From: Nitrososphaeria archaeon
GTDB taxonomy: Archaea; Thermoproteota; Nitrososphaeria; Geothermarchaeales; JDFR-13
Length of the DNA stretch: 64,000 nucleotides
Direction: 5' to 3'
Assembly: GCA_027078545.1 (NCBI GenBank)
Contig: JALWXN010000004.1
Location: 392,737 to 456,736, forward strand
Position 1 is the first letter of the stretch, and the number at the start of each line of letters is the position of its first letter. Of the stretch, positions 1-64,000 are shown one piece after another. The notes beneath the pieces are model-generated. The model ran no database searches, was not told the origin of the DNA, and saw only the letters and a program-made list of their open reading frames with translations. Made by a program: the position numbers and the translations under genes.

Positions 1-1458
1 GCGTACCTCTTCTCACTCATGCCTCTCCTACTCGTCCCCATATTCTACCCCCCATTCGAGATCTATGAGGATCTCGTGGCCCTGGATGGTATGGGGCTCC
101 ACCCCGTGGGTATAGATGGGGTGTTCCTCCTCGAGGCTGTATTGACGTATGTGGTTGTGGCTCTACTCCTGGGGGCTGGGGGTCTAGGCCTGTATCTATG
201 GAGGAACCCTGTGGATAGGGTCTACAGGGTCTCGAACACCCTTCTATACCTCGGGATATTCCTCGTTGCCCTCCTATACTTCCTGAGGATCTGGTTCAAC
301 CTCGTCTTTGGGGGTAGGGACAACTTCCTCAACTACACGAGTGTTGATGTGGCTATACTAACCCTCCTGGCCTCCTCCCTACTAGCCTATCAGGTTAGGC
401 GGATAGCTGGTACGCGTGTCATTGGGGCTTCTGCCGTGGCTTCCTACCTGGTGGTGCTCTCTGCTATACTGCTTGTAGCGACCATCCATCCCGACGCCTT
501 CTTCCCGTATAACAGTGTCTTGAACACGGGTGTCTACCTGGCTGTTCTCCTCTCCACCCTCTTCGTGGCGTCGTTCCCCGTTGGTAGGGAGATCTTTAGG
601 AGGAGCTTCCTCCCATGGTTTAGTGAGAAGATGGAGGTCATGGTTAGGAGTGGCTCCGCCCTCCTCCTACTAGTCATCTCGGGGGCCTTCCTGATAGTCC
701 TATTCAACCTCAGTATCTACTCCACCTTTGGTGAGGGCCTAGTAAGGATCTCAGAGGACTTCCTGGTCTCATCGGTCTTCCTACTCTCGATCTACCCGAT
801 GATCTCGATGATCGGTGAGTTGATAGCGCGTAGGTTCAACTCTATCAACGGCGTCATATTCGGGGTCTTCGGGATATACGCTGTCTTCGCCGGGGGCTTC
901 AACAATAATATCTGGATTATCAGGGACTATGCCCCATACTTCTTCGTAGCCTCGATCCCGATAGGGATATTCCTGGGGTGGAGGTATAGGCACTACCCTG
1001 TGGCTAGGATCCTATTCTCACTCCTCTTCGGCCTACTACTCATTACCCAGGCCTTCTTCGTCAAGGGCCCGGCAACCGATGTTACTCAGGAGGAGCCGCT
1101 CGCCCTGGATGGGTTTACACTTAGGAATCCCAGCTTCAACGTAACCATTGTTAACGAGACTGTCTATCTAGAGCCGGGGTCCAACGAGTCTGTTGAGATG
1201 CTTAGTATTGAGGAGGCCCGTTTCGATGGTGGTGTTGTCCTGAGGAGATACTCCTTCAACGCTAGGGAGATAAGGTTTAGCCAAAATCTCCTCGTCGACT
1301 CCCCTCCATACATGTATGTCGTGGGGATGATAACGGGGAGTGAGGATAGGGTCTCGGTATATGCCTCGGAGGCTCTCTGGACTAGGGTCCTCTACCTCTT
1401 GATGCCCCTACTCCTCGTGGCCTATCTATACCTCGCCAGGAGGTTTGAGAGGTACTAG
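1..1458 (+). CDS. Polytopic membrane protein, 5' end outside the window
   Basis: The frame is open to base 1 (reading AYLFSL before the first ATG at 19), so the true start lies upstream. The visible protein has about ten hydrophobic segments, then a soluble stretch at roughly residues 350-450 (counted from base 19) with several N-x-S/T sites, then one last helix and a basic tail. I do not recognise it. A large extracytoplasmic domain just before the final helix recalls CcmF-like cytochrome c biogenesis proteins, but no WWD-type haem-handling motif is visible, so this is only a weak suggestion. Its stop overlaps the convergent neighbour by 4 bp. Confidence 0.75.
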   Translation, partial: AYLFSLMPLLLVPIFYPPFEIYEDLVALDGMGLHPVGIDGVFLLEAVLTYVVVALLLGAGGLGLYLWRNPVDRVYRVSNTLLYLGIFLVALLYFLRIWFNLVFGGRDNFLNYTSVDVAILTLLASSLLAYQVRRIAGTRVIGASAVASYLVVLSAILLVATIHPDAFFPYNSVLNTGVYLAVLLSTLFVASFPVGREIFRRSFLPWFSEKMEVMVRSGSALLLLVISGAFLIVLFNLSIYSTFGEGLVRISEDFLVSSVFLLSIYPMISMIGELIARRFNSINGVIFGVFGIYAVFAGGFNNNIWIIRDYAPYFFVASIPIGIFLGWRYRHYPVARILFSLLFGLLLITQAFFVKGPATDVTQEEPLALDGFTLRNPSFNVTIVNETVYLEPGSNESVEMLSIEEARFDGGVVLRRYSFNAREIRFSQNLLVDSPPYMYVVGMITGSEDRVSVYASEALWTRVLYLLMPLLLVAYLYLARRFERY

Positions 1459-2555
1459 GTTATGCTGCATATTGGTATCGCCATGTATTCGTGGTAGCCC
1501 ACCACGACCCTGACTATCCGTGGAAACCTGGTGATCAGTCCTGGGTCGTCCAGGTCTATGTAGAGGCATCTCACACCTCTCAGTTTGGTTCTGGCCGATA
1601 CTACTAGCATGTCTACCAGGGGGTCTATCTTGGTTAATACCCTCCCTGTTATGACCTGGTTGCCCCGGCCCAGGAGGAACCCGGTTCCGCCTACTGGTGA
1701 TATGACTATCTTGACCCTGCCTTTTTCGGCGTGTCTCAGTATGGTCTCCTCATCTACGTCTCTGGCGGCTAGCCTGTTATCCCTGATTATGTCGAAGCCT
1801 AGGGGTGTATATGGGATCTCGAGTATCTCATGTATCTTCTTGACGGTTCTCCCGGGGCCGGTCACGTAGTATGTGCTGGGCTCCATCTCCTCAACCACTG
1901 TCTGGGCAATACCCAGTAGCTCCTCCTCAGGCGCCTCTGTGAAGGCCTTCCCACCCTGTATATACCCCTCTATCCTGGGGCACCTCACCTCGCAGTATCT
2001 ACGTATCTCTAGTATGCCTCTCCGGTATAGATCCTCGTCCAGGTCTAGTACCTCGCATATGCCTATCTCCGCCTCTCCCCTAGCCATGTATGCAGCTATA
2101 GCTGCGGCTGCCTCTGGGGATACGGCGAAGCATGGGCTATACATCTTCACCCCTGAGGGTACACCTAGTACCGGTGTATCCCTCTCGAGGCCTCTACACA
2201 CGTCCCTGGCTGTGCCGTCCCCACCCACGAAGACTATCAAGTCCACTAGGCCTGACAGTATCCTGGCCGTCTCCACTGTGTCCCTGGGGCTGGTGGGTTC
2301 GCCGGGGCTATACACTATCCTGTGGGGCATCCCTGTATCCCTGAGGTAGTCCCCACCCATTACGCCACTCGCCGTGTATATCTCGGCATCTATCCCGAGC
2401 CTGGCCAGCCTATCTATGAATCTCCTGGCCCTAAGGGGTGATACGGGCTTGGCCCCCCTCCTCAACGCCTCGTGGTATAGGTTGTCGGTACCCTTTAGAC
2501 CTACCCGTCCACCCATGCCTGCTATGGGGTTTACTATGAAGCCTATCCTCATCAC
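1455..2555 (-). CDS. COG3199-type ATP-NAD/diacylglycerol kinase-like protein
   Basis: Predicted small-molecule kinase of the ATP-NAD kinase/AcoX (COG3199) group, about 366 aa, a usual length for the family. The N-terminus RIGFIVNPIAGMGG and the glycine-rich FVGGDGTARDV around residue 115 are the nucleotide-binding signatures of the NAD kinase/DAG kinase fold. A second glycine-rich stretch (VSPVGGTGFLLGRGNQ) lies in the C-terminal third. Two ATG codons stand in tandem at the start. The substrate is not known for this branch; NAD is not assured. It stands alone, convergent with the upstream membrane protein. Confidence 0.8.
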   Translation of the reverse strand: MMRIGFIVNPIAGMGGRVGLKGTDNLYHEALRRGAKPVSPLRARRFIDRLARLGIDAEIYTASGVMGGDYLRDTGMPHRIVYSPGEPTSPRDTVETARILSGLVDLIVFVGGDGTARDVCRGLERDTPVLGVPSGVKMYSPCFAVSPEAAAAIAAYMARGEAEIGICEVLDLDEDLYRRGILEIRRYCEVRCPRIEGYIQGGKAFTEAPEEELLGIAQTVVEEMEPSTYYVTGPGRTVKKIHEILEIPYTPLGFDIIRDNRLAARDVDEETILRHAEKGRVKIVISPVGGTGFLLGRGNQVITGRVLTKIDPLVDMLVVSARTKLRGVRCLYIDLDDPGLITRFPRIVRVVVGYHEYMAIPICSIT

Positions 2556-2603
2556 TACCTAACCGTCTATGTATCCCCTCTTACCGCTACGTGGCTGGGC
2601 CAA

Positions 2604-2613
2604 ATATTTAAAT
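2604..2613 (+). promoter_or_regulatory. TATA box of tRNA-Gln
   Basis: ATATTTAAAT centred about 34 bp before the mature tRNA 5' end, in an otherwise GC-rich spacer. This is the expected archaeal position for a tRNA promoter with a short 5' leader. Confidence 0.6.
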
Positions 2614-2642
2614 TCGGGGCTCCGCCGTAAATTATGATTGGT

Positions 2643-2756
2643 AGCCCCGTGGTGTAGCGGCCAAGCATGCCGACCCCCTATATGGGGGGTGTAGGGCTCT
2701 GGATCCCGGGGAGGAGATCCCCGGTGACCCCGGTTCGAATCCGGGCGGGGCTACCA
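2643..2756 (+). tRNA. tRNA-Gln (anticodon CTG), two predicted introns, CCA encoded
   Basis: Acceptor AGCCCCG (2643-2649) pairs with CGGGGCT (2746-2752), followed by A73 and an encoded CCA. The T-arm is CCCGG-TTCGAAT-CCGGG and the D-stem is GTGT/GCAT. Anticodon CTG is at 2699-2701 in a C-T-CTG-G loop. The gene is 114 nt, about 38 nt too long. Removing 2672-2693 (22 nt, hairpin ACCCCC/GGGGGGT) and a 16-nt segment starting at 2703 or 2704 gives a normal 76-nt tRNA with a CCGGG/CCCGG anticodon stem. The first intron would be in the 5' strand of the anticodon stem (position 28/29, non-canonical), the second at about 37/38. Exact splice points are inferred from the fold, not proven. Confidence 0.88.
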
Positions 2757-2761
2757 GACAC

Positions 2762-3631
2762 CTATCTCCTCCTTAGTAGGTGTGAGGCGTCGCAGTACAC
2801 GTCCTTGTCGTCTAGGTGTTCCAGCCCCTCTCTACAGGTTATGAAGGTCATTTCATATCTATGGGCTAGGCTCCTCGCCATCCTGAGTATCCCCTCCCTA
2901 TAGGCGGTGGATGCGTATCTATATCCGTTTATCCTCGGGCCTCTATAGAGATCTCTATACACCTCTTGGAACCTCGGTATCGACTTAATCATCCTCCCTA
3001 GGTTGTCTGGCTTGGCCTTATAGACCGAGGAGACTATGTGTCTAGCGCCCTTCTCAGAGGCGCTTCTGATCAGCTCCTCCAGGTCTTCTGCCCTGTCGGT
3101 GACCCCTGGTATTATAGGGTCTATCCTCACCGCTATTGGTATACCCGCATCTGATAGTCTTGATACTGTCTCTAGCCTCTCCCTGGGGCTTGGGGCTCCT
3201 GGCTCCACCGCCCTGGCAATTTCCTCCCTATGGGTCGTGATGGTTATGGATACCGCTGTATCCATCTCTGTGAGTATGTCGATATCCCTCTCTACGAGGT
3301 TGGACTTCGTCGTTATGAGTACTGGTACGCCATACTCCCTGAGTATCTTGAGTGTCTGCCTGGTGTAGCCATATATCTTCTCGAGTGGCTGGTATGGATC
3401 TGTGCTGAAGGATATTGCTATCGGGAGGCTATCCTCTAGGATCGCGACCTCCTTCTCAAGCCTCTTTAGGAAGTCTTTCTTGGGCCTTGGGTTGAAGCCC
3501 CTCGGTATATAGCTCGTTATGTAGCAGTATCTACACCCGTATTGGCAACCGGTGTATGGGTTTAGGCTGTACTTGGGTGGGCATGTGCATAGGCTGCTCC
3601 TCCACGGATCGAAGGGCTGTATAAGCCTCAT
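2762..3631 (-). CDS. Radical SAM protein, SplB/COG1533 family
   Basis: Radical SAM enzyme of about 289 aa. The cluster motif CQYGCRYC (Cx3Cx2C) sits near residue 30, preceded by SLNPYTGC, a wording typical of the spore photoproduct lyase-like COG1533 group. A glycine/proline-rich barrel region (IAISFSTDPYQPLE) follows. Archaea do not make spore photoproduct, so the substrate is unknown; members are only loosely called DNA repair photolyases. Its ATG overlaps the stop of the dehydrogenase gene by 4 bp, so the two are co-transcribed. It ends 5 bp from the convergent tRNA-Gln gene. Confidence 0.85.
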   Translation of the reverse strand: MRLIQPFDPWRSSLCTCPPKYSLNPYTGCQYGCRYCYITSYIPRGFNPRPKKDFLKRLEKEVAILEDSLPIAISFSTDPYQPLEKIYGYTRQTLKILREYGVPVLITTKSNLVERDIDILTEMDTAVSITITTHREEIARAVEPGAPSPRERLETVSRLSDAGIPIAVRIDPIIPGVTDRAEDLEELIRSASEKGARHIVSSVYKAKPDNLGRMIKSIPRFQEVYRDLYRGPRINGYRYASTAYREGILRMARSLAHRYEMTFITCREGLEHLDDKDVYCDASHLLRRR

Positions 3632-4593
3632 ATGTATTCCTCCCTCCTCACGATGTTCCTAGGCTGCTCACCCATCAGGAATCTCCTCAGGTTCTCCAGT
3701 GCGTGTCTCAGGAGCTTCTCCCTGTAGCCGGGCCATGTACCCGCTACGTGGGGGGTCATAACCATGTTCTCGAGTAGGTGGAAGGGGAGGTCCTGGAAGG
3801 TCTCCTCCCCCCTCCTCTGGGGGTATACCCACCAGACGTCTAGGGCTGCCCATAGCCTACCCCTACTCAGCTCGTCGAAGAGGGCCTCCTCCTCAATCAC
3901 CGGTCCACGCCCAACATTCACCACCACGGCTCCATGCCTAAGCCTCCTGAGGACCTCCCTGTCTATGGCTCCCCTCGTCTCCCTGGTCAGGGGTAGTGCT
4001 ATTACGAGGAAGTCTGTCTCGTGGAGTATCTCGAGGGCCTCATCAGGCTTAAGTATAGCGTCTACATATTCGTCGCTCCCACCGCTCCTCCTGACCCCGT
4101 ATATCCTCGGCTTGAAGGGCTTTAGACGCCTGGCTATCTCCCTCCCTATGGAGCCGTAGCCCCATATCACTACTGTGGAGTCTCTGATTAGCCGGGGGTA
4201 CTCCACCCTCCAGATGCCCTGCCTCATCTCCCTGTCTAGGAGGACTATCCTTTTCGCGGCTGCTAGTAGGAGGGCTACTGCGTACTCGGCCACCTCCTCG
4301 GCGTTGGCTCCCGAGTTTGAGGCTACCACGGCCTTCTCCGGGAGGTCTTGGAAGGGTATGTTGTCTACGCCAGCGGCAAGTGTCTGTATGAATCTTAGGT
4401 TTCTGGCCCGCCTCAAAATCTCCCTTACCAGTGGGTTCCGGGCCGTTGCTACGAGGGCTGCCACTGCCTCCTCGGCCTCATCGCCTATACCGTCGTCTAT
4501 GTAGAGTGGCTCCGCCAGGCCTCCTATATACTCCTCGACCAGCCTCCTCTCATCCTGGCCGAGTCTCCTAACGAGTATCAGTACCCTGGGCAT
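3628..4593 (-). CDS. D-isomer-specific 2-hydroxyacid dehydrogenase family protein
   Basis: NAD(P)-dependent oxidoreductase of about 321 aa. It has the Rossmann signature VVIWGYGSIGREIARRLKPF (GxGxxG, near residue 140), the NVGRGPVIEEEAL segment of the family with the catalytic Arg and Glu, and a His in TPHVAGTW that fits the acid-base residue. The substrate cannot be read; glyoxylate/hydroxypyruvate or phosphoglycerate-like acids are possible, and there is no ACT domain as in typical SerA. First gene of a two-gene unit with the radical SAM protein; divergent from the UPF0282 gene. Confidence 0.85.
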   Translation of the reverse strand: MPRVLILVRRLGQDERRLVEEYIGGLAEPLYIDDGIGDEAEEAVAALVATARNPLVREILRRARNLRFIQTLAAGVDNIPFQDLPEKAVVASNSGANAEEVAEYAVALLLAAAKRIVLLDREMRQGIWRVEYPRLIRDSTVVIWGYGSIGREIARRLKPFKPRIYGVRRSGGSDEYVDAILKPDEALEILHETDFLVIALPLTRETRGAIDREVLRRLRHGAVVVNVGRGPVIEEEALFDELSRGRLWAALDVWWVYPQRRGEETFQDLPFHLLENMVMTPHVAGTWPGYREKLLRHALENLRRFLMGEQPRNIVRREEYI

Positions 4594-4668
4594 CTCGCCA
4601 CATATTCCTGATTCCCCTGGGGAGATATATCATGTAGGCTTTATCCCCTGTCCCGGGGTATTCCTCCT

Positions 4669-5547
4669 ATGATGAGGATAAGTTTCTACTCGGGTGAGAG
4701 CCTAGGCACCCGTGGAATGGCCACCCTCGTGGAGACCCGTGGACTGAGGATATTCATCGATCCAGGTGTGGCCCTGGGGCCTAGGAGGTATGGCCTCCCA
4801 CCCCATAGGCTGGAGCTTGAGGCTAAGGAGGAGCAGTGGAGACGGATAGTGGAGGCCGCCTCGAGGGCCGATGTGGTTGTGGTTACACATTATCATTACG
4901 ACCATCACAACCCGTGGAGCTCTGTGGCGGAGGTATATGGGGATAAGGATGTCTATATCAAGGATTATCAGAACAATATTAATCCCAGCCAGATCAGGAG
5001 GAGTAGGTTCTTCCTCCATAGGCTTGAGGAGGAGGGTGTGGATATCTCCCGTGTAAGGGTGGCGGACAATAGTAGTGTGGAGTATGGAGGGGTTAGGATA
5101 GTCTTCAGCCCACCCTTCTACCACGGCGACTCACCCAAGCTAGGCTATGTGGTGATGGTCCTGGTGGATGATGGTGATAGGAGGCTCCTCTACACCAGTG
5201 ATGTGGAGGGCCCCATGTATAGTGAGCCCCTGAGATACATCCTCTCCACCGAGGCGGATATAGTGGTGCTTGACGGGCCCCCTACATATCTGGCGAGCTA
5301 TGACGAGTCGGTGATTGGGGAGGCCCTACGGAATGTCTCGCTCATCCTTAGGCAGGAGTGGCTAGAGACGCTTATCCTTGAGCACCACTTCCTGAGGGAT
5401 AAGAGGTATGGGGAGTATCTATCGATGATCGAGGGGTATGGAGAGTATGGATACAAGGTTATGTGCTTCGCCGAGTATATGGGGTGGGAGCCCAGGTTTT
5501 TAGAGATGTATCGTGACGAGTTATATAGTGGGGAGGGTGGAGAGTAA
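4669..5547 (+). CDS. UPF0282 metallo-beta-lactamase-fold hydrolase
   Basis: Predicted metal-dependent hydrolase of 292 aa. The N-terminus SGESLGTRGMATLVETRG followed by IDPGVALGPRRYGLPPH is the hallmark of the archaeal UPF0282 family (COG2248). The metal site VVTHYHYDHHNP (HxHxDH) is near residue 75, with further ligand candidates at SPPFYHGD, YTSDVEGP and LEHHF. The biological substrate is unknown. It stands 2 bp ahead of the SMC-like gene, so it heads that operon. A TATA-like element (CTTTATCC) lies about 30 bp upstream in the short divergent spacer. Confidence 0.88.
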   Translation: MMRISFYSGESLGTRGMATLVETRGLRIFIDPGVALGPRRYGLPPHRLELEAKEEQWRRIVEAASRADVVVVTHYHYDHHNPWSSVAEVYGDKDVYIKDYQNNINPSQIRRSRFFLHRLEEEGVDISRVRVADNSSVEYGGVRIVFSPPFYHGDSPKLGYVVMVLVDDGDRRLLYTSDVEGPMYSEPLRYILSTEADIVVLDGPPTYLASYDESVIGEALRNVSLILRQEWLETLILEHHFLRDKRYGEYLSMIEGYGEYGYKVMCFAEYMGWEPRFLEMYRDELYSGEGGE

Positions 5548-5549
5548 CT

Positions 5550-7283
5550 GTGACCTATGTCAAGGAGGTCATCCTAGAGAACTTCATGTCCTATGAATAT
5601 GCCCGTATACCCCTCTCCAGGGGCCTAAACATAATAACTGGGCCCAACGGGGCGGGTAAGTCTACCATACTCCTAGGCATATCTATAGCCATGGGTCAGA
5701 GCCATACGGAGAGGGGTAGGAGGCTCTCAGACCTTATAAGGATAGGTAGGGATGTGGCCAGGGTCTCGATAGTTCTCGACAATAGGGAGGTGGATGGGCG
5801 CCGACCATTCCCGGGGATCAGGTCTGACGAGGTTGTCTTCACCAGGATTATCAGGAGTGATGGGAACTATCTTTATGAGGTTAACTATAGGGCCTCCTCC
5901 AAGGCCGAGGTTAGGTATCTCCTCGGCTCGGTGGGCATCAATCCTGACAATATACTCATCATAATGCATCAGAACATGATCGAGAGCTTCAACTTCATCG
6001 ATAGTAGGGAGAAGGTTAAGCTGTTTGAGGAGGCCCTGGGGATCTCGGGCCTGAGGAGTAGGATTGTGGAGGCTAGGGAACGGCTGGCCAGGATAGCTAG
6101 TGAGGAGGAGGCTGTTAGGAGGCGTTTCCGGGACGTGGAGAGCCTTATGGAGAAGTGGAGGGAGATGTATAGGAGGTGGGAGGAGAAGAGGGGCCTGATC
6201 AATGAGCTGAGCCGTCTAGAGGCTATGTATGCATGGGGCAGGGTCAGGAATATGGAGGCCGAGCTGAACAGCCTGAGGGATCTCGAGAGTAGGCTGAGGG
6301 ACGAGAAGGCAGGTCTCGAGGAGGAGGTCTCGAGGCTTAGGCTCAGCCTCAGGGAGCTGGAGGAGGATCTTAAGCATCTCTACGCCGTGGTTAGGGACTC
6401 CTTCAGGGAGCCCGGTGGGAATCCAGGCCTTATAGACGAGTTGATAGGTAGGATTGATGGGCTGAGGCTTAGGTATGGCGATCTCAGGGCTTCTGAGGCG
6501 GTGAAGACCTATAGGATCGAGGTGTTGGAGAGGGAGCTCCATGAGCTTGGGGAGAGGATTAGGAGGGCTGAGGGGGAGGCGAGGCTACTGAGGATGGAGG
6601 CCTCACGATACCCGGAGATATATCCTGAGAAGCCCCTCTCAGAGATCCTCGGGGAGATAAGGGCGGTGAAGAAGATGTTGGAGAAGTACGGCGATGTAGA
6701 TGAGACTGCCGCTGCCTCCTACGAGTATTACAGGAGGCTCTATGAGGAGTATAGGGAGAGGCTTGAGGAGATTGTTGAGAATAGGGATCGGCTGTATAAG
6801 GAGCTGGAGAGGCGTGTCAAGAGGTGGAGGGAGGAGCTTGAGAAGTACGTCTCACGGGTCTCCGACGAGTTTAACAGGATCCTAGCCAGGTTCGGGGCAA
6901 CCGGCTATGCCAGGCTGGAGGATCCGGAGGATATTGAGACGGCCCGTCTAGAGATATATGTAGGCTATGGAGGGGCCACGCCTACGCTACTCGACGCCTA
7001 TAGGCAGAGTGGTGGTGAGCGTACAGTTGCTGCGATGGCCTTCCTCCTAGCTATGCAGAGGCTCGTCAAGTCTCCCTTCAGGGCTGTCGACGAGTTCGAT
7101 GTCCATATGGATCCTAGGAATAGGGCTAGGGTGATGGAGCTCCTCATGGAGTATATGTCGAGTGTGGGTGGGCAGTACCTAGTCATCACCCCCGGCTATA
7201 TAGGGGACTATGTCCGTGACGCCCACGTCATAGTTGTCCAGAAGGTTGAGGGTAGGTCTGGGGTGGCGCTCTACAGTGAGTAG
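5550..7283 (+). CDS. Compact SMC-like ATPase (Smc5/6-like head, no clear hinge)
   Basis: 577 aa from a GTG start 2 bp after the previous stop. Walker A GPNGAGKS (31-38), Q-loop Gln near 141, signature QSGGER (485-490) and Walker B with FRAVDEFD (510-517) form an SMC/Rad50 ATPase head. The opening LENFMSYEYARIPL and the GRDVARVSIVL stretch resemble Smc5/Smc6 more than Rad50. Between the head halves, 165-440 is charged coiled coil with a break at 285-293 (REPGGNPG). There is no CxxC zinc hook, and no room for a normal globular SMC hinge; canonical SMCs are about 1100-1200 aa. The following genes look like a kleisin and a winged-helix partner. The chromosome role is inferred from family and context. 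Confidence 0.85.
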   Translation: MTYVKEVILENFMSYEYARIPLSRGLNIITGPNGAGKSTILLGISIAMGQSHTERGRRLSDLIRIGRDVARVSIVLDNREVDGRRPFPGIRSDEVVFTRIIRSDGNYLYEVNYRASSKAEVRYLLGSVGINPDNILIIMHQNMIESFNFIDSREKVKLFEEALGISGLRSRIVEARERLARIASEEEAVRRRFRDVESLMEKWREMYRRWEEKRGLINELSRLEAMYAWGRVRNMEAELNSLRDLESRLRDEKAGLEEEVSRLRLSLRELEEDLKHLYAVVRDSFREPGGNPGLIDELIGRIDGLRLRYGDLRASEAVKTYRIEVLERELHELGERIRRAEGEARLLRMEASRYPEIYPEKPLSEILGEIRAVKKMLEKYGDVDETAAASYEYYRRLYEEYRERLEEIVENRDRLYKELERRVKRWREELEKYVSRVSDEFNRILARFGATGYARLEDPEDIETARLEIYVGYGGATPTLLDAYRQSGGERTVAAMAFLLAMQRLVKSPFRAVDEFDVHMDPRNRARVMELLMEYMSSVGGQYLVITPGYIGDYVRDAHVIVVQKVEGRSGVALYSE

Positions 7284-7977
7284 GGAGGAGATATATGGCA
7301 GGATAGTGGATCTAGCGGCTAGGGTGGCGCGTGGGGAGCTCGACCCGCTGGAGGTTGAGATATCCACCCTCCTGGCGAGGATTGAGGAGGTGGATATTGA
7401 GAGGCTCCCAGTAGAGGTTTTTAGGCAGGATGTGGAGGCTATACATGGCCTCGCCCTTATCCTAGCTATGCAGAAGGATAGGATAAAGGCGTCGCTGGAG
7501 GGTCTGAGCCTCGACGCTCTGCTGGTTAAGACTATCATCCTCTCCCTGGGGGTGGAGGAGCTGGCGGACCTGTTGAGGGCTATACATAGGCCTGTCGCCG
7601 AGGTCTCGGTGATGACTGAGGAGTATCTTGCGGAGGCCCTGGCCTACTTCAGATCCGTGGTGAGGCCTGGCGGTCTGGTTGGTGGGGAGCCTGTGGAGGT
7701 TGAGCCGGAGGTCTTCCCCGAGGAGGATATTAGGCGTGACATGGAGGAGATGTGGAGGCGCCTCCTGGAGGAGTATGGTGAGGAGTGGATATCCTATGAC
7801 GAGGTGGTTGGGGGCGATGTCTATAGGGCCTACCTGGTGAGCCACCTGGTTACCGAGGGTTATATGGATATGAGGATGGACCGTGTGGCTGGAGAGGCAT
7901 ATTTACGTCCCCTTAGGAGGCGTCGGGAGCTCCGTAACCCGGCCTCTCTACCGGTGGTGGTTAGGCGTGGAGGGTGA
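7276..7977 (+). CDS. ScpA-like kleisin, putative partner of the SMC-like ATPase
   Basis: 233 aa from GTG 7276, which overlaps the SMC stop by 8 bp and follows a GGGGTGG ribosome-binding site; a longer TTG start at 7234 is possible. The N-terminal segment GELDPLEVEISTLLARIEE plus a helix ending LALILAMQKDRIKAS matches the pattern of the ScpA N-terminal domain, which grips the SMC neck. A central acidic linker (VEPEVFPEEDIRRDMEEMW) is followed by a C-terminal helix-turn-helix-like region ending before RPLRRRRELR, as in kleisins that bind the SMC head. Family placement rests on motif reading and gene order; remote homology searching would settle it. Confidence 0.65.
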   Translation: MSREEIYGRIVDLAARVARGELDPLEVEISTLLARIEEVDIERLPVEVFRQDVEAIHGLALILAMQKDRIKASLEGLSLDALLVKTIILSLGVEELADLLRAIHRPVAEVSVMTEEYLAEALAYFRSVVRPGGLVGGEPVEVEPEVFPEEDIRRDMEEMWRRLLEEYGEEWISYDEVVGGDVYRAYLVSHLVTEGYMDMRMDRVAGEAYLRPLRRRRELRNPASLPVVVRRGG

Positions 7978-8533
7978 TAGGAAGCTTCTTAGGGCTGCAT
8001 ATCTACTCCTCGTGAGGCGTAGGAGGTATCCGGGGGTTAGGGAGTGGGAGCTTGAGAAGTATCTGGGTAGGAATTATAGGGAGGTCCTGGATAGGCTTGG
8101 GGAGGAGCTGTCTAGGTTTGGCCTCGAGGTTAGGGAGGTCGTCCTGAAGGAGGGTGGTAGGGAGGTTAGACACTTCGTCGTAGTACCCGCTAGGACGGCT
8201 GTCCATATGGAGCTTGGTGTACCACCCTTCAGGGTTGACGAGGCGGCTGTACTTGCACTGGCTATATCCATGATACTTGCGAGTAGTGGTGGCCGGGTCA
8301 AGAGGTCCGAGGTCGTGGAGCTGGCTAAGACGAAGCTCCCCGAGTATAGGGTTGAGCGTGCCCTGAACAAGTTTGTCAGGCTTGGGTATCTGAAGGAGGA
8401 GGATGACGACCTGCTGCTAGGCCTGAGGACGTATCTCGAGATGGATCTCGATAGGTTGGCGGCTATCCTCGCCGGGAGGGCCGAAGCCTCTCGGCTAGGC
8501 GGCGACGCTTCAGCTCGAGAAGGATCTGGGTGA
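7967..8533 (+). CDS. Tandem winged-helix protein, possible KITE (ScpB/Nse-like) subunit
   Basis: 188 aa from GTG 7967, an 11-bp overlap with the kleisin-like gene, behind a GGTGGTGG ribosome-binding site. The N-terminal half (YPGVREWELEKYL... FGLEVREVVL) and the C-terminal half (GGRVKRSEVVELAKTKLPE... LVRLGYL-type) each look like a winged helix. The middle strand pair around RHFVVVPAR recalls MAGE/Nse3-type KITE proteins. Known SMC complexes pair a kleisin with such KITE subunits, so the third gene in the row fits that role. An alternative is an unrelated DNA-binding regulator. Its last 71 bp overlap the convergent helicase gene. Confidence 0.55.
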   Translation: MEGDRKLLRAAYLLLVRRRRYPGVREWELEKYLGRNYREVLDRLGEELSRFGLEVREVVLKEGGREVRHFVVVPARTAVHMELGVPPFRVDEAAVLALAISMILASSGGRVKRSEVVELAKTKLPEYRVERALNKFVRLGYLKEEDDDLLLGLRTYLEMDLDRLAAILAGRAEASRLGGDASAREGSG

Positions 8534-11276
8534 GCCTATCCCCTATCCTAGGCTCCTTCCTCAGGGCCTCCTCGATGTCGCTCAGTGTTAGTCCCCCCAC
8601 TACATAGGCGTATATGCCTGGCTTGCCATACCTCCTGTATAGCCTGGAGGTCCTCCTGAGCTCCCTAAGTATCCTCCCACCCGTCCTCCCCATCCTAGCC
8701 ATCTCGAGCTCCCTCATCGTCTCGGAGGGTCTCTCCCTGGTTATGCCTACCTCGTCTGAGCCGCAGACTGGGCAGTGGGGCTGCTCGGGGAGCTCCAACA
8801 CCCTGGTCTCAACTATGTATTCGCCGCAGGTGAGGCATGCAATCGTTACATATGTCGCTAGGGCCCTGGCCCTGGTGGCTATCACCTCTAGTAGCTGGTA
8901 CCTCGGCTTTCTAGGCCCCTCCATGGGGATGTCGCTATACCTGACATACTCCGTCGTCATCCTGGAGAGGTGTCCGGGGTAGGCTACTAGCCTAATCCCT
9001 CCACTGGCTATACCGCGGAGTATCTTCCCAGCCCCTCCCAGGTCGTGGTCCCTCTTCAGGCTCTCCCTCAGGGCCTCTAGGTATGGTGGCCTACCCCTGT
9101 TGTGCTCGATCATGGTGTCGATGAGTTTCTGGGTTATCTCGGCCTCACGTGTTATGAGGCCCATCCTCTTCGCGACGTTTAGGAATCTCCACCTGAATAT
9201 ACTGGTTCTGGGGGCGGCCTCCCTCAGAGCCCTCTCTATGTCCCCCGGGTTCCTGAGTATGTCTATCACGTGCTCCGGCTCTATGAAGGGGCTCTCAAGT
9301 ATTATCCTATACTGGTCTGATGAGTGTCTAGCCTGTATAGAGTATCTCTCCTCAAGCTCGTGTACCATGTAGGTCTCCAGCGTCCTGTTAGTGTTTGTCC
9401 CTCCCAGTATGTTGACGACCAGCCTCGGCCCGTCGGACTCGATGGTTATAACGTCGTCGCTGGGTATCTCGTAGCCGCTGCCCAGCTCCTCGGCGAATAT
9501 CTCCAGTGCATGGCTCACCGTCTCAGGGTCTATTGAGTATTCCCTGGATATCGTATCAACAGCCTCCCTATAGCCAGCCTCTCTATACACTTCTCTGAAG
9601 AGCCTTAGTAGCCTCCCCACCTCCTGGGCTATCTCGTAGGGTACTGGTATCTCCTCCCCTATCCAGTCTGGCACTGCCCCTATAGGGTCGTCCTCGGGCT
9701 TGACGAAGACCTTCTCCCCATATATCTGTAGGATCCGCCACGGCCTCCCAGCCAGGATTATCTTTGTACCCTCCTCCCCAGCCACGGCTAGGAACTCGTC
9801 GTCTAGGACGCCTACTATCTTTCCCGATGTGTCGTCGACGACGGGGTACTGCTTGATATCGGGTATCATGGATAGGTTCTCGAAGTAGTATCGGTAGAGC
9901 CTCTTATGATCCCCTATCTTCAGGGCGTCTCCATCGACCCTCCATATCCTCGTCGCCTCGGCTATATACTCCAGGGTCTCCACCAGCTCCTCTATTGATA
10001 GGTCTCTATAGTAGACTATGTTTCTCAGGAGCTGGTGTAGCATGGCTATGCTCAGCCTCTTCTCACTTATGAGGATCCCCGCCACCTCGTGGACTAGGAC
10101 GTCTAGGGGCTTGTCTAGGAAGTATATGTCCTCCACCCTCCTGGCGTAGGCGTGGCTCCTGATGGAGAATGATTCTAGGGCGTCGTAGGGGTCTATAGCC
10201 ACTATCTCGCCTCTACTCACCTCCTCTATCCAGTGTCCAGCCCTGCCTATCCTCTGTATGAGCTTCGATACCTGTCGGGGTGAGCCGTACTGGATCACGT
10301 ATTTTATGTCGCCTATGTCTATCCCCAGCTCCAGGGAGGATGTCGCTACTATCGCCTCTAGCACCCCTTTCTTGTAGAGCTCCTCCACCCTTATCCTATA
10401 CTCCGTACCTATGGAGCTGTGGTGCACAGCTGTCTTCATCTCTTGGGAGTATAGGAGTAGCCTGTTCCCCAGTATCTCGGCCATGGGCCTGGTGTTGGTG
10501 AATATGAGGGTCTTACCCACCTCCCTGATCCTCCCGACTATGTGTCTAACCCTTGCCGCCACTGCTGGGTATGTATAGAGCTTCTCGGCCAGCTCTACAT
10601 CCCTCCTGGTGGGCTGTGGATATGATATCCCGACCTCGATCCTCTTCTCCAGGTCGGCCCTGACATAGATACCCTCGCCGTCCAGGCCTGTTATGTACTT
10701 CAGGGCCTCCTCGGGATTACCTATGGTTGCTGATAGGCCTATTACCTGTAGATCCCCCTTCCTGAGCCTCCTAAGCCTCTCGAGGGCTATGGAGAGCTGT
10801 ACCCCACGCTTGCTGGGTATGAGCTCGTGTAGCTCGTCGACGACTACCCATCTCGCCCTGGCTAGGTATTGGGAGAAGGTCTTCGTGTTTAGGAGGTATG
10901 TGAAGGTCTCGGGCGTGGTGACGAGTATGTCGGGCGGGTTTAGGCCCTGCCTCCTCCTCTCCCTCTGGGGGGTGTCGCTATGCCTGACGGATATTGAGAG
11001 GTCTAGGCGTGAGGCCCACCATATAAGCCTATCAATTATGTCTCTGTTGAGGCTCTTCAGCGGGGTTATGTAGACTACCTGTATAGGCTCTCCAGGCTCC
11101 CTAACCAGCCTGTCGAGTATCGGTATGAATGCGGCCTCGGTCTTCCCACTCCCGGTTGGGGCTAGTATTAACGTGTCCCTACCGCCTAGGATATGTGGGA
11201 GCGCCAGTCTCTGGGGCTCGGTAAGCCTCTCGAAACCCCTCTCCCTTATCAGCCTCTCTATCCTAGGGTCTAGCAT
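8463..11276 (-). CDS. lhr: Lhr-type superfamily 2 helicase
   Basis: 937 aa ATP-dependent helicase. Walker A APTGSGKT (39-46), motif II DELH (147-150), motif III SATIGNPEE (182 on), and a second RecA lobe with ATSSLELGIDIGDI and QRIGRAGHW. A long C-terminal region follows, typical of Lhr (large helicase-related) proteins, with a zinc-ribbon-like pair CLTCGEY... CPVCGSDEVG near residue 840. Lhr proteins unwind DNA and RNA-DNA hybrids in repair. The start overlaps the DUF211 gene by 14 bp, so the two are co-transcribed. Confidence 0.93.
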   Translation of the reverse strand: MLDPRIERLIRERGFERLTEPQRLALPHILGGRDTLILAPTGSGKTEAAFIPILDRLVREPGEPIQVVYITPLKSLNRDIIDRLIWWASRLDLSISVRHSDTPQRERRRQGLNPPDILVTTPETFTYLLNTKTFSQYLARARWVVVDELHELIPSKRGVQLSIALERLRRLRKGDLQVIGLSATIGNPEEALKYITGLDGEGIYVRADLEKRIEVGISYPQPTRRDVELAEKLYTYPAVAARVRHIVGRIREVGKTLIFTNTRPMAEILGNRLLLYSQEMKTAVHHSSIGTEYRIRVEELYKKGVLEAIVATSSLELGIDIGDIKYVIQYGSPRQVSKLIQRIGRAGHWIEEVSRGEIVAIDPYDALESFSIRSHAYARRVEDIYFLDKPLDVLVHEVAGILISEKRLSIAMLHQLLRNIVYYRDLSIEELVETLEYIAEATRIWRVDGDALKIGDHKRLYRYYFENLSMIPDIKQYPVVDDTSGKIVGVLDDEFLAVAGEEGTKIILAGRPWRILQIYGEKVFVKPEDDPIGAVPDWIGEEIPVPYEIAQEVGRLLRLFREVYREAGYREAVDTISREYSIDPETVSHALEIFAEELGSGYEIPSDDVITIESDGPRLVVNILGGTNTNRTLETYMVHELEERYSIQARHSSDQYRIILESPFIEPEHVIDILRNPGDIERALREAAPRTSIFRWRFLNVAKRMGLITREAEITQKLIDTMIEHNRGRPPYLEALRESLKRDHDLGGAGKILRGIASGGIRLVAYPGHLSRMTTEYVRYSDIPMEGPRKPRYQLLEVIATRARALATYVTIACLTCGEYIVETRVLELPEQPHCPVCGSDEVGITRERPSETMRELEMARMGRTGGRILRELRRTSRLYRRYGKPGIYAYVVGGLTLSDIEEALRKEPRIGDRLTQILLELKRRRLAERLRPSRRG

Positions 11277-11556
11277 TCCCCCTCTCTACCTTGACGACGT
11301 CGACGCTGTGTATCGTCGCTCCATACTCCCTGAGGACCTTCTTTATAACTGCTAGGTCGAGGTCGTTTCCATACACCTCTACCTTGACGCTCTCTGTGTC
11401 CTGGTCTATCTCGACGATCTCGGTCTGTACAGCCTCTATACCATCTACATTCTCGGCCAGGTATCTACTCAGCTCCACTATGCTGGGTGTGTGGGGCTTC
11501 AGGACGTCTAGGACGAGGTATCTTATCTTTACGCGTTGGTCGGGTGATTCCGCCAC
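11263..11556 (-). CDS. DUF211 family protein
   Basis: 97 aa, ferredoxin-like fold predicted for DUF211 (COG1888), an archaeal family of unknown function. Diagnostic wording: RYLVLDVLKPHTPSIVELSR, then GIEAVQTEIVEID and YGATIHSVDVVK. A GTG start is used, with AGGTGAG 8-10 bp upstream. It precedes and overlaps the Lhr helicase gene; no link between the two functions is known. Confidence 0.85.
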   Translation of the reverse strand: MAESPDQRVKIRYLVLDVLKPHTPSIVELSRYLAENVDGIEAVQTEIVEIDQDTESVKVEVYGNDLDLAVIKKVLREYGATIHSVDVVKVERGNARP

Positions 11557-11609
11557 CCTGTAGTCTCACCTAATATCTCAATAGTTGTCGGCATAGGTTA
11601 AAAGGCTTG

Positions 11610-12206
11610 CTACGTGGGGACTAGGAAGACTGAGACTACTAGGGTGGTCAGTATGCCTATACCCACTAGTTTGAGGGATTCTATGAAGATGTTCTTCTTG
11701 GCATAGCTCCCTAAGAATAGCCCTAGTATCCCGAGGTAGGCTAGGCAGACAGCTATGGATGTGAAGAGCGCGGTTGTAAGTTCTAGGAGGCCCATCGTGG
11801 ATAGGAAGACGGGTATGAGGGCTATCAATACTGAGAGGAAGCTGGATAGCCCGTCCACAAGGCCTACGTAGAAGATTGCGAATCTCTGGGCCTTCTCATA
11901 GATCGTGTTCTTCATATCGGTCAGCATAGAGGCCTCCAGTTCCTGTATAATCCTCTCCCTCTCCGCCTCCTCCGCTATGCTCGTACCTGTTATCCCCGAT
12001 ATCAATAGGGCTAGGCCGGTGGCTATCCCTACGTCGATCACCTGGGACGCCAGTTTGATATCGGCTAGTAGGGCGCCCATGACTATGCCTAGGGCGGTCA
12101 CCGTGCCGTCGAAGCTGTTTATAACGAAGTAGCGTCTAGCCACCTCGTTGGCGTTTGATATCCTTATGTACTCCAGGTATCTCCTGATCAGTTTGACGAG
12201 GGGCAA
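11610..12206 (-). CDS. VIT1/CCC1 family membrane protein
   Basis: About 198 aa if translated from TTG 12206; GTG 12218 or an upstream ATG at 12314 are alternatives. I favour a start near 12206-12218 because a TATA-like TTTATCA on the minus strand (about 12252-12258) would begin transcription near 12230, downstream of the ATG. The region FVINSFDGTVTALGIVMGAL with GIATGLALLISGITGTSIAEEAERER matches the N-terminal helices of the VIT1/CCC1 (iron/manganese transporter) family. Three further helices follow. The metal specificity is unknown. Divergent from the glutamate dehydrogenase gene. Confidence 0.75.
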   Translation of the reverse strand: MPLVKLIRRYLEYIRISNANEVARRYFVINSFDGTVTALGIVMGALLADIKLASQVIDVGIATGLALLISGITGTSIAEEAERERIIQELEASMLTDMKNTIYEKAQRFAIFYVGLVDGLSSFLSVLIALIPVFLSTMGLLELTTALFTSIAVCLAYLGILGLFLGSYAKKNIFIESLKLVGIGILTTLVVSVFLVPT

Positions 12207-12358
12207 ACCCCCATCCACACCTCCTACGACTCCATAATAATGGCTGGGCCTCCTTTGATAAACCCCCTCGGCCCTCGGGGTGAATAATATATGTTGTTCC
12301 CTATAATTCATCATTAACTAATCAAGCATATACAGTTGGATTGCGAGGTGGTCACTGC
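12207..12358. promoter_or_regulatory. Divergent promoter region, CCC1-family gene and gdh
   Basis: On the minus strand TTTATCA (about 12252-12258) fits a TATA box for the membrane protein. On the plus strand AATAATATATG (about 12283-12293) fits one for gdh, giving a leader of some 40 nt that carries GAGGTGGT (12344-12351) before the TTG start. Positions are read by eye. Confidence 0.4.
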
Positions 12359-13618
12359 TTGGCGGGTATAGACCCATTTGAGGTGGCTGTGGCCCAGCTT
12401 GAGAGGGCCGCGGAGTATATGGAGATATCGGATGAGGCGCTGGAGTTCCTCAAGAGGCCGATGAGGATCCTAGAGGTCTCCGTGCCGGTCAAGATGGATG
12501 ACGGGAGTGTCAAGGTCTTCCCAGGCTTCAGGGTACAGTATAACTGGGCCCTCGGCCCCACCAAGGGTGGTATCAGGTTCCACCCGGAGGAGACCCTCAG
12601 CACGGTTAAGGCCCTGGCTGCCTGGATGACGTGGAAGACCTCTGTGATGGGCCTCCCATACGGCGGTGGTAAGGGAGGGGTAGTGGTCAATCCTAAGGAG
12701 CTTAGTAGGAGGGAGCTTGAGAGCCTGAGTAGGAGCTATATAAGGGCTATCTACGAGGTTATCAGCCCCTACACCGATATACCTGCTCCGGACGTCTATA
12801 CCAATCCACAGATAATGGCGTGGATGCTGGATGAGTATGAATGGATCTCGCGCCGGAGGGATCCCAGCTTCGGCGTGATCACTGGTAAGCCGCTCTCCAT
12901 AGGGGGTAGTGTGGGTAGGATCGACGCTACGAGTAGGGGTGCTGTATACACGATTAGGGAGGCTGCCAAGAGGCTTGGGATGGAGCTAAGGGGCGCCTCG
13001 ATAGCTATACAGGGCTATGGAAACGCTGGCTACTACCTGGCTAAGCTTGCTCCGGAGATACTGGGTATGAAGGTCGTGGCGGTGAGCGACTCTAAGGGTG
13101 GGATATACATGCCCGATGGGATCGATGCTGATAAGGTATTGGAGTGGAAGCGGGAGACGGGTAGTGTCAAGGACTTCCCAGGGGCCACCAACATAACGAA
13201 TGAGGAGCTCCTGGAGCTGGAGGTCGATGTACTAGCCCCTGCAGCGATTGAGAACGTGATAACAGGTGAGAACGCTGACAAGGTGAAGGCGAAGCTGGTT
13301 GCAGAGGTTGCGAATGGCCCAGTCACCCCGGAGGCGGATAAGATCCTCTTCGAGAAGGGTGTGTTCCAGATACCGGACTTCCTCTGCAACGCTGGTGGCG
13401 TGACGGTCTCCTACTTCGAATGGGTCCAGAACATCAATGGGTTCTACTGGGATGAGGAGATGGTGTATAGCAGGCTGGACATGATGATGACGAGGGCCTT
13501 CAACAAGGTATATGAGAAGCACCAGGAGAAGAAGATCCATATGAGGGACGCTGCATACGTGGTTGCTGTGGAGCGGGTCTACAGGGCTATGCTGGATAGG
13601 GGCTGGGTAAGTAAGTAG
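12359..13618 (+). CDS. gdhA: Glutamate dehydrogenase
   Basis: 419 aa, the length of hyperthermophile hexameric GDHs. Start chosen at TTG 12359, 7 nt after GAGGTGGT, giving [20 protein letters not shown], the normal archaeal N-terminus; an in-frame TTG at 12341 is less likely. Key motifs: [12 protein letters not shown] (substrate site), PYGGGKGG (catalytic Lys region), [12 protein letters not shown] (dinucleotide GxGxxG near residue 220) and [16 protein letters not shown]. It interconverts glutamate and 2-oxoglutarate plus ammonia. NAD or NADP preference cannot be fixed by eye. Followed by a TrmB-type regulator. Confidence 0.96.
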
Positions 13619-13635
13619 TGTCTCAGCCCCATAAT

Positions 13636-13643
13636 CTTTAAAT
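13636..13643 (+). promoter_or_regulatory. TATA box before the TrmB-family gene
   Basis: CTTTAAAT, about 30 bp upstream of the ATG at 13672, predicts a transcript with a leader of only a few nucleotides. A second AT run (CTTTTTAATA, 13651-13660) lies closer to the ATG and could also act as terminator signal for gdh. Confidence 0.45.
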
Positions 13644-13671
13644 TATTCACCTTTTTAATACTATTAATGGT

Positions 13672-14439
13672 ATGAATGTCAAGCTACCTAAGGAGCTGGT
13701 GGAGAAGTTTAGGAGCCTTGGGCTAAGCCCCAACGAGATAAAGGTGTATCTACTCCTGATTAGCCAGGGCCCCCTCACTGCTAAGGAGATCTCGGACTAT
13801 GCGATGGTCCCCTTCAGCAAGATCTATATGATCCTTAATAGCCTGGAGAAGAAGGGGTGGATAACCTCCTCGGTGGGGAGGCCGATAAAGTATAGTGCCC
13901 GTGCGCCGCAGGAGGCTGTGGAGATTGTCAGGAAGAATCTTGAGAGGAGTATGAATGAGGCTGCTGAGTACATAGCTAAGGAGCTCCAGCCGATATATGA
14001 GAGGATGAGCGTCTCTGTCCAGCCCAACATCCTACTCTTCTACGGCGAGCCGAACATCTCGATGAAGATGGTGGATGTGATACTCAATAGTAGGAAGGAG
14101 TTGATGCTGGCTATCCATCATAGGCTGGATACATTGTTCGAATACTCTTCACGCCTATCGAGCATGGCGAATGTCCTTAAGAATAGGCCTAGGATCAGGG
14201 TCCTAGTCTCGAAGAACCTCGTCGATGAGGTTATGCCCCTCATTACTATTGGGGCCGAGGTGAGGTATAGGGAGGAGATGTATGGAGGCGGTGCGATCGC
14301 TGATGATAGGGAGGCGATCATCATCCTGGACAAGGGTGATGTATACTCCACGGCTATATGGTCGACCCACCACAGCCTGATAGAGCTGGCTAAGGCGTAT
14401 TTCGATAAGCTCTGGGAGAAGTCTAAGGTCGTCTCGTGA
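13672..14439 (+). CDS. TrmB-family transcriptional regulator
   Basis: 255 aa. The N-terminal winged helix SLGLSPNEIKVYLLLISQGPLTAKEISDYA with a recognition region PFSKIYMILNSLEKKGW and the wing GRPIKYSARAP is the TrmB/Sugar-specific regulator DNA-binding domain. A helical linker (residues about 80-110) leads to a C-terminal phospholipase-D-like effector fold (NSRKELMLAIHHRLD...). TrmB proteins respond to sugars or related metabolites and often act on sugar uptake or glycolysis genes; phosphoglycerate kinase lies two genes downstream. The actual target and ligand are not shown by the sequence. Confidence 0.87.
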   Translation: MNVKLPKELVEKFRSLGLSPNEIKVYLLLISQGPLTAKEISDYAMVPFSKIYMILNSLEKKGWITSSVGRPIKYSARAPQEAVEIVRKNLERSMNEAAEYIAKELQPIYERMSVSVQPNILLFYGEPNISMKMVDVILNSRKELMLAIHHRLDTLFEYSSRLSSMANVLKNRPRIRVLVSKNLVDEVMPLITIGAEVRYREEMYGGGAIADDREAIIILDKGDVYSTAIWSTHHSLIELAKAYFDKLWEKSKVVS

Positions 14440-15116
14440 TCCTTATGGCGTTATCGGCCAAGGTTTTTAGACTGGCGGAGCCCCTCCCCCAGGATGTTAT
14501 ATATGATAAGCTTGTCCACCACAGGGTTGTTGAGGAGGTTGAGGGGGTTAGGCTGGAGAGGTTCTTCAGGAACGTGGCTAGGGTTGGGGATAGCCTGAGG
14601 GCTGAGTATGTCTTTGACGAGCCTGTGGAGATGGATGTGGCTGGGGAGGCTAGGCTCCTCCCACGTAGGAGGTATGCCCCCATAGCCTTCGTCGAGTATC
14701 AGGGTGTTATGTACCTCATAGTCCTGGAGAAGAGGTTCCGTGCCAATAGGATCGCCCTCGAGATTAGTGAGATACTCTTCATATCCCGGGATAGGGTCTT
14801 GGAGGCCTATACCACCCATGAGATCCTTAAGAGCCTCCATGAGTCGAGCCCTGAGAGTACCCGTGTAATTTACTTTGACAACGTGGATATCCCCAATGTT
14901 AAGAAGCTTGCCCTGTATGGCGAGGCCTTGGCGGATACTGATCTCTATAGCCAGTATCTTAGGCATGGCCTGATATGGTATGTGGTCTTCCAGCATAGGG
15001 AGACTGGCTATATAGTGGGTATAACTAGGAACATGATCGTGGTTATGTTTACTAAGGCGACGTCGGACGAGTTTATAGACTTTATAGTTGACCATGTAAT
15101 CCCGCTGGTTAGGTAG
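14436..15116 (+). CDS. Unrecognised soluble protein, 226 aa
   Basis: No family recognised. A GTG at 14436 overlaps the regulator stop by 4 bp (GTGA); an ATG at 14445 is an alternative. The protein is mixed alpha/beta with no membrane segment, no cysteine cluster and no obvious catalytic motif. A mid region (YAPIAFVEYQGVMYLIVLEKRF) and the C-terminus (YIVGITRNMIVVMFTKATSDEF) look like beta-sheet cores. Tight coupling to the TrmB-like gene suggests co-expression. Confidence 0.8.
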   Translation: MILMALSAKVFRLAEPLPQDVIYDKLVHHRVVEEVEGVRLERFFRNVARVGDSLRAEYVFDEPVEMDVAGEARLLPRRRYAPIAFVEYQGVMYLIVLEKRFRANRIALEISEILFISRDRVLEAYTTHEILKSLHESSPESTRVIYFDNVDIPNVKKLALYGEALADTDLYSQYLRHGLIWYVVFQHRETGYIVGITRNMIVVMFTKATSDEFIDFIVDHVIPLVR

Positions 15117-15120
15117 GCGG

Positions 15121-15128
15121 CTTATATA
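15121..15128 (+). promoter_or_regulatory. TATA box of phosphoglycerate kinase gene
   Basis: CTTATATA about 60 bp before the ATG at 15188; the leader carries GAAGGGTGTAG just before the start codon. Confidence 0.5.
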
Positions 15129-15187
15129 GGTACATATTGGTATATCCATAGTGTTTTCCCCACTCCCCGCCGTGAAGGGTGTAGTAG

Positions 15188-16408
15188 ATGGTCATCCCAC
15201 CCTCCTCTAGATATAGGTCTTATAGGGATGTGCTGGATGACCTCCCGGGCAGGAAGGTTCTATGTAGGATTGATATCAACCTGCCCGTCGGTAGGGATGG
15301 GAGGGTAGAGAGTTTCTATAAGGCTAGAAGGCATCTAGAGACGACTATCGAGGTCTTGGGTGACTCGGCCCTCGTCCTCATGTCCCACCAGGGGAGGGTG
15401 GGTGACGACAACTTCATATCTATGGAGCAGCATGCGGAGTGGTTCTCGGAGAGGCTTGGGGATAGGTTTAAATATGTGGCCGATGTTATCGGGGAGAAGG
15501 CTTTGGAGATGATAAGGGGGCTGAGGCCTGGCGAGGTCCTCCTCCTCGATAATGTGAGGCTGTTGGCCGAGGAGACTTTGAAGGCTGATGTGGATAAGCT
15601 TGGGGAGACGATCTTCGTATCCCGCCTCGCACCGCTCTTCGACTACTTCATCAACGATGCTTTTGGTGCTCTGCATAGGGCGCATACATCACTGGTGGGC
15701 TTCGTGCCTAGGCTCCCCTCCTATATGGGCCCATTAGTGGAGGAGGAGCTTGGGGTCCTGGAGACCGTACTCTCTGGGGAGGAGAGCTGCGCCTTCATCC
15801 TTGGCGGGGCTAAGCCGGAGACTAAGATCAGGGTTATGAGGAATATCCTAGCCTCCAACCCCAACTCCGTCTTCCTTCTCGGCGGTGCCATCGCGAACCT
15901 TTTCCTCACGGTGTATGGGAGTATACCCAAGAGTGTGGCTAACGAGATGATGAGGGGTGTTAATAGGGGGATCATTAGGGAGTGTATGGAGATTGTGGAG
16001 GCCTATGGCGATAGGATCTACCTCCCGAGGGACTTCAGGATGGTTGTCGATGGGGAGGTTGTTGAGAAGCCTGTCTCTAGGATGAGGCCTGGTGATAGGC
16101 CCGAGGATATTGGTTCGGAGACTGTTGAGAGGTATATAGAGGTGTTGAGGGGGTTTGACAAGGTCATGGTTAATGGGCCGCTAGGCATTATTGAGAATCC
16201 TCTCACGAGGTGGGGGACTGAGCAGATACTCCTATTCCTCGCCGGGGAGTCTGGCATGTATAGGGTGGCTGGAGGGGGGCATATAGTCCTCGCCCTTGAG
16301 AGGCTTGGGGTGATTGATAGCTTCAACTATGTCAGTACCGGTGGGGGTAGCCTCCTGACCCTATTGTCTGGTGAGGAGCCCCTCGCCCTCAAGCTACTCT
16401 CTAGATAG
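15188..16408 (+). CDS. pgk: Phosphoglycerate kinase
   Basis: 406 aa. Interconverts 1,3-bisphosphoglycerate and 3-phosphoglycerate with ADP/ATP in glycolysis and gluconeogenesis. Motifs: RIDINLPV (N-domain substrate site), LMSHQGR where most PGKs have SHLGRP, LLLDNVRL, FINDAFGALHRAHTSLVGF, LGGAKPETKIRV, MVNGPLGIIENP and the C-terminal VSTGGGSLLTLLSGEEP hinge signature. The departures from consensus are in keeping with a divergent crenarchaeal clade. The ATG follows GAAGGGTGTAG. Confidence 0.95.
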   Translation: MVIPPSSRYRSYRDVLDDLPGRKVLCRIDINLPVGRDGRVESFYKARRHLETTIEVLGDSALVLMSHQGRVGDDNFISMEQHAEWFSERLGDRFKYVADVIGEKALEMIRGLRPGEVLLLDNVRLLAEETLKADVDKLGETIFVSRLAPLFDYFINDAFGALHRAHTSLVGFVPRLPSYMGPLVEEELGVLETVLSGEESCAFILGGAKPETKIRVMRNILASNPNSVFLLGGAIANLFLTVYGSIPKSVANEMMRGVNRGIIRECMEIVEAYGDRIYLPRDFRMVVDGEVVEKPVSRMRPGDRPEDIGSETVERYIEVLRGFDKVMVNGPLGIIENPLTRWGTEQILLFLAGESGMYRVAGGGHIVLALERLGVIDSFNYVSTGGGSLLTLLSGEEPLALKLLSR

Positions 16409-16768
16409 CTCCCTAGCCACTATCTCCTCTGGGAGCCTATCCCTATACTTCTCGATGAACCTCTTGATAACCTTCTTAGGCCTGTATCTCCCCCGGTGCA
16501 TGATGGCTATCATGTCTATTATTGGGTACCACTCTCCACACTCTGGGCATGTGTAGTACCCGTCGATGATCTCTATCTTCATACACTCGTCGCATGGCGG
16601 GTCTACTATCTCGCCATTCCTCTTGTCTAGGTAGGCGCAGTATGAGTCGCATGGCTCTACCTTGATATCCCTGTCTGGGTATACCCTCTTCTCGAGGATG
16701 GTTAGTCTTAGTGGGTGTGCCTTACAGGCGGGGCATATCAGGTAGTTGCTCAGCCTGTGCTTCACCAA
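16394..16768 (-). CDS. Trm112-like zinc protein
   Basis: About 124 aa from TTG 16768 (GTG 16765 also possible). Cysteine pairs: CPAC near residue 12, then CDSYC, CDEC and CPEC, the last in DGYYTCPECGEWYPI, the form seen in Trm112/UPF0434-type zinc proteins. In eukaryotes and archaea Trm112 activates RNA and protein methyltransferases; here the role is inferred. The extra cysteines in the middle suggest two zinc sites. It overlaps the upstream CPBP gene by 47 bp and the convergent pgk gene by 15 bp. Confidence 0.75.
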   Translation of the reverse strand: MVKHRLSNYLICPACKAHPLRLTILEKRVYPDRDIKVEPCDSYCAYLDKRNGEIVDPPCDECMKIEIIDGYYTCPECGEWYPIIDMIAIMHRGRYRPKKVIKRFIEKYRDRLPEEIVARELSRE

Positions 16769-17645
16769 TCCTATTCACCACCGTCTTATATGCTAGGTAG
16801 ATGAGGTATATCCCGCCTATCGCGAGGGTGGCTATGAAGATTAGGAGTGTATAGAGCGTGACGACCGGGTTTACGTTTATCCCCGGCTCTGTGGCGAATC
16901 CTATCGATAGGAGGTAGACGTTGAAGAAGGCGTGTCCAAGCACGGCGCTGGAGAATCCATACCTGATGTATAGGTGGCCGAGGTAGATGCCTGCGAGTGT
17001 GGCTGTGGATATCTTCCCCACGTCCCATCCGCTCCCGGCTAGTGGGTGGGCTAGGCCGAATAGGAATGCCTGGATAGCCACAACCATGTAGAGGATCCTT
17101 ATCTTGCTGGGGTCTCCATGGGCGGTGTATGGGTGTAGGAGGGCCCTCACGAGGTTCTGCCCGCCTCCCTGCTCGAGGAGTAGGGCTGATATGACACCTA
17201 TCACCATCACCCTGAAGCCTATCTCCTCGGCTATCGTGGCCTGCATGGCTGAGAGCATGAATGTATAGTTGCTCTCTATCTCGAGCATCCCCGTCTCTAT
17301 CCCTACGCTTGACTGGAGCCACTCTATGAGGAGCACCGCTACCAAGGTGGCTGAGCCTAGTAGAAAGACCTTTGTTATGGGCCTGTCCCCGTCCACCTCC
17401 CTTACCGTGTCGTATATCGTCATAGCGGCGAATATGCCTATGAGTATTAATGCTAGGCTCGTCCCGCTCATCGGTATGGGTATGACTATTGGTAGGATGC
17501 CTATGTAGACTGGGAAGCCCCTTATGAAGATGTCGGTCATCCCCTCGCTTATCCTGAGGAGGCTTAGTATGTAGGGTGGGAGTATAGCCACGCCTAAAAA
17601 GTATATAGCCCCGAATACGTAGGCGAGTATATCCCTATCCCTCAT
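16722..17645 (-). CDS. CPBP-family intramembrane protease (CAAX protease-like)
   Basis: 307 aa with about eight membrane helices. The diagnostic sites are present: ATIAEEIGFRVM (EExxxR), FLFGLAHPL (FxxxH) and SAVLGHAFFNVY (HxxxN). These are the metal and catalytic residues of the Abi/CPBP superfamily related to Rce1. Substrates in archaea are unknown. It is preceded by a small zinc-ribbon gene whose end overlaps its ATG by 11 bp. Confidence 0.87.
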   Translation of the reverse strand: MRDRDILAYVFGAIYFLGVAILPPYILSLLRISEGMTDIFIRGFPVYIGILPIVIPIPMSGTSLALILIGIFAAMTIYDTVREVDGDRPITKVFLLGSATLVAVLLIEWLQSSVGIETGMLEIESNYTFMLSAMQATIAEEIGFRVMVIGVISALLLEQGGGQNLVRALLHPYTAHGDPSKIRILYMVVAIQAFLFGLAHPLAGSGWDVGKISTATLAGIYLGHLYIRYGFSSAVLGHAFFNVYLLSIGFATEPGINVNPVVTLYTLLIFIATLAIGGIYLIYLAYKTVVNRIGEAQAEQLPDMPRL

Positions 17646-17808
17646 CCCTCAGCTCCTCCTCATCTATCTGTAGCTCCATATAGACTGGGCCCTGGTATCC
17701 ACAGTCCTCGCAGAAATAGTTCTCTGGGAGTAGCCATCCATCGAAGCTGGAGGATCTCCTGATGTTTGTGGATCCACATATTGGGCAGGCCTTGACCCTG
17801 ATGACCAT
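17635..17808 (-). CDS. Small zinc-ribbon protein, 57 aa
   Basis: Short gene easily missed by length cut-offs. ATG 17808 shares a base with the aIF1 stop (TAATG), and the stop TAG lies within the next gene's first codons. The protein has two CxxC knuckles, VKACPICGSTN at the N-terminus and NYFCEDCGYQGP at about 31-41, then an acidic tail (IDEEEELRDEG). This spacing is a classic single zinc ribbon. Function unknown; its placement between aIF1 and a membrane protease suggests translation-coupled expression. Confidence 0.82.
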   Translation of the reverse strand: MVIRVKACPICGSTNIRRSSSFDGWLLPENYFCEDCGYQGPVYMELQIDEEELRDEG

Positions 17809-18113
17809 TAGAGCACCTCGATCTGATCCTTTGAGAATCCTAGCTTGACGAGTATGTCTGGGACGGTGTCCCTATGATCCCCAAGGAGGATTATCTTGCC
17901 ATCCTTTACCGAGCCTCCACAGGCCAGGGTCTTCTTCAGCTTCTTAGCTATCTCGTTGAGGTTGTGGTGCTTCCCATCTATACCCTCGATTATCGTGGCT
18001 GGCTTGTTGTAGCGCCTCCTCTCCACCCTGATCTTGATCTTCTCTAGCTCGGTGTCTAGCGTGGTACATACGCAGAGATCCTTGGGGAGTCCGCATACCG
18101 GGCAGTTCTCCAT
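17808..18113 (-). CDS. Translation initiation factor aIF1 (SUI1 family)
   Basis: 101 aa from ATG 18113, which follows GATAAGGGGGACT; a GTG at 18128 is an alternative. An N-terminal zinc knuckle (CPVCGLPKDLCVC) precedes the SUI1 core: KIKIRVERRRYNKPATIIEG, then KLKKTLACGGSVKDGKI and GFSKDQIEVL at the end. aIF1 guards start codon selection on the 30S subunit. A TATA-like ATTTATAAT (minus strand, about 18138-18146) is 25-30 bp upstream, so the message is likely nearly leaderless. Heads an operon with the zinc-ribbon and CPBP genes. Confidence 0.93.
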   Translation of the reverse strand: MENCPVCGLPKDLCVCTTLDTELEKIKIRVERRRYNKPATIIEGIDGKHHNLNEIAKKLKKTLACGGSVKDGKIILLGDHRDTVPDILVKLGFSKDQIEVL

Positions 18114-18170
18114 AGTCCCCCTTATCACCTTTTGTCAATTATAAATTCGGGATACAGATGATATAAATAC

Positions 18171-19019
18171 TTAGCCCGGCCTAGATACACGTATATCCAC
18201 CACTACCTGGGCCGTCCTGGGGGCTACCTCCCTCACCTCCCTTGCACTCGCCTCTAGGATCCTGTAGCCATTCTCCTCGGCCCTAGTCCTCACCTTCTCA
18301 ACAGCCTTGTCTAGGGCCTCCTCCTCATCGCTGGTATAGGCTATGTGGAGGTATACATGTATCCACCCGCCCTCCCTAGTCATCTCGAGGGCTGTGGGTA
18401 GGTAGTCGAGGGCGAGCTCTGGAAGTGGCATGACCACCCTGTCGATATCCCTGAAGCCATGCTCCCGACATATCTCTCCAGCGTCGCCTAGATAGGTGTA
18501 GACCCTATCACCCACCTTGTTGAGCAGATTGTTTATTACGTGGAGGTCCACGGCATAGGGGTTGATATCTATACTGTGTACCTTGGCACCAGCCCTAGCC
18601 ATCTGTATAGTGAATGTCCCGACCCCTGCGAACATGTTTACAGCGGTCTCCCCGGGCCTGACAAGCCCGGCTATCCTCCTCCTCTCATAGGAGAGGCGGG
18701 GGCTGAAGTATACCCTCGCAACATCTACGAGGAATCTGTATCCATACTCCTTGTAGAGGGTTAGTGTCCTCTCCTCCCCGGCTAGGTGTTCCAGCCTCCG
18801 GACGCGGAAGAGTCCCCCCACCGGGCTGGCCTGCCTATACACGGCCTTGATGTAGCTATGCCTCCTAATCATCTCCTCCCCGAGGATATACCTCCTATCG
18901 TCGAGGAGGTCCTCGGGGATCTTTATGATGGCTATATCCCCTATCAGGTCGTAGCTCCTGACTATCCTCTGGTAGTCCTCCCCGTAGATCTCCCGGGCTA
19001 TCTCCTCTAGGCCGGGCAC
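18171..19019 (-). CDS. trm5: tRNA (guanine-N1)-methyltransferase Trm5 family
   Basis: 282 aa. Makes m1G37 (and precursors of wyosine) in archaeal tRNAs. N-terminal D1-D2 region, then VYFSPRLSYERRRIAGLV, the SAM-binding NMFAGVGTFTIQMARAGA, IDINPYAVDLHVINNLLNKV and the active-site variant VVMPLPELALDYL where most family members have N-x-P. Trm5 and the related TYW2 share this layout; Trm5 is favoured by the short N-terminal domain. It starts directly after the disulfide oxidoreductase stop. Confidence 0.88.
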   Translation of the reverse strand: MPGLEEIAREIYGEDYQRIVRSYDLIGDIAIIKIPEDLLDDRRYILGEEMIRRHSYIKAVYRQASPVGGLFRVRRLEHLAGEERTLTLYKEYGYRFLVDVARVYFSPRLSYERRRIAGLVRPGETAVNMFAGVGTFTIQMARAGAKVHSIDINPYAVDLHVINNLLNKVGDRVYTYLGDAGEICREHGFRDIDRVVMPLPELALDYLPTALEMTREGGWIHVYLHIAYTSDEEEALDKAVEKVRTRAEENGYRILEASAREVREVAPRTAQVVVDIRVSRPG

Positions 19020-19685
19020 CTATCCAAGGGCCTCCTTTATCCTCCTGAGGAGATAGTCTGGGGGTACCGCCCCCTCCCACTCGACCTTCTCGTTGACCAC
19101 CACCTTTGGCACGGCGTATACGCCGTACTCGGAGGCTATGTCTGGGAAGCCGGATACCTCCCAGCCCTCCGCCTCGATATTCCTGTTTATCATTGCGAAC
19201 ATGTATGAGGTGTGTAGCATCTTGGGGCAGTATGGGCAGGAGGTTGTTACGAAGACCTTTATATTGACCTTGTCCTCTATCGCCTCCACCTCCTCAGCCA
19301 CGTTGCTCGGTAGGTGTACGTCCCCTGTGGAGACGTGTAGGATCGTCTCTAGGAAGGTAGGGAACTCTGTCCCCGCTGGTACACCATAGTACTTTATCAG
19401 GCCCTTGTTCACCCCCTGTATAATCACTGCCGGGGCCTTTATCACACCAAGCCTCTTCCTGAGCTCTAGGTCGTTGTCGAAGTCGTACTCCACCACCTCG
19501 ATCTTGTCGGTGAGCTCTGGGTCGCTTATCTCCATCAGTATCTGCTTGACGAGGTCGCAGTACTGGCACGAGGGGTCCTTACTGTTGAAGAATACCAGCT
19601 TAACAGGGTTCTCCAACTTACTCCAATACTCCTCCTTGAGTATCCTCCTATTCTCGTCGTCTAGTAGCCTATGCTGGTGCGACAT
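19020..19685 (-). CDS. Protein disulfide oxidoreductase (two thioredoxin folds)
   Basis: 221 aa. Two glutaredoxin-like units with active sites CQYC (in SKDPSCQYCDLV) and CPYC (in TTSCPYCPKM). This double-fold PDO is characteristic of hyperthermophiles, which stabilise cytosolic proteins with disulfides. There is no signal peptide, so it is cytosolic. Divergent from PolB across a short spacer that contains a perfect 9-bp inverted repeat; co-directional and abutting Trm5. Confidence 0.92.
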   Translation of the reverse strand: MSHQHRLLDDENRRILKEEYWSKLENPVKLVFFNSKDPSCQYCDLVKQILMEISDPELTDKIEVVEYDFDNDLELRKRLGVIKAPAVIIQGVNKGLIKYYGVPAGTEFPTFLETILHVSTGDVHLPSNVAEEVEAIEDKVNIKVFVTTSCPYCPKMLHTSYMFAMINRNIEAEGWEVSGFPDIASEYGVYAVPKVVVNEKVEWEGAVPPDYLLRRIKEALG

Positions 19686-19724
19686 CTATATACACCCTCG
19701 GTCCAAACCTGTTTGAGCCATAAA

Positions 19725-19750
19725 ATAAGGGGGTCGGCCCCCTTATATAG
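19725..19750. promoter_or_regulatory. Inverted repeat overlapping the PolB TATA box
   Basis: ATAAGGGGG (19725-19733), loop TCGG, CCCCCTTAT (19738-19746): a perfect 9-bp inverted repeat. Its right arm runs into CTTATATA (19742-19749), the likely TATA box for PolB, and its left arm adjoins the AT-rich stretch that would serve the divergent PDO gene. A regulator bound here could affect both promoters. The repeat is directly seen; the role is inferred. Confidence 0.5.
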
Positions 19751-19793
19751 GGATGTTTATCCAGCCGGGTCGTAATAATATTGTTGTGGGGGG

Positions 19794-22100
19794 ATGAGCA
19801 GGGCCTCTATATGGATATTCGACGTTACGACGGAGCGTCTAGGCGGGCATGACGCAATAGTCCTATGGGGCTTGAGGAGCGACGGTGCTGTGACCCCCCT
19901 GGTCGACACCTCCTTCGAGGACCATATCTACGTGGCTGGGCTTGATGTTGGGGAGGTTAGGGAGAGGGTCTCGGTGGCGGCTGCGGGGAGGGGTAGGATA
20001 AGGGTTGAGCCTGTGAGGCGTAGGTATAGGGGTGTCGAGCTCGAGGTAGCCAGGGTCTCCGGTGAGCAGGAGGCTGTCAAGGCTGTTGCCAAGGCCCTGG
20101 ATAACGTGGCTGACGTGTTCGAGGCGGATGTCAGGCTCTCCCAGAAGTATATCCTCTACAGGGGGGTGAAGCCCTCCAGGTGGTACGAGGCGGTATATGA
20201 GGAGTTGGATAGGCCCTTCTACCCCGGGGCTGCTAGGCTGGTCGAGCTGGGGGAGGGTGAGGACGCCCCTCCACCCAGCCTAAAAACGTTGGCGCTTGAG
20301 TTCATAACGCTCTCACGCCTAGGCTCTCCCGACCCGGATAGGGATCCCCTAGTGGCTATCGCACTCTACTGGGGCGGGGAGGTTGAGTGGATATCTGGCG
20401 GCGATGAGAGGAGCCTTTTTAAGAGGCTCTCGGAGACAGTCTCGAGGCTTGATCCCGACGTGATACTAAGCTTCGGTGGTAATAGGGTCTTCTATCCATA
20501 CCTGGTTGAGAGGGCTGGTAATCTAGGGGTCTCCCTCAGGCTGGGTAGGTATCCAGGGGAGATATACCAGAGCGTCCTCGGACACTTCAGCATTGGGGGT
20601 AGGATAAACATCGATCTCTATGAATATGTGGATGACTCGCCCATATTCCAGATGAAGACTCTTGAGGAGCTTACTGCCTATCTCGGCCTCTCCCAGCCCC
20701 GTGTGAGGCTAGACCCTAACCTATATGCCCATTACTGGGAGTCCGACCGTGAGGCGTTGAGGGAGTATGTGGGGTGGAGGGTAGTATCTATATACAACTC
20801 CTTCGAGGTGGTTAGGGAGGAGGTGGTCTCACTATCCGCCATCACGGGTATCCCTATGGACTATGTCCTGACTAGCAGCTCTGGGAGGAGGATAGAGTTC
20901 TACGTGATGGGTGAGGCGGTTAGGAGGGGTGAGCTCATCCCCCCACAGGTGGAGAGGAGGGTTAGGAGCTATCAGGGCGGCCTCGTTCTACAGCCTAGGC
21001 CTGGGCTCCACAGGGATATAGCGGTTATAGACTTCAAGTCCATGTATCCAAGCATAATGATGAGGTTCAACATAAGCCCTGAGACGGTGGTGGAGGGGAG
21101 GGTTGAGAATGGGGAGTATTTCGAGGAGCTCGGCCTCAGCGTACGTAGGGATATTGAGGGACTCTTCCCAAGCGTCCTCGGCCTCCTACTCAGTATGAGG
21201 GATGAGACGAGGAGATTGATGGAGGGCCTCAGTAGGGATGACCCTATGTACCGTGTCCTCGACGCTAGGCAGAAGACCCTGAAGATACTGGCCAACACGG
21301 TCTATGGATATATGGGGTGGGGAGCCGCTAGGTGGTATAGCGCCGAGGCTGCCTCCCTAGTGACCTTCATAGGTAGGAGGATGATTAGTAGGAGTATGGA
21401 TAAGGCCAGGGAGATGGGTCTCGAGGTTATATATGGGGATACGGATAGCCTCTTCATCCGGCATGACCCCGCCAAGGTTGACGAGCTCCTGGGATGGATC
21501 TCTGAGTATCTGGGTATGGAGGCGAAGGTGGAGAAGGTTTATAGACGCCTCCTATTCACCTCGGCTAAGAAGAGGTATGCCGGTATCTATGACGGGGTTA
21601 TAGATATTGTCGGCCTCGAGTATAACCGCAGGGACTGGTGTGGCTATGCCAGGGAGCTCCAGGGAGAGGTCGTTGCAGAGGTCCTTAGGGTTGGTGGTGT
21701 AGGTAGGAGTCTCGAGATACTTAGGGAGTATGTCTCTAGGCTTAGGAGGGGTGAGGTTCCCCTTGAGAAGCTTGTTATATGGGAGCAGATCACGAGGCCC
21801 CTCGACGAGTATCGTGTAAACGCTCCCCATGTGGAGGTGGCTAGGGAGCTGGCTAGGAGGGGCTGGAGGATAGGTAGGGGGGTCTTCATAGGCTATGTAG
21901 TCACTAGGGGGGAGGGGCCTATCTATAAGAGGGCTGTCCACTACCTCGAGGCGGATCCCAGCATGGTTGATGTGAACTACTATATAGAGCATCAGCTCAT
22001 ACCTGTGGTGCATAGGGTGTTGGAGCCTCTGGGCGTGCCTAGGAAGAGGGTTGAGGCCGCGGCTAGGCATACTGGTCGTGGCCTCGACGCCTTCATGTGA
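19794..22100 (+). CDS. polB: Family B DNA polymerase with degenerate exonuclease site
   Basis: 768 aa, ATG after GTGGGGGG. Polymerase motifs are intact: motif A DFKSMYPSIM (413-422), motif B KILANTVYGY (497-506), motif C YGDTDS (547-552). The 3'-5' exonuclease motifs are not: the Exo I site reads LALEFIT (167-172) where DIE is expected, Exo II reads GGNRVFYPYL (228-237) with the catalytic Asp lost, and Exo III reads YVGWR (325-329) with the Asp replaced by Arg. The protein should polymerise but not proofread. The class (PolB1/2/3) is not settled; PolB2 usually shows damaged polymerase motifs as well, unlike here. First gene of an operon with a DHH protein and DNA ligase. Confidence 0.93.
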   Translation: MSRASIWIFDVTTERLGGHDAIVLWGLRSDGAVTPLVDTSFEDHIYVAGLDVGEVRERVSVAAAGRGRIRVEPVRRRYRGVELEVARVSGEQEAVKAVAKALDNVADVFEADVRLSQKYILYRGVKPSRWYEAVYEELDRPFYPGAARLVELGEGEDAPPPSLKTLALEFITLSRLGSPDPDRDPLVAIALYWGGEVEWISGGDERSLFKRLSETVSRLDPDVILSFGGNRVFYPYLVERAGNLGVSLRLGRYPGEIYQSVLGHFSIGGRINIDLYEYVDDSPIFQMKTLEELTAYLGLSQPRVRLDPNLYAHYWESDREALREYVGWRVVSIYNSFEVVREEVVSLSAITGIPMDYVLTSSSGRRIEFYVMGEAVRRGELIPPQVERRVRSYQGGLVLQPRPGLHRDIAVIDFKSMYPSIMMRFNISPETVVEGRVENGEYFEELGLSVRRDIEGLFPSVLGLLLSMRDETRRLMEGLSRDDPMYRVLDARQKTLKILANTVYGYMGWGAARWYSAEAASLVTFIGRRMISRSMDKAREMGLEVIYGDTDSLFIRHDPAKVDELLGWISEYLGMEAKVEKVYRRLLFTSAKKRYAGIYDGVIDIVGLEYNRRDWCGYARELQGEVVAEVLRVGGVGRSLEILREYVSRLRRGEVPLEKLVIWEQITRPLDEYRVNAPHVEVARELARRGWRIGRGVFIGYVVTRGEGPIYKRAVHYLEADPSMVDVNYYIEHQLIPVVHRVLEPLGVPRKRVEAAARHTGRGLDAFM

Positions 22101-22109
22101 GGTGTGGGG

Positions 22110-23291
22110 ATGTCGGACAGGGTTAGGAGGTTCGTCGGCCTGGCTAGGGAGCTGGGTGGACATGTGCTCGGCCTTGAGGAGCCTGTAGCGATAGTCTCGA
22201 GCGATGATGCCGACGGCTTATCCGCGGCCTTCCTCATGACCCTCCTACTTGAGGAGGGGGGTAGGGAGTATGGCGTGGTGATAGTGGATAAGGCTTATCC
22301 CGAGCTGGTCAGGGGTATTGGGAAGCTATACTCATCAGCCGTCTTCCTAGACCTGGGTGGCCCCTTCTACAAGTACTGGGGTGAGGAGGAGCTGGGTAGG
22401 TATGTAGTGGTGGACGACCATATGGAGGCTATAAAGCCGCCGGAGGGCCTGGCCTATCTAAATCCTCATCGGGAGGGTGTTGAGGAGCCCACCCCGAGCA
22501 GCGTCATGGCATACCTCATGGCTATGGATCATGTTAAGAATATCGGGAGGTATGCATGGGCAGCCCTTCTCGGGCTGGGGGAGTCAGGCGCTATACCCAC
22601 TGGCTACCTTGGCTTAGTCCTGACCCATGCAGTCTCATCGGGGGTGGTGGAGAAGAGGGGGAAGAGCCTCCGCCTCAGGATACACGACGTGGCTAGGGAG
22701 TATAAGTCTCTCTATAAGGATCTGACCCTGGTCTCTACTATGGGCTACTTCGACGAGGCTGGCCTCGACATAATAGCCTCGATGAAGTTTGGGGGTATGA
22801 GGGATGTGCTGGAGAGGGTTGAGGGCTATAGGGAGAGGCGTAAGGAGCTCTTCGACGAGATGTTCCGCCTAATGGATACTGGTGAGATGGTCTTCCACGG
22901 GAGGAGTGTCCAGTGGGTGGAGGATTATAAGGGGCTCTTCTACAACTATAGCCCGAGGGTCTTCGACACCTATATGTCGACCCTCTCCATGTATGCCCGC
23001 TACTTCGACCCTAGGAAGTATATCCTAGGCATAACGAATAGGAACCCCTACATCCCGGGCTATGGGATGCTGAGTAGTGACTGGGCCTCCATACCGATAA
23101 GGACGTCTAGGAAGCTGGCTTTCCGCATCAGGGTTGGCTCTGCCCAGCCGGTATTCGCCCTGGCGGAGGCCTCGGCCTTCCCACTGGGCGGCCTTGGCTA
23201 TGGCTACGACGTGATAGGCTCCGTGGTTGTAGAGTCTGGTAGGGTTAGGGAGTTTATAAGGCTCTTCGACGACCTGGCGGGTGCTAGGTGA
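22110..23291 (+). CDS. DHH-family (RecJ/Cdc45-like) protein
   Basis: About 393 aa from ATG 22110, which follows GAGGTGTGG; GTG 22104 is an alternative. Motif SSDDADGLSAA (DxDG, near 31) and FLDLGG fit the DHH phosphoesterase core, but the name motif reads DDHMEA (near 103), with Met in place of the second His. The C-terminal GGLGYGYDVIGSV is a degenerate form of the DHHA1 GGGH motif. In archaea, RecJ-like proteins act in replication, some as inactive Cdc45 counterparts in the CMG helicase. Position between PolB and ligase supports a replication or repair role. Confidence 0.82.
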   Translation: MSDRVRRFVGLARELGGHVLGLEEPVAIVSSDDADGLSAAFLMTLLLEEGGREYGVVIVDKAYPELVRGIGKLYSSAVFLDLGGPFYKYWGEEELGRYVVVDDHMEAIKPPEGLAYLNPHREGVEEPTPSSVMAYLMAMDHVKNIGRYAWAALLGLGESGAIPTGYLGLVLTHAVSSGVVEKRGKSLRLRIHDVAREYKSLYKDLTLVSTMGYFDEAGLDIIASMKFGGMRDVLERVEGYRERRKELFDEMFRLMDTGEMVFHGRSVQWVEDYKGLFYNYSPRVFDTYMSTLSMYARYFDPRKYILGITNRNPYIPGYGMLSSDWASIPIRTSRKLAFRIRVGSAQPVFALAEASAFPLGGLGYGYDVIGSVVVESGRVREFIRLFDDLAGAR

Positions 23292-24865
23292 TGCTCTTCA
23301 GGGAGTTTGTCGAGGTGTGTAAGAGGATTAGGGCTGCTAAGGGTATAAACGAGAAGATCGGGCTTATAGCCAGCTATCTCAAGAGGCTGGATAGGGAGGA
23401 GTGGATACCCTACATCCTCTTCCTCACGGGCAACCCTGTCCCCGACACTTTGGAGGGGGGCCTGGGGGTGGGGCATAGGACCCTTGTAAAGGCTATGAAG
23501 AACCCGGTTAGGCCCCTGATAGGCGGTGGGCCACCCAGCCTCCTCGAGGTCTATGGGACGCTCCTCGAGATAGCTGGTATGAGGGGTAGGGATAGCCAGG
23601 CCAGGAGGGAGGGCCTCCTGAGGAGCCTGATGGGTAGGCTTAGCAAGGAGGAGAGGGAGTGGCTGGCCAGTATAATCATGGGGGAGCCTAGGATAGGGGT
23701 GATGACTGGGCATGTGCTGAGGGCCCTGGCCCATGCGCTACACATCTCTGAGGATAAGGTGCGTAGGCTCTACATGCTGAGGGGGAGTATCCATGAGGTG
23801 GCGGAGCTACTGGCAAGGGGTGTGGATCCAGCTAGTGTGGGGCCGCGTCTATATAAGCCGCTTAGGCCGATGCTAGGCACCCCAGCCACGACAGTCACCG
23901 AGGCCTTCAACATACTGGGCGTCTCCAGGGCCGCTGCGGAGGAGAAGTATGACGGCTTCAGGATACAGATCCATATCGGGGATAGAGGGGTAAGGATCTT
24001 CAGTAGGAACCTCCTAGACGTGACGCAGAGCTTCCCGGAGCTGGTGGAGTACTCCTCCAGGATCGAGGCTAGGGAGGCGATACTGGATGGTGAGGCTGTG
24101 GCCCTGGGTAGGGATGGTAGGCCCCTACCCTTCCAGTACCTCATGAGGCGCTTCAAGAGGGTGGAGGATGTTGAGGACTATATGGACTCGATACCCGTTA
24201 CTATGCGGCTCTTCGACGTGATCTACCTTGATGGTGAGCTCCTCATCGATAGGCCATACATATATAGGAGGGAGAGGCTGGAGAGGATCGTCCCCGAGGA
24301 GTATCTAGCCAGGGTGGTGCTGGACGCATCGTTGTCCGAGGCGGAGGCGATGTATAGGGAGGCTATCGAGGCTGGTCATGAGGGGATCATGCTGAAGAGG
24401 ATGGACTCTCCCTACGTCCTTGGGAGTAGGGGGAGGTACTGGGCCAAGGTGAAGGAGAAGGAGACCCTAGACCTGGTGATAGTTGGTGCAGAGTGGGGGC
24501 ATGGTAGGCGTAGGGGGTGGCTCAGCGACTACTACCTCGCGGCCTATAACCCCAGGACTGGTGGCTACGAGATAGTGGGTAAGACGTTCAAGGGGCTCAC
24601 CGATGAGGAGTTCCAATACATGACTAGGAGGCTTAAGGAGCTCGTGGTTAGGGATGAGGGGTACAGGGTCTTCGTCAAGCCTGAGATAGTTGTCGAGGTC
24701 GACTTCAACGAGGTTCAGGAGAGCCCAAAGTATAGGAGCGGCTATGCGTTGAGGCTGGCCAGGATAAGGAGGATCAGGGAGGATAAGAGCCCCGAGGAGG
24801 CCGCCACGATAGACGATATAAGGAGGATTTATGAGGAGCAGTTCCGGAGGAAGGCCCGCCTGTGA
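23288..24865 (+). CDS. lig: ATP-dependent DNA ligase
   Basis: 525 aa from GTG 23288 (ATG 23291 adjoining), a 4-bp overlap with the DHH gene. N-terminal DNA-binding domain, then nucleotidyltransferase core with AEEKYDGFRIQIH (motif I, adenylated Lys), FSRNLLDVTQSFPEL (motif Ia), LDGEAVAL (motif III), HEGIMLKRMDSPYV (motif IV) and RYWAKVKEKE (motif V), and the OB domain. It seals nicks during replication and repair. Third gene of the PolB-DHH-ligase row. Confidence 0.96.
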   Translation: MMLFREFVEVCKRIRAAKGINEKIGLIASYLKRLDREEWIPYILFLTGNPVPDTLEGGLGVGHRTLVKAMKNPVRPLIGGGPPSLLEVYGTLLEIAGMRGRDSQARREGLLRSLMGRLSKEEREWLASIIMGEPRIGVMTGHVLRALAHALHISEDKVRRLYMLRGSIHEVAELLARGVDPASVGPRLYKPLRPMLGTPATTVTEAFNILGVSRAAAEEKYDGFRIQIHIGDRGVRIFSRNLLDVTQSFPELVEYSSRIEAREAILDGEAVALGRDGRPLPFQYLMRRFKRVEDVEDYMDSIPVTMRLFDVIYLDGELLIDRPYIYRRERLERIVPEEYLARVVLDASLSEAEAMYREAIEAGHEGIMLKRMDSPYVLGSRGRYWAKVKEKETLDLVIVGAEWGHGRRRGWLSDYYLAAYNPRTGGYEIVGKTFKGLTDEEFQYMTRRLKELVVRDEGYRVFVKPEIVVEVDFNEVQESPKYRSGYALRLARIRRIREDKSPEEAATIDDIRRIYEEQFRRKARL

Positions 24866-24908
24866 CTATATAGGTGTGACCACCGTCCCATCCAAGATAA
24901 TCACAGCA

Positions 24909-24917
24909 TCTATAAAG
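24909..24917 (+). promoter_or_regulatory. TATA-like box upstream of the foldback region
   Basis: TCTATAAAG centred near 24913. A start site 25-28 bp downstream would fall at 24938-24941, at the left end of the terminal inverted repeat at 24942. No protein gene follows, so it could drive a structured RNA. Confidence 0.45.
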
Positions 24918-24941
24918 GGTTTAGACACTCCCAGTAGAGTG

Positions 24942-24967
24942 GCATCGGCCAGCCCGAGGGGCTGGCC
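24942..24967 (+). repeat. Left terminal inverted repeat of the foldback element
   Basis: 26 bp beginning GCATCGGCCAGCCCGAGGGG; pairs with 25407-25432 at 25 of 26 positions. Confidence 0.85.
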
Positions 24968-25406
24968 CGGGAGGCCTAGGATGGGCCCCTGGATGAAGGG
25001 GTCCAGCCTATAAGGAGGTCTCCAAGGGGGTTCCCCATAGCCCCCTGGAGAACCCTCCGACCCACCCCGTTCCATAGGGGATTTGGACCCCAAAGGGGGA
25101 GGGGGAGCACCCTGATTCCCCCTGAGGGGTATCACGCATTGGGCCGACCCCTATGGAGCGGGGTCATGGGCCACTCCGGGTTGGAGGGTTCTCCAAGGAG
25201 GGTTATGGGGAGTCCTCTAAGGAGGCCTCCGAAGTGGTTGGACCCTCTCATCCAAGGGCTCGTATATAGGCTTGGTGTGCCTCCTAGGCCTCCAAGCCTC
25301 TGGGAACCCCCCTGGGGATGGGCAGGGGGGTGGCTGGCCACCACTTACCCCGGCAAGCCCTGAACCAGGAGGGTTCCCGACGGGCCCGAGAGGCTTGGGG
25401 GTCGTG

Positions 25407-25432
25407 GGCCGGCCCCTCGGGCTGGCCGATGC
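25407..25432 (-). repeat. Right terminal inverted repeat of the foldback element
   Basis: Reverse complement of 24942-24967 with one mismatch. Confidence 0.85.
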
Positions 25433-25457
25433 ACCCCCGCTAGAGTCCTATCGATTC

Positions 25458-26537
25458 CTACTCCTTGACAGCCCTGCTTATCCTCTGTATAGCTAGGTGT
25501 ATGACGATCTCCGTCTCCCTCTGGTATGGATTCCTCCTCCTCAAGGTCTTCCCATCTGTATAGATCTCTATATACCCTGTCCTACCCGCTATGCTGGAGA
25601 GTATGGTCAGGGCCTCGTTATACATCCTTGTCTTGGCTAGGCTGTATGCGAGTAGGGATGCCTGTAGCGGGTCGTATATAGGGTGGTTCTCCCTGCCGGA
25701 TGGGCTCTGGCATAGTGTCCTATCCTCTATATGTAGAGCCCTATACATATGTCCCATGTGGCTCCTGAGCCTCTCGTCCCCCCTATAGGCTAGGGGAAGC
25801 ACTATCGCCCAGCCGTCTATATGTGTGGCTAGACTCCTGGCCGAGGTTGTGAGTATATGGGTTATGAATCTCCTCCCGTCCCAGAAGCTGTCCTCTATCC
25901 TGCTTATCAGGTTGGTAAGGATCTTCTCATACTTCTCGGAGTCCCCACCCTCCAGCGCCGCGTTGTAGGCCTTCTCCAGGGCGGCTAGGTAGGCGAGGTT
26001 TGTGGATAGGAGATTCCCACCCCTACCCATGCCTAGCCAGTCCTCGTCGGCCTCCTGCTCGACGAGCCAGTTCCTATTGATGTCCCTCCTCCTTAGGTAT
26101 TCAAGCCCCTCTATGGCTGTGGGTAGGAGGTCTTCGAGGCCCCCTGTGAAGAGTATGTATTCGAGTAGGGATGCCGTGGCTAGGGCTGTGGCTAGGGGTG
26201 ATGGATACCTGGAGTAGGTGGTCTTCCTCCCCTGGGAGATTGTGTCTGGGAAGCTTCCCGCCGTGTAGTCATCGACCACCTCTACGCCCCGGGGGGATCT
26301 ATACTCATCGCCCCTTCTGAGCTGGGCCTTCTCGAGCCTGGGTATCGCCTCGGAGGCTAGTGTGTAGTAGGCAACCTCATCCTCCTCCCTAAGTAGGAGT
26401 AGGACTAGGCTGTGTATCCTCGTGTCTAGCGCCTTGTCTAGGCTCCTCTCAAGGCTGGTTATGTTGTGTTTATACCTCTTGGATATCTCGGCTGTTGCGT
26501 CTAGTCCCCTCCTGTATAGGTCGACCCTGATCTCCAT
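25458..26537 (-). CDS. Unrecognised mainly helical protein, 359 aa
   Basis: Soluble, no signal peptide. Repeated amphipathic helix pairs rich in Leu/Ala with aromatic-acidic loops (RNWLVEQEADEDWLGMGRGGN, SFWDGRRFITHI, HIDGWAIVLPLAYRGDE) recall (alpha/alpha)6-barrel six-hairpin glycosidases, but I see no certain catalytic pair and treat that as a guess. The gene is divergent from TyrRS and its 3' end adjoins the foldback element. Confidence 0.75.
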   Translation of the reverse strand: MEIRVDLYRRGLDATAEISKRYKHNITSLERSLDKALDTRIHSLVLLLLREEDEVAYYTLASEAIPRLEKAQLRRGDEYRSPRGVEVVDDYTAGSFPDTISQGRKTTYSRYPSPLATALATASLLEYILFTGGLEDLLPTAIEGLEYLRRRDINRNWLVEQEADEDWLGMGRGGNLLSTNLAYLAALEKAYNAALEGGDSEKYEKILTNLISRIEDSFWDGRRFITHILTTSARSLATHIDGWAIVLPLAYRGDERLRSHMGHMYRALHIEDRTLCQSPSGRENHPIYDPLQASLLAYSLAKTRMYNEALTILSSIAGRTGYIEIYTDGKTLRRRNPYQRETEIVIHLAIQRISRAVKE

Positions 26538-26614
26538 GGCTACGCTCCTCCCAGGGCTTGAATATATTTTCTACGTGTCCCCCAATATCTATATGCCACT
26601 CGGAGGGTGGGGCT

Positions 26615-27754
26615 ATGGATACGGAGAGGGTTGTGGAGCTCTTTATGAGGCCCCCTACGGCGGAGCTCTTGACGCCGGGTAGGCTGAGGGAGTATCTCGA
26701 GACTGGTGTAAGGCTTAGACACTATATTGGCTATGAGATCTCCGGCTATATGCATCTAGGCACTGGTGTAGTGCCTATACATAAGGTTGTGGATCTCCAG
26801 ATGGCTGGTGTTGAGACCACGATATTCCTGGCCGACTATCATAGCTGGGTGAATAGGAAGCTGGGGGGCGACCTAGACGTTATTAAGAGGGTGGCAGCCG
26901 GCTACTACATGGACGTCTTTAAGAAGATGATCAAGGCCCTGGGGGGTGATCCTGGGAAGACCAGGTTTATACTCGCCTCTGACTTCTACGAGGAGCTTGG
27001 GAGGGACTATTTCGAGAACTTCTTGAAGGTCAGTCTAAACGTCACTCTCTCACGTGTCAGGAGGAGCATATCTATACTCGGTAGGAGGATGGGTGAGTCC
27101 GTAACCTTTGGACAGCTGGTCTATGTGCCTATGCAGGTGGCGGATATATTCAGCCTGGGCGTGAACGTGGCCCATGGGGGTATGGATCAGAGGAAGGCCC
27201 ACGTCATAGCTATAGACCTGGGGGATGAGTTTGGTTATAAGCCGCTAGCACTACACCACAGCCTCGTCCTGGGCGTGGGTATAGGTGAGAAGGAGGCTGA
27301 GGCCCTTAGGAGGGCTAGGATGAGTGGGGATCGTGACGCCTTCGTGGATACAGTGCTCGGCATGAAGATGTCCAAGTCCCTCCCTGAGACGGCTATCTTC
27401 CTCCATGATGATGAGGAGACGGTTATTAGGAAGGTTAGGAGGGCCTACTGCCCAAGGGATGACGTGGATATAAACCCTGTCTTCTCGATGCTGGAGGGGG
27501 TTGTGTATCCATACCTCCTCCGGGTGGGTGAGGAGGTTAGGATTGTGAATGAGAAGACTGGGGAGGAGCTTGTCTATAGCGATGTGGAGAGTGTTAAGAG
27601 GGACTATCTAGGCGGTAGGATACACCCACTCGACCTAAAAATGGCTGTGGCTAGGTATATATGGAGGATGATCTCACCCGTCTCCAAGTATCTCAATGAG
27701 GGGCCGGGTAGGAGGTATATGGAGGAGATGGCTGGCCTGGGGATAACGAGGTAG
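26615..27754 (+). CDS. tyrS: Tyrosyl-tRNA synthetase
   Basis: 379 aa from ATG 26615, just after CGGAGGGTGGGG; the frame is open further upstream but lacks a ribosome-binding site there. Class I signatures: GYMHLGTG (HIGH type, near 50) and GMKMSKSLPET (KMSKS). YIGYEISG, MAGVETTIFLADYHSWVN and VAHGGMDQRKAHVIAID match the archaeal/eukaryal TyrRS catalytic domain. No extra C-terminal domain, as usual for archaea. Charges tRNA-Tyr. SurE follows after 6 bp. Confidence 0.95.
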   Translation: MDTERVVELFMRPPTAELLTPGRLREYLETGVRLRHYIGYEISGYMHLGTGVVPIHKVVDLQMAGVETTIFLADYHSWVNRKLGGDLDVIKRVAAGYYMDVFKKMIKALGGDPGKTRFILASDFYEELGRDYFENFLKVSLNVTLSRVRRSISILGRRMGESVTFGQLVYVPMQVADIFSLGVNVAHGGMDQRKAHVIAIDLGDEFGYKPLALHHSLVLGVGIGEKEAEALRRARMSGDRDAFVDTVLGMKMSKSLPETAIFLHDDEETVIRKVRRAYCPRDDVDINPVFSMLEGVVYPYLLRVGEEVRIVNEKTGEELVYSDVESVKRDYLGGRIHPLDLKMAVARYIWRMISPVSKYLNEGPGRRYMEEMAGLGITR

Positions 27755-27760
27755 GTCTAG

Positions 27761-28582
27761 ATGGCCAGGGTACTACTAACCAATGACGATGGATACTTCT
27801 CACCCGGGATAAGGAGGATGATCGACGTCCTCTCCCAGTTCACCGACCTCGTGGTTGTATGCCCTGAGCAGCAGAGGAGTGCTGCTGGGCTCAGCGTGAC
27901 CCTCCACAAGCCGCTCAGGATCAGGGTCGCCAACTATAGGAACCAGACCTGCTACCTCGTCAACGGGACTACCGGTGACTGTGTGAGCCTAGGCCTGTTC
28001 CACATCCTTGAGAAGCCACCCGACATGGTTGTATCGGGGATAAACATAGGCGAGAATATAAGCCTGGTCGAGTTCTTCATGAGCGGTACCGTGGCGGGTG
28101 CACTCCTAGCCGCTATCCACAATATCCCCAGCATATCCTTCTCGAAGAGTGTGGAGAGCGCCGACGTTATCGGTGGGCGTGTAAGGAGCGGGGGTTTCGA
28201 GGAGGCCGCCAGGATAGCTGGTGAGATAGTGAGGTACGTCCTTGACGAGGGCCTCCCAGAGGGAGTCGACATGTTCAACGTTAACTTCCCCAAGAAGATT
28301 ACCCGTGAGACTAGGATAGTGGTAACCCGCCTAGCCAGGCTGAGCCTAGTAACCAAGGTCTATGTGAGGCACGACCCCAGAGGGAGGGAGTACTACTGGA
28401 TATGGGGGGAGAAGTTCAAGAACTTCCCCAGGGGGACCGATGGATACGAGGTATTCATAAATGGGAACATATCCCTAACACCCGTCTCACTATCCAGCCT
28501 ATCAACAACCCCAGACCTGAAGAAGGTGCAGAGAGTAGCAGACGCCGTTAACGAGATATTGGAAAGCTATTTCAGAAGCTAA
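27761..28582 (+). CDS. surE: SurE 5'/3'-nucleotidase
   Basis: 273 aa. N-terminal LLTNDDGYFSPGI holds the metal-binding Asp pair; PEQQRSAAGLSVTLHKPL, NGTTGDCVSLGL and VSGINIGENISLVEFFMSGTV complete the SurE active site. Removes phosphate from nucleoside monophosphates, possibly clearing damaged nucleotides. It is the last GC-rich gene before an abrupt change to AT-rich sequence. Confidence 0.93.
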   Translation: MARVLLTNDDGYFSPGIRRMIDVLSQFTDLVVVCPEQQRSAAGLSVTLHKPLRIRVANYRNQTCYLVNGTTGDCVSLGLFHILEKPPDMVVSGINIGENISLVEFFMSGTVAGALLAAIHNIPSISFSKSVESADVIGGRVRSGGFEEAARIAGEIVRYVLDEGLPEGVDMFNVNFPKKITRETRIVVTRLARLSLVTKVYVRHDPRGREYYWIWGEKFKNFPRGTDGYEVFINGNISLTPVSLSSLSTTPDLKKVQRVADAVNEILESYFRS

Positions 28583-28628
28583 TGTTACTTAAAGCAATCA
28601 TAATTATTTAGGATTTTATCCTCCGCGA

Positions 28629-28786
28629 TTTAATATTAAACGATAACCTGAAACTAATTATAATTAGTTGAGTACTATTTTGAGATACCCCTGTCAAAAT
28701 ACAGCTTCTCAATATATACATCTCTGACTAAAGTAAATGTCACATATTATGTTGGTCAAAGATAGTGATTTTAAGTGGTGATTACC
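28629..28786 (+). promoter_or_regulatory. Control region of the peptide operon: two palindromes and TATA box
   Basis: AT-rich leader. TTTAATATTAAA (28629-28640) is a perfect 12-bp palindrome. AACTAATTATAATTAGTT (28652-28669) is a perfect 18-bp palindrome, of operator size. CATATTAT (28743-28750) is a plausible TATA box giving a start near 28773 and a short leader with GTGGTGAT (28775-28782) 4 nt before the ATG. A TATATACA run near 28714 is an alternative promoter. The palindromes are seen; regulator binding is inferred. Confidence 0.5.
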
Positions 28787-28906
28787 ATGAAGTATAATCC
28801 ACCCGAAATAACATCAATGGACTTACTGTTAGCGCCATTATGCCTCTGTAATTGCAACTGTGGACTGCTGTCAGGTTCGGGAGCTGGAGGAGGGAGTGCT
28901 AAGTAG
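28787..28906 (+). CDS. Predicted RiPP precursor peptide, 39 aa, CxCxCxC core
   Basis: Small gene with ATG at 28787 behind GTGGTGAT, stop TAG 28904-28906. The first 18 residues form a leader-like stretch ending LLLAP. Four cysteines alternate as CLCNCNCG (residues 19-26), followed by a flexible tail with GSGAGGGS. Four closely spaced Cys plus a Gly/Ser-rich end just upstream of an ABC exporter, a radical SAM/SPASM enzyme and a PqqD-like protein is the layout of a sactipeptide- or ranthipeptide-type precursor, where Cys sulfur is joined to a carbon of another residue. No homologue is recalled. A chance frame is possible but the start signal, position and composition argue against it. Confidence 0.75.
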   Translation: MKYNPPEITSMDLLLAPLCLCNCNCGLLSGSGAGGGSAK

Positions 28907-28922
28907 CCGCTGGTGGCTAAGC

Positions 28923-29831
28923 GTGCACATAAGAGTCATCAGCATCACAAAGACATACGGTGCTAGTGTCAGAGCCGTAGAATCCCTATCCTTTTTTATA
29001 AACTCAGGAGAATCTGTAGCGCTAATAGGACCCAATGGGGCAGGAAAAACGACAACTATACATATCATTCTTGGGCTATTGAAGCCTGATGAAGGAGAAG
29101 TTTATATAGACGGAGTCAACATGATGGATGAAAAGGAATCATCGGAAATACGTTCTAGAATAGGTTTTGCACCACAGAACATCGCGTTGGATTTTTTCCT
29201 TACTGTTGAGGATAACATCGAACTGTACCTGAAGTTAAATGGACTATCAAGAGCGAATAGGCGAGAAAGAACAAAAAGGATACTTGAGTTAATGGGTTTA
29301 TATGAATATAGGAATAGGAGGGTGGAGACGCTTTCAGGAGGATTAGCCAGACGTGTTCACATAGCGAGGGCACTGGCTCTCGACCCTGAATTGATTATTT
29401 TGGATGAGCCTACTGTTGGATTGGACCCTGTTTCAAGGAGACTTTTCTGGGAAGCTCTCAAGGGATACATTAAGGAGTCGGGTGCAACACTCCTGTGGAG
29501 TAGCCATTATTTGGAGGAGATCGAAAGAAATGCCGATCGAGTGATTCTACTAAATAGAGGCAGAAAGTTGATGGACGCTCCTCCTGGAGAGATTGTATCC
29601 AAGTTTTCGAGACCTGTACTCGAGCTAGAAATACCTAATGAAGAGGTTTTAAAGTCACTTACATCGAGATTCGGCGGTAACTATGTAAATGGAAGGCTCA
29701 TCATTGACGATGTCGACTGGGATGATCTGCCCAAGGTTATAGCAAGCCTGAGTAAGCTTGGTGCTGAGGTACGGCTGTTGAGGTGGGGTAGTAAGTCACT
29801 TGAGGAGGTGTATCTCGAGGTGATGTCATGA
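28923..29831 (+). CDS. ABC transporter ATPase of the peptide operon
   Basis: 302 aa from GTG 28923 (SVHIRVISITKTYG), which has CTGGTGG 8 nt upstream; an upstream GTG at 28896 overlaps the peptide gene. Walker A GPNGAGKTTT, Q-loop FAPQN, signature LSGGLARRVHIARAL, Walker B LIILDEPTVGLD and switch His in SSHYLEE are all intact. It belongs to the ABC-2/CcmA-type exporter ATPases. It would power the adjacent permease, exporting the matured peptide or giving self-protection. Codons are AT-rich (AGA, AAA, TTA), unlike the flanking genes. Confidence 0.92.
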   Translation: MHIRVISITKTYGASVRAVESLSFFINSGESVALIGPNGAGKTTTIHIILGLLKPDEGEVYIDGVNMMDEKESSEIRSRIGFAPQNIALDFFLTVEDNIELYLKLNGLSRANRRERTKRILELMGLYEYRNRRVETLSGGLARRVHIARALALDPELIILDEPTVGLDPVSRRLFWEALKGYIKESGATLLWSSHYLEEIERNADRVILLNRGRKLMDAPPGEIVSKFSRPVLELEIPNEEVLKSLTSRFGGNYVNGRLIIDDVDWDDLPKVIASLSKLGAEVRLLRWGSKSLEEVYLEVMS

Positions 29832-30580
29832 GTATTGTTATAACCCTTATCGAGAGGGAGTTCAAAATACTGTTTAGGAGTAAGTTGCTTATGCTTCTCA
29901 TGATAGCTCAGCCAGTAATTTTGATATTCTTGTTCGTCCTGTCTATGGGTAATGTAGTCGGTGAGATAACTTATCGGGGTATCACTGTTAGCTATGTGGA
30001 GTTCATGGTTCCAAGCGTGGTTATTCTTACCCTTATGTTTGTTACTATGATGGTGAGCCAATCCGTTTTCAACGAGAAGTTTTCCAACATGCTGATAATC
30101 CTGTTATCTACGAGGATGACAGCTAGGGACTACATCGTAAGTAAATTGATAACCAACACTTTTATATCATTAACACAGGCGATGCTTATGCTAACAGCTT
30201 ATCTATTGATTATAGGAGGAACCAACATAATATCAATTATATATGCTCTTCCACCAATAATAATTGCATCACTGACACTTTCGGGGATATATCTCTCTCT
30301 TCTAGGGTATCTCAAAACAATTTCAGCTTTCTCGAGTGCCGTAAACATACTTACATTGATAATGATATATTCTGCACCTCTTTTCTACCCTTTGGAGGCG
30401 ATGCCTTTCCCTCTAAATTTTGCTAGTAATGTTAATCCTTTAACATATATTGTTGAATCAACAAGGATAGGTTATTTATTAAAGAGTTTTGATGTATCAA
30501 TATGGATATCCTCGATAATTTGTATAATCTTCATATTACTATCCATTCATACAATGAAAAATATGCTTACGGAGGTTTAA
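29828..30580 (+). CDS. ABC-2 type permease of the peptide operon
   Basis: 250 aa with six predicted membrane helices, ATG overlapping the ATPase stop by 4 bp (ATGA). The cytoplasmic N-terminus ITLIEREFKILFRSKLL and the loop NEKFSNMLIILLSTRMTARDYI match the ABC-2 (DrrB/NodJ-like) family, as does the late APLFYPLEAMPFPLNFASNVNPL. Pairs with the preceding ATPase as a half-size exporter. Substrate inferred from context to be the modified peptide. Confidence 0.9.
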   Translation: MSIVITLIEREFKILFRSKLLMLLMIAQPVILIFLFVLSMGNVVGEITYRGITVSYVEFMVPSVVILTLMFVTMMVSQSVFNEKFSNMLIILLSTRMTARDYIVSKLITNTFISLTQAMLMLTAYLLIIGGTNIISIIYALPPIIIASLTLSGIYLSLLGYLKTISAFSSAVNILTLIMIYSAPLFYPLEAMPFPLNFASNVNPLTYIVESTRIGYLLKSFDVSIWISSIICIIFILLSIHTMKNMLTEV

Positions 30581-30582
30581 AA

Positions 30583-31977
30583 ATGATAGAAAGAAGAATG
30601 ATAATTCAGGATACTCCACTTGAAAAATTAAGGGAGAACTTGAAAAGATTAATATGCATCAAATTTAAAAATCTCTATGTGCTTTTTGATCCAGAGACAG
30701 TCAGTTGGATCCCCATTAGTGACGATGATATCGCAATGCTTAGAGAATTTTATTGGGGTGGCTATCTAAGAGAGAAAAAAGGATTTCATCTGATTGGTAG
30801 GATGATATCGTCCTTAATTGGAGTGTCTTATAGAATAATTTATAATAAATTACTTCCCTACCCATCAGTGTATTATTTGGAAATCACAAAGGGTTGCAAC
30901 CTTAGATGTGTTTACTGTTATATAGGTTCTGCGCCTGAATTGCTCAGTTATAAGGGAAAGATGAAAGTTGAGAACTGGCTTGAACTGATAAATCAAATAA
31001 ATACCCTTGGGGGCAGAGAAGTAATTTTTACTGGAGGCGAACCATTACTAAAGTATGATGACATTTTATCTATCGGAAAGTATGCAAAGGAACATGGTCT
31101 TATTACATCTCTCATTACCAATGGTGTTTTGCTGAATTCTAAGAGAGTTGAGGAGCTCTCTAGGATTATAGATAACATCACTGTTAGCCTGGATAGTCAT
31201 ATAGGTTCAGTTAATGCGGTTACAAGAGGTTATAGAGAGACACATAGAATAATATATTACATTAAGAGCCTCCTCGAGAAGGGAGTAAATATTTATGTAA
31301 ATTGTGTTGTAACAAGAAGTAACGTAAATAGCTTGACTAGTTTCTTGGATCATTTACAAAAGATCGGAGTGACCCCTGATAAAATAAAATTTATTCTCAT
31401 GGCACCAGCAGGAAGGGCTTTAACATTGGATCATTTCTCAGTCAACCCAATGGATTTAGTCAAAGAGTCATTTTTATATAACCTTAGGATGGGAGTCATT
31501 CCTAATCACAGTCGTACGGCTTTTAATAAATTTTCAAGAAAGTACATGTGTGGGGCTTCCGTATCTGAATTATATATAGATTGTGATGGAAACGTTTATC
31601 CATGTAGAATGTTGGTGACAAAGTCTGGACATCTTGGAAATGTCCTTAAAAACTCATTGAAGGACATACTTGACAGTTCCAATAGGTATAATTTTGTTGA
31701 TTCGATATCCAAACCCAATTTAAAGGTATGTAAAGATTGTATTTATAGAAATGTATGTGCTGGGGGGTGCAGAGGCAATGTCATAGGTTCCCAAGGTAAT
31801 TTGACGGATCCTGATCCCATTAATTGCATTATCGTTAAAAATACTTTTCCTCTGTATATGATAGTCGAATCCTACGGCTTAGAGGTTCTTAGAAATCTGA
31901 ATGATAGAAATGTATTTCGACAAGTGGAGGTTGTTAGTTCATGGTTGGAAGAAGATTTAGACCTAAAGAAAGTGTGA
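30583..31977 (+). CDS. Radical SAM/SPASM peptide maturase
   Basis: 464 aa from ATG 30583, 6 nt after GGAGGT. The radical SAM cluster is CNLRCVYC (C105, C109, C112), with GGEPLL at 151-156. The SPASM domain is complete: C323, C334, GNVYPC ending at C341, then CKDCIYRNVCAGGC (C383, C386, C392, C396; the Cx2Cx5Cx3C signature) and C415, enough for two auxiliary 4Fe-4S clusters. Such enzymes (AlbA, AnSME and PqqE relatives) make thioether or other crosslinks in peptides. Residues 25-60 (LYVLFDPETVSWIPISDDD) look somewhat like a PqqD/RRE fold, so a second recognition domain may be built in. The likely substrate is the 39-aa peptide. Confidence 0.92.
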   Translation: MIERRMIIQDTPLEKLRENLKRLICIKFKNLYVLFDPETVSWIPISDDDIAMLREFYWGGYLREKKGFHLIGRMISSLIGVSYRIIYNKLLPYPSVYYLEITKGCNLRCVYCYIGSAPELLSYKGKMKVENWLELINQINTLGGREVIFTGGEPLLKYDDILSIGKYAKEHGLITSLITNGVLLNSKRVEELSRIIDNITVSLDSHIGSVNAVTRGYRETHRIIYYIKSLLEKGVNIYVNCVVTRSNVNSLTSFLDHLQKIGVTPDKIKFILMAPAGRALTLDHFSVNPMDLVKESFLYNLRMGVIPNHSRTAFNKFSRKYMCGASVSELYIDCDGNVYPCRMLVTKSGHLGNVLKNSLKDILDSSNRYNFVDSISKPNLKVCKDCIYRNVCAGGCRGNVIGSQGNLTDPDPINCIIVKNTFPLYMIVESYGLEVLRNLNDRNVFRQVEVVSSWLEEDLDLKKV

Positions 31978-32213
31978 TTATAAATAGGTCTGAGTTCGAT
32001 GACAGGTTTTTAATCTATGATCCAAGAAGTGGGAAAATGTTTTTCACTAATGAAATCGGTGTCTTAATTTGGTATTTGCTCAGATGTTATGAAGTGGATA
32101 GAATTGTAGAAGCTGTTTCCATACTTACAGGAGAGAAGATGGAGACTATTAATAAAGATCTAAATAACTTTTTAGAAAGACTTAAGAAACTAGGGTTAGT
32201 TGAAATAGAGTAA
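31941..32213 (+). CDS. PqqD-like RiPP recognition protein
   Basis: 90 aa, ATG 31941 with GGAGGT at 31926-31931, overlapping the maturase gene by 37 bp. The pattern RPKESVIINRSEFDDRFLIY, then TNEIGVLIWYLL and NFLERLKKLGLVEIE at the end, is the PqqD winged-helix fold. PqqD proteins (RRE domains) bind the precursor leader and deliver it to the radical SAM enzyme. Last gene of the five-gene unit; sequence returns to GC-rich about 70 bp later. Confidence 0.88.
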   Translation: MVGRRFRPKESVIINRSEFDDRFLIYDPRSGKMFFTNEIGVLIWYLLRCYEVDRIVEAVSILTGEKMETINKDLNNFLERLKKLGLVEIE

Positions 32214-32238
32214 TTGCCAGTATCTGCATTGACACACG

Positions 32239-32246
32239 TTATAATC
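32239..32246 (+). promoter_or_regulatory. TATA box of the geranylgeranyl reductase family gene
   Basis: GTTATAAT about 40 bp before the ATG at 32283; predicted start near 32269, with GGTG at 32274-32277 as a ribosome-binding site. Confidence 0.4.
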
Positions 32247-32282
32247 TTCTTAAAGCTAAATACCATTGTTAGTGGTGTTCCT

Positions 32283-33473
32283 ATGGAGAAGTATGACGTG
32301 ATCGTGATTGGTCTGGGGCCTGGTGGTGCCTCGGCTCTCTACAAGATTGCCTCCTATGGCTACAGGGTGATTGGATTCGATAAGAGGAGGGAGATCGGCG
32401 TCCCTATCCAGTGCGGCGAGTTCATCCCGCAGTACCATGAGTATAGGGGGATCTTGCCCGAGGTTACCGACGAGTATCTCGAGATATTTAGGAAGATGCC
32501 TATGAGCCTGGTGGATAACAGGACTGATAGGGTCAGGGTTGTGACCCCTGGTGGGGATGAGTATGAGGTTGGTTTCGACGGCTTCGTCATCGATAGGGAG
32601 AGGTTTGACAAGTGGATCGTTAAGATGGCTGTTGATAGGGGTGCCGAGGTGAGGATAAGGGCTAATGTCTATAAGCTAGAGGAGGACGGCACCGTCCACG
32701 TCAGGATAGGGGATAAGGCTGAGAAGTATAGGGCTGACGCCGTGGTCATAGCTGCTGGGACATCCTCGACCCTCCTTGACCAGGTGGGTCTGTATAGGGA
32801 GACTGATGAGCTGAACCTTGGACACGTCATCAACTACCAGATGGCAGGCGTCGACTCTGACCCAAGGGTTGTGGAGATGTATACTGGTAAGAAGTGGTCC
32901 CCAGGGGCATATGCATGGATCATCCCTAAGGGCGGCGGCGTAGCCAATGTCGGCCTCGGGATTAGGTATGACTATATCGAGGATGATGTGAGGGATATAA
33001 ACGTCTATATGGAGCGTTTCTGGCATGAGCATCCAGTGGCGTCTAAGAAGCTTGGTAGGGCCCAGCCCCTGTCATATGTGGGTGGCCTAGTCCCCGTCGG
33101 CCCACCCCCGAAGAAGACGGTCTCGGGTAGGTATGTCTCGGTGGGTGACGCGGCTAACCAGAACATAGCCTCCCTAGGGGCTGGGATAGTCACCTCCTCG
33201 ATAGGCGGTATAGCGGCTGGTGAGGCTATACATAAGTACCTCTCAGGCGAGGCCGGCCTCGAGTATTATGAGGAGCTCTGGAAGCGTCTACTGGGTAGGG
33301 CCTTGGAGGATGGGTATAGGCTTAGACTGGTGATAGACATCATTACGAAGGAGGACCGCTATACGGACGAGTTTATGAGGATCGTCGGTAGGGAGAGGAT
33401 TAAGGACCTTGTCTATACGAGGGCGCCGAGCAACATGGATCTCCTGAAGATTGCGATGAGCATCATGAAGTAG
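32283..33473 (+). CDS. Geranylgeranyl reductase family flavoprotein
   Basis: 396 aa from ATG 32283 (the upstream frame extension is not likely coding). FAD-binding VIVIGLGPGGASALYKIA at the N-terminus, then VPIQCGEFIPQY with the conserved Cys, and VSVGDAANQNIASLGAGIV for the second FAD site. In archaea this family saturates the isoprenoid chains of ether lipids, a membrane-associated task that matters at high temperature. Other oxidoreductases share the fold, so the exact lipid substrate is inferred. Its 3' end overlaps the convergent phosphodiesterase by 11 bp. Confidence 0.9.
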   Translation: MEKYDVIVIGLGPGGASALYKIASYGYRVIGFDKRREIGVPIQCGEFIPQYHEYRGILPEVTDEYLEIFRKMPMSLVDNRTDRVRVVTPGGDEYEVGFDGFVIDRERFDKWIVKMAVDRGAEVRIRANVYKLEEDGTVHVRIGDKAEKYRADAVVIAAGTSSTLLDQVGLYRETDELNLGHVINYQMAGVDSDPRVVEMYTGKKWSPGAYAWIIPKGGGVANVGLGIRYDYIEDDVRDINVYMERFWHEHPVASKKLGRAQPLSYVGGLVPVGPPPKKTVSGRYVSVGDAANQNIASLGAGIVTSSIGGIAAGEAIHKYLSGEAGLEYYEELWKRLLGRALEDGYRLRLVIDIITKEDRYTDEFMRIVGRERIKDLVYTRAPSNMDLLKIAMSIMK

Positions 33474-33981
33474 TGTCTACCTCCACCACCTCAGCCTCCA
33501 TTTTTTCAAGGTCGAGCACTGCCACGGTCCTCTTCCCGGTTAGGTATCCACAGGCCTCCCCAGGGTTTAGGACGAGGGTGTCACCAACCCATCTCTGGTC
33601 CACCCTATGTGTATGGCCGTAGAGGACTATGTCGTATCTACCCGACTCTGCCAGGATGTTTGGGAGCTCCATATAGGTTCCATGTGTAATCGCTATCCTC
33701 CTACCCCCAAGCTCAACCTCGTTCACAAGGTCCTCTAGGGACCAGCCCCTCTCCTCATATCTCCTCCTGAGGAGCCTCGTCTCACCATCGTTGTTGCCCA
33801 GCACCCCGTACAGCATCCCTATACCGGCCTCACCCATCCACTCCACGGTGAATGGTGCTATGTGGTCACCGCAGTGTACAGCTGTGACCCCCTTTCCAAA
33901 GCCTAGCCTCTCTAGGAGGCCTGGTAGCATCTCGAAGAATGGCTTGTCGTCATGGGTGTCTGAGATGACCAGGATCTTCAT
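33463..33981 (-). CDS. YfcE/MJ0936-type metallophosphoesterase
   Basis: 172 aa from ATG 33981, with GGAGGAGGG 7-8 nt upstream; an in-frame start at 33999 is less likely. Metal motifs in order: ISDTHD, VHCGDH, VLGNNDGE, ITHGTYM and LYGHTHR, the five blocks of the YfcE family of Mn/Ni-dependent phosphodiesterases. The in vivo substrate is unknown. The gene starts about 30 bp from the 3' end of tRNA-Thr, both on the minus strand. Confidence 0.9.
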   Translation of the reverse strand: MKILVISDTHDDKPFFEMLPGLLERLGFGKGVTAVHCGDHIAPFTVEWMGEAGIGMLYGVLGNNDGETRLLRRRYEERGWSLEDLVNEVELGGRRIAITHGTYMELPNILAESGRYDIVLYGHTHRVDQRWVGDTLVLNPGEACGYLTGKRTVAVLDLEKMEAEVVEVDTTS

Positions 33982-34012
33982 GTCGTATCCCTCCTCCAAG
34001 GGGCTTCTATGT

Positions 34013-34099
34013 TGGAGCCCCGGCCGGGATTTGAACCCGGGACCTGCGGCTATCCCTTGGCCGTACGAGGCCGCCGCTCTACCGCTGAGCTACCGGGGC
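34013..34099 (-). tRNA. tRNA-Thr (anticodon CGT), 12-nt predicted intron, CCA encoded
   Basis: Acceptor GCCCCGG pairs with CCGGGGC, followed by U73 and an encoded CCA. D-arm GCTC-AGCGGTA-GAGC, anticodon stem GCGGC/GCCGC, T-arm CCGGG-TTCAAAT-CCCGG. The loop reads CTCGTA, then 12 extra nt CGGCCAAGGGAT, then A, giving CTCGTAA after splicing, with anticodon CGT. The insert sits between positions 37 and 38, the canonical archaeal intron site. Total 87 nt, mature 75. Confidence 0.9.
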
Positions 34100-34126
34100 C
34101 CTATAACGATTCTATTCCGCTGCGGA

Positions 34127-34136
34127 CTTATTATAG
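34127..34136 (-). promoter_or_regulatory. TATA box of tRNA-Thr
   Basis: CTATAATAAG on the minus strand, about 32 bp before the tRNA 5' end; it overlaps the last codons of the Hjc gene. Confidence 0.55.
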
Positions 34137-34451
34137 GAGCCTCCTCGCGGCCGGTATGTTGACCTCCCTATTCTCGACTGGGTCTAGGAAGCGGATCCTG
34201 TTCTTCTCGTCTCTATAGGCTATGACGGGCTTAGCCCCGGTGTTCCTGACCATCTCGACCAGCCTCTCCCGGGACCTCTTCGTTATCCTACCCGTCTTAC
34301 ACTCGACTAGGTATACCTCCCCCATATACATCGCTATTAGGTCTAGTGGCTTTGACCCTGCTAGGCGGAATACTCGGTAGCCCAGCCTCTCCAGGTGCTT
34401 CTTCACCCTGATCTCGAATCTATAGCCCTTCCTATACCTCTGGTTAGGCAT
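34131..34451 (-). CDS. hjc: Holliday junction resolvase Hjc
   Basis: 106 aa. RYRKGYRFEIRVKKHLERLGY (with the catalytic Glu), RLAGSKPLDLIAMYMGEVYLVECKTGR (D...ExK nuclease core) match archaeal Hjc. It cuts four-way DNA junctions in recombination repair as a dimer. Divergent from the JAMM gene; the tRNA-Thr gene is read from inside its 3' end. Confidence 0.92.
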   Translation of the reverse strand: MPNQRYRKGYRFEIRVKKHLERLGYRVFRLAGSKPLDLIAMYMGEVYLVECKTGRITKRSRERLVEMVRNTGAKPVIAYRDEKNRIRFLDPVENREVNIPAARRLL

Positions 34452-34507
34452 CCCAATTAAGGCTTAACCCGGTGGGTGGGAAATATAGTGTGTGGCGGTG
34501 CATAGCC

Positions 34508-34906
34508 TTGAGGATCGTGTTTAGGCGTGGGGATCTAGAAGGGTTTAGGAGGCTGGCTATGGAGAGTGAAATTGAGGAGGCCGGCCTCCTCGTGGGTAGA
34601 TGCCTAGGTGAGGAGTGCCGGGTGGAGCGTATCTTCGTGGCTGAGAATATCGACCGGAGCCCTGTGAGGTTCACTATAGATCCATACACCATGCTACGGG
34701 CCTATGAATATGCCGATGCAGAGGGGCTCGAGGTGATAGGGGTTATACATGGCCATCCAGCCCCGCCCCAGCCGAGTAGCCTCGACCTGGAGAATATGAG
34801 GAGGTGGCCGGTGATATGGGTCATCATAGATACGAGGACTGGTGAGGTGGGGGCCTGGCTCTGGAGGGACAGCCTCATAAAGGTTGAGTATAGTATTATG
34901 GATTAG
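34508..34906 (+). CDS. JAMM/MPN+ domain metalloprotease
   Basis: About 132 aa from TTG 34508, which follows GGCGGTG; GTG 34490 or 34472 would add up to 12 residues. Zinc site: Glu near 24 in IEEAGLLVG and HGHPAPPQPSSLD (H81, H83, D93), the full JAMM motif with PSxxD. Archaeal JAMM enzymes remove ubiquitin-like SAMP proteins (MoaD/ThiS family) from targets; the window also encodes MoaD-like proteins at 57 kb. The desampylase role is an inference. Confidence 0.85.
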   Translation: MRIVFRRGDLEGFRRLAMESEIEEAGLLVGRCLGEECRVERIFVAENIDRSPVRFTIDPYTMLRAYEYADAEGLEVIGVIHGHPAPPQPSSLDLENMRRWPVIWVIIDTRTGEVGAWLWRDSLIKVEYSIMD

Positions 34907-34920
34907 TCCGGTGGTTGGGC

Positions 34921-36666
34921 GTGTCGAAGGCGGAGAAGGTCTTCAGCCTGGCTAGGAGGAGGGGATTCTTCTGGCCCGCATACGAGATATATGGCGGTGT
35001 AGCCGGGTTCTACACCTGGGGCCCCCTTGGGGTCCTCCTGAAGAATAAGATCCGGAGCTTCTGGAGGGAGATGTTCGTATATAGACATGGCTTCGTGGAG
35101 ATCGAGGGGCCGTCGATAGCCCCGGAGATAGTTTTCAAGGCCTCTGGGCATGTCGAGGGCTTCAAGGATGTGATGGTATCCTGTCTAAACTGTGGAGCTA
35201 AGTATAGAGCTGACAAGCTACTGGAGGAGCGTGGCGTGGAGGCGCCTGAAGGCCTGAGCCCAGAGGAGTATCTCGGCCTGATCAGGGAGAATAATGTTAG
35301 GTGTCCGAGCTGTGGGGGTGAGCTGGGCAACCCAGGCTACTTCATAACGATGTTCCAGACAACTATTGGGCCATACTCCGACGCGGTTGGATATCTCAGG
35401 CCGGAGACGGCCCAGAACATGTTCACGGAGTTTAGGCGTGTGTATGAGGTTATGAGGAGGCGCTTCCCCCTAGGCGTTGCCCAGATAGGTAGGGGCTTCA
35501 GGAACGAGATCAGCCCTAGGCAGGGTGTTATAAGGCTTAGGGAGTTCGACATGATGGAGATAGAGTTCTTCTTCGACCCTGAGGATGAGGACTTCCCCTG
35601 GGCTGAGGAGGTGATGGATGAGGAGCTCAACATCCTCCATGAAGAGCTTATTAGGAGTGGGGGTAGGGACTATGAGACCATGACTGTTAGGGAGGCCCTG
35701 GAGAGGGGCATTATCCACTACAGGTCGATGGCCTACTTCATGGTACTGGCGAAGAGGTTCATCGCGGCGCTGGGCATACCCGAGGATAGGCAGAGGTTTA
35801 GGGAGAAGCTTGAGGGGGAGCGGGCCCACTATGCGAGGAAGGTCTTCGACCAGGAGGTCCTCCTGGACAGGTGGGGCTGGGTAGAGGTCTCCGGCCACGC
35901 CGATAGGACTGACTACGACCTATCCAGACACTCCAAGTATAGTGGTAGGGAGCTGGCTGTGGAGAAGAGGCTTGAGAAGCCTATAACCGTAACGGTTAGG
36001 GAGGCCTATCCAGAGCCTAGGCGTATAAGGGAGTCCTACCCCGAGAAGATCGGGGAGATCATGAGGAGCCTCTCAGGCATGGATCCCGAGGAGCTTTATA
36101 GACTGCTGGATAGCCAGGGCTATATTGAAGTCGCTGGGGTCAGGCTTGGGAAGGAGTTCTTCAGGCTGGAGGTGGGTGAGGAGAGGAGGAGTGTGAAGAA
36201 GATAATCCCCCATGTTGTGGAGCCCTCATTCGGGCTCGATAGGATTGTATACGCCACGCTTGAGTATGCCTATAGGGAGAAGGGTGACAGGGTGGTCCTC
36301 TCCCTCCCTGCCTATGTAGCTCCTATCGAGGCGGCTGTATACCCACTCCTCGATAGGGATGACCTGAGGGGGCTGGCTGAGGATATAGTCCTGGAGCTGG
36401 AGGAGAATGGGTTCAGGGTCTTCTACGACTATGGAGACAGTATCGGTAGGCTCTATGCTAGGGGTGACGAGATAGGTGTCCCTATAGCCTTCACCGTCGA
36501 TATGAGGAGTCTGAGGGATGATACGGTTACGGCTAGGGATAGGGATACCTGGGTCCAGTATAGGGTTGAGCGTGGAAGGGTTGTCGAGATGGTGGAGCGC
36601 CTAGTCTCTGGGGAGCCATTCGAGGAGATAGCTAGGTCTATGGGGCTGGAGAAGGTATCTGTCTAG
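34921..36666 (+). CDS. glyS: Glycyl-tRNA synthetase
   Basis: 581 aa from GTG 34921, 5 nt after GGTGGT. Class II enzyme of the dimeric archaeal/eukaryal type: RRGFFWPAYEIYGGVAGFY at the start, a zinc ribbon with CLNCG near 85 and CPSCGG near 125, motif 2 GRGFRNEISPRQG followed by REFDMMEIEFFF, motif 3 EPSFGLDRIVYA, and the C-terminal anticodon domain beginning LPAYVAPIEAAVYPL. Charges tRNA-Gly. It follows the JAMM gene by 14 bp. Confidence 0.96.
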   Translation: MSKAEKVFSLARRRGFFWPAYEIYGGVAGFYTWGPLGVLLKNKIRSFWREMFVYRHGFVEIEGPSIAPEIVFKASGHVEGFKDVMVSCLNCGAKYRADKLLEERGVEAPEGLSPEEYLGLIRENNVRCPSCGGELGNPGYFITMFQTTIGPYSDAVGYLRPETAQNMFTEFRRVYEVMRRRFPLGVAQIGRGFRNEISPRQGVIRLREFDMMEIEFFFDPEDEDFPWAEEVMDEELNILHEELIRSGGRDYETMTVREALERGIIHYRSMAYFMVLAKRFIAALGIPEDRQRFREKLEGERAHYARKVFDQEVLLDRWGWVEVSGHADRTDYDLSRHSKYSGRELAVEKRLEKPITVTVREAYPEPRRIRESYPEKIGEIMRSLSGMDPEELYRLLDSQGYIEVAGVRLGKEFFRLEVGEERRSVKKIIPHVVEPSFGLDRIVYATLEYAYREKGDRVVLSLPAYVAPIEAAVYPLLDRDDLRGLAEDIVLELEENGFRVFYDYGDSIGRLYARGDEIGVPIAFTVDMRSLRDDTVTARDRDTWVQYRVERGRVVEMVERLVSGEPFEEIARSMGLEKVSV

Positions 36667-36968
36667 AACCTCTCGCCTAGATACTTGTCGTAGTCCTCTA
36701 TATCGTTTATACTTATCCTCTCAAGGCTGCTGTGCCTCCTCTTCCTCCTTATCCTCCTCTCCACGTATACTCCACACCTGCCGTCGGGTAGGAGCTTGTT
36801 TATCGAGCATGCTGGGAACTGGCATGGCTGTGGTACGCAGTCGTCGTTGACGAGTTTACATATCCTCTTGTCCCCAGCTATTAGGAGCGACCTGTTTGTA
36901 CATCTGAAGTATCGGCAGAAGGGTGTGCAGTACTCCACGTCGCCAGGCTCGATGAACTTCGCCCTCAT
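36663..36968 (-). CDS. Cysteine-rich small protein, 101 aa
   Basis: Not recognised by name. Eight cysteines lie in the first 65 residues (14, 18, 23, 37, 44, 49, 54, 65), including CTPFCRYFRC and CVPQPCQFPAC. This would suit zinc or iron-sulfur binding. The C-terminal third is very basic (RRIRRKRRHSS), suggesting nucleic acid contact. Overlaps the GlyRS stop by 4 bp, convergent. Confidence 0.78.
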   Translation of the reverse strand: MRAKFIEPGDVEYCTPFCRYFRCTNRSLLIAGDKRICKLVNDDCVPQPCQFPACSINKLLPDGRCGVYVERRIRRKRRHSSLERISINDIEDYDKYLGERF

Positions 36969-37015
36969 GGCGGAGCATCCTCTTGGCCAGTGTCCTCCAT
37001 ATATCTACGGGGGGT

Positions 37016-37600
37016 CTATGGATTAATAAACTCTTTGTGACAGCTCCTCAGGAGCTCGGCCGCAGCATAGGCAGCCATGGATGCGATTGATATTGGCCTG
37101 GGTATCCTACCCTCTGGCGTCAACCTCTTGAGCAGCCTTATAGCTTCTCCCTCTGTTATGCCTAGTGTCCTGACATATATCCTGTGGCCGTTGAGGTATG
37201 CCTCCCTCCTGGGGCCGAGCCTTAGGTATAGGAGTAGCCTATCCTCCCACCTAGGCATCTGCATTATATACCTGACTATGCCCTCGGTCTCCTCATAGGT
37301 TATTGCTATTAGTGGTAGACCGGTCTCGAGGTGTATCCTCTCCAGGTCGACTATGTTGTACCAGCTTATAACGACTCCTGAGAGGAGTATAGCGTTGATA
37401 TCCTCCCTGCCCATCTCCCTGATAAGGCTGAGTATGTTCTCGGTGCTGTCCAGCCCACCCACTGTGTTGAGCCTGTACCATATCCCGTCGAATCCACGGT
37501 CTAGCCTATAGACCACCCCAGCTAGGACTGCGTATCGATCCCCCTTCCTATAGCTCTCGGCTATGCCTAGGACTCGGGAGCCCGTCTTAAAATATGTCAT
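37016..37600 (-). CDS. DUF99 (UPF0215, endonuclease V-like) family protein
   Basis: 194 aa. VLGIAESYRKGDRYAVLAGVVYRL, GFDGIWYRLNTVGGLDSTENI, AILLSGVVISWYNIVDLERI and LPLIAITYEE are the successive core strands of DUF99, a predicted RNase H-like fold related to endonuclease V. Nuclease activity is not established for this protein. It lies downstream of the cysteine-rich protein gene on the opposite side of no other partner; it is divergent from the gene at 37649. Confidence 0.82.
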   Translation of the reverse strand: MTYFKTGSRVLGIAESYRKGDRYAVLAGVVYRLDRGFDGIWYRLNTVGGLDSTENILSLIREMGREDINAILLSGVVISWYNIVDLERIHLETGLPLIAITYEETEGIVRYIMQMPRWEDRLLLYLRLGPRREAYLNGHRIYVRTLGITEGEAIRLLKRLTPEGRIPRPISIASMAAYAAAELLRSCHKEFINP

Positions 37601-37648
37601 CGGTGAAATGAATATTGTCTCCCTACACTGTATATAGGGTGTTGCGGC

Positions 37649-38620
37649 TTGGTAGAGGTCTGGCTCCCCTATAGAGAGGTCGAGATACCTGTCATGCTGC
37701 CCGACCCTATCAACCTGAAGATAATGCCTAAGACGGTCTATCCCCAGGTGATGGAGCGGGAGGCCCTCGAGAGGCTTAGGCTCCTCGTCGGTGAGAGGGC
37801 CACCCCCATCTATTCCCCCGTGGCCGATGAGGTGGAGAGGAGCTTTATCAGGCGCCTACTTAGGAGGGCCGGCGTGGAGGAGGGTGGGGATAGGAAGGTC
37901 TATATAGACATCTATAGGGAGGACCCCGTCCTCGGCTATAGGTCTAGCGTGTGGATACCCACGCTTATAGAGGGGGGTGTAGAGATCCTTAGGAGGGCCT
38001 TGGAGGGTGGGGTTGAGCCCAGCCCTCCCAGGGCGGTCTATATAGACCTTATACTAGACGGCGGCGCCCGGCTATATGACGTGGTAGGCTCTAGGGATGG
38101 TGGGCATCTAGGGGAGGCTAGGGAGAAGTATAGGTCTGGCTGGTGCCTCAGGTCGGAGCCTGGTAGGCTGATAGTGGCTAGTATGGGTGGGGAGCCCTGG
38201 GACTCGAGTCTCTACCTCTTCATGGTGGGCCTGGCAAAGCTGGCTAGGCTTATGGAGCCTGGCCAGACGACCTCCCTAGTCGTGGCCTCTACCAAGCAGA
38301 TCGATCTGGACCCAACGATTCTTAGGGATGTAGTGCCTGAGGAGGCCTCTGATCCCAAGCTCTTCTACATAGCCTACTCCAAGAGGCTTATCAAGGATCT
38401 GAACATCGTCTATTACGGGGCCCTCCCCAGGACTATAACCAGTATACTGGGGATAAACAAGATTAGGAGTCCGGAGGCCTATATCCAGCGCCTCCCAGTG
38501 GCTCGGAAGAGGGATGTCCTCGTCATCGAGGATCTATACCTGATGAGTACCGAGCCCTGCCTAGACTCCTATGGGGAGGGGGAGCATCAGGAAGCCGAGG
38601 ATGAGGCTGAAGAAGTATAG
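37649..38620 (+). CDS. Unrecognised protein, remote LarA-like resemblance
   Basis: 323 aa from a TTG start. No secure family. PREKYRSGW-like wording (EAREKYRSGWCLRS near 170), VASMGGEPWDSSLYLFMVGLAKLARLMEPGQTTSLVVAS and the late VARKRDVLVIEDLYLM distantly recall lactate racemase-like (LarA) proteins, which hold a nickel pincer cofactor, but the HxxxH residues are not clear. The last 60 bp overlap the convergent M50 protease gene; the acidic tail (EGEHQEAEDEAEE) is encoded there. Confidence 0.7.
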   Translation: MVEVWLPYREVEIPVMLPDPINLKIMPKTVYPQVMEREALERLRLLVGERATPIYSPVADEVERSFIRRLLRRAGVEEGGDRKVYIDIYREDPVLGYRSSVWIPTLIEGGVEILRRALEGGVEPSPPRAVYIDLILDGGARLYDVVGSRDGGHLGEAREKYRSGWCLRSEPGRLIVASMGGEPWDSSLYLFMVGLAKLARLMEPGQTTSLVVASTKQIDLDPTILRDVVPEEASDPKLFYIAYSKRLIKDLNIVYYGALPRTITSILGINKIRSPEAYIQRLPVARKRDVLVIEDLYLMSTEPCLDSYGEGEHQEAEDEAEEV

Positions 38621-39679
38621 TATCTTCCTCTTGGTGGATAGTGGCGTGATGTCGTTTAGGGGCCTGACTGTCCTCCCCCCGCTCAGCATGTAGAAGGCCA
38701 GTATCAGGATGGCGAATGCCACGAAGCCTATCAGTATCATGAATAGTATGGCTATGAAGGTTATGGTGTTGTGCCTCTTCTCTCCGAAGAATGCCCTTGC
38801 GAGGTGGCCCCCGTCTAGCTGCCAGGCGGGTATCAGGTTTAGCCCGGTTATCAGCATGCCGAGCACCGCTACGAAGGATATCGGGTCTAGGAGGACGACC
38901 GCGTCGGGGGGTATGTCCCTGAAGGTGTAGAGTATCTTGATGTATAGCCAGGGGACTGGGAAGGGTATCGGGTCCCTCCCCAGCCTCGCGAGGAACTCCT
39001 GATACTCCTCCTGTGTCAGGACGGGTGTATATGGTAGGGAGTAGAATAGGATGAGGAAGGTGGGTATGAGGCCCGCCAGTGGCCCGGCCAGTCCTATGTC
39101 GAAGAGGGCGTCCCTATTGTTTGGGGGCTCCCTCTGGGATATGACTGCTCCGAAGGTTGGTATGAAGCCTGGTACTGCGGGTATGCCGGGTATGAAGTAG
39201 GGCATCGAGGCGTCGACGCCGTATCTCCGGATCATTACTAGGTGGCCCAGCTCGTGTATCCCTATGATGGATAGGAGCCCAACGGTGTAGAGGATCCCTG
39301 TCATAAGGGGTGTATAGGCTGGTATCAACTCGTATAGGAGTGGGGACTGGGTCTTGAAGTAGGCGTCTATTATGATCACTGCTAGGGTGGCTATGAAGAG
39401 TATTAGGGGCTTCCTACTTGGCTTAGACTCCATGAGGGGGTATTTACTGATGACTATCTCGACCTGGTCATCGGTATACTTCTTTGCGAAGGCTATGTAG
39501 CCCCTCTGCTTCAGCTCGTTGACATAGTCCATAAACTTCTCCTTGAAGTCCTTGTCGAGGCTGACTAGGAATCTTGGGTGGCCGTGGAATATGTGTAGAT
39601 CGACTACCACGAAGTATTTACTAGTGATCTCCTCGAGGAGGTCTATATCGAAGGGGCTATACTCGGTTCTCTCCTCCAT
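38561..39679 (-). CDS. Site-2 protease-like metalloprotease (M50 family)
   Basis: 372 aa. A soluble N-terminal domain of about 100 residues precedes six or seven membrane helices. Zinc site HELGH (in LLSIIGIHELGHLVMIRR) and the distal NLIPAWQLDGGHLARAFF give the HExxH plus NxxPxxxxDGGH signature of intramembrane M50 proteases. These cut membrane-anchored regulators. No substrate is suggested by neighbours. Confidence 0.92.
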   Translation of the reverse strand: MEERTEYSPFDIDLLEEITSKYFVVVDLHIFHGHPRFLVSLDKDFKEKFMDYVNELKQRGYIAFAKKYTDDQVEIVISKYPLMESKPSRKPLILFIATLAVIIIDAYFKTQSPLLYELIPAYTPLMTGILYTVGLLSIIGIHELGHLVMIRRYGVDASMPYFIPGIPAVPGFIPTFGAVISQREPPNNRDALFDIGLAGPLAGLIPTFLILFYSLPYTPVLTQEEYQEFLARLGRDPIPFPVPWLYIKILYTFRDIPPDAVVLLDPISFVAVLGMLITGLNLIPAWQLDGGHLARAFFGEKRHNTITFIAILFMILIGFVAFAILILAFYMLSGGRTVRPLNDITPLSTKRKILYFFSLILGFLMLPLPIGV

Positions 39680-39760
39680 CCCCGGATCCCTACCCGTTCA
39701 CCATGTATAATGGGGTCTCTGTAGGAATATAACGGTGACGAATAATCTATATTTTTCGAA

Positions 39761-40246
39761 GTGAGTAGGAGTGTCGAGTACCGTATAGAGAGGGTTAGGT
39801 ATGAGGATCTAGGGGTGGTTAAGGCGCTTAACGAGATGCTCCTACCAGAGAACTACCCCTTCTACTTCTACGAGACCCTCTATAGGGACTATGGCGACGC
39901 CTTCTACGTCGCCAAGGTGGGTGGGGAGATCGTCGGCTACGTTATGTGCAGGGTTGAGAAGGAGTTTAGGCTGGAGATACCCTTTAGGTTTGAGAAGGTT
40001 GGGCATATAGTCTCGATAGCTGTGAAGCCTGAGTACCGTGGGATGGGTATCGGTAGGAGCCTTATGGAGGCGGCTATAAAGGCTCTTAGGGATAGGTATG
40101 GTGTGAAGTATGTCTATCTCGAGGTAAGGGTGTCGAACACTGGTGCCATAAGGTTCTATGAGAGGCTTGGCTTCAGGATCGTGAAGAGGGTGGGTGGATA
40201 CTATAGGGATGGTGAGGATGCATATATTATGCGGCTAGACTTCTAA
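39761..40246 (+). CDS. N-terminal acetyltransferase (RimI/Ard1 type GNAT)
   Basis: 161 aa from GTG 39761; GTG 39770 is possible. GNAT fold with the acetyl-CoA loop VKPEYRGMGIGRSLM (Q/RxxGxG/A) near 88, preceded by GHIVSIAV and followed by YLEVRVSNTGAIRFYERLGF, typical of archaeal Ard1/NAT which acetylates protein N-termini. An AT-rich stretch upstream (GAATATAACG near 39724) would leave a short leader. Confidence 0.9.
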   Translation: MSRSVEYRIERVRYEDLGVVKALNEMLLPENYPFYFYETLYRDYGDAFYVAKVGGEIVGYVMCRVEKEFRLEIPFRFEKVGHIVSIAVKPEYRGMGIGRSLMEAAIKALRDRYGVKYVYLEVRVSNTGAIRFYERLGFRIVKRVGGYYRDGEDAYIMRLDF

Positions 40247-40265
40247 GGATATTTGTTGTGAGACC

Positions 40266-40904
40266 GTGTTAGACCCCGAGGTCTTGACGCTCCTCATCGA
40301 GATACAGGTCTTGACAGCGTCGGGAGCGCTAGCCCCGGGCCCGTTATCCATGGCTACTCTGGGGGCTGGGCTTAGGAGGGGTTGGAAGGCGGGGATATAC
40401 GCGGCTCTGGGCCATATGCTGGCTGAGATACCAGTATTCTACCTAGTCGCCCTCAGCGTATTGACGCTAAACACGATCGGGTTCTTCAGGCCTATACTGG
40501 CCCTACTAGGCGGGGGATACATACTCTACCTGGGCTATCTACATGTACGGATGGATGAGGTGGAGTTTAGGGCTAGGGAGGAGGTGGCCCACCCGATACT
40601 TATCGGGGCGATCTTCTCCCTCTTCAACCCATACTTCATAATATGGTGGGTCTTGATTGGGGGCATCTTCATAACCCATGGGATAGAGGTGCTCGGCTTC
40701 AACATGCTTCCACTGGTGTATGCTGCTCATGTATGGATGGACTATGCCTGGCTAGGCTTCCTAGCCCTCGTGGCAAGTATGGGAGTCAAGAGGTTTGGGG
40801 GTAGGCTGCTCAGGCTGGTGAATATAGTGCTCGGCCTCATACTGATATACCTCGGGGCCACCTTCATCTACGACGCCGTCTACATACTCTTCCTGACGGG
40901 CTAG
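40266..40904 (+). CDS. LysE family exporter
   Basis: 212 aa, GTG start, six membrane helices. The first helix region ALAPGPLSMATLGAGLRRGWKAGIYAALGHML carries the family signature (PGP followed by Gly-rich helix). LysE/RhtB proteins export amino acids or small cations; the substrate here is unknown. Follows the acetyltransferase by 19 bp. Confidence 0.88.
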   Translation: MLDPEVLTLLIEIQVLTASGALAPGPLSMATLGAGLRRGWKAGIYAALGHMLAEIPVFYLVALSVLTLNTIGFFRPILALLGGGYILYLGYLHVRMDEVEFRAREEVAHPILIGAIFSLFNPYFIIWWVLIGGIFITHGIEVLGFNMLPLVYAAHVWMDYAWLGFLALVASMGVKRFGGRLLRLVNIVLGLILIYLGATFIYDAVYILFLTG

Positions 40905-41995
40905 ACATATCCCAGCTCCTCGGGGCTCGGCAAGGTGTATCTCGCTCCTCTCCATACTATCTCTCTTCCCCGTGAGAGGAGTAGGAGGGGTAGCTGGATG
41001 AGGAGTATGATGGGTGCATATACCCATATACCTGCCACGGAGCCGTCGCCCACCACTTTGCTGGCGACTATGCATCTACTCCTGAGCCTTAACATATATA
41101 GGAGGTGGAGTAGGAGGGTCAGGACCGCCTCGGCCAGGCCGAGGATGCTCGGGAATAGTAGGTTGTATATTCCTACCATGGTAGCAAGCCAGACATAGCC
41201 GTGGTAGGCGGCTCCCCTCCTCCATAGTGACCGGCTATATACGTAGACTATCCTCTGTTGCCTGATGATGAAGGAGATGGCGTCTCTAAGCCTCTCGATA
41301 CCTATGTTCCTCACTAGGCTGTATAGGCTGAAGCCTATCTCTACACCCCTCTCCCTGGCTAGGTAGGTGTAGGCCACGTCGTCCGAGACGGCTCCCCTCC
41401 ACATCTCGAGTAGCCTATCCACGTCTAGGAAGTCCCTGGTGAAGCATGCCGAGCCTCCCCAGACTATCCTCGTATCCCTCCCCAGCATCGTGTCCAGGCT
41501 GTATATGCTCCATAGACTTAGGAGTATGGGGGCCTCCCTGGGGCTGTATACCCTGTAGCCTGTCGATACACCCTCTCTACAGCTCTGGATTAGAGCCCTT
41601 ATCCACTTCTCATGGGGGACTATATCGTCGTCTATGAATACTATGTATCTATACCTGTCGAGATCGAGGTTCCTGAGGGCTGTGGCTAGGTTCCTATTCT
41701 TCCCCTGGTAGCCCTCCAGCTCCTCCGCCTCCATCAGGGTTATGGCTAGGTTCTCCACATCTGGTATCTCCGGCCTATCCCCCTCGTATATGATGGCTAG
41801 GTGGGAGCCTGGTGAGGCCTCCCCAAGCCTCTCAACCAGCTCCCCAAGCCCCCATCCCGGGTCCTTCACGGGTAGGATGAATAGTACCTCCTCCGGCCTA
41901 TGGGTTGGAGGCTCTGGCCCGGGGTCTAGATGGATCCCCCTTGCAACGAAGTATATCGCGTATATAAGGCTGGCTATGAGGAGGAGGTTAAGAAT
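40901..41995 (-). CDS. Membrane glycosyltransferase, GT2/GT21-like, non-standard start
   Basis: The first standard start is GTG 41869 (322 aa), but the open frame continues 42 codons upstream to ATT 41995 and adds a membrane helix (ILNLLLIASLIYAIYFVA) and the first GT-A strand VLFILPVKD, which a GT2 enzyme needs. GAGGAGG lies 6 nt before ATT 41995; CTG 41999-42001 is another option. No ATG, GTG or TTG occurs between the in-frame stop at 42008 and 41869. The body has FIDDDIVP (metal DxD), WGGSACF, DDVAYT and RQQRIVYVY (Q/RxxRW type), then C-terminal helices. It transfers a sugar to a lipid or glycan; the acceptor is unknown. Overlaps the LSm gene by 8 bp. Confidence 0.75.
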   Translation of the reverse strand: MLNLLLIASLIYAIYFVARGIHLDPGPEPPTHRPEEVLFILPVKDPGWGLGELVERLGEASPGSHLAIIYEGDRPEIPDVENLAITLMEAEELEGYQGKNRNLATALRNLDLDRYRYIVFIDDDIVPHEKWIRALIQSCREGVSTGYRVYSPREAPILLSLWSIYSLDTMLGRDTRIVWGGSACFTRDFLDVDRLLEMWRGAVSDDVAYTYLARERGVEIGFSLYSLVRNIGIERLRDAISFIIRQQRIVYVYSRSLWRRGAAYHGYVWLATMVGIYNLLFPSILGLAEAVLTLLLHLLYMLRLRSRCIVASKVVGDGSVAGIWVYAPIILLIQLPLLLLSRGREIVWRGARYTLPSPEELGYV

Positions 41996-42236
41996 CTCCA
42001 GCCTCCTCTACCTCCACCATCTCGGTGGCCACTGCCACTATGTTGTCTCCACGTATGAGTACTAGCCTGTCGTTGAAGCTCTCCTCGGGCCTCCCCCTGA
42101 CCACCTCATAGTTCGAGAGGAGGAGGGAGCCGTTCCTACCGACCTCCTCCAACACCCCCTTGACTATGCCGGTCCTAGTCTTGACGTATATCTCCCTCCC
42201 CACCAGCGACTCTAAATACTTAATCATGTCCAGCAT
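41988..42236 (-). CDS. LSm (Sm-like) RNA-binding protein
   Basis: 82 aa from ATG 42236; the longer frame to 42338 crosses the promoter and is not used. Sm1 motif ESLVGREIYVKTRTGIVKGVLEEV, with GSLLLSNYE, and Sm2 motif RLVLIRGDNIVAVATE. Forms a ring (usually heptamer) that binds U-rich RNA. It is followed by the glycosyltransferase on the same strand. Confidence 0.9.
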   Translation of the reverse strand: MLDMIKYLESLVGREIYVKTRTGIVKGVLEEVGRNGSLLLSNYEVVRGRPEESFNDRLVLIRGDNIVAVATEMVEVEEAGDS

Positions 42237-42266
42237 CTCTATCAGTAGAGATAAGGATGGCTGGGC

Positions 42267-42274
42267 GATATAAG
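42267..42274 (-). promoter_or_regulatory. TATA box of the LSm gene
   Basis: CTTATATC on the minus strand, 34 bp before the ATG at 42236; predicts a leader of about 8 nt. Confidence 0.55.
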
Positions 42275-42293
42275 TGGCCCCCTGGCTTTTCAT

Positions 42294-42328
42294 ACTTTTC
42301 CCATGTTGAAAAGGGAAAAGTTTATAAA
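42294..42328 (+). promoter_or_regulatory. Thermosome promoter with upstream inverted repeat
   Basis: ACTTTTCCC (42294-42302) and GGGAAAAGT (42313-42321) are a perfect 9-bp inverted repeat with a 10-nt spacer. The right arm covers the BRE position and runs into the TATA box TTTATAAA (42321-42328). Start predicted near 42350, leader about 30 nt with GGGTGAG before ATG 42380. The repeat is well placed for a heat-response repressor or activator; the factor is not known. Confidence 0.65.
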
Positions 42329-42379
42329 TGGGTTTCATACCTTCTATAGGGTGAAAAATAGGATTTGAAGGGTGAGACT

Positions 42380-44032
42380 ATGAGCGCACCTGCATATCCG
42401 GTTGCAGCTGGTCAGCCGATCATAATCCTGAAGGAGGGTACGACTAGGAGCAAGGGCCGCGAGGCCATGAGGAAGAATATCCTGGCAGCGAAGACAGTGG
42501 CCGAGATCGTTAGGAGCAGCCTCGGCCCAAAGGGTATGGACAAGATGCTTGTAGACAGCCTGGGCGACGTCGTAATCACCAATGACGGTGCTACGATGCT
42601 TAAGGAGATGGAGATCGAGCATCCAGCCGCCAAGATGATGGTCGAGGTTGCCAAGGCCCAGGACGCCGAGGTCGGTGACGGTACCACCTCAGTCGTGGTC
42701 CTCGCCGGTGAGCTACTAAACAATGCTGAGAAGCTGATCGACAGGGATGTACATCCAACGGTGATCATCGAGGGCTATAAGAAGGCACTTGACAAGGCTA
42801 TCGAGTCCCTCAAGGAGATAGCTGTTAAGGTCGACCCTAACGATGACGAGCTCCTGAAGAAGGTGGCCAAGACCTCTATGAACAGTAAGCTCGTCGCTGC
42901 TTACAAGGACTACCTAGCCGAGATCGCTGTACAGGCTGTGAAGCACATCATCCAGAAGACTGATGGCGAGGTCAAGATCGACCTGGACGACATCAAGATC
43001 GAGAAGAAGCCTGGCGGTAGCATCAAGGACACGGTGTTTGTGAGGGGTATCGTCCTGGACAAGGAGGTTGTCCACAGCGGTATGCCTAAGAGGGTTGAGA
43101 ATGCTAAGATAGCCCTGATCAACGCCCCACTAGAGATTGAGAAGACAGAGTTCGACGCCAGGATAAACATAACCAGCCCTGAGCAGATCAGGCTCTTCCT
43201 AGAGGAGGAGCACAAGATGCTGAAGGAGATGGTTGACAAGATCGCCTCCACCGGCGCCAACGTCGTTATATGCCAGAAGGGTATCGACGACGTGGCTCAG
43301 CACTACCTGGCTAAGGCCGGCATCCTAGCCGTTAGGAGGGTGAAGCAGAGCGACATGGAGAAGCTGGCAAAGGCCACCGGCGCCAGGATTGTGAACAACA
43401 TCGACGACCTGACACCTGAGGACCTCGGCTATGCTGAGGTGGTTGAGGAGAGGAAGATCGAGGACGACAAGTTCATCTTCATCGAGGGCTGCAAGAACCC
43501 GAGGGCCGTCACGATCCTAGTGAGGGGCGGTAGCGAGAGGGTGGTGGACGAGGCTGAGAGGAGCCTTGTCGACGCCCTGAACGTGGTTAAGGACGTCATC
43601 ATCAGGCCTGAGATAGTGGCTGGCGGCGGTGCTGTAGAGGCTGAGCTGGCCAGCAGGATCAGGAAGTGGGCAAACAAGCTTAGCGGTAGGGAGCAGCTAG
43701 CGGCCAACGCCTTCGCAGATGCCCTGGAGATCATCCCGCTGACACTGGCTGAGAACGCTGGTCTGGACACGATCGATATCGAGGTCAGGCTTAGGAGCGC
43801 CCACAGCAAGGGCAAGACCTGGTACGGCGTCGACGTCTTCGAGGGCAAGGTCAGGGACATGTGGGAGAAGGAGGTCTTCGAGCCAGCCCTAGTGAAGGAG
43901 CAGATGTACAAGGCAGCCACGGAGGTCGCTTCGATGATCCTGAGGATCGACGATGTGATCGCAGCCAGCAAGCTCAAGGAGGAGAAGGAGAGCAAGGGCC
44001 CATCAGAGTCTGAGGAGTTCGGCACCGACTAA
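42380..44032 (+). CDS. thsA: Thermosome (group II chaperonin) subunit
   Basis: 550 aa from ATG 42380. ATP-site motifs [10 protein letters not shown] (49-58), [10 protein letters not shown] (65-74) and [16 protein letters not shown] (98-113); GGAVEAELA in the C-terminal equatorial half. The C-terminus is charged and lacks a GGM repeat. The 16- or 18-subunit double ring folds proteins at high temperature. Codon choice is more C-ending (GAC, AAC, ATC) than neighbouring genes, consistent with very high expression. Whether it is the alpha or beta paralogue cannot be told. Strong promoter upstream, T-rich terminator downstream. Confidence 0.96.
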
Positions 44033-44040
44033 AACCCCAA

Positions 44041-44066
44041 CTTTTTAAATCTATAAATTTTTTGTA
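44041..44066 (+). terminator. T-rich terminator after the thermosome gene
   Basis: CTTTTTAAAT then ATTTTTTGTAT immediately after the stop at 44032, the oligo-T form used by archaeal RNA polymerase. Confidence 0.6.
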
Positions 44067-44181
44067 TATCCCCAGCTCTTCTACCTAGCTTTCTATATTC
44101 CTTCTAAATCCTTAGTACATGTACTTTGTTAGGTGTACTTGTCTAACCTGTTACAGGTATTTTGTCGGTTGGTTGCTAGGA

Positions 44182-44373
44182 CTACTCGTTGGTCTCCTGC
44201 TTCTTCTCCTCCTCTTCCTGGGCCTTCTGGAACTCCTTCTTGGCCTGGCCTAGTGCCCTAGCCAGCTTTGGGAGCTGGTTGGGGCCCCAGATGAGGAGTA
44301 TGATTATCACCGCTATGACGAAGAGGATCTCGGAGCCTCCTAGTATTGCGTATACGAGGCTGGATAGTGGCAT
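44182..44373 (-). CDS. tatA: Twin-arginine translocase TatA-like subunit
   Basis: 63 aa from ATG 44373, behind GGAGGTGTGG. One membrane helix (ILFVIAVIIILLIWGP) followed by the hinge NQLPKLARALGQAKKEFQKA and a charged, Glu/Lys-rich tail, exactly the TatA/E layout. It forms the pore for folded proteins with RR signal peptides. TatC is not in this window. A TATA-like ACTTTAAATG lies on the minus strand near 44412-44420. Confidence 0.9.
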   Translation of the reverse strand: MPLSSLVYAILGGSEILFVIAVIIILLIWGPNQLPKLARALGQAKKEFQKAQEEEEKKQETNE

Positions 44374-44440
44374 ATTTGTTCCACACCTCCATTGAAATAT
44401 AGACTGACTATACATTTAAAGTGTCTGGTAAAGAGAGTAT

Positions 44441-45040
44441 TTACTTCTCCCTCCCGAAGTCTCTCAGCCAGTACTCACTGAATACTCCCTCGACCTCCAG
44501 TATCCTCCTGATCACAGGTGATATGAGGGGCTCTCCCCCTATGATGGGGTATCTATAGGGGAGGTGGACCTCATGGTCATCACCCTTCACCGTGAGGCCA
44601 TCTACATACATGATCTTATCCAGCTCCCTACCCATCTGTATCTGGCACGCGACGTATACAGCCCCGTCGATGCTGTACTGACCCTCCCCTATGCTCCTTG
44701 CCGGGAGTCCTAGCGGCTCTGTGAGGAGCTCCCTGGTCCGTCCCCTTGGTGGGTAGTCGCCGAGTATGCCTCCCACCACTAGGCTGTACCGCCTAGCCTC
44801 CATGGGTGTTAGGGCCTCCTCCGCCTTTGGGTCTAGGACTATGAGGCTGTCCCTCGGGAGTATTTCCCAGGCGTGTTGGCTGTAGACCTCGCCGTATCTA
44901 GAGAGTATCCGGGCTACCCTCCCATTCCTGATGTTTGTGTAGATGACTCTGCAGCTGGATATCTGTGCCGCGTGGATATATTCGTATAGTAGCCAGGGGC
45001 TGTAGTGCTCCTCTAGATGCTCTATGGCTATGGCCTTCAC
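44441..45040 (-). CDS. SPOUT methyltransferase, DUF431 family
   Basis: 199 aa from GTG 45040, 7 nt after GGAGGG; the frame extends further but crosses the divergent promoter. The C-terminal half carries LIVLDPKAEEALTPMEARRY and VVGGILGDYPPRGRTRELL, the knotted SAM-binding loop of DUF431, a family that includes archaeal RNA methyltransferase candidates and the yeast protein methyltransferase Sfm1. Target unknown. Divergent from the complex I operon. Confidence 0.85.
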   Translation of the reverse strand: MKAIAIEHLEEHYSPWLLYEYIHAAQISSCRVIYTNIRNGRVARILSRYGEVYSQHAWEILPRDSLIVLDPKAEEALTPMEARRYSLVVGGILGDYPPRGRTRELLTEPLGLPARSIGEGQYSIDGAVYVACQIQMGRELDKIMYVDGLTVKGDDHEVHLPYRYPIIGGEPLISPVIRRILEVEGVFSEYWLRDFGREK

Positions 45041-45064
45041 TATAATGCCCTCCGTGGGAGTATA

Positions 45065-45100
45065 GGAGTATATACATATACTAACCTCGACCCTATATAC
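45065..45100. promoter_or_regulatory. Divergent promoters: SPOUT gene and complex I operon
   Basis: Minus-strand TATA region around 45065-45080 (TATATGTATATAC) would start the SPOUT gene near 45047. Plus-strand CTATATAC (45093-45100) would start the complex I transcript near 45122, with GGTGTGG (45125-45131) before ATG 45138. Confidence 0.45.
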
Positions 45101-45137
45101 TCTAGGTGATCCGATACCTGTATAGGTGTGGATGGAG

Positions 45138-46265
45138 ATGTCGGCCAAGCCAGGTATGTGGCCCACACCATATGGCCCGATAACCCATAGGAAGATATTC
45201 GCCAACCTCTTGAAGGATATTATTAGGACGAATAAGTGTGTCTACTGTAGTGCCTGCGCCTCTGTCTGTCCTACCTATGCTATACAGATGCTGGATGACG
45301 TCCCCCGGCTACTAGGTGTATGTATAAAGTGTGGGTACTGCTACTACGCATGCCCCGGGACGGTTGAGGAGAAGTTCGACGGTTTTGGGGATAGGCTTAA
45401 GATTGATAGGATGGTTTTTGGGGAGGAGAGGAGTAGGGCCTTCGGCGTGTATAAGAAGGTCTTCGTCGTCAAGCCTATTGAGGATCCCGACGCCTTCCCT
45501 GAGGAGGCGGTTCTTAAGGAGATCCTGGCATATGGCATGGAGATGGGTTATTGGGACGCTGTGGCATATGGCGGTAGGGATGAGCCTGTGACGGAGGGCC
45601 TCCTCAGCTACCAGGTAGTGGGTTGGAAGTCTAGGCCTAGCTATAAGCTGAGCCCAGAGGAGGTTAGGTCTATCAAGCTCAAGGTGTTTAGCCAGCCCCC
45701 CACGATACTGGGGCTGAGGGGTGCTATAGACGAGTTGAAGGGTGGGTTCTTCCAGGGTGTTGAGAATCCACGTGTAGCTATCCTGGGCCCCCCGGAGCAT
45801 ATAAGGAGTATCTGGAGGGGCCGCTTCTCCTGGGCTGGCCACACCAAGCTGCTCAGGACCGTCGTCTTCATGGCGTCCTACTTCCATAGGAGGTTCTATA
45901 TGCCGGGTAAGCTCACAGCTATACTGGCTAAGAAGGGTGTTAACTGGAATCAGATAGAGGATGTGGAGTATGTCGATGGTGGGCTCAGGATAAAGGCTGG
46001 TGATAAGTGGGTCGAGCTTAGTGGTGAGGAGCTCGAACCAGCTGTGAACAAGGCTATCGAGGAGGTTAACGACGTGACTGGTGAGTATGCTGATCTATCG
46101 GCTGGCAGGGTTGATGGTATCGAGGGGGTGGTCGTGATAGCTAGGACGGATAGGGCTGTCGAGGTTGTCTCCAGGGCCATAGAGGCCGGGAGGCTCGAGA
46201 AGATCGATGTTGATGAGGAGAGGGTTTTGTCTGCCTTGGAAGCCCTGTATGGAGGTGGTTCCTAG
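45138..46265 (+). CDS. FrhB/FpoF-like iron-sulfur subunit heading the complex I operon
   Basis: 375 aa from ATG 45138. Two 4Fe-4S sets: CVYCSACASVCP and CIKCGYCYYACP near residues 34-75. The rest follows the F420 hydrogenase/dehydrogenase beta (FrhB) fold: EILAYGMEMGYWDAVAYGG, then GEYADLSAGRVDGIEGVVVI near 315. In FrhB proteins the segment just before GEYADLSAG normally holds a Cys pair for a third cluster; here it reads AIEEVNDVT with no Cys. In FpoF this subunit feeds electrons from F420H2; here it may take them from ferredoxin or another donor. It replaces NuoEFG in the operon. Confidence 0.82.
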   Translation: MSAKPGMWPTPYGPITHRKIFANLLKDIIRTNKCVYCSACASVCPTYAIQMLDDVPRLLGVCIKCGYCYYACPGTVEEKFDGFGDRLKIDRMVFGEERSRAFGVYKKVFVVKPIEDPDAFPEEAVLKEILAYGMEMGYWDAVAYGGRDEPVTEGLLSYQVVGWKSRPSYKLSPEEVRSIKLKVFSQPPTILGLRGAIDELKGGFFQGVENPRVAILGPPEHIRSIWRGRFSWAGHTKLLRTVVFMASYFHRRFYMPGKLTAILAKKGVNWNQIEDVEYVDGGLRIKAGDKWVELSGEELEPAVNKAIEEVNDVTGEYADLSAGRVDGIEGVVVIARTDRAVEVVSRAIEAGRLEKIDVDEERVLSALEALYGGGS

Positions 46266-46637
46266 ATGACGATAGGTCCCTTCGAGGCCTTCTGGATATA
46301 TGTGATACTATTCTTCCTAACATCGCTGGGGACTATCGAGGTTGCCTGGCTACTATCGAGCAAGAGGAAAGAGCCGGAGAAGTATAAGGCTTTCGAGGCT
46401 GGGCAGCCGATGGATGTCGTGCCTAACGAGGTGGGGCTCTTCGGGTCTATACGCTACTTCGCCTATGCCATGGCCTTCTTCGTCCTAGACGCCTTTGTAT
46501 GGATCCTCTTCGCCAGCCTGACCGCCCTGAGGATCCTCTCCTCCTTTGCTGCGATGGCCCTATTCATATATATATCGATACTCTTAGTCGGTCTCTGGTA
46601 TTACATTATCCGTGTCTTGGAGGTGTATAGGGGATGA
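46266..46637 (+). CDS. nuoA: Complex I-like subunit A
   Basis: 123 aa, three membrane helices. The loop YKAFEAGQPMDVVPNEVGLF and FAYAMAFFVLDAFVWILFA match NuoA/ND3, where the first loop controls access to the quinone site. Starts right after the FrhB-like gene stop (no gap) and overlaps nuoB by 4 bp. Confidence 0.9.
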   Translation: MTIGPFEAFWIYVILFFLTSLGTIEVAWLLSSKRKEPEKYKAFEAGQPMDVVPNEVGLFGSIRYFAYAMAFFVLDAFVWILFASLTALRILSSFAAMALFIYISILLVGLWYYIIRVLEVYRG

Positions 46638-47143
46638 GTGGTAACGGGGAGTATAAGGCTGGGCTCCTCGAGAAGATGCCTAAGACTATTAGGAAGATGT
46701 TTAACTGGGGGAGGAGCTTCAGCCTATGGCCTGTACACCTCGTGACGGGGTGCTGCAGCCCCGAGTATATGCAGCTCTTCGGGCCTAGGTATGACCTGGA
46801 GAGGTGGGGTGTCCTCCCACTAGCCTCTTCACGCCAGAGCGATGTCATGATATTCGTGGGTAACGTGGCTAGGAAGATGATGCTCAGGGCTAAGAGGGTG
46901 TATGAGCAGATGCCCGAGCCTAAATGGGTATATGTCATAGGGGCCTGTGCATCTAGTAAGGGGCCATTCCCCGAGAGCTACAGCCTCGTAAGGGTTAAGG
47001 ACTATATGAAGGTGGACATGTTCGTGGCTGGCTGTCCACCTAAGCCGGAGGCTATCCACTACGGCTTCCTCAAGCTTAGGGAGAAGGTCTTGAACGAGGT
47101 AGGTGGCGGTGGATCCGCAGAGACTGTCAAGCCTACTCAGTGA
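46634..47143 (+). CDS. nuoB: Complex I-like subunit B (cluster N2)
   Basis: 169 aa. N2 cluster ligands: VTGCCSPEYMQ (tandem Cys), IGACASSKGPF and FVAGCPPKPEA. SSRQSDVMIFVGNVARKM and YEQMPEPKWVYVIG are family markers. Passes electrons to quinone. C-terminal tail overlaps the nuoC start. Confidence 0.93.
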   Translation: MSGNGEYKAGLLEKMPKTIRKMFNWGRSFSLWPVHLVTGCCSPEYMQLFGPRYDLERWGVLPLASSRQSDVMIFVGNVARKMMLRAKRVYEQMPEPKWVYVIGACASSKGPFPESYSLVRVKDYMKVDMFVAGCPPKPEAIHYGFLKLREKVLNEVGGGGSAETVKPTQ

Positions 47144-47591
47144 GAGGTTTGGGGATAAGCTACAGGTGGTGAGGGTAGAGCCCCGCCGCCTATACATCAA
47201 GGTGGACCACTCCATAGCCCATGATGTAGCTAGGATGTTGAAGGAGCAGGGCTTCGTCATGCCTATAACGATGGGTGGGACGGACTTCCCGAAGAAGAAT
47301 GTCATCGAGATCTTCTACGGCGTGTGGTCGCCGGATCATGACTTCGTAGTCGTGATGAAGTTTGATATCGATAGGAATGAGCCTAGGTTCAAGACGTTTA
47401 TAGATATCTGGCCAGGGGTCCATAACTATGAGAGGGAGACCTGGGAGCTCCTAGGAGTGGATATCGAGGGGCATCCCAGGCTGAAGCTCCTCCTCCTACC
47501 GGATGACTGGAGCTTCGAGGAGGAGGGGCACCCGCTTAGGAAGGACTTCGACGCCACTAAATATAGGAGTCCATGGGGTGACGAGAGATGA
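47109..47591 (+). CDS. nuoC: Complex I-like subunit C
   Basis: 160 aa from GTG 47109, 8 nt after GAGGT (GTG 47103 possible), overlapping nuoB by 35 bp. DIWPGVHNYERETWELLGVDIEGHPRLKLLLLPDDW is represented by the core motif ERETWELLGV and the HPLRKDFD ending, both typical of the 30-kDa subunit. Scaffold protein of the peripheral arm. Confidence 0.92.
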   Translation: MDPQRLSSLLSERFGDKLQVVRVEPRRLYIKVDHSIAHDVARMLKEQGFVMPITMGGTDFPKKNVIEIFYGVWSPDHDFVVVMKFDIDRNEPRFKTFIDIWPGVHNYERETWELLGVDIEGHPRLKLLLLPDDWSFEEEGHPLRKDFDATKYRSPWGDER

Positions 47592-48736
47592 GCTATGACA
47601 TGCATAGGTATTTGACAGACCCGTTCCAGGAGATCGAGGAGCTGGGTGGCGGCCTCTTCAAGCTTAATATTGGGCCGCAGCACCCGATAAGTGGCCAGGG
47701 CCGCTTCATAGTCCTCACCGACGGCGAGATCGTCTATGATATCGAGGTGGATATCGGGTATAGCCATAGGGGGATCGAGAAGATACTCGAGTATAAGAAC
47801 TATATCCAGGCGGTCGTCCCCCTAGAGAGGATGGTTATGCTGGACACCTCCAACATCCTGATGGGCTTCGTCAGGGCTGTGGAGGATCTCTATGGAATCG
47901 AGCCCCCGCCCCGGGCCAAGTATATAAGGACGATCATAAACGAGCTCAACAGGATCTCTAGCCATCTATATGCCCTGGGCCTATTCGCAGAGTCTGCCGG
48001 CTGGAACCCGGCGGTATTCATCTGGACGACTGTTGATCGTGAGCCCATACTAGACATCCTTGAGATGATTACTGGAGCTAGGTGGAGCCACTCATTCTTC
48101 ATACCAGGTGGGGTCAGGGCCGACCTACCCCGTGGGGTGAAGGAGAGGATCCTCGACACGATGGACTATCTCGAGAGGAGGCTCGAGGTCTATGAGGATG
48201 CCTGGATATATAACGAGACCTTCAGGATGAGGACCGAGGGTGTTGGTATACTCCCCCGTGACAAGGCTCTTGAGTGGGGTGCCGCCGGCCCCAGCCTGAG
48301 GGCATCGGGCGTAAAGTATGATACACGCCTCAACGAGCCCTACTCCGCCTATCCCGAGCTGGACTTCAGGATAGTGACCCATACCGCCGGGGACTCCTAT
48401 GCCCGTGGATGGGTCAGGTTTGAGGAGATCAAGGTGAGTATAGACCTGGTTAGGCAGGCCATAGAGAATATTCCTGAGGGCCCTGTTAAGAAGGCCCTCC
48501 CACCCAGGCCTGTGAAGGAGGAGACCCTGGCCAGGGCTGAGACGGCTAGGGGTGAGATAAACTTTTATATCTATACCGAGGGGAGGGATAAGCCCTATAG
48601 GGTGAAGATAAGCCCAGCCAGCTTCCGCAACTTCTTCGTCATTGAGCAGATGCCCAAGATACAGGAGATCAAGCTAGCTGATGTGCCTCCACTCATATAT
48701 AGCTTTGATCCCTGGTTCCTAGACGCCGATAGGTGA
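47588..48736 (+). CDS. nuoD: Complex I-like subunit D
   Basis: 382 aa, 4-bp overlap with nuoC. NIGPQHPISGQGRFIV and DIGYSHRGIEKI near the N-terminus are the NuoD/49-kDa signatures; the quinone-site His and Tyr lie in this region. ARAETARGEINFYIYTEG and FRNFFVIEQMPK near the end are also typical. The nickel-binding CxxC pairs of hydrogenase large subunits are absent, so this is complex I rather than hydrogenase. Confidence 0.95.
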   Translation: MSYDMHRYLTDPFQEIEELGGGLFKLNIGPQHPISGQGRFIVLTDGEIVYDIEVDIGYSHRGIEKILEYKNYIQAVVPLERMVMLDTSNILMGFVRAVEDLYGIEPPPRAKYIRTIINELNRISSHLYALGLFAESAGWNPAVFIWTTVDREPILDILEMITGARWSHSFFIPGGVRADLPRGVKERILDTMDYLERRLEVYEDAWIYNETFRMRTEGVGILPRDKALEWGAAGPSLRASGVKYDTRLNEPYSAYPELDFRIVTHTAGDSYARGWVRFEEIKVSIDLVRQAIENIPEGPVKKALPPRPVKEETLARAETARGEINFYIYTEGRDKPYRVKISPASFRNFFVIEQMPKIQEIKLADVPPLIYSFDPWFLDADR

Positions 48737-48741
48737 TCACT

Positions 48742-49761
48742 ATGATAGACCCGATCCTAGACTTCATATTCACGAATCTCGACCCCCTTATCAGGATCAT
48801 CATCTACCCCGGGATCACCTTCATAATGCTCTTCACGATCTTCGCCGTCTGGTATCAGAGGAAGTTCCTGGCCAGGCTTATGCTTAGGATGGGCCCTGTC
48901 CATGCTGGTAAGTTCGCTGGCTGGCTACAGCTGATAGCCGACTCCCTGAAGCTCCTCACCAAGGAGATCATCTTCCCAGAGCATTCATACAAGAAGCTCT
49001 TCCTAATCTCTGCTATAACCCTCCCGGTAATACCTGCTGCAGCCATCGCACTGGTCCCCTTCGCACCGGGCTACGCCATATTCAATGTGAGGGGCTATAC
49101 CGGGATCCTCTTCCTAGCGATCATGAGTCTATACCCTATCTTCATAGTCCTTATGGGCTGGGCCTCGAACAACAAGTTCACATTGATCGGTGCGTTTAGG
49201 ACTATCTACCTCGACGTGGCGGGTGAGATCCCCCTATTCCTAGCGGCTCTAGGCGTATTTGTATGGGCCGGGACCTATGATCTCCAGGACATTGTTGCTC
49301 AGCAGGCCACTATGTGGTTCGTGATCCCCCAGTTCCTAGGGTTCCTAGTCTTCTTCATAAGCTACTTCGCCATGATCGAGAAGGCCCCCCTAGACATACC
49401 TGAGGCGGAGACGGAGCTGGTCTTCGGCTATAGGACCGAGTATACCGGTGCGCTATTCCTAGACACTATGCTAGGCGACTATATCAATGTTCTGGCCTGG
49501 GGCCTCATGATGATAACCCTGTACTTCGGCGGTTATAACGGCCCAGCCATATTTGCTGATCCGGTGCTTAACGGTGCCTTCTGGATCCTGTTTAAACTTA
49601 TTATACTACTGGCTATTACCTATACGGTCATAATATCCTACGCTAGGCTTAGGATCGACCAGGCTATCAGGCTGGGGTGGTACTATTTAATACCCCTGGC
49701 CCTGCTTAATCTAATCATAACCGTGATATTGAAGTATGTAGTGTTGGAGGGAGGAGTATGA
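48742..49761 (+). CDS. nuoH: Complex I-like subunit H
   Basis: 339 aa from ATG 48742 (GTG 48733 possible). Eight membrane helices; RMGPVHAGKFAGWLQLIADSLKLL, TKEIIFPE, and the E/D-rich loop EKAPLDIPEAETELVFGYRTEYTG form the quinone cavity and start of the proton path. Confidence 0.95.
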   Translation: MIDPILDFIFTNLDPLIRIIIYPGITFIMLFTIFAVWYQRKFLARLMLRMGPVHAGKFAGWLQLIADSLKLLTKEIIFPEHSYKKLFLISAITLPVIPAAAIALVPFAPGYAIFNVRGYTGILFLAIMSLYPIFIVLMGWASNNKFTLIGAFRTIYLDVAGEIPLFLAALGVFVWAGTYDLQDIVAQQATMWFVIPQFLGFLVFFISYFAMIEKAPLDIPEAETELVFGYRTEYTGALFLDTMLGDYINVLAWGLMMITLYFGGYNGPAIFADPVLNGAFWILFKLIILLAITYTVIISYARLRIDQAIRLGWYYLIPLALLNLIITVILKYVVLEGGV

Positions 49762-50234
49762 AGAAGAGGGGGTTTGTATCGAGGGTTGTGAAGCCCTTCC
49801 TAACCGTGCTTAGGCACGCGGCGTATAGCCCCGCTACCCATAAATATCCATATGAGAGGCTTGAGGGCTTCCCCCGTACACGTGGCAGGATAGTTCTGAA
49901 GATGGATGAGTGTATAGGGTGTGGCGCCTGTGGATACATATGTCCAGACCTAGCCATCATGATGAAGCCTGTCGAGGGTAGGGATCTCACCTACCCGGCT
50001 ATAGACTTCCTGAAGTGTAGCTTCTGCGGCCTATGCGTAGAGATATGTCCCAGGGACGCCCTGGAGATGCAGCCGGTCGTTGAGCTGGGTAGTAGTGAGT
50101 ATAGGGATCTGACCTACTACCCAGAGAGGATGACCCAGCCAGAGGACATTAAGAAGCTCCTCCCAGAGCTGAAGTATATGCTGACCCCCGTCGCCTCTAA
50201 GGATGGCCTTAAGTATATCAGGAGGAGGGTCTAG
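49758..50234 (+). CDS. nuoI: Complex I-like subunit I (2[4Fe-4S])
   Basis: 158 aa, 4-bp overlap with nuoH. Two ferredoxin motifs, CIGCGACGYICP and CSFCGLCVEICP, near residues 52 and 87, for clusters N6a and N6b. The N-terminal amphipathic region contacts the membrane arm. Carries electrons toward subunit B. Confidence 0.94.
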   Translation: MKKRGFVSRVVKPFLTVLRHAAYSPATHKYPYERLEGFPRTRGRIVLKMDECIGCGACGYICPDLAIMMKPVEGRDLTYPAIDFLKCSFCGLCVEICPRDALEMQPVVELGSSEYRDLTYYPERMTQPEDIKKLLPELKYMLTPVASKDGLKYIRRRV

Positions 50235-50501
50235 TTGCAGGACCCCTTTATACTCACCCTCCTAGCTCTCGAGGCATTGATCATACTGCTCTCACTCTAT
50301 GCGGCGGAGTCTAAGAACCTAGCCTACAGTATACTGTCCCTCCTGGCTGTCAGCGTAGTGGCTGCCGTGATATTCTTCATGCTGGGCGGGATCTTCCCGG
50401 CGGTGGTCCAGATAGCAGTCTTCTCCGGTGCTGTGATAATCATGTTCATCTTCGTCTTCATAATGACGAGGGGAGGTGTGCCGGTAGATGCAAAGGATTG
50501 A
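50235..50501 (+). CDS. nuoJ1: Complex I-like subunit J, N-terminal half
   Basis: 88 aa, TTG start directly after the nuoI stop. Three membrane helices; VVQIAVFSGAVIIMFIFVFIM matches NuoJ helix 3 with its pi-bulge. NuoJ is split into two genes here, as in methanogen Fpo (fpoJ N and C). Confidence 0.85.
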   Translation: MQDPFILTLLALEALIILLSLYAAESKNLAYSILSLLAVSVVAAVIFFMLGGIFPAVVQIAVFSGAVIIMFIFVFIMTRGGVPVDAKD

Positions 50502-50742
50502 CCCGGTTGTCAAGGCTGTCGGGATACTGGCGGGCATCATACTCGTGCTATGGTTCCTAGAGATACCTGTGGATGTCTTCGGCGGCTTGGTCACGATCTC
50601 TGTCGATCCTGGGGCGGCTGTCCAGGAGGCCACCCTCTACCTGTGGAGGGAGCGTCTGATAGACACTATTGTCCAGGGCGTCGTCATCGTGGCCGGCCTC
50701 CTAGGGGTATTGGCATATGTCCTATGGGGTGATAGGGAGTGA
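50488..50742 (+). CDS. nuoJ2: Complex I-like subunit J, C-terminal half
   Basis: 84 aa, ATG overlapping nuoJ1 by 14 bp. Two helices flank an extracytoplasmic loop (VTISVDPGAAVQEATLYLW), as in the C-terminal part of NuoJ. Assigned by position and topology more than by motif. Confidence 0.75.
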   Translation: MQRIDPVVKAVGILAGIILVLWFLEIPVDVFGGLVTISVDPGAAVQEATLYLWRERLIDTIVQGVVIVAGLLGVLAYVLWGDRE

Positions 50743-50744
50743 TC

Positions 50745-51050
50745 ATGGAGAGCCTACTATTCACATCCGCGGCGCTGGTGGCTATAGGCCTCTACATGGT
50801 CTCGACGAAGAGGAACCTCATGAAGATAGTTATTGGCCTAGAGATCCTAGCAACGGGTGTGAACCTAAGCTTCATAGCCATGGGGTTCATCAGGACTGGT
50901 GGCCTGACGGACCCCCTTCCCCAGGCCATCGTGGTTACAGCTATCGTCCTTGACGGTGTCTTGGTTGGTGTAGCCCTAGCCCTTACCCTCGTGGTCTTCC
51001 GCCGTTTCAAGACGCTCGATGTTGATAGGCTTCGTAACCTGAGGTGGTAG
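50745..51050 (+). CDS. nuoK: Complex I-like subunit K
   Basis: 101 aa from ATG 50745. Three helices with the conserved acidic residues in NLMKIVIGLEILATGVNLSF and IVVTAIVLDGVLVGVALAL. Mrp/NuoK family. Confidence 0.92.
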   Translation: MESLLFTSAALVAIGLYMVSTKRNLMKIVIGLEILATGVNLSFIAMGFIRTGGLTDPLPQAIVVTAIVLDGVLVGVALALTLVVFRRFKTLDVDRLRNLRW

Positions 51051-51053
51051 GCG

Positions 51054-53102
51054 ATGGCGCTCCTGGCGCTCCTCCCATGGGTATTCCCATTTATCGTGGC
51101 GGCCACACTCCCCCTGGTCGCGAAGCTGGGTGGGAAGGCTAGGGACTGGTACGCAGTATCTGGTGGCCTGGTATCTGGGCTATCATCACTATTGATAGGT
51201 ATAGACTCCTTCGACGGTAGGCTGGACTACCTCGGCGGGGCTAAGATGCCCTACGACCTTGTCCTGGCGGAGTGGATACCTGTAGATGGGTACCGCGTCA
51301 CCTTCGGAGTCCTACTCGATAGTCTAAGCATATTCATGGCGAACGTCGTGGCACTGATAGGGACGCTCATACTGATCTACTCAGTAGAGTATATGCATGG
51401 GGACGAGGGGATACTCCGTTACTGGATGCTTATGAATATCTTCATAGGCTCTATGCAGGTCCTCGTCCTAGGCGACTCCCTCCTCGCCATGTTCTTCGGC
51501 TGGGAGGGCGTGGGCTTCGCTAGCTATGGCTTGATAGGCTACTACTATAGGGATGAGAAGGAGTATTGGATCGGCCCCTACCCCCCTACCCACGCCGGTA
51601 TGAAGGCCTTCATAACCACTAGGATTGGTGATGTAGGCCTCCTAGTAGCCACTATAGTCATATTCCTAACCTCTGGGACGATGAACTTCCTAGACCTGGC
51701 TAGTGAGCCTGGATGGGCCGCTGAGCTGGCTAGGTCCGGTGTACTGGCAGCTACACTCCTCCTAGCACTTCTAGGGCCTATAGGGAAGTCTGCCCAGTTC
51801 CCCCTACACGAGTGGCTCCCCGAGGCTATGGCTGGACCCACGCCTGTAAGTGCATTGATACATGCTGCCACGATGGTTAAGGCCGGTGTATACTTCCTAG
51901 CCAGGTTCACCGGGATCCTCTACGAGGTCTACTGGGCCCTCGAGGAGGTCGGTGTGAGTATATGGGGTGAGCTCAGCCTATTCTACACAGCAGTGGCGTT
52001 TGTAGGTGCCTTCACAGCCTTCCTCGCCGCGAGCCAGGGTATGGTGTCGGACCAGATTAAGAAGGTTCTGGCATACTCCACTGTGAGCCAGCTGGGCTAT
52101 ATGTTCGCCGCCTTCGGGATGGCTGGGCTGCTTATAGAGCATCCGAAGGCCTTCGCCGATGTATATGCAACTGGTATCTACCACCTGAGTAGCCACGCCA
52201 TATTCAAGGCCCTACTATTCCTCTCGGCCGGTGTGGTTGGACACGCTGTCCATAGCTACCTCTTCAGGGATATGGGTGGGCTTAGGAGGTATATGCCCTT
52301 CACATACTCGGTAATGATGGTCGGCTCCCTCGCCCTTGCAGGTGTCCCGCCCTTCAACGGCTTCTGGAGTAAGGACGCGATTCTCCACGCTGCGTATGTG
52401 GAGGGCTTTGGATATGTATACCTAGTCCTCGCGGTATCGGCTATACTCACGGGTTTCTACACTTTCAGGATGATGGGCCTGGCCTTCCATGGGGAGGAGA
52501 GTAGCCATGTTAGGCATATGGTTGAGGAGGGCCACCCACCCCATGACCCTGGCCTATTGATGAAGGCTCCCCTAGCCATACTGGCTATTGCCACCGTTGT
52601 CTCGGGCTTCCTCCTACCGATGCTTGGGAGCTACTTCAAACCGCTATTCAAGTTTATGGGTGTCCCTGAGGAGGAGCTTCTAGGTATAAAGATATTCAAG
52701 TCTCCAGACTTCTTCATAGCAACCGTCTCCAGCCCACTCTTCCTAGTGGCTATGGGTATAGTGGCTATGGGCGTAATACCCTCATACATGATCTACCTAG
52801 CCGGTAGGTATGACCCTGCCAAGCTGGTCTCTGGGCCGCTCAAGCCTATATGGAGCTTCCTCTACAACAGGTGGTATATCAACGCCCTCTACTACAAGGT
52901 CTTCGTCGATGGTGTCTATGCCCTTTCACGTGGCCTGTTTAACTACTTCGAGGTGACGGGTGGGGGTGAGGCGTTTAAACAGCTATACGTCTCCCTCTCA
53001 GAGGCTGCGAGGAAGATCCAGACCGGTTATCTGAGGATGAACATGTCGTATATGCTGCTCGCACTGGTGCTGATGACTATTCTCTACATGGTGGTGGTGT
53101 AG
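51054..53102 (+). CDS. nuoL: Complex I-like subunit L (antiporter-like)
   Basis: 682 aa. FFGWEGVGFASYGLIGYYYR, GPIGKSAQFPLHEWLPEAM, GPTPVSALIHAATMVKAGVY and KVLAYSTVSQLGYMFAAFG are the NuoL core with its proton-channel Lys and Glu. The C-terminal region is long and hydrophobic with a lateral-helix-like stretch, expected for NuoL. Proton pumping at the far end of the membrane arm. Confidence 0.95.
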   Translation: MALLALLPWVFPFIVAATLPLVAKLGGKARDWYAVSGGLVSGLSSLLIGIDSFDGRLDYLGGAKMPYDLVLAEWIPVDGYRVTFGVLLDSLSIFMANVVALIGTLILIYSVEYMHGDEGILRYWMLMNIFIGSMQVLVLGDSLLAMFFGWEGVGFASYGLIGYYYRDEKEYWIGPYPPTHAGMKAFITTRIGDVGLLVATIVIFLTSGTMNFLDLASEPGWAAELARSGVLAATLLLALLGPIGKSAQFPLHEWLPEAMAGPTPVSALIHAATMVKAGVYFLARFTGILYEVYWALEEVGVSIWGELSLFYTAVAFVGAFTAFLAASQGMVSDQIKKVLAYSTVSQLGYMFAAFGMAGLLIEHPKAFADVYATGIYHLSSHAIFKALLFLSAGVVGHAVHSYLFRDMGGLRRYMPFTYSVMMVGSLALAGVPPFNGFWSKDAILHAAYVEGFGYVYLVLAVSAILTGFYTFRMMGLAFHGEESSHVRHMVEEGHPPHDPGLLMKAPLAILAIATVVSGFLLPMLGSYFKPLFKFMGVPEEELLGIKIFKSPDFFIATVSSPLFLVAMGIVAMGVIPSYMIYLAGRYDPAKLVSGPLKPIWSFLYNRWYINALYYKVFVDGVYALSRGLFNYFEVTGGGEAFKQLYVSLSEAARKIQTGYLRMNMSYMLLALVLMTILYMVVV

Positions 53103-53103
53103 G

Positions 53104-54600
53104 ATGCTGGTCTCACTATCACTCTATATACTCGTTATCGGGGCACTGGTTGCCTATCTAGCCGCTGAGAAGATGGGTGCGAAGACTGGCTACCTAGTCT
53201 TCGCGTTTATAGCGGCTGCACAGGGGATTACGCACTACGCATATGTCTATAGCAGGCCGTACATAGAGAGGATCTCCTGGGTCGATATACCGGGCTTCAT
53301 GGAGATGACCCTATTCTTCAAGGTCGATGGCATCGGCTTCGTCTTCGTCACGATAATAATGACGGTTACGGCCCTAGCCGCGATATACAGCGTGGGCTAC
53401 ATGGATCACGCCGAGAATATTAGGGTCTACTACCTAGCCTACCTGGTGTACGTGGCGGGGATGTATGGAGCCATCGTCAGCTACAACCTGATCCAGTTCT
53501 TCTTCTTCTGGGAGCTGATGCTGATACCTAGCTACTACATGATCGCTGAGTGGGGCTATGGGGATAGGAGGAGGGTCGCCTTTAAATACTTCCTCTATAC
53601 CCAGCTGGGCAGTATCCTCCTGATCATAGCTATAGCTATACTGGGTGTCCTGAGTACTGAGAAGATAGGTGTGCTCACCTTCGACCTAGACGCTCTCTAC
53701 AGTATGGTGGGGAGTATAGACCTCGCTACCCAGAGGCTCCTCCTCTTCCTCATGCTCATAGGCTTCGGTGTCAAGATGGCTCTGGTCCCGCTGCATGGCT
53801 GGCTCCCGGAGGCCCATGCAGAGGCGCCTACACCTATAAGTGTCATATTGAGTGGTGTCATGATAGAGATAGGTCTATACGGCCTGATCAGGTATACGAT
53901 ACCCTTCACTCTCGACGTCTGGGGCTCCGAGTTCTTCACTAACCTCCTCTTGGGCCTGGCACTCCTAACCCTGTTCTATGGTGGGTTGAACGCGTTGGTT
54001 CAGAGGGATGTTAAGAGGCTCCTGGCCTACAGTAGTATCAGCCAGATGGGCTATATGTTCCTCGGAGTAGCAGCCCTGAACTTCGTCTCGCTGGAGGGGG
54101 GTATCTACCATGTGTTTAGCCATGGACTCTTGAAGGCCCTCCTCTTCATGGTCGCGGGTGTAATGATCCATGTAGTGGGTGTGAGGAGTCTTGACCAGCT
54201 GGGTGGCCTGGCCGGTAAGATGCCCTTGACAGCCTCACTAGCCATTATAGGGGCTATGGGTATTGCTGGGCTACCCGGTATAGCCGCCTTCATCAGCGAG
54301 TTCATGATCTTCGGGGGTGTCTGGGAGGCGAATACACCCTATAGACTAGCCTTCCTCTTCATAGCTGTCCTAGGCTCCGCCCTCTCCGCTGCATATATGA
54401 CGGTCTTCATTAGGGAGATATTCTTCAGAGAGTTGCCGGAGGAGTTGGAGGGGGTTGGTGAGGCCCCGCTCACCATGCTTATACCCATGGCCGGCCTAGC
54501 ATTACTCGCCATCGTCTTCGGGGTATATCCCAAGCCTCTACTAGACATCCTGGTGGCTGGTCTCGAGGAGTTCTTCGCCGCTATAGGGGGTGTAGCATAG
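53104..54600 (+). CDS. nuoM: Complex I-like subunit M (antiporter-like)
   Basis: 498 aa. FFFFWELMLIPSYYMIAEWG, KMALVPLHGWLPEAHAEAPTP, KRLLAYSSISQMGYMFLGVAAL and SHGLLKALLFMVAGV are NuoM signatures. It begins 1 bp after nuoL. Confidence 0.95.
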   Translation: MLVSLSLYILVIGALVAYLAAEKMGAKTGYLVFAFIAAAQGITHYAYVYSRPYIERISWVDIPGFMEMTLFFKVDGIGFVFVTIIMTVTALAAIYSVGYMDHAENIRVYYLAYLVYVAGMYGAIVSYNLIQFFFFWELMLIPSYYMIAEWGYGDRRRVAFKYFLYTQLGSILLIIAIAILGVLSTEKIGVLTFDLDALYSMVGSIDLATQRLLLFLMLIGFGVKMALVPLHGWLPEAHAEAPTPISVILSGVMIEIGLYGLIRYTIPFTLDVWGSEFFTNLLLGLALLTLFYGGLNALVQRDVKRLLAYSSISQMGYMFLGVAALNFVSLEGGIYHVFSHGLLKALLFMVAGVMIHVVGVRSLDQLGGLAGKMPLTASLAIIGAMGIAGLPGIAAFISEFMIFGGVWEANTPYRLAFLFIAVLGSALSAAYMTVFIREIFFRELPEELEGVGEAPLTMLIPMAGLALLAIVFGVYPKPLLDILVAGLEEFFAAIGGVA

Positions 54601-56085
54601 ATGATAATGGTTAACCCCGTCGTGGATATACTCTTGATATCGGGCTTGGCGGCCGTGATCGTCCCCCTGCTGGGTGGGCTGGTCAGGGCTGAGAAGAGGT
54701 TCCTAGGCCTGATAGGCGTCTTGGCGTATATAGCGTTGCTCGCCTATCTCCTACAGCCAGATGTCTGGGGCTCGGTCCATAGGTATGAGCCTTTCCAGGG
54801 CCTCTTCAGCAGCTCCCTCACCCTCGACGGGTTCAGCAAGTTCTTCATCCTGGTATTCACACTCCTGGCTATCCCGGTCTATCTACACTCCATAGACTAT
54901 ATGGCTAGGGATAGGAACCTAGTCCTATACTACACCCTGACAGGTATAATGATGTTTGGCCTCATAGGCCTATCGATGGCTGACGACCTCTTCACATTCT
55001 TCGTCTTCTGGGAGGCCATGGCTATAAGTAGCTATGTCCTGGTCGGCTTCAGGTATCATCTGGACGAGCCTGTGGAGGCGGCTGTGAAGTATCTCGTGAT
55101 GAGTGGTGTGGCTAGCCTCCTAATGCTCTACGGCATAAGCATTATCTATGGCTTGGTGGGGAGTCTACGTATATCCGCCGTCGTGGCCTATCTACAGGGA
55201 GGTGTGGCTGGCCAGGCTATATATCCCGTCCTCCTCGCCGCTACACTACTATTCATAGGCTTCGGTGTGAAGGCTGCATACTTCCCGTTCTGGACCTGGC
55301 TACCAGATGCCCATCCCGCAGCTCCGAGCCCCATATCCGCCCTCCTATCAGGCATAGTTATCAAGGCTGGTATAGTGGGTCTCGCCAAGTTCGCCCTCCC
55401 CTTCATAGACCTGCTCGACGATGTCTTCTACCCAGCCCTAGTCATAGTCACTGTTGTTACTATAACTCTGGCCAATCTAATGGCACTTATGCAGAGTGAT
55501 GTGAAGCGTCTATTGGCTTATAGTAGCATAGCCAACATTGGCTTCGTATTGATAGGCTATGTCTCCGCCCTCTACGGAGCTGGTGTAGTGGGGCTGGCCG
55601 CAGCCTTCTCCCACGTCTTGAGCCACGCCCTGGGGAAGGGCCTGGCATTCCTGGCTGTGGGCGGCATACTCTATGTGCTCCACTCTAGGGCGATAGTGGA
55701 TCTGGAGGGGTTTGGGAAGAGGTATCCGGGCCTCTCGATAGCCCTCATGATCGCCCTACTAAGCCTGAGTGGCCTACCGCCCCTCCCAGGCTTCTGGAGT
55801 AAGTGGCTCCTAATACTCTCCGCCTGGGAGGCTGGTGAGTACCTAATCGCCGGTGTAGGTGTGTTCAACAGTGTTTTGGCGGCTATCTACTATCTATGGC
55901 TCTTCCAGAGGATATTCTTCTCCGAGCCGCGTGTGGAGAGCCGTGTAGAGGTGCCTGGCTACCTATTGACCTCCCTAACTATCCTGATCTTCATAATGGT
56001 GGCTATCGGGGTATATCCAGAGCTGATGTATAGCTATGCCTTCGAGGCTGCAAGGGCGTTGGCACCCCTCCTAGCAACGCCTTAA
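54601..56085 (+). CDS. nuoN: Complex I-like subunit N (antiporter-like)
   Basis: 494 aa, starts directly after nuoM. FFVFWEAMAISSYVLVGFR, KAAYFPFWTWLPDAHPAAP, KRLLAYSSIANIGFVLIGYV and HVLSHALGKGLAFLAVGG give the antiporter core. It is last in the row, the usual NuoN place; MrpD-type relatives look similar. Confidence 0.92.
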   Translation: MIMVNPVVDILLISGLAAVIVPLLGGLVRAEKRFLGLIGVLAYIALLAYLLQPDVWGSVHRYEPFQGLFSSSLTLDGFSKFFILVFTLLAIPVYLHSIDYMARDRNLVLYYTLTGIMMFGLIGLSMADDLFTFFVFWEAMAISSYVLVGFRYHLDEPVEAAVKYLVMSGVASLLMLYGISIIYGLVGSLRISAVVAYLQGGVAGQAIYPVLLAATLLFIGFGVKAAYFPFWTWLPDAHPAAPSPISALLSGIVIKAGIVGLAKFALPFIDLLDDVFYPALVIVTVVTITLANLMALMQSDVKRLLAYSSIANIGFVLIGYVSALYGAGVVGLAAAFSHVLSHALGKGLAFLAVGGILYVLHSRAIVDLEGFGKRYPGLSIALMIALLSLSGLPPLPGFWSKWLLILSAWEAGEYLIAGVGVFNSVLAAIYYLWLFQRIFFSEPRVESRVEVPGYLLTSLTILIFIMVAIGVYPELMYSYAFEAARALAPLLATP

Positions 56086-56119
56086 ATCCTCTCCACAACA
56101 TTTTTTCCCTGGGGATCTG

Positions 56120-56980
56120 ATGCTGTGGAGTGGTGAGGCTAGGCACTACCTCCTCAACCAGGAGGCTGGCTATGGAGTTCTCCAGGCGGTTGTGGAGAGC
56201 CTTGTGAATAGGTGTCTGGGGGAGAGGCTCTCAGAACCTATAGTTGTGACCCACTCTATAGAGGAGCCCATAAAAATCCTCGGCTTCTACAGCCCCGGGG
56301 TATATGGAGCCAATACATATAGACGCTTCACCGGTGGCCGGGAGTACCTGGGTGACGACCTCCTATATATTGGGATACTACTCCCCGGGGGCATCGGCCT
56401 GAGAGAGGTTTACTCCCGCTTGGTGGAGATGCTCATGGATCTTGGGCTTAGGCCTGGTAAGGGCTGGATAGAGGGTGGAGGTGTCTATGGAGCCACCAGG
56501 TTTGGGGATGTGGGGCTGGCTGAGATCCTGGTGCCCAGGGGTATGGATATAGGGGGGCAGGTGCTGGATCTATTCACCCGTGTCTCGAGGCATGTCTATA
56601 GTGTGAGGGGGCTCGAGAAGTATAGGGGGTTGCAGTATAGGTCCCGGTCCTGGGTCGGGTACTCGGCTGGCGAGGGGGATATTGAGGAGGTTATAGGTGA
56701 TAGGGAGGGGTTCTGGATGAGGCTTGTCCTCTATATGCATGAGATATATATTAGGGAGGCGAGGGTGGAGGGCTCCTTCTACGCGGCTCCCCCAGCAGCT
56801 CCATACAACATCATGGCCTTCCTGAGGGGTGCACATGTGGATGAGCTCATCTTCTACCAGGCCGAGCTCTCCTGGAGGAAGATGGAGTTCCTAGGCCTGG
56901 ATATGGAGGAGGTGGTAGGCCTCCTTAGGAGGGCATATATATCCGCCGAGAAGTATATATCGAGTGTGGAGGAGGGTTAG
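56120..56980 (+). CDS. Unrecognised soluble protein, 286 aa
   Basis: ATG 56120 follows CTGGGGATCTG. No domain recognised. The protein has several Gly-rich beta-like stretches (YIGILLPGGIGLREVY, EGGGVYGATRFGDVG, AAPPAAPYNIMAFLRGAHVDEL), no Cys cluster and no membrane helix. It follows the complex I operon by 34 bp and may share its transcript, but no functional link is visible. Confidence 0.78.
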   Translation: MLWSGEARHYLLNQEAGYGVLQAVVESLVNRCLGERLSEPIVVTHSIEEPIKILGFYSPGVYGANTYRRFTGGREYLGDDLLYIGILLPGGIGLREVYSRLVEMLMDLGLRPGKGWIEGGGVYGATRFGDVGLAEILVPRGMDIGGQVLDLFTRVSRHVYSVRGLEKYRGLQYRSRSWVGYSAGEGDIEEVIGDREGFWMRLVLYMHEIYIREARVEGSFYAAPPAAPYNIMAFLRGAHVDELIFYQAELSWRKMEFLGLDMEEVVGLLRRAYISAEKYISSVEEG

Positions 56981-57020
56981 AGGGGTTTTATCACGGTAGT
57001 GGCTGGAAAATCCTTTTGGT

Positions 57021-57305
57021 ATGAGGGTGAAGGCGGTCTTCATACAGGAGTTTTATAGGGAGATGGGTGGCCACTCAATGGATCTCGAGGTGCCTGACGG
57101 GATAACTGTCAGGGAGTTGATAGACTATATAGATAGGAGGGTGAAGCCCGGCTTCAAGGAGATGTTGATGGAGGGGGATAGCCTTAGATACCCCGTGGAG
57201 ATAGCGGTGAATGGGAGGAGGATCGACTTCCTAGACGGGCTAGACACTGTTTTGAAGGATGGTGATAGAGTGCTTTTTTCGCCGAGGGCTCTATTCGTAT
57301 TATAG
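57021..57305 (+). CDS. MoaD/ThiS-like beta-grasp protein without GG tail
   Basis: 94 aa. GHSMDLEVPDGITVRELIDYI, then VEIAVNGRRIDFLDGLDTVLKDGDRVLF, is the beta-grasp pattern. The C-terminus ends SPRALFVL rather than Gly-Gly, so it cannot be activated as a sulfur carrier or protein tag in the usual way. Ten bp upstream of the GG-ending paralogue. Confidence 0.8.
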   Translation: MRVKAVFIQEFYREMGGHSMDLEVPDGITVRELIDYIDRRVKPGFKEMLMEGDSLRYPVEIAVNGRRIDFLDGLDTVLKDGDRVLFSPRALFVL

Positions 57306-57314
57306 TGGATAGCG

Positions 57315-57599
57315 ATGCCCGTGGTCCGGGTGAAGACCCTAGGAAGCCTCTATACCCTGCTCGGTAGGATGGAGCATGAGGTGGAGGTTGGGGACGGGGC
57401 TGATGTATGGGCTGTGCTGGGGAAGCTTATGGAGATGTATCCAGTCCTTAGGAGGGAGATCCTAGACGAGGAGGGTAGGCTACGTGAGGATCACAGGGTA
57501 CTCCTCAATGGGAGGGACATCACACACCTCAACGGTGTAAAAAGTAGGGTGGTGGATGGGGATCGTATCGCGATCATCCCGCCCGTTGGCGGCGGCTAG
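57315..57599 (+). CDS. MoaD/ThiS/SAMP-like protein with GGG C-terminus
   Basis: 94 aa beta-grasp protein ending IIPPVGGG, the activatable C-terminus of MoaD, ThiS and SAMP. Central motifs YTLLGRMEHEVEVGDGADVW and VLLNGRDITHLNG fit MoaD. A role in the tungstopterin made for the convergent aldehyde oxidoreductase is likely; protein tagging is also possible. Overlaps that gene by 4 bp at the 3' ends. Confidence 0.85.
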   Translation: MPVVRVKTLGSLYTLLGRMEHEVEVGDGADVWAVLGKLMEMYPVLRREILDEEGRLREDHRVLLNGRDITHLNGVKSRVVDGDRIAIIPPVGGG

Positions 57600-59467
57600 G
57601 CGACGATACCCTTGAACTCATCTAGGCCCAGCCTCTCCAAGGTCTCTGGGAGTGGCTTCCCATCTACCCAGCCCCTGAGCCTATAGTACTCTGGTAGGTA
57701 CTTCTCCAAGGCCTCCTTCGCCGTCTTACCCTTGGCTGGTCCGTCGGGCAGCGGCTCCTCCATCAGCCTCTTGGGTAGGCCGTCCCTATAGTTTATACCC
57801 TCCCTCACAGCGAATAGCCTCTCAGTATTGTATATCCTCTCACCGGTGATGAGCATCTCCTCTACCGTGTAGTCCTCCCAGCCAGTGGCTGCCTTCATGA
57901 CGCCTAGATAGTCCTCCGGCCCTGTGGAGAAGGTGTTGAACTTACATACAATCATGGAGTCGATGTAGGCGAAGTAGTCCTGCTGGAGCTTGACGTACTC
58001 CACCTTCTTCATGTCTATGGAGAGTGGGTCGAACTTCTCGGGGACTCCTAGGACGTCGAAGCTCACCGCGTATGCCCTTAGGTGGCAGCCTCCCCTGTTG
58101 CTGGTGGCGTATGCTAGGGCCATACTGTTTATACCCCTCGGGTCGTAGGCCGGCATCTCCATACCCCTTACATGTACAGCTATGTCCGGGGCTCCGAAGT
58201 ACTCCGCCAGCCTCTTGGCCCCCTCGGCAACGTAGTCGCCTATCCTGTTCCTATAGGCGGCCATCCATATCAGGTTTAGGAGTGCCTCCTCATTACCCCA
58301 TACCGGGTTGACGTCTCCCGCCAGCTCGATGAGCTCCTTCGCCTTATCCTCGGGGAGCTCACCCTTCTGGGCCTTCTCATAAAGCTCCATCAGGGTTGCA
58401 ACGGTGGCGCCGAAGCTTATTGTGTCGAAGCCCATGTCGTTCATGAGGTAGTTGGCCTTTATCAGGGACTCCAGGTTGCCTATCATTGTGTCGGCGCCGC
58501 TGGCCCATATCGTCTCGTACTCGGGCCCCTCGCTGAGTGGTGTCCTGTAGGGACCCTCCTCCACCTCGGAGACCCTGCTACACTGTATGGCGCATCCCCA
58601 GCAGCCCTTCCTAGCCTTCAGGTATACCTCTGCCAGCCTCTCACCACTGATGTCTGGGGCCTTCTCGAAGGTTCCTCTCTGCCAGTTCTTCGTCGGTAGG
58701 GCTCCATGCTCATTTATTATATTGACTAGGACGGAGGTCCCGAACTGATAGAGGCTCTGGCTGATCGGGTGGTCCATAATCTTCTTGATCAGGGTCTTGG
58801 CCTCCTCGAAGAACCTCTTCTTGTCGTATAGCTCATTTGTCGGCTTCCTCTTCCCATATGCCCATATAGCCTTTACACCCTTGGAGGCTATGACGGAGGC
58901 CAGGCCCGCGCGCCCGGCTGCCCTATACTTGTCGTTCATGACCGCGGCTATCCTACTCAGGTTCTCGGCGGCCGGGCCTACTGACAATATGCTGCCGACA
59001 CTCTCATCGGTTATCCCTACCTCCTCCCTGATAACCTTCTCGGTGTGGAATACCCCCTTCCCCCAGAGCTTCTTCGCGTCGTGGAACTCCACCTCCCCGT
59101 CGACTATGCTTATCCATACGGGCTCGTCCGACTTCCCCTCTAGGACGACTCCGTCATAGCCCGCGAATCTGAGCCAGGGGCCGAACTGGCCTCCGCTGTT
59201 GGCGTCTCCAAGGATCCCGGTCAGGGGGCTCTTGGCGACTACGTGGTACCTACCGCTCTCTATAGATGCTGTCCCAACTATTGGGCCGGTGAGTATGTAG
59301 ACCTTGTTCTCCGGGCCGAAGGGGTCTGCCCCCTTCGGTATCTCCTTGAGGGCTAGATATGCTCCGAGCCCCCTGCCGCCTATGAACTTCCTGATCACGC
59401 CGCCGTTGAGGACGTCGACCCTGGTCTTCATACTGCTTAGGTCTATCCTGAGGAGTTTGAACTCCAT
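57596..59467 (-). CDS. aor: Tungsten-type aldehyde ferredoxin oxidoreductase
   Basis: 623 aa from ATG 59467 with GGTGG 4 nt upstream. GGRGLGAYLALKEIP, GRYHVVAKSPLTGILGDANSGGQFGPWLRFAGYDG and AGRAGLASVIASKG belong to the N-terminal bis-pterin domain. Cluster ligands: CWGCAIQC (C289, C292, C296) and C508. PEYETIWASGADT and EMPAYDPRG lie at the pterin site. It oxidises aldehydes to acids and reduces ferredoxin; the exact family member (AOR, FOR, GAPOR) is not fixed. A TATA-like CTTTAAATC (minus, about 59513-59523) lies upstream. Confidence 0.93.
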   Translation of the reverse strand: MEFKLLRIDLSSMKTRVDVLNGGVIRKFIGGRGLGAYLALKEIPKGADPFGPENKVYILTGPIVGTASIESGRYHVVAKSPLTGILGDANSGGQFGPWLRFAGYDGVVLEGKSDEPVWISIVDGEVEFHDAKKLWGKGVFHTEKVIREEVGITDESVGSILSVGPAAENLSRIAAVMNDKYRAAGRAGLASVIASKGVKAIWAYGKRKPTNELYDKKRFFEEAKTLIKKIMDHPISQSLYQFGTSVLVNIINEHGALPTKNWQRGTFEKAPDISGERLAEVYLKARKGCWGCAIQCSRVSEVEEGPYRTPLSEGPEYETIWASGADTMIGNLESLIKANYLMNDMGFDTISFGATVATLMELYEKAQKGELPEDKAKELIELAGDVNPVWGNEEALLNLIWMAAYRNRIGDYVAEGAKRLAEYFGAPDIAVHVRGMEMPAYDPRGINSMALAYATSNRGGCHLRAYAVSFDVLGVPEKFDPLSIDMKKVEYVKLQQDYFAYIDSMIVCKFNTFSTGPEDYLGVMKAATGWEDYTVEEMLITGERIYNTERLFAVREGINYRDGLPKRLMEEPLPDGPAKGKTAKEALEKYLPEYYRLRGWVDGKPLPETLERLGLDEFKGIVA

Positions 59468-59631
59468 GGTACCACCCTTGAACTAATATCACTAGTAAAT
59501 ATCCCCAGTTGGAGATTTAAAGGGGTTTATGCCTAAGCATCATCTTAGGTGATATCCCCCACGCTATTCAACGGGGCCCAGCTAGAATAGACCCTGGAAT
59601 AAATAGGCTACCCCCCTTAACTATTCTGGGG

Positions 59632-60387
59632 ATGGGGATGGAGTTCCGGATCGAGCTGGAGCTTGAGAAGGGGCTTGAGAATGTCTACCTAGTGGCTGGG
59701 CTACCCGGTATGGGGCTCTCAGGTAAGCAGGCTGTGGACCACCTGATAAAGGTGCTCGACGTTGAGAAGGTGAGCCGTATAGAGACCCCCTTCCTCAACC
59801 CTCCAGGGATAACCACTGTGAACGGTGTCGTGGAGGATATGCTTACAGAGGTCTTCAACTTCTTCCATGCGGAGAAGGATGGTAAGAACCTTATAATCTT
59901 TACCGGTGAGGTCCAGCCCATGAGCCCTGAGTGGCAGCACATAATGTCTAGGGCCGTGGTTGAGAGTGTTAAGGAGTTTGATGTGAAGGCTGTCTTCACC
60001 CTTGCAGCCACGCCTATAGAGAGCTATAAGTATGATGTCGATGTCTATGGTGTGGCCACCTCTAAACAGTTCCTCAGTGAGCTGGTGACGTATGGCGTTG
60101 TCCCTATGGCTGGGCAGGGCGCTATAAGTGGGATGAACGGCCTGATAATAGGCTATGCGAAGATGTATGGGTTGAGGGGGGCCTCGCTACTGGCAGAGAC
60201 CTATCTAAAGTCTGCCCAGGACTTTATAGCGCCCTATGCACTCCTTAGGATGCTCTCCAAGATCCTCAAGATAGATGTTGATCTGAAGGAGCTGGAGGAG
60301 AGGAGGCAGATGTTCCACCAGGAGTATCTGAGGCATCTACGCGAGGCGGAGAGGGAGGATAAGTCTGGGCTCGGCTACATATCCTAG
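59632..60387 (+). CDS. PAC2 family protein (proteasome assembly chaperone-like)
   Basis: 251 aa, ATG 59632 or 59638. VYLVAGLPGMGLSGKQAVDHLI and LIIFTGEVQPMSPEW, then VPMAGQGAISGMNGLIIGYA, fit the PAC2 fold; the C-terminal helix is charged (ELEERRQMFHQEYLRH). Archaeal members are linked to proteasome assembly (PbaA/B) but this is not shown here. TATA-like AATAAATAGG about 33 bp upstream. Endonuclease IV follows closely. Confidence 0.85.
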   Translation: MGMEFRIELELEKGLENVYLVAGLPGMGLSGKQAVDHLIKVLDVEKVSRIETPFLNPPGITTVNGVVEDMLTEVFNFFHAEKDGKNLIIFTGEVQPMSPEWQHIMSRAVVESVKEFDVKAVFTLAATPIESYKYDVDVYGVATSKQFLSELVTYGVVPMAGQGAISGMNGLIIGYAKMYGLRGASLLAETYLKSAQDFIAPYALLRMLSKILKIDVDLKELEERRQMFHQEYLRHLREAEREDKSGLGYIS

Positions 60388-60400
60388 TTGGGTGGGCCCC

Positions 60401-61339
60401 ATGCTGAGGGTAGGTGTACATACCTCGATATCGGGTGGTATTGATAAGAGTGTCGACCGTGCCTATGAGCTTGGATGCACAGCTTTCCAGATCTTCACCA
60501 GGAATCCACGTGGATGGAAGGGTGCCCAGCTGAGGCCTGAGGAGGTCGCCCTCTACAGGGCTAAGGTTGAGAGGTATGGCTTCCTAGGATATAACGTGGC
60601 CCACATGCCCTACCTACCAAACCTCTCCTCACCTGACGAGGGGATCTACAGTAGGAGCCTAGACGTGCTGATAGAGGAGGTTAGGCGGTGTGGGGAGCTG
60701 GGTATACCATACCTAGTCATCCACCTTGGTAGCCATATGGGGAAGGGGTTTGAGAAGGGTCTGGAGAAGCTTGTAGCCGCTGTCGAGACCGGGGTTACTA
60801 AGGTTCGCAACAGGGTGATGATCCTCCTGGAGAACATGGCTGGACAGAGGAATAACATGGGGAGCCTATTCGAGGATCTAGGCAGGCTCTACGAGAGGGT
60901 CTCCCACCTAGGAGACAGGGTAGGGATATGCTTCGACACTGCCCACGCGTTCTCCGCGGGCTATGACCTATCAACCCCGGAGGGTGTGGATAAGGCTTTT
61001 GAGGAGTTCGACTCCCTAGTGGGTTGGAAGAATGTCTATGTGATACATCTCAACGATAGTAAGCATCCCGTTGGGAGTGGGAGGGATCATCATGAGCATA
61101 TAGGGCTGGGATACATTGGTGAGGAGGGATTCAGGGCTATCCTCTCGAAGCCCTATATAAGGTCGAAGCCCCTCATCCTCGAGACGCCTGTCGACGAGGT
61201 TAGGGGTGATGTGGGTAATATAGCTACTGTCTGGAGACTGGCTGGTGAGGAGCCTCCAAGGGAGATTATCGAGAGATGGGTTAAGTATACTGAGAAGGAT
61301 GTGGTCGATAGAAAAATAGTGGAGGAGTGGATCAGATAG
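60401..61339 (+). CDS. nfo: Endonuclease IV (AP endonuclease)
   Basis: 312 aa from ATG 60401 after GGGTGGG (GTG 60392 possible). VGVHTSISGGIDKSVDRAYE, FQIFTRNPRGWK, NVAHMPYLPNLSS, VIHLGSHMG, ILLENMAGQ, CFDTAHAFSAGYD, VIHLNDSK and DHHEHIGLGYIG hold the nine ligands of the trinuclear zinc site. Cuts DNA at abasic sites, frequent at high temperature. Abuts the convergent ferredoxin gene. Confidence 0.95.
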   Translation: MLRVGVHTSISGGIDKSVDRAYELGCTAFQIFTRNPRGWKGAQLRPEEVALYRAKVERYGFLGYNVAHMPYLPNLSSPDEGIYSRSLDVLIEEVRRCGELGIPYLVIHLGSHMGKGFEKGLEKLVAAVETGVTKVRNRVMILLENMAGQRNNMGSLFEDLGRLYERVSHLGDRVGICFDTAHAFSAGYDLSTPEGVDKAFEEFDSLVGWKNVYVIHLNDSKHPVGSGRDHHEHIGLGYIGEEGFRAILSKPYIRSKPLILETPVDEVRGDVGNIATVWRLAGEEPPREIIERWVKYTEKDVVDRKIVEEWIR

Positions 61340-61672
<333 letters not shown>

Positions 61673-61688
61673 CTAGTTTCGCCCATAG

Positions 61689-61700
61689 GTTATATAAATA
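61689..61700 (-). promoter_or_regulatory. TATA box of the ferredoxin gene
   Basis: TATTTATATAAC on the minus strand, centred about 40 bp before TTG 61654; start predicted near 61668. Confidence 0.6.
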
Positions 61701-61744
61701 ACTCTCTATATGGCTCTGGCCGTATGTAGTGTCCTATCCCTGGG

Positions 61745-62194
61745 CTATGGCACTACTTCGGGGGTTATGAACCACTCTATCCTCCATCCCCCCTCACTCT
61801 TCACCATCTTGGCTACCCCGGAGTATCTGAACCTGATTGGTGGCTCCTCCGTGCCGAGTAGGGCGGCGACAAGTCTTTCTAGGAAGGGGAGGTGGCCAAC
61901 GATCATTAATGACCCCTCCTCCCTGTTCAGCCTCTCTGCCCAGGGCTTGGGGTCGTCCCTGGGGTTTAGCCCCTCGGCCTTCTCAACAGGTGATTCTAGA
62001 TATTTAGCTAGTATCTCTGCGGTCTCCCTCGCCCTGGTCTTCCCACTATGGAGTATCTTCCCCGGCTTGGCTCCTATGGAGTAGAGGTATCTAGCGATCC
62101 TCTCTGTCTCCATCCTCCCCCTGTCGGTGAGCCTCCTCTCCGGGTCTAGGTCCTCTGGGTATGCCTCTCCATGCTGGACTAGGTATAGCTCCAT
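61745..62194 (-). CDS. SixA-like histidine phosphatase
   Basis: 149 aa from ATG 62194 (GTG 62197 adjoining). YLVQHGEAYPE (RHG-type with Gln for Arg before the catalytic His), RRLTDRG, HSGKTRARETAEIL and MIVGHLPFLERL match SixA-type phosphohistidine phosphatases. Target unknown. Starts on the stop codon of the HAD gene. Confidence 0.87.
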   Translation of the reverse strand: MELYLVQHGEAYPEDLDPERRLTDRGRMETERIARYLYSIGAKPGKILHSGKTRARETAEILAKYLESPVEKAEGLNPRDDPKPWAERLNREEGSLMIVGHLPFLERLVAALLGTEEPPIRFRYSGVAKMVKSEGGWRIEWFITPEVVP

Positions 62195-62697
62195 CACTCC
62201 TCACCCAGTATATTACTGATCTTCTCCACGGCCTCTTCAAAGTTTCTGATGTCTCTCCCATACATTAGGAAGTTTACCTCGCCAATCCTCCTCCTGATCT
62301 CCTCTATGTGGATATCCCTATCGTCTATGTATATGATCCTCTCTGGGGTTATCTCTACGCCCTGTCTCCCGAGGGTTTGGAGTAGCTTCTCGAGCATCAG
62401 GTCTTTACGCGGGGTGTCCTCGGCGGTTATGTAGTGGAATAGCCTGTCTATCCCGAAGGCTCTTAGAACCTCTACTGCCCTCTCTAGCCTGTTCCAGGAT
62501 AGTGTGCTTGTGATGGCGCCTCTCCCTAGGGCCCACTCGACTAGGCGTACCATGTCCTGGTTAAGCCTTATCTCGACGCCATCTGCATCGACCACTATGC
62601 CTGGGCCTGTCCTCCTGAAGGGTGGTCTCAGGCTTGATATGTCGTGGTGGTCCCACATAGTCCTGTCGAGATCCATTAGGAGTAGCCATCTCCTCAT
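62194..62697 (-). CDS. HAD-superfamily phosphatase, MDP-1-like
   Basis: 167 aa. LLLMDLDRTMWDHHDI contains the DxDxT catalytic motif; TSTLSWNRLERAVEVLRAF supplies the Ser/Thr motif, DTPRKDLMLEKL the Lys, and IIYIDDRDIHIEEIR the acidic pair. It resembles magnesium-dependent phosphatase-1. Between an ABC-2 permease and SixA-like gene with 3-4 bp overlaps, so co-transcribed. Confidence 0.85.
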   Translation of the reverse strand: MRRWLLLMDLDRTMWDHHDISSLRPPFRRTGPGIVVDADGVEIRLNQDMVRLVEWALGRGAITSTLSWNRLERAVEVLRAFGIDRLFHYITAEDTPRKDLMLEKLLQTLGRQGVEITPERIIYIDDRDIHIEEIRRRIGEVNFLMYGRDIRNFEEAVEKISNILGEE

Positions 62698-63437
62698 TCC
62701 CTTATCCTCCTATAGTAGAGTATGCTGCTTACTAGTAGGAATACTGTGGAGAATATGGTTAGGCTCACTATCTTCATGGGGTCTAGTACGCCCTGCTGGA
62801 GCACCTCCCTCATGAGGTCTGCACCGTGGCTGACGGGGTTGTAGAGGGCTAGTAGGTATATGGGTGTAGGGAGGTTTTTCAGGACGTCTATGGGGTAGAA
62901 GACGGTGCTGCTGAACATTAGTACGAAGTACATCAGCCCCCTTATCGATATATATGCGTCGAAGTTCCTCACAACTGTTGCTAGGAATATTGCCAGTGCG
63001 CTTATCCCCATCCCGAGCATGAATAGGACTGGTGGTATGTAGATGAGGAGCTCCGGCCTGGGCGTCGGGCTAAGGGCTATGGCTAGGCCTAGCATGGGGG
63101 CTGCGTAGATGAGGCCTCTTATCCCCCCAGCCAGGGGCCTCCCAATTATGATCTCCCACTCCTTGACTGGTAGGCTTAGTAGGTAGTGGTGGAGCATTCT
63201 CCTGATCTCCGCGGAGACCTCCCTGCCTATGGTGAATGCTGAGGCGAATAGGGCTAGTATGGCTATCCCTGGTAGGACGAACTTGAAGTACTCGAGCCTC
63301 GTGACCATCCGGGAGAATACTATTGCGAGTATGAATAGGTCGGCTAGGTTCATGCTTATGAGGCCGGCCATCCACCAGCGGTACTTGAAGAAGTTCCTCA
63401 CGTCCCTCTCGACTATTAGGTGGAGCTTCGTGTTCAT
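62694..63437 (-). CDS. ABC-2 type permease, second of a pair
   Basis: 247 aa from ATG 63437 (the frame extends further but overlaps the upstream permease gene). Six helices; HLIVERDVRNFFKYRWWMAG at the N-terminus, REVSAEIRRMLHHYLLSLPV in the first cytoplasmic loop and FSSTVFYPIDVLKNLPTPIY late, all ABC-2 markers. It overlaps the preceding permease by 4 bp; the ATPase is expected just beyond the window. Confidence 0.87.
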   Translation of the reverse strand: MNTKLHLIVERDVRNFFKYRWWMAGLISMNLADLFILAIVFSRMVTRLEYFKFVLPGIAILALFASAFTIGREVSAEIRRMLHHYLLSLPVKEWEIIIGRPLAGGIRGLIYAAPMLGLAIALSPTPRPELLIYIPPVLFMLGMGISALAIFLATVVRNFDAYISIRGLMYFVLMFSSTVFYPIDVLKNLPTPIYLLALYNPVSHGADLMREVLQQGVLDPMKIVSLTIFSTVFLLVSSILYYRRIRE

Positions 63438-64000
63438 GATGTCCAGCCCCCACCCTCCATCCTCTTCTCGTAGAGGTATATCCCTATGCTGGTCATGGAG
63501 ACCATGAAGGCTAGGAGCATGACCATGGAGAAGGTTGGGTCTCCCTCGTATGGTAGGCCGAGTGCCCATCTAAACACTTCTGATGCGTGGGTCAACGGGT
63601 TTACCGCGGCTGCTGCTGAGTAGGCCTCGGGCATGAATTCGCGGGGGTAGAACACTGTGCTGAGCCGTATGACGAAGGCGTCTAGCGCTCCTAGGAGTAT
63701 GTCTGTCTTCGCCCCGCTCTTCAGTAGGCTGACTATGGTTATGGCTAGGCCTGCCACTCCGAAGGATAGTAGTGCCAATCCTGCTACTGCGCTTATCAAT
63801 GTATAGGGGTTCCTCACCCCTACGTAGAGGAGGGTTATGACTAGTGGGGGTGCAGTTGCTGCTAGGCTCCTCAGCCCCCCTCCTATAGCTCTCCCGATTA
63901 TCAGTATGTTCCTATTTATGGGGAGGCTTAGTAGGTAGTCCACCACGCCGTGCTCGGCCTCCTCTGATATGTCTACCGCCACGAACATCGCTGCTGAGTA
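63434..64000 (-). CDS. ABC-2 type permease, 5' end outside the window
   Basis: Frame open to base 64000 (reading YSAAMFVAVDISEEAEHG), so the N-terminal part is missing. Homologous in layout to the next gene: EEAEHGVVDYLLSLPINRNILIIGRAIGG loop, here recognisable by DYLLSLPINRN, and STVFYPREFMPEAYSAAAAVNPLTHASE. Together they likely form a heterodimeric ABC exporter. Substrate unknown. Confidence 0.85.
   Translation of the reverse strand, partial: YSAAMFVAVDISEEAEHGVVDYLLSLPINRNILIIGRAIGGGLRSLAATAPPLVITLLYVGVRNPYTLISAVAGLALLSFGVAGLAITIVSLLKSGAKTDILLGALDAFVIRLSTVFYPREFMPEAYSAAAAVNPLTHASEVFRWALGLPYEGDPTFSMVMLLAFMVSMTSIGIYLYEKRMEGGGWTS

What the first reader, a model, noticed from the sequence alone, without database searches (positions are those of the whole stretch)
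5550..8533. Three-gene compact SMC complex: SMC-like ATPase, ScpA-like kleisin, KITE-like protein
Seen: overlapping genes for an SMC-type ATPase with Smc5/6-like N-terminus, a protein with ScpA-like ends, and a tandem winged-helix protein. Known: SMC-ScpAB, MukBEF and Smc5/6 all combine SMC, kleisin and KITE subunits. Inference: this is a minimal archaeal SMC machine. Sulfolobales coalescin is described without this clear operon, so a stable kleisin/KITE partnership here would be of interest for Smc5/6 origins.
Basis: partly seen in the sequence, partly recalled or inferred. Interest (0 to 1): 0.75.

Follow-up and report, generated by a model that had tools for sequence, protein, structure and literature searches.

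The report
Archaeal counterpart of the Smc5/6 complex
Three overlapping genes in this archaeal genome encode a small, hingeless SMC motor with a kleisin and a tandem winged-helix partner whose nearest known relatives are the core subunits of the eukaryotic Smc5/6 DNA-repair complex, and the same trio recurs across many archaea beside an ordinary SMC-ScpAB set.

Summary
Genes 5550-7283, 7276-7977 and 7967-8533 (+) overlap and encode a 577-aa SMC ATPase, a kleisin and a KITE protein. The trio recurs in 77 of 80 homologous loci (Thermoproteota, Hadarchaeota, others). In two exceptions the kleisin-KITE pair lies elsewhere in the genome; the third locus is cut by a contig end. The kleisin and KITE are not ScpA and ScpB. 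Kleisin members hit Pfam Nse4_C (53/74, best 1.5e-7), and the profile retrieves human and yeast Nse4. The KITE model's best folds are Nse1 and Nse3 (3.3e-7), far above ScpB. The ATPase C-head profile ranks Smc5 first, whereas a canonical archaeal SMC profile ranks Smc5/6 far below Smc1-4. Canonical archaeal ScpA hits ScpA and Rad21/Rec8, never Nse4. The host also carries a separate SMC-ScpA-ScpB operon, so it has two SMC systems. The compact SMC has no detectable hinge, no CxxC zinc hook, and short arms. I interpret it as a homodimeric Smc5/6-type DNA clamp or translocase. An "SMC5/6-related" archaeal ATPase was reported before; I found no report of its kleisin and KITE partners. Complex assembly, cellular function and presence in Asgard archaea are untested.

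The parts
5550..7283 (+). Compact SMC ATPase, 577 aa: N-head, short coiled-coil arm without hinge, C-head; GTG start
   Evidence: ORF; Pfam SMC_N 2.9e-33; C-head profile best match Smc5; no SMC_hinge in 20 of 20 members; no cysteine at all
5640..5666 (+). Walker A GPNGAGKST
   Evidence: invariant in the family
7005..7025 (+). ABC signature QSGGERT
   Evidence: the family alignment
7077..7112 (+). Walker B/D-loop FRAVDEFDVHMD, resembling Smc6 (SPFRCLDEFDVYMD) and Smc5 (PFRVVDEINQGMD)
7176..7193 (+). YLVITP motif; the 'TP' is shared with Smc5 and Smc6 and absent in the canonical SMC, Smc1 and Smc2 sequences compared
   Evidence: alignment
7276..7977 (+). Kleisin, Nse4-like, 233 aa; GTG start overlapping the SMC end by 8 nt; C-terminal winged helix
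   Evidence: Nse4 and EID3 3.6e-5 to 1.8e-4; Nse4_C in 53/74; model; top fold yeast Nse4
7967..8533 (+). KITE protein, tandem winged helix, Nse1/Nse3-like, 188 aa; GTG start overlapping the kleisin end by 11 nt
   Evidence: MAGE 14/76, best 2e-5; Nse1 10/76; mean pLDDT 83; Nse1 3.3e-7, Nse3 2.8e-4
4669..5547 (+). Metallo-beta-lactamase-fold protein (PRK04286-like) 2 nt upstream; possible operon member in this lineage only, not a core part
   Evidence: directly upstream in six near relatives
8463..11276 (-). Lhr-type DNA helicase, convergent, overlapping the KITE 3' end by 71 nt; recurrent neighbour, not a core part
   Evidence: near the SMC in 40 fetched loci; DEAD, DEAD_assoc, WH_Lhr

Best explanation
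It is an operon for a compact archaeal SMC-kleisin-KITE complex homologous to the core of eukaryotic Smc5/6 (Smc5/Smc6, Nse4, Nse1/Nse3). Shown: the three genes are overlapping and conserved as a set; each subunit is closest to the Smc5/6-type counterpart; the ATPase has intact Walker A, signature and Walker B motifs; it has short arms, no detectable hinge and no CxxC zinc hook; and a separate canonical SMC-ScpAB operon is present. Inferred: two identical SMC heads are bridged by one kleisin, its N-terminal helical domain on one SMC neck and its C-terminal winged helix on the other head's cap, with a homodimer of the single KITE bound to the kleisin middle. ATP binding joins the heads and closes a clamp in which KITE and heads hold DNA; hydrolysis releases or shifts it. 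The short arms suggest small-step DNA clamping, segment capture or junction/supercoil handling rather than large loop extrusion. The recurrent Lhr helicase neighbour, and topoisomerase IB in one lineage, suggest a role in DNA repair or topology.
For: Operon conservation. Kleisin: Nse4_C in 53/74 members, best 1.5e-7; PDB profile hits human EID3/Nse4 3.6e-5 and yeast Nse4 6.7e-5, against ScpA 0.09; the predicted structure's top matches are Nse4, Scc1 and Brn1. KITE: Foldseek Nse1 3.3e-7 and 4.9e-7, Nse3 2.8e-4, ScpB only rank 20 at 0.035; MAGE and Nse1 are the two commonest Pfam matches; profile comparison with archaeal ScpB gives probability 9.9. ATPase C-head: Smc5 125/116 bits, prokaryotic Smc up to 94, Smc6 90/81, Smc1 57, Smc3 53, Smc2 43, Smc4 34; control with canonical archaeal SMC: prokaryotic Smc up to 222, Smc1-4 107-140, Smc5 68/53, Smc6 43. 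Control kleisin: archaeal ScpA gives ScpA 6/7 and Rad21_Rec8 4/7, no Nse4_C. Trees: compact + Smc5 + Smc6 together with UFBoot 96 (80-aa region) and 89 (208 columns); monophyly of the sampled eukaryotic SMCs (Smc5/6 with Smc1/2) rejected, AU p = 0.0008. Two SMC systems in the host.
Against: The window's own kleisin has no Pfam hit and its own KITE hits are sub-threshold; the links rest on family profiles and folds. The N-head does not prefer Smc5/6 over Smc2. A placement of the compact family outside (Smc5/6 + Smc1/2 + canonical) is not rejected (AU p = 0.32), and only 80-190 aa of each eukaryotic sequence was available. The kleisin model has pTM 0.39. No physical interaction, stoichiometry or function was tested. 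The coiled coil was judged from sequence only.
Confidence: 0.82

Rival explanations
1. A shortened canonical SMC-ScpAB (condensin-type) complex that lost its hinge and part of its arms.
For: Same overall subunit plan; the kleisin C-terminal winged helix is detectably related to archaeal ScpA (hhalign probability 93.5, E 2.3e-7).
Against: The host has a separate SMC (1139 aa) with ScpA-like and ScpB genes in a row. Controls separate the two systems at every subunit (vs 83, 55 vs 66, 88). No ScpA or ScpB among the Pfam families listed for the compact kleisin and KITE families.
Confidence: 0.06
2. Same architecture, but the Smc5/6 resemblance is convergence or retained ancestral sequence: the compact family is sister to all SMC proteins rather than specific kin of Smc5/6.
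For: This topology is not rejected by the AU test (p = 0.32); the N-head scores equally with Smc2 and Smc6.
Against: Three independent subunits (SMC, kleisin, KITE) all favour the Smc5/6 counterpart; UFBoot 89-96 for grouping with Smc5/6.
Confidence: 0.12
3. A coalescin/ASRP-type protein with two unrelated neighbours.
For: Short SMC-like protein in archaea; weak ASRP model match, 80 bits.
Against: Far below the ASRP cut-off of 300 bits, no ASRP over cut-off in the host, no CxxC in any of the 81 family sequences scanned; ASRP sequences branch with Rad50; neighbours are conserved and kleisin/KITE-like.
Confidence: 0.02
4. An anti-plasmid or anti-phage SMC system (Wadjet or Lamassu type).
For: The Wadjet KITE (JetB) is the third fold match of the KITE model; some archaeal relatives could have been recruited for defence.
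Against: The window's and L015's kleisin and KITE have no PADLOC match and the ATPase matches only through the common ATPase fold; the most frequent neighbours are Lhr helicase, metallo-beta-lactamase, RNA polymerase and topoisomerase IB genes, not JetD or effector genes; single copy wherever found and near-universal within some lineages; no close viral or plasmid relatives.
Confidence: 0.05

Closest known systems
Eukaryotic Smc5/6 core (Smc5, Smc6, Nse4, Nse1, Nse3)
   Same: SMC C-head profile ranks Smc5 first; Nse4_C kleisin matches; KITE fold matches Nse1 and Nse3; shared ITP motif and PFR..DEFDV-type Walker B; KITE rather than HAWK partner
   Different: One SMC and one KITE gene instead of two each; no detectable hinge; short arms; no RING on the KITE; no Nse2, Nse5 or Nse6 seen in the operon; archaeal
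Archaeal 'SMC5/6-related' SMC (Yoshinaga and Inagaki, cited in PMC9389158)
   Same: Archaeal SMC ATPases grouping with eukaryotic SMC5/6
   Different: That work, as reported in PMC9389158, covers the ATPase; I could not check that it is this family, and kleisin/KITE partners are not mentioned in the parts I read
Prokaryotic SMC-ScpAB
   Same: SMC + kleisin + KITE plan; distant homology of the kleisin C-terminal winged helix
   Different: Long arms with hinge; ScpA/ScpB families not matched; encoded separately in the same host genome
Coalescin / ASRP (ClsN, Sph)
   Same: Short archaeal SMC-related ATPase
   Different: Has a zinc hook and no consistent flanking genes (PMC9389158); different family by score and tree
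Wadjet JetABC
   Same: KITE fold similarity (8dk1_E)
   Different: No JetA/JetB match for kleisin or KITE in the proteins scanned; no JetD-like recurrent neighbour; not a defence neighbourhood

Membership tests
SMC-kleisin-KITE complexes (general) | ABC head with Walker A at the N-terminus, signature and Walker B at the C-terminus | tested here: met
SMC-kleisin-KITE complexes (general) | Kleisin with C-terminal winged helix | tested here: met
SMC-kleisin-KITE complexes (general) | Tandem winged-helix KITE partner | tested here: met
SMC-kleisin-KITE complexes (general) | Antiparallel coiled-coil arm | tested here: inconclusive
   Sequence pattern and coiled-coil-type Pfam matches only; the SMC structure was not predicted
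SMC-kleisin-KITE complexes (general) | Hinge dimerisation domain | tested here: not met
   SMC_hinge not among the families matched in 20 members, whereas the host's canonical SMC has a hit
SMC-kleisin-KITE complexes (general) | Kleisin contacts at SMC neck and cap; KITE bound to kleisin | not testable with these tools
   No multimer prediction available
Smc5/6 complex | SMC of the Smc5/6 type | tested here: met
   C-head profile ranking with reversed control; UFBoot 96 and 89; N-head neutral
Smc5/6 complex | Nse4-type kleisin | tested here: met
   control
Smc5/6 complex | Nse1/Nse3-type KITE fold | tested here: met
   ScpB control
Smc5/6 complex | Two distinct SMC and two distinct KITE subunits; RING on Nse1 | tested here: not met
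   One compact SMC and one kleisin-KITE pair in the host; KITE is 188 aa with no RING hit
Smc5/6 complex | Nse2 SUMO ligase, Nse5, Nse6 | not tested
   Not searched for genome-wide; not in the operon
SMC-ScpAB | ScpA-family kleisin and ScpB-family KITE | tested here: not met
   ScpA and ScpB absent from the listed family matches; hhalign vs ScpB probability 9.9
ASRP / coalescin | Score above NCBIfam ASRP cut-off; zinc hook | tested here: not met
   80 bits vs 300; no CxxC
Wadjet | JetA, JetB and JetD partners | tested here: not met
   No PADLOC match for kleisin or KITE; no such recurrent neighbour
Archaeal 'SMC5/6-related' SMC of Yoshinaga and Inagaki | Identity with the sequences in that study | not testable with these tools
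   The 2021 paper is not held; supplements not available

The most novel reading that the evidence does not exclude
This is the surviving pre-duplication form of Smc5/6: a homodimeric, hingeless SMC with one Nse4-like kleisin and one KITE ancestral to both Nse1 and Nse3. The archaeal lineage leading to eukaryotes already had two SMC systems, one giving cohesin and condensin (SMC1-4, Rad21/CAP-H), the other giving Smc5/6-Nse1/3/4.
Probability: 0.5. Interest if true: 0.92.

Novelty: new variant of a known kind. Interest (0 to 1): 0.8.

Why it matters
Archaeal SMC complexes have been described as mostly lacking a KITE subunit, with no smc, scpA or scpB detected in Crenarchaeota (PMC7055376), and PMC5228436 leaves open whether Smc5/6 branched separately from cohesin and condensin. 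A widespread archaeal operon whose three products all match the Smc5/6 core, next to a canonical SMC-ScpAB set whose kleisin matches cohesin/condensin kleisins, suggests that the Smc5/6 versus Smc1-4 split predates eukaryotes and was already a split between whole complexes. It also offers a small, presumably thermostable, single-SMC model of Smc5/6, and a test of whether an SMC complex can work without a hinge.

Tried and rejected
ScpA/ScpB assignment: rejected by controls. Coalescin/ASRP: rejected by score and missing zinc hook. Wadjet/Lamassu defence system: PADLOC and neighbourhood do not support it. Viral or plasmid origin: viral contigs gave only weak ATPase-fold matches, plasmids gave no full-length match. 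N-head PDB ranking was not discriminating. The short signature tree (80 aa) and the 208-column tree give the grouping but cannot exclude a deeper branching of the compact family. Literature searches combining Nse4 with archaeal and Asgard, or Bathyarchaeota with SMC5, found nothing; subscription papers and preprints are not held.
Full report
Observation. Three overlapping genes lie on the + strand at 5550-7283, 7276-7977 and 7967-8533. The first encodes a 577-aa SMC-type ATPase with N-terminal Walker A and C-terminal signature and Walker B (Pfam SMC_N 2.9e-33). The other two were effectively nameless by single-sequence search: no Pfam hit for the second, and only sub-threshold Nse1 (0.014) and MAGE (0.09) hits for the third.

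Conservation. A scan of one genome per species found 368 relatives of the ATPase and returned the best 80, mostly labelled as Thermoproteota lineages (Geothermarchaeota, Thermofilales, Bathyarchaeota, Methanomethylicota, Caldarchaeum, Nitrososphaeria), some Hadesarchaea and one labelled Methanosarcinales. In these 80 loci the kleisin is directly downstream in 78 and the KITE in 77, usually with overlapping or abutting frames. L073 is cut by the contig end; the genomes of L024 and L068 carry an adjacent kleisin-KITE pair elsewhere. The kleisin profile finds the gene in 124 of 299 Thermoproteota genomes; the KITE profile finds it in 18 of 22 genomes of L067's (Hadesarchaea) phylum and 24 of 197 of L068's phylum. 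It is essentially single-copy.

Kleisin. Of 74 family members, 53 match Pfam Nse4_C (best 1.5e-7); neither ScpA nor Rad21 appears among the 25 families listed. The family profile against PDB sequences gives human EID3/Nse4 3.6e-5 and yeast Nse4 6.7e-5, with ScpA at 0.09. The predicted structure (mean pLDDT 79, pTM 0.39) has yeast Nse4 as its best fold match, followed mainly by other kleisins: cohesin Scc1, condensin Brn1 and the ScpA C-domain. Control: the ScpA-like kleisins encoded next to canonical SMCs in these archaea match ScpA (6/7), Rad21_Rec8 (4/7) and CNDH2, never Nse4_C. The two archaeal kleisins are still distant homologues.

KITE. The model (mean pLDDT 83) is a tandem winged helix. 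Its best PDB folds are Nse1 (3.3e-7, 4.9e-7), Wadjet JetB (1.5e-4) and Nse3 (2.8e-4); ScpB is rank 20 at 0.035. MAGE (the Nse3 domain; 14/76, best 2e-5) and Nse1 (10/76) are its commonest Pfam matches. Archaeal ScpB proteins match ScpB in 9/9 and never MAGE or Nse1, and profile comparison of the KITE with ScpB gives a probability of only 9.9.

ATPase. The C-terminal head profile ranks Smc5 first (human 125 bits, yeast 116), then prokaryotic Smc (up to 94) and Smc6 (90/81), with Smc1, Smc3, Smc2 and Smc4 at 57, 53, 43 and 34. The same test on the canonical archaeal SMC reverses the eukaryotic order: Smc1-4 at 107-140, Smc5 at 68/53, Smc6 at 43. The N-head is neutral. The compact family shares with Smc5 and Smc6 an ITP motif and PFR..DE..(V)..MD-type Walker B residues. 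In ML trees the compact family groups with Smc5 and Smc6 (UFBoot 96 on about 80 residues; aLRT 92/UFBoot 89 on 208 columns). Monophyly of the sampled eukaryotic SMCs (Smc5/6 with Smc1/2) is rejected (AU p = 0.0008), but a topology with the compact family outside the other SMCs is not (p = 0.32).

Architecture. No SMC_hinge is detected in 20 members scanned although the host's canonical SMC shows one. The window's ATPase has no cysteine and no family member has CxxC, so there is no zinc hook. From the sequence, the arms are roughly 110-130 residues per strand in the window protein, somewhat longer in Bathyarchaeota; a conserved tip motif lies around residues 305-325.

Second SMC system. About 340 kb away on the same contig, the host has a 1139-aa SMC (NCBIfam SMC 343 bits), a 214-aa ScpA-like gene and a ScpB gene in a row. 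ASRP/coalescin is absent over cut-off.

Neighbours. An Lhr-type helicase lies close by, mostly convergent just downstream, in 40 of the fetched loci and in the window. A eukaryotic-type topoisomerase IB is divergent and next to the SMC in 9 Methanomethylicota-type loci. A metallo-beta-lactamase-fold gene precedes the trio in the window's close relatives. No defence signature was found, and there are no close viral or plasmid relatives.

Mechanism (inferred). Two copies of the ATPase engage through their heads on ATP binding. The kleisin bridges neck and cap asymmetrically as in other SMC-kleisin complexes. A dimer of the single KITE sits on the kleisin and, as Nse1/Nse3 do in Smc5/6, helps clamp DNA above the heads. 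With short arms and no hinge, I expect local DNA clamping or small-step movement at damaged, entangled or supercoiled DNA rather than long-range looping. None of this was tested.

Literature. An 'SMC5/6-related' group of archaeal SMC ATPases has been reported (cited in PMC9389158); I could not check whether it is this family. Archaeal complexes were argued to lack KITE subunits, with smc, scpA and scpB not detected in Crenarchaeota (PMC7055376). I found no paper describing an archaeal Nse4-like or Nse1/Nse3-like operon, with the caveat that subscription papers and preprints are not held.

Verdict. The trio is real, conserved and not ScpAB. It is best filed as an archaeal, single-SMC, single-KITE counterpart of the Smc5/6 core: homologous by three subunit tests, but not a Smc5/6 complex in the strict sense because it lacks the paired SMC and KITE subunits and the hinge.

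Noticed in passing
L093:2397-6457 (host contig C4:56396-60456) and ScpB at C4:60464-60844: The host carries a separate canonical SMC, ScpA-like and ScpB cluster; the ScpA-like protein has no Pfam hit, so such pairs may be missed by standard searches.
   Followed up: yes
L012:4182-5720 (-), and eight further Methanomethylicota-type loci: A eukaryotic-type DNA topoisomerase IB (all three domains) is divergently adjacent to the compact SMC operon.
   Followed up: partly
window 8463-11276 (-), and 40 fetched loci: Lhr-type helicase gene close to the operon, mostly convergent with and often abutting or overlapping the KITE 3' end; a recurrent neighbour over large evolutionary distances.
   Followed up: partly
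L015:5116-5802 (-), and 39 further loci: An uncharacterised conserved protein of about 230 aa (no Pfam or NCBIfam hit), most often divergent just upstream of the SMC; identity unknown.
   Followed up: partly
window 28600-32000: Low-GC stretch (0.35-0.45 against about 0.54) with ABC-transporter ATPase and permease-like genes and a radical-SAM/SPASM-like gene; possibly horizontally acquired.
   Followed up: no
window 4669-5547 (+): Metallo-beta-lactamase-fold protein 2 nt upstream of the SMC; shares the operon position only in close relatives.
   Followed up: partly
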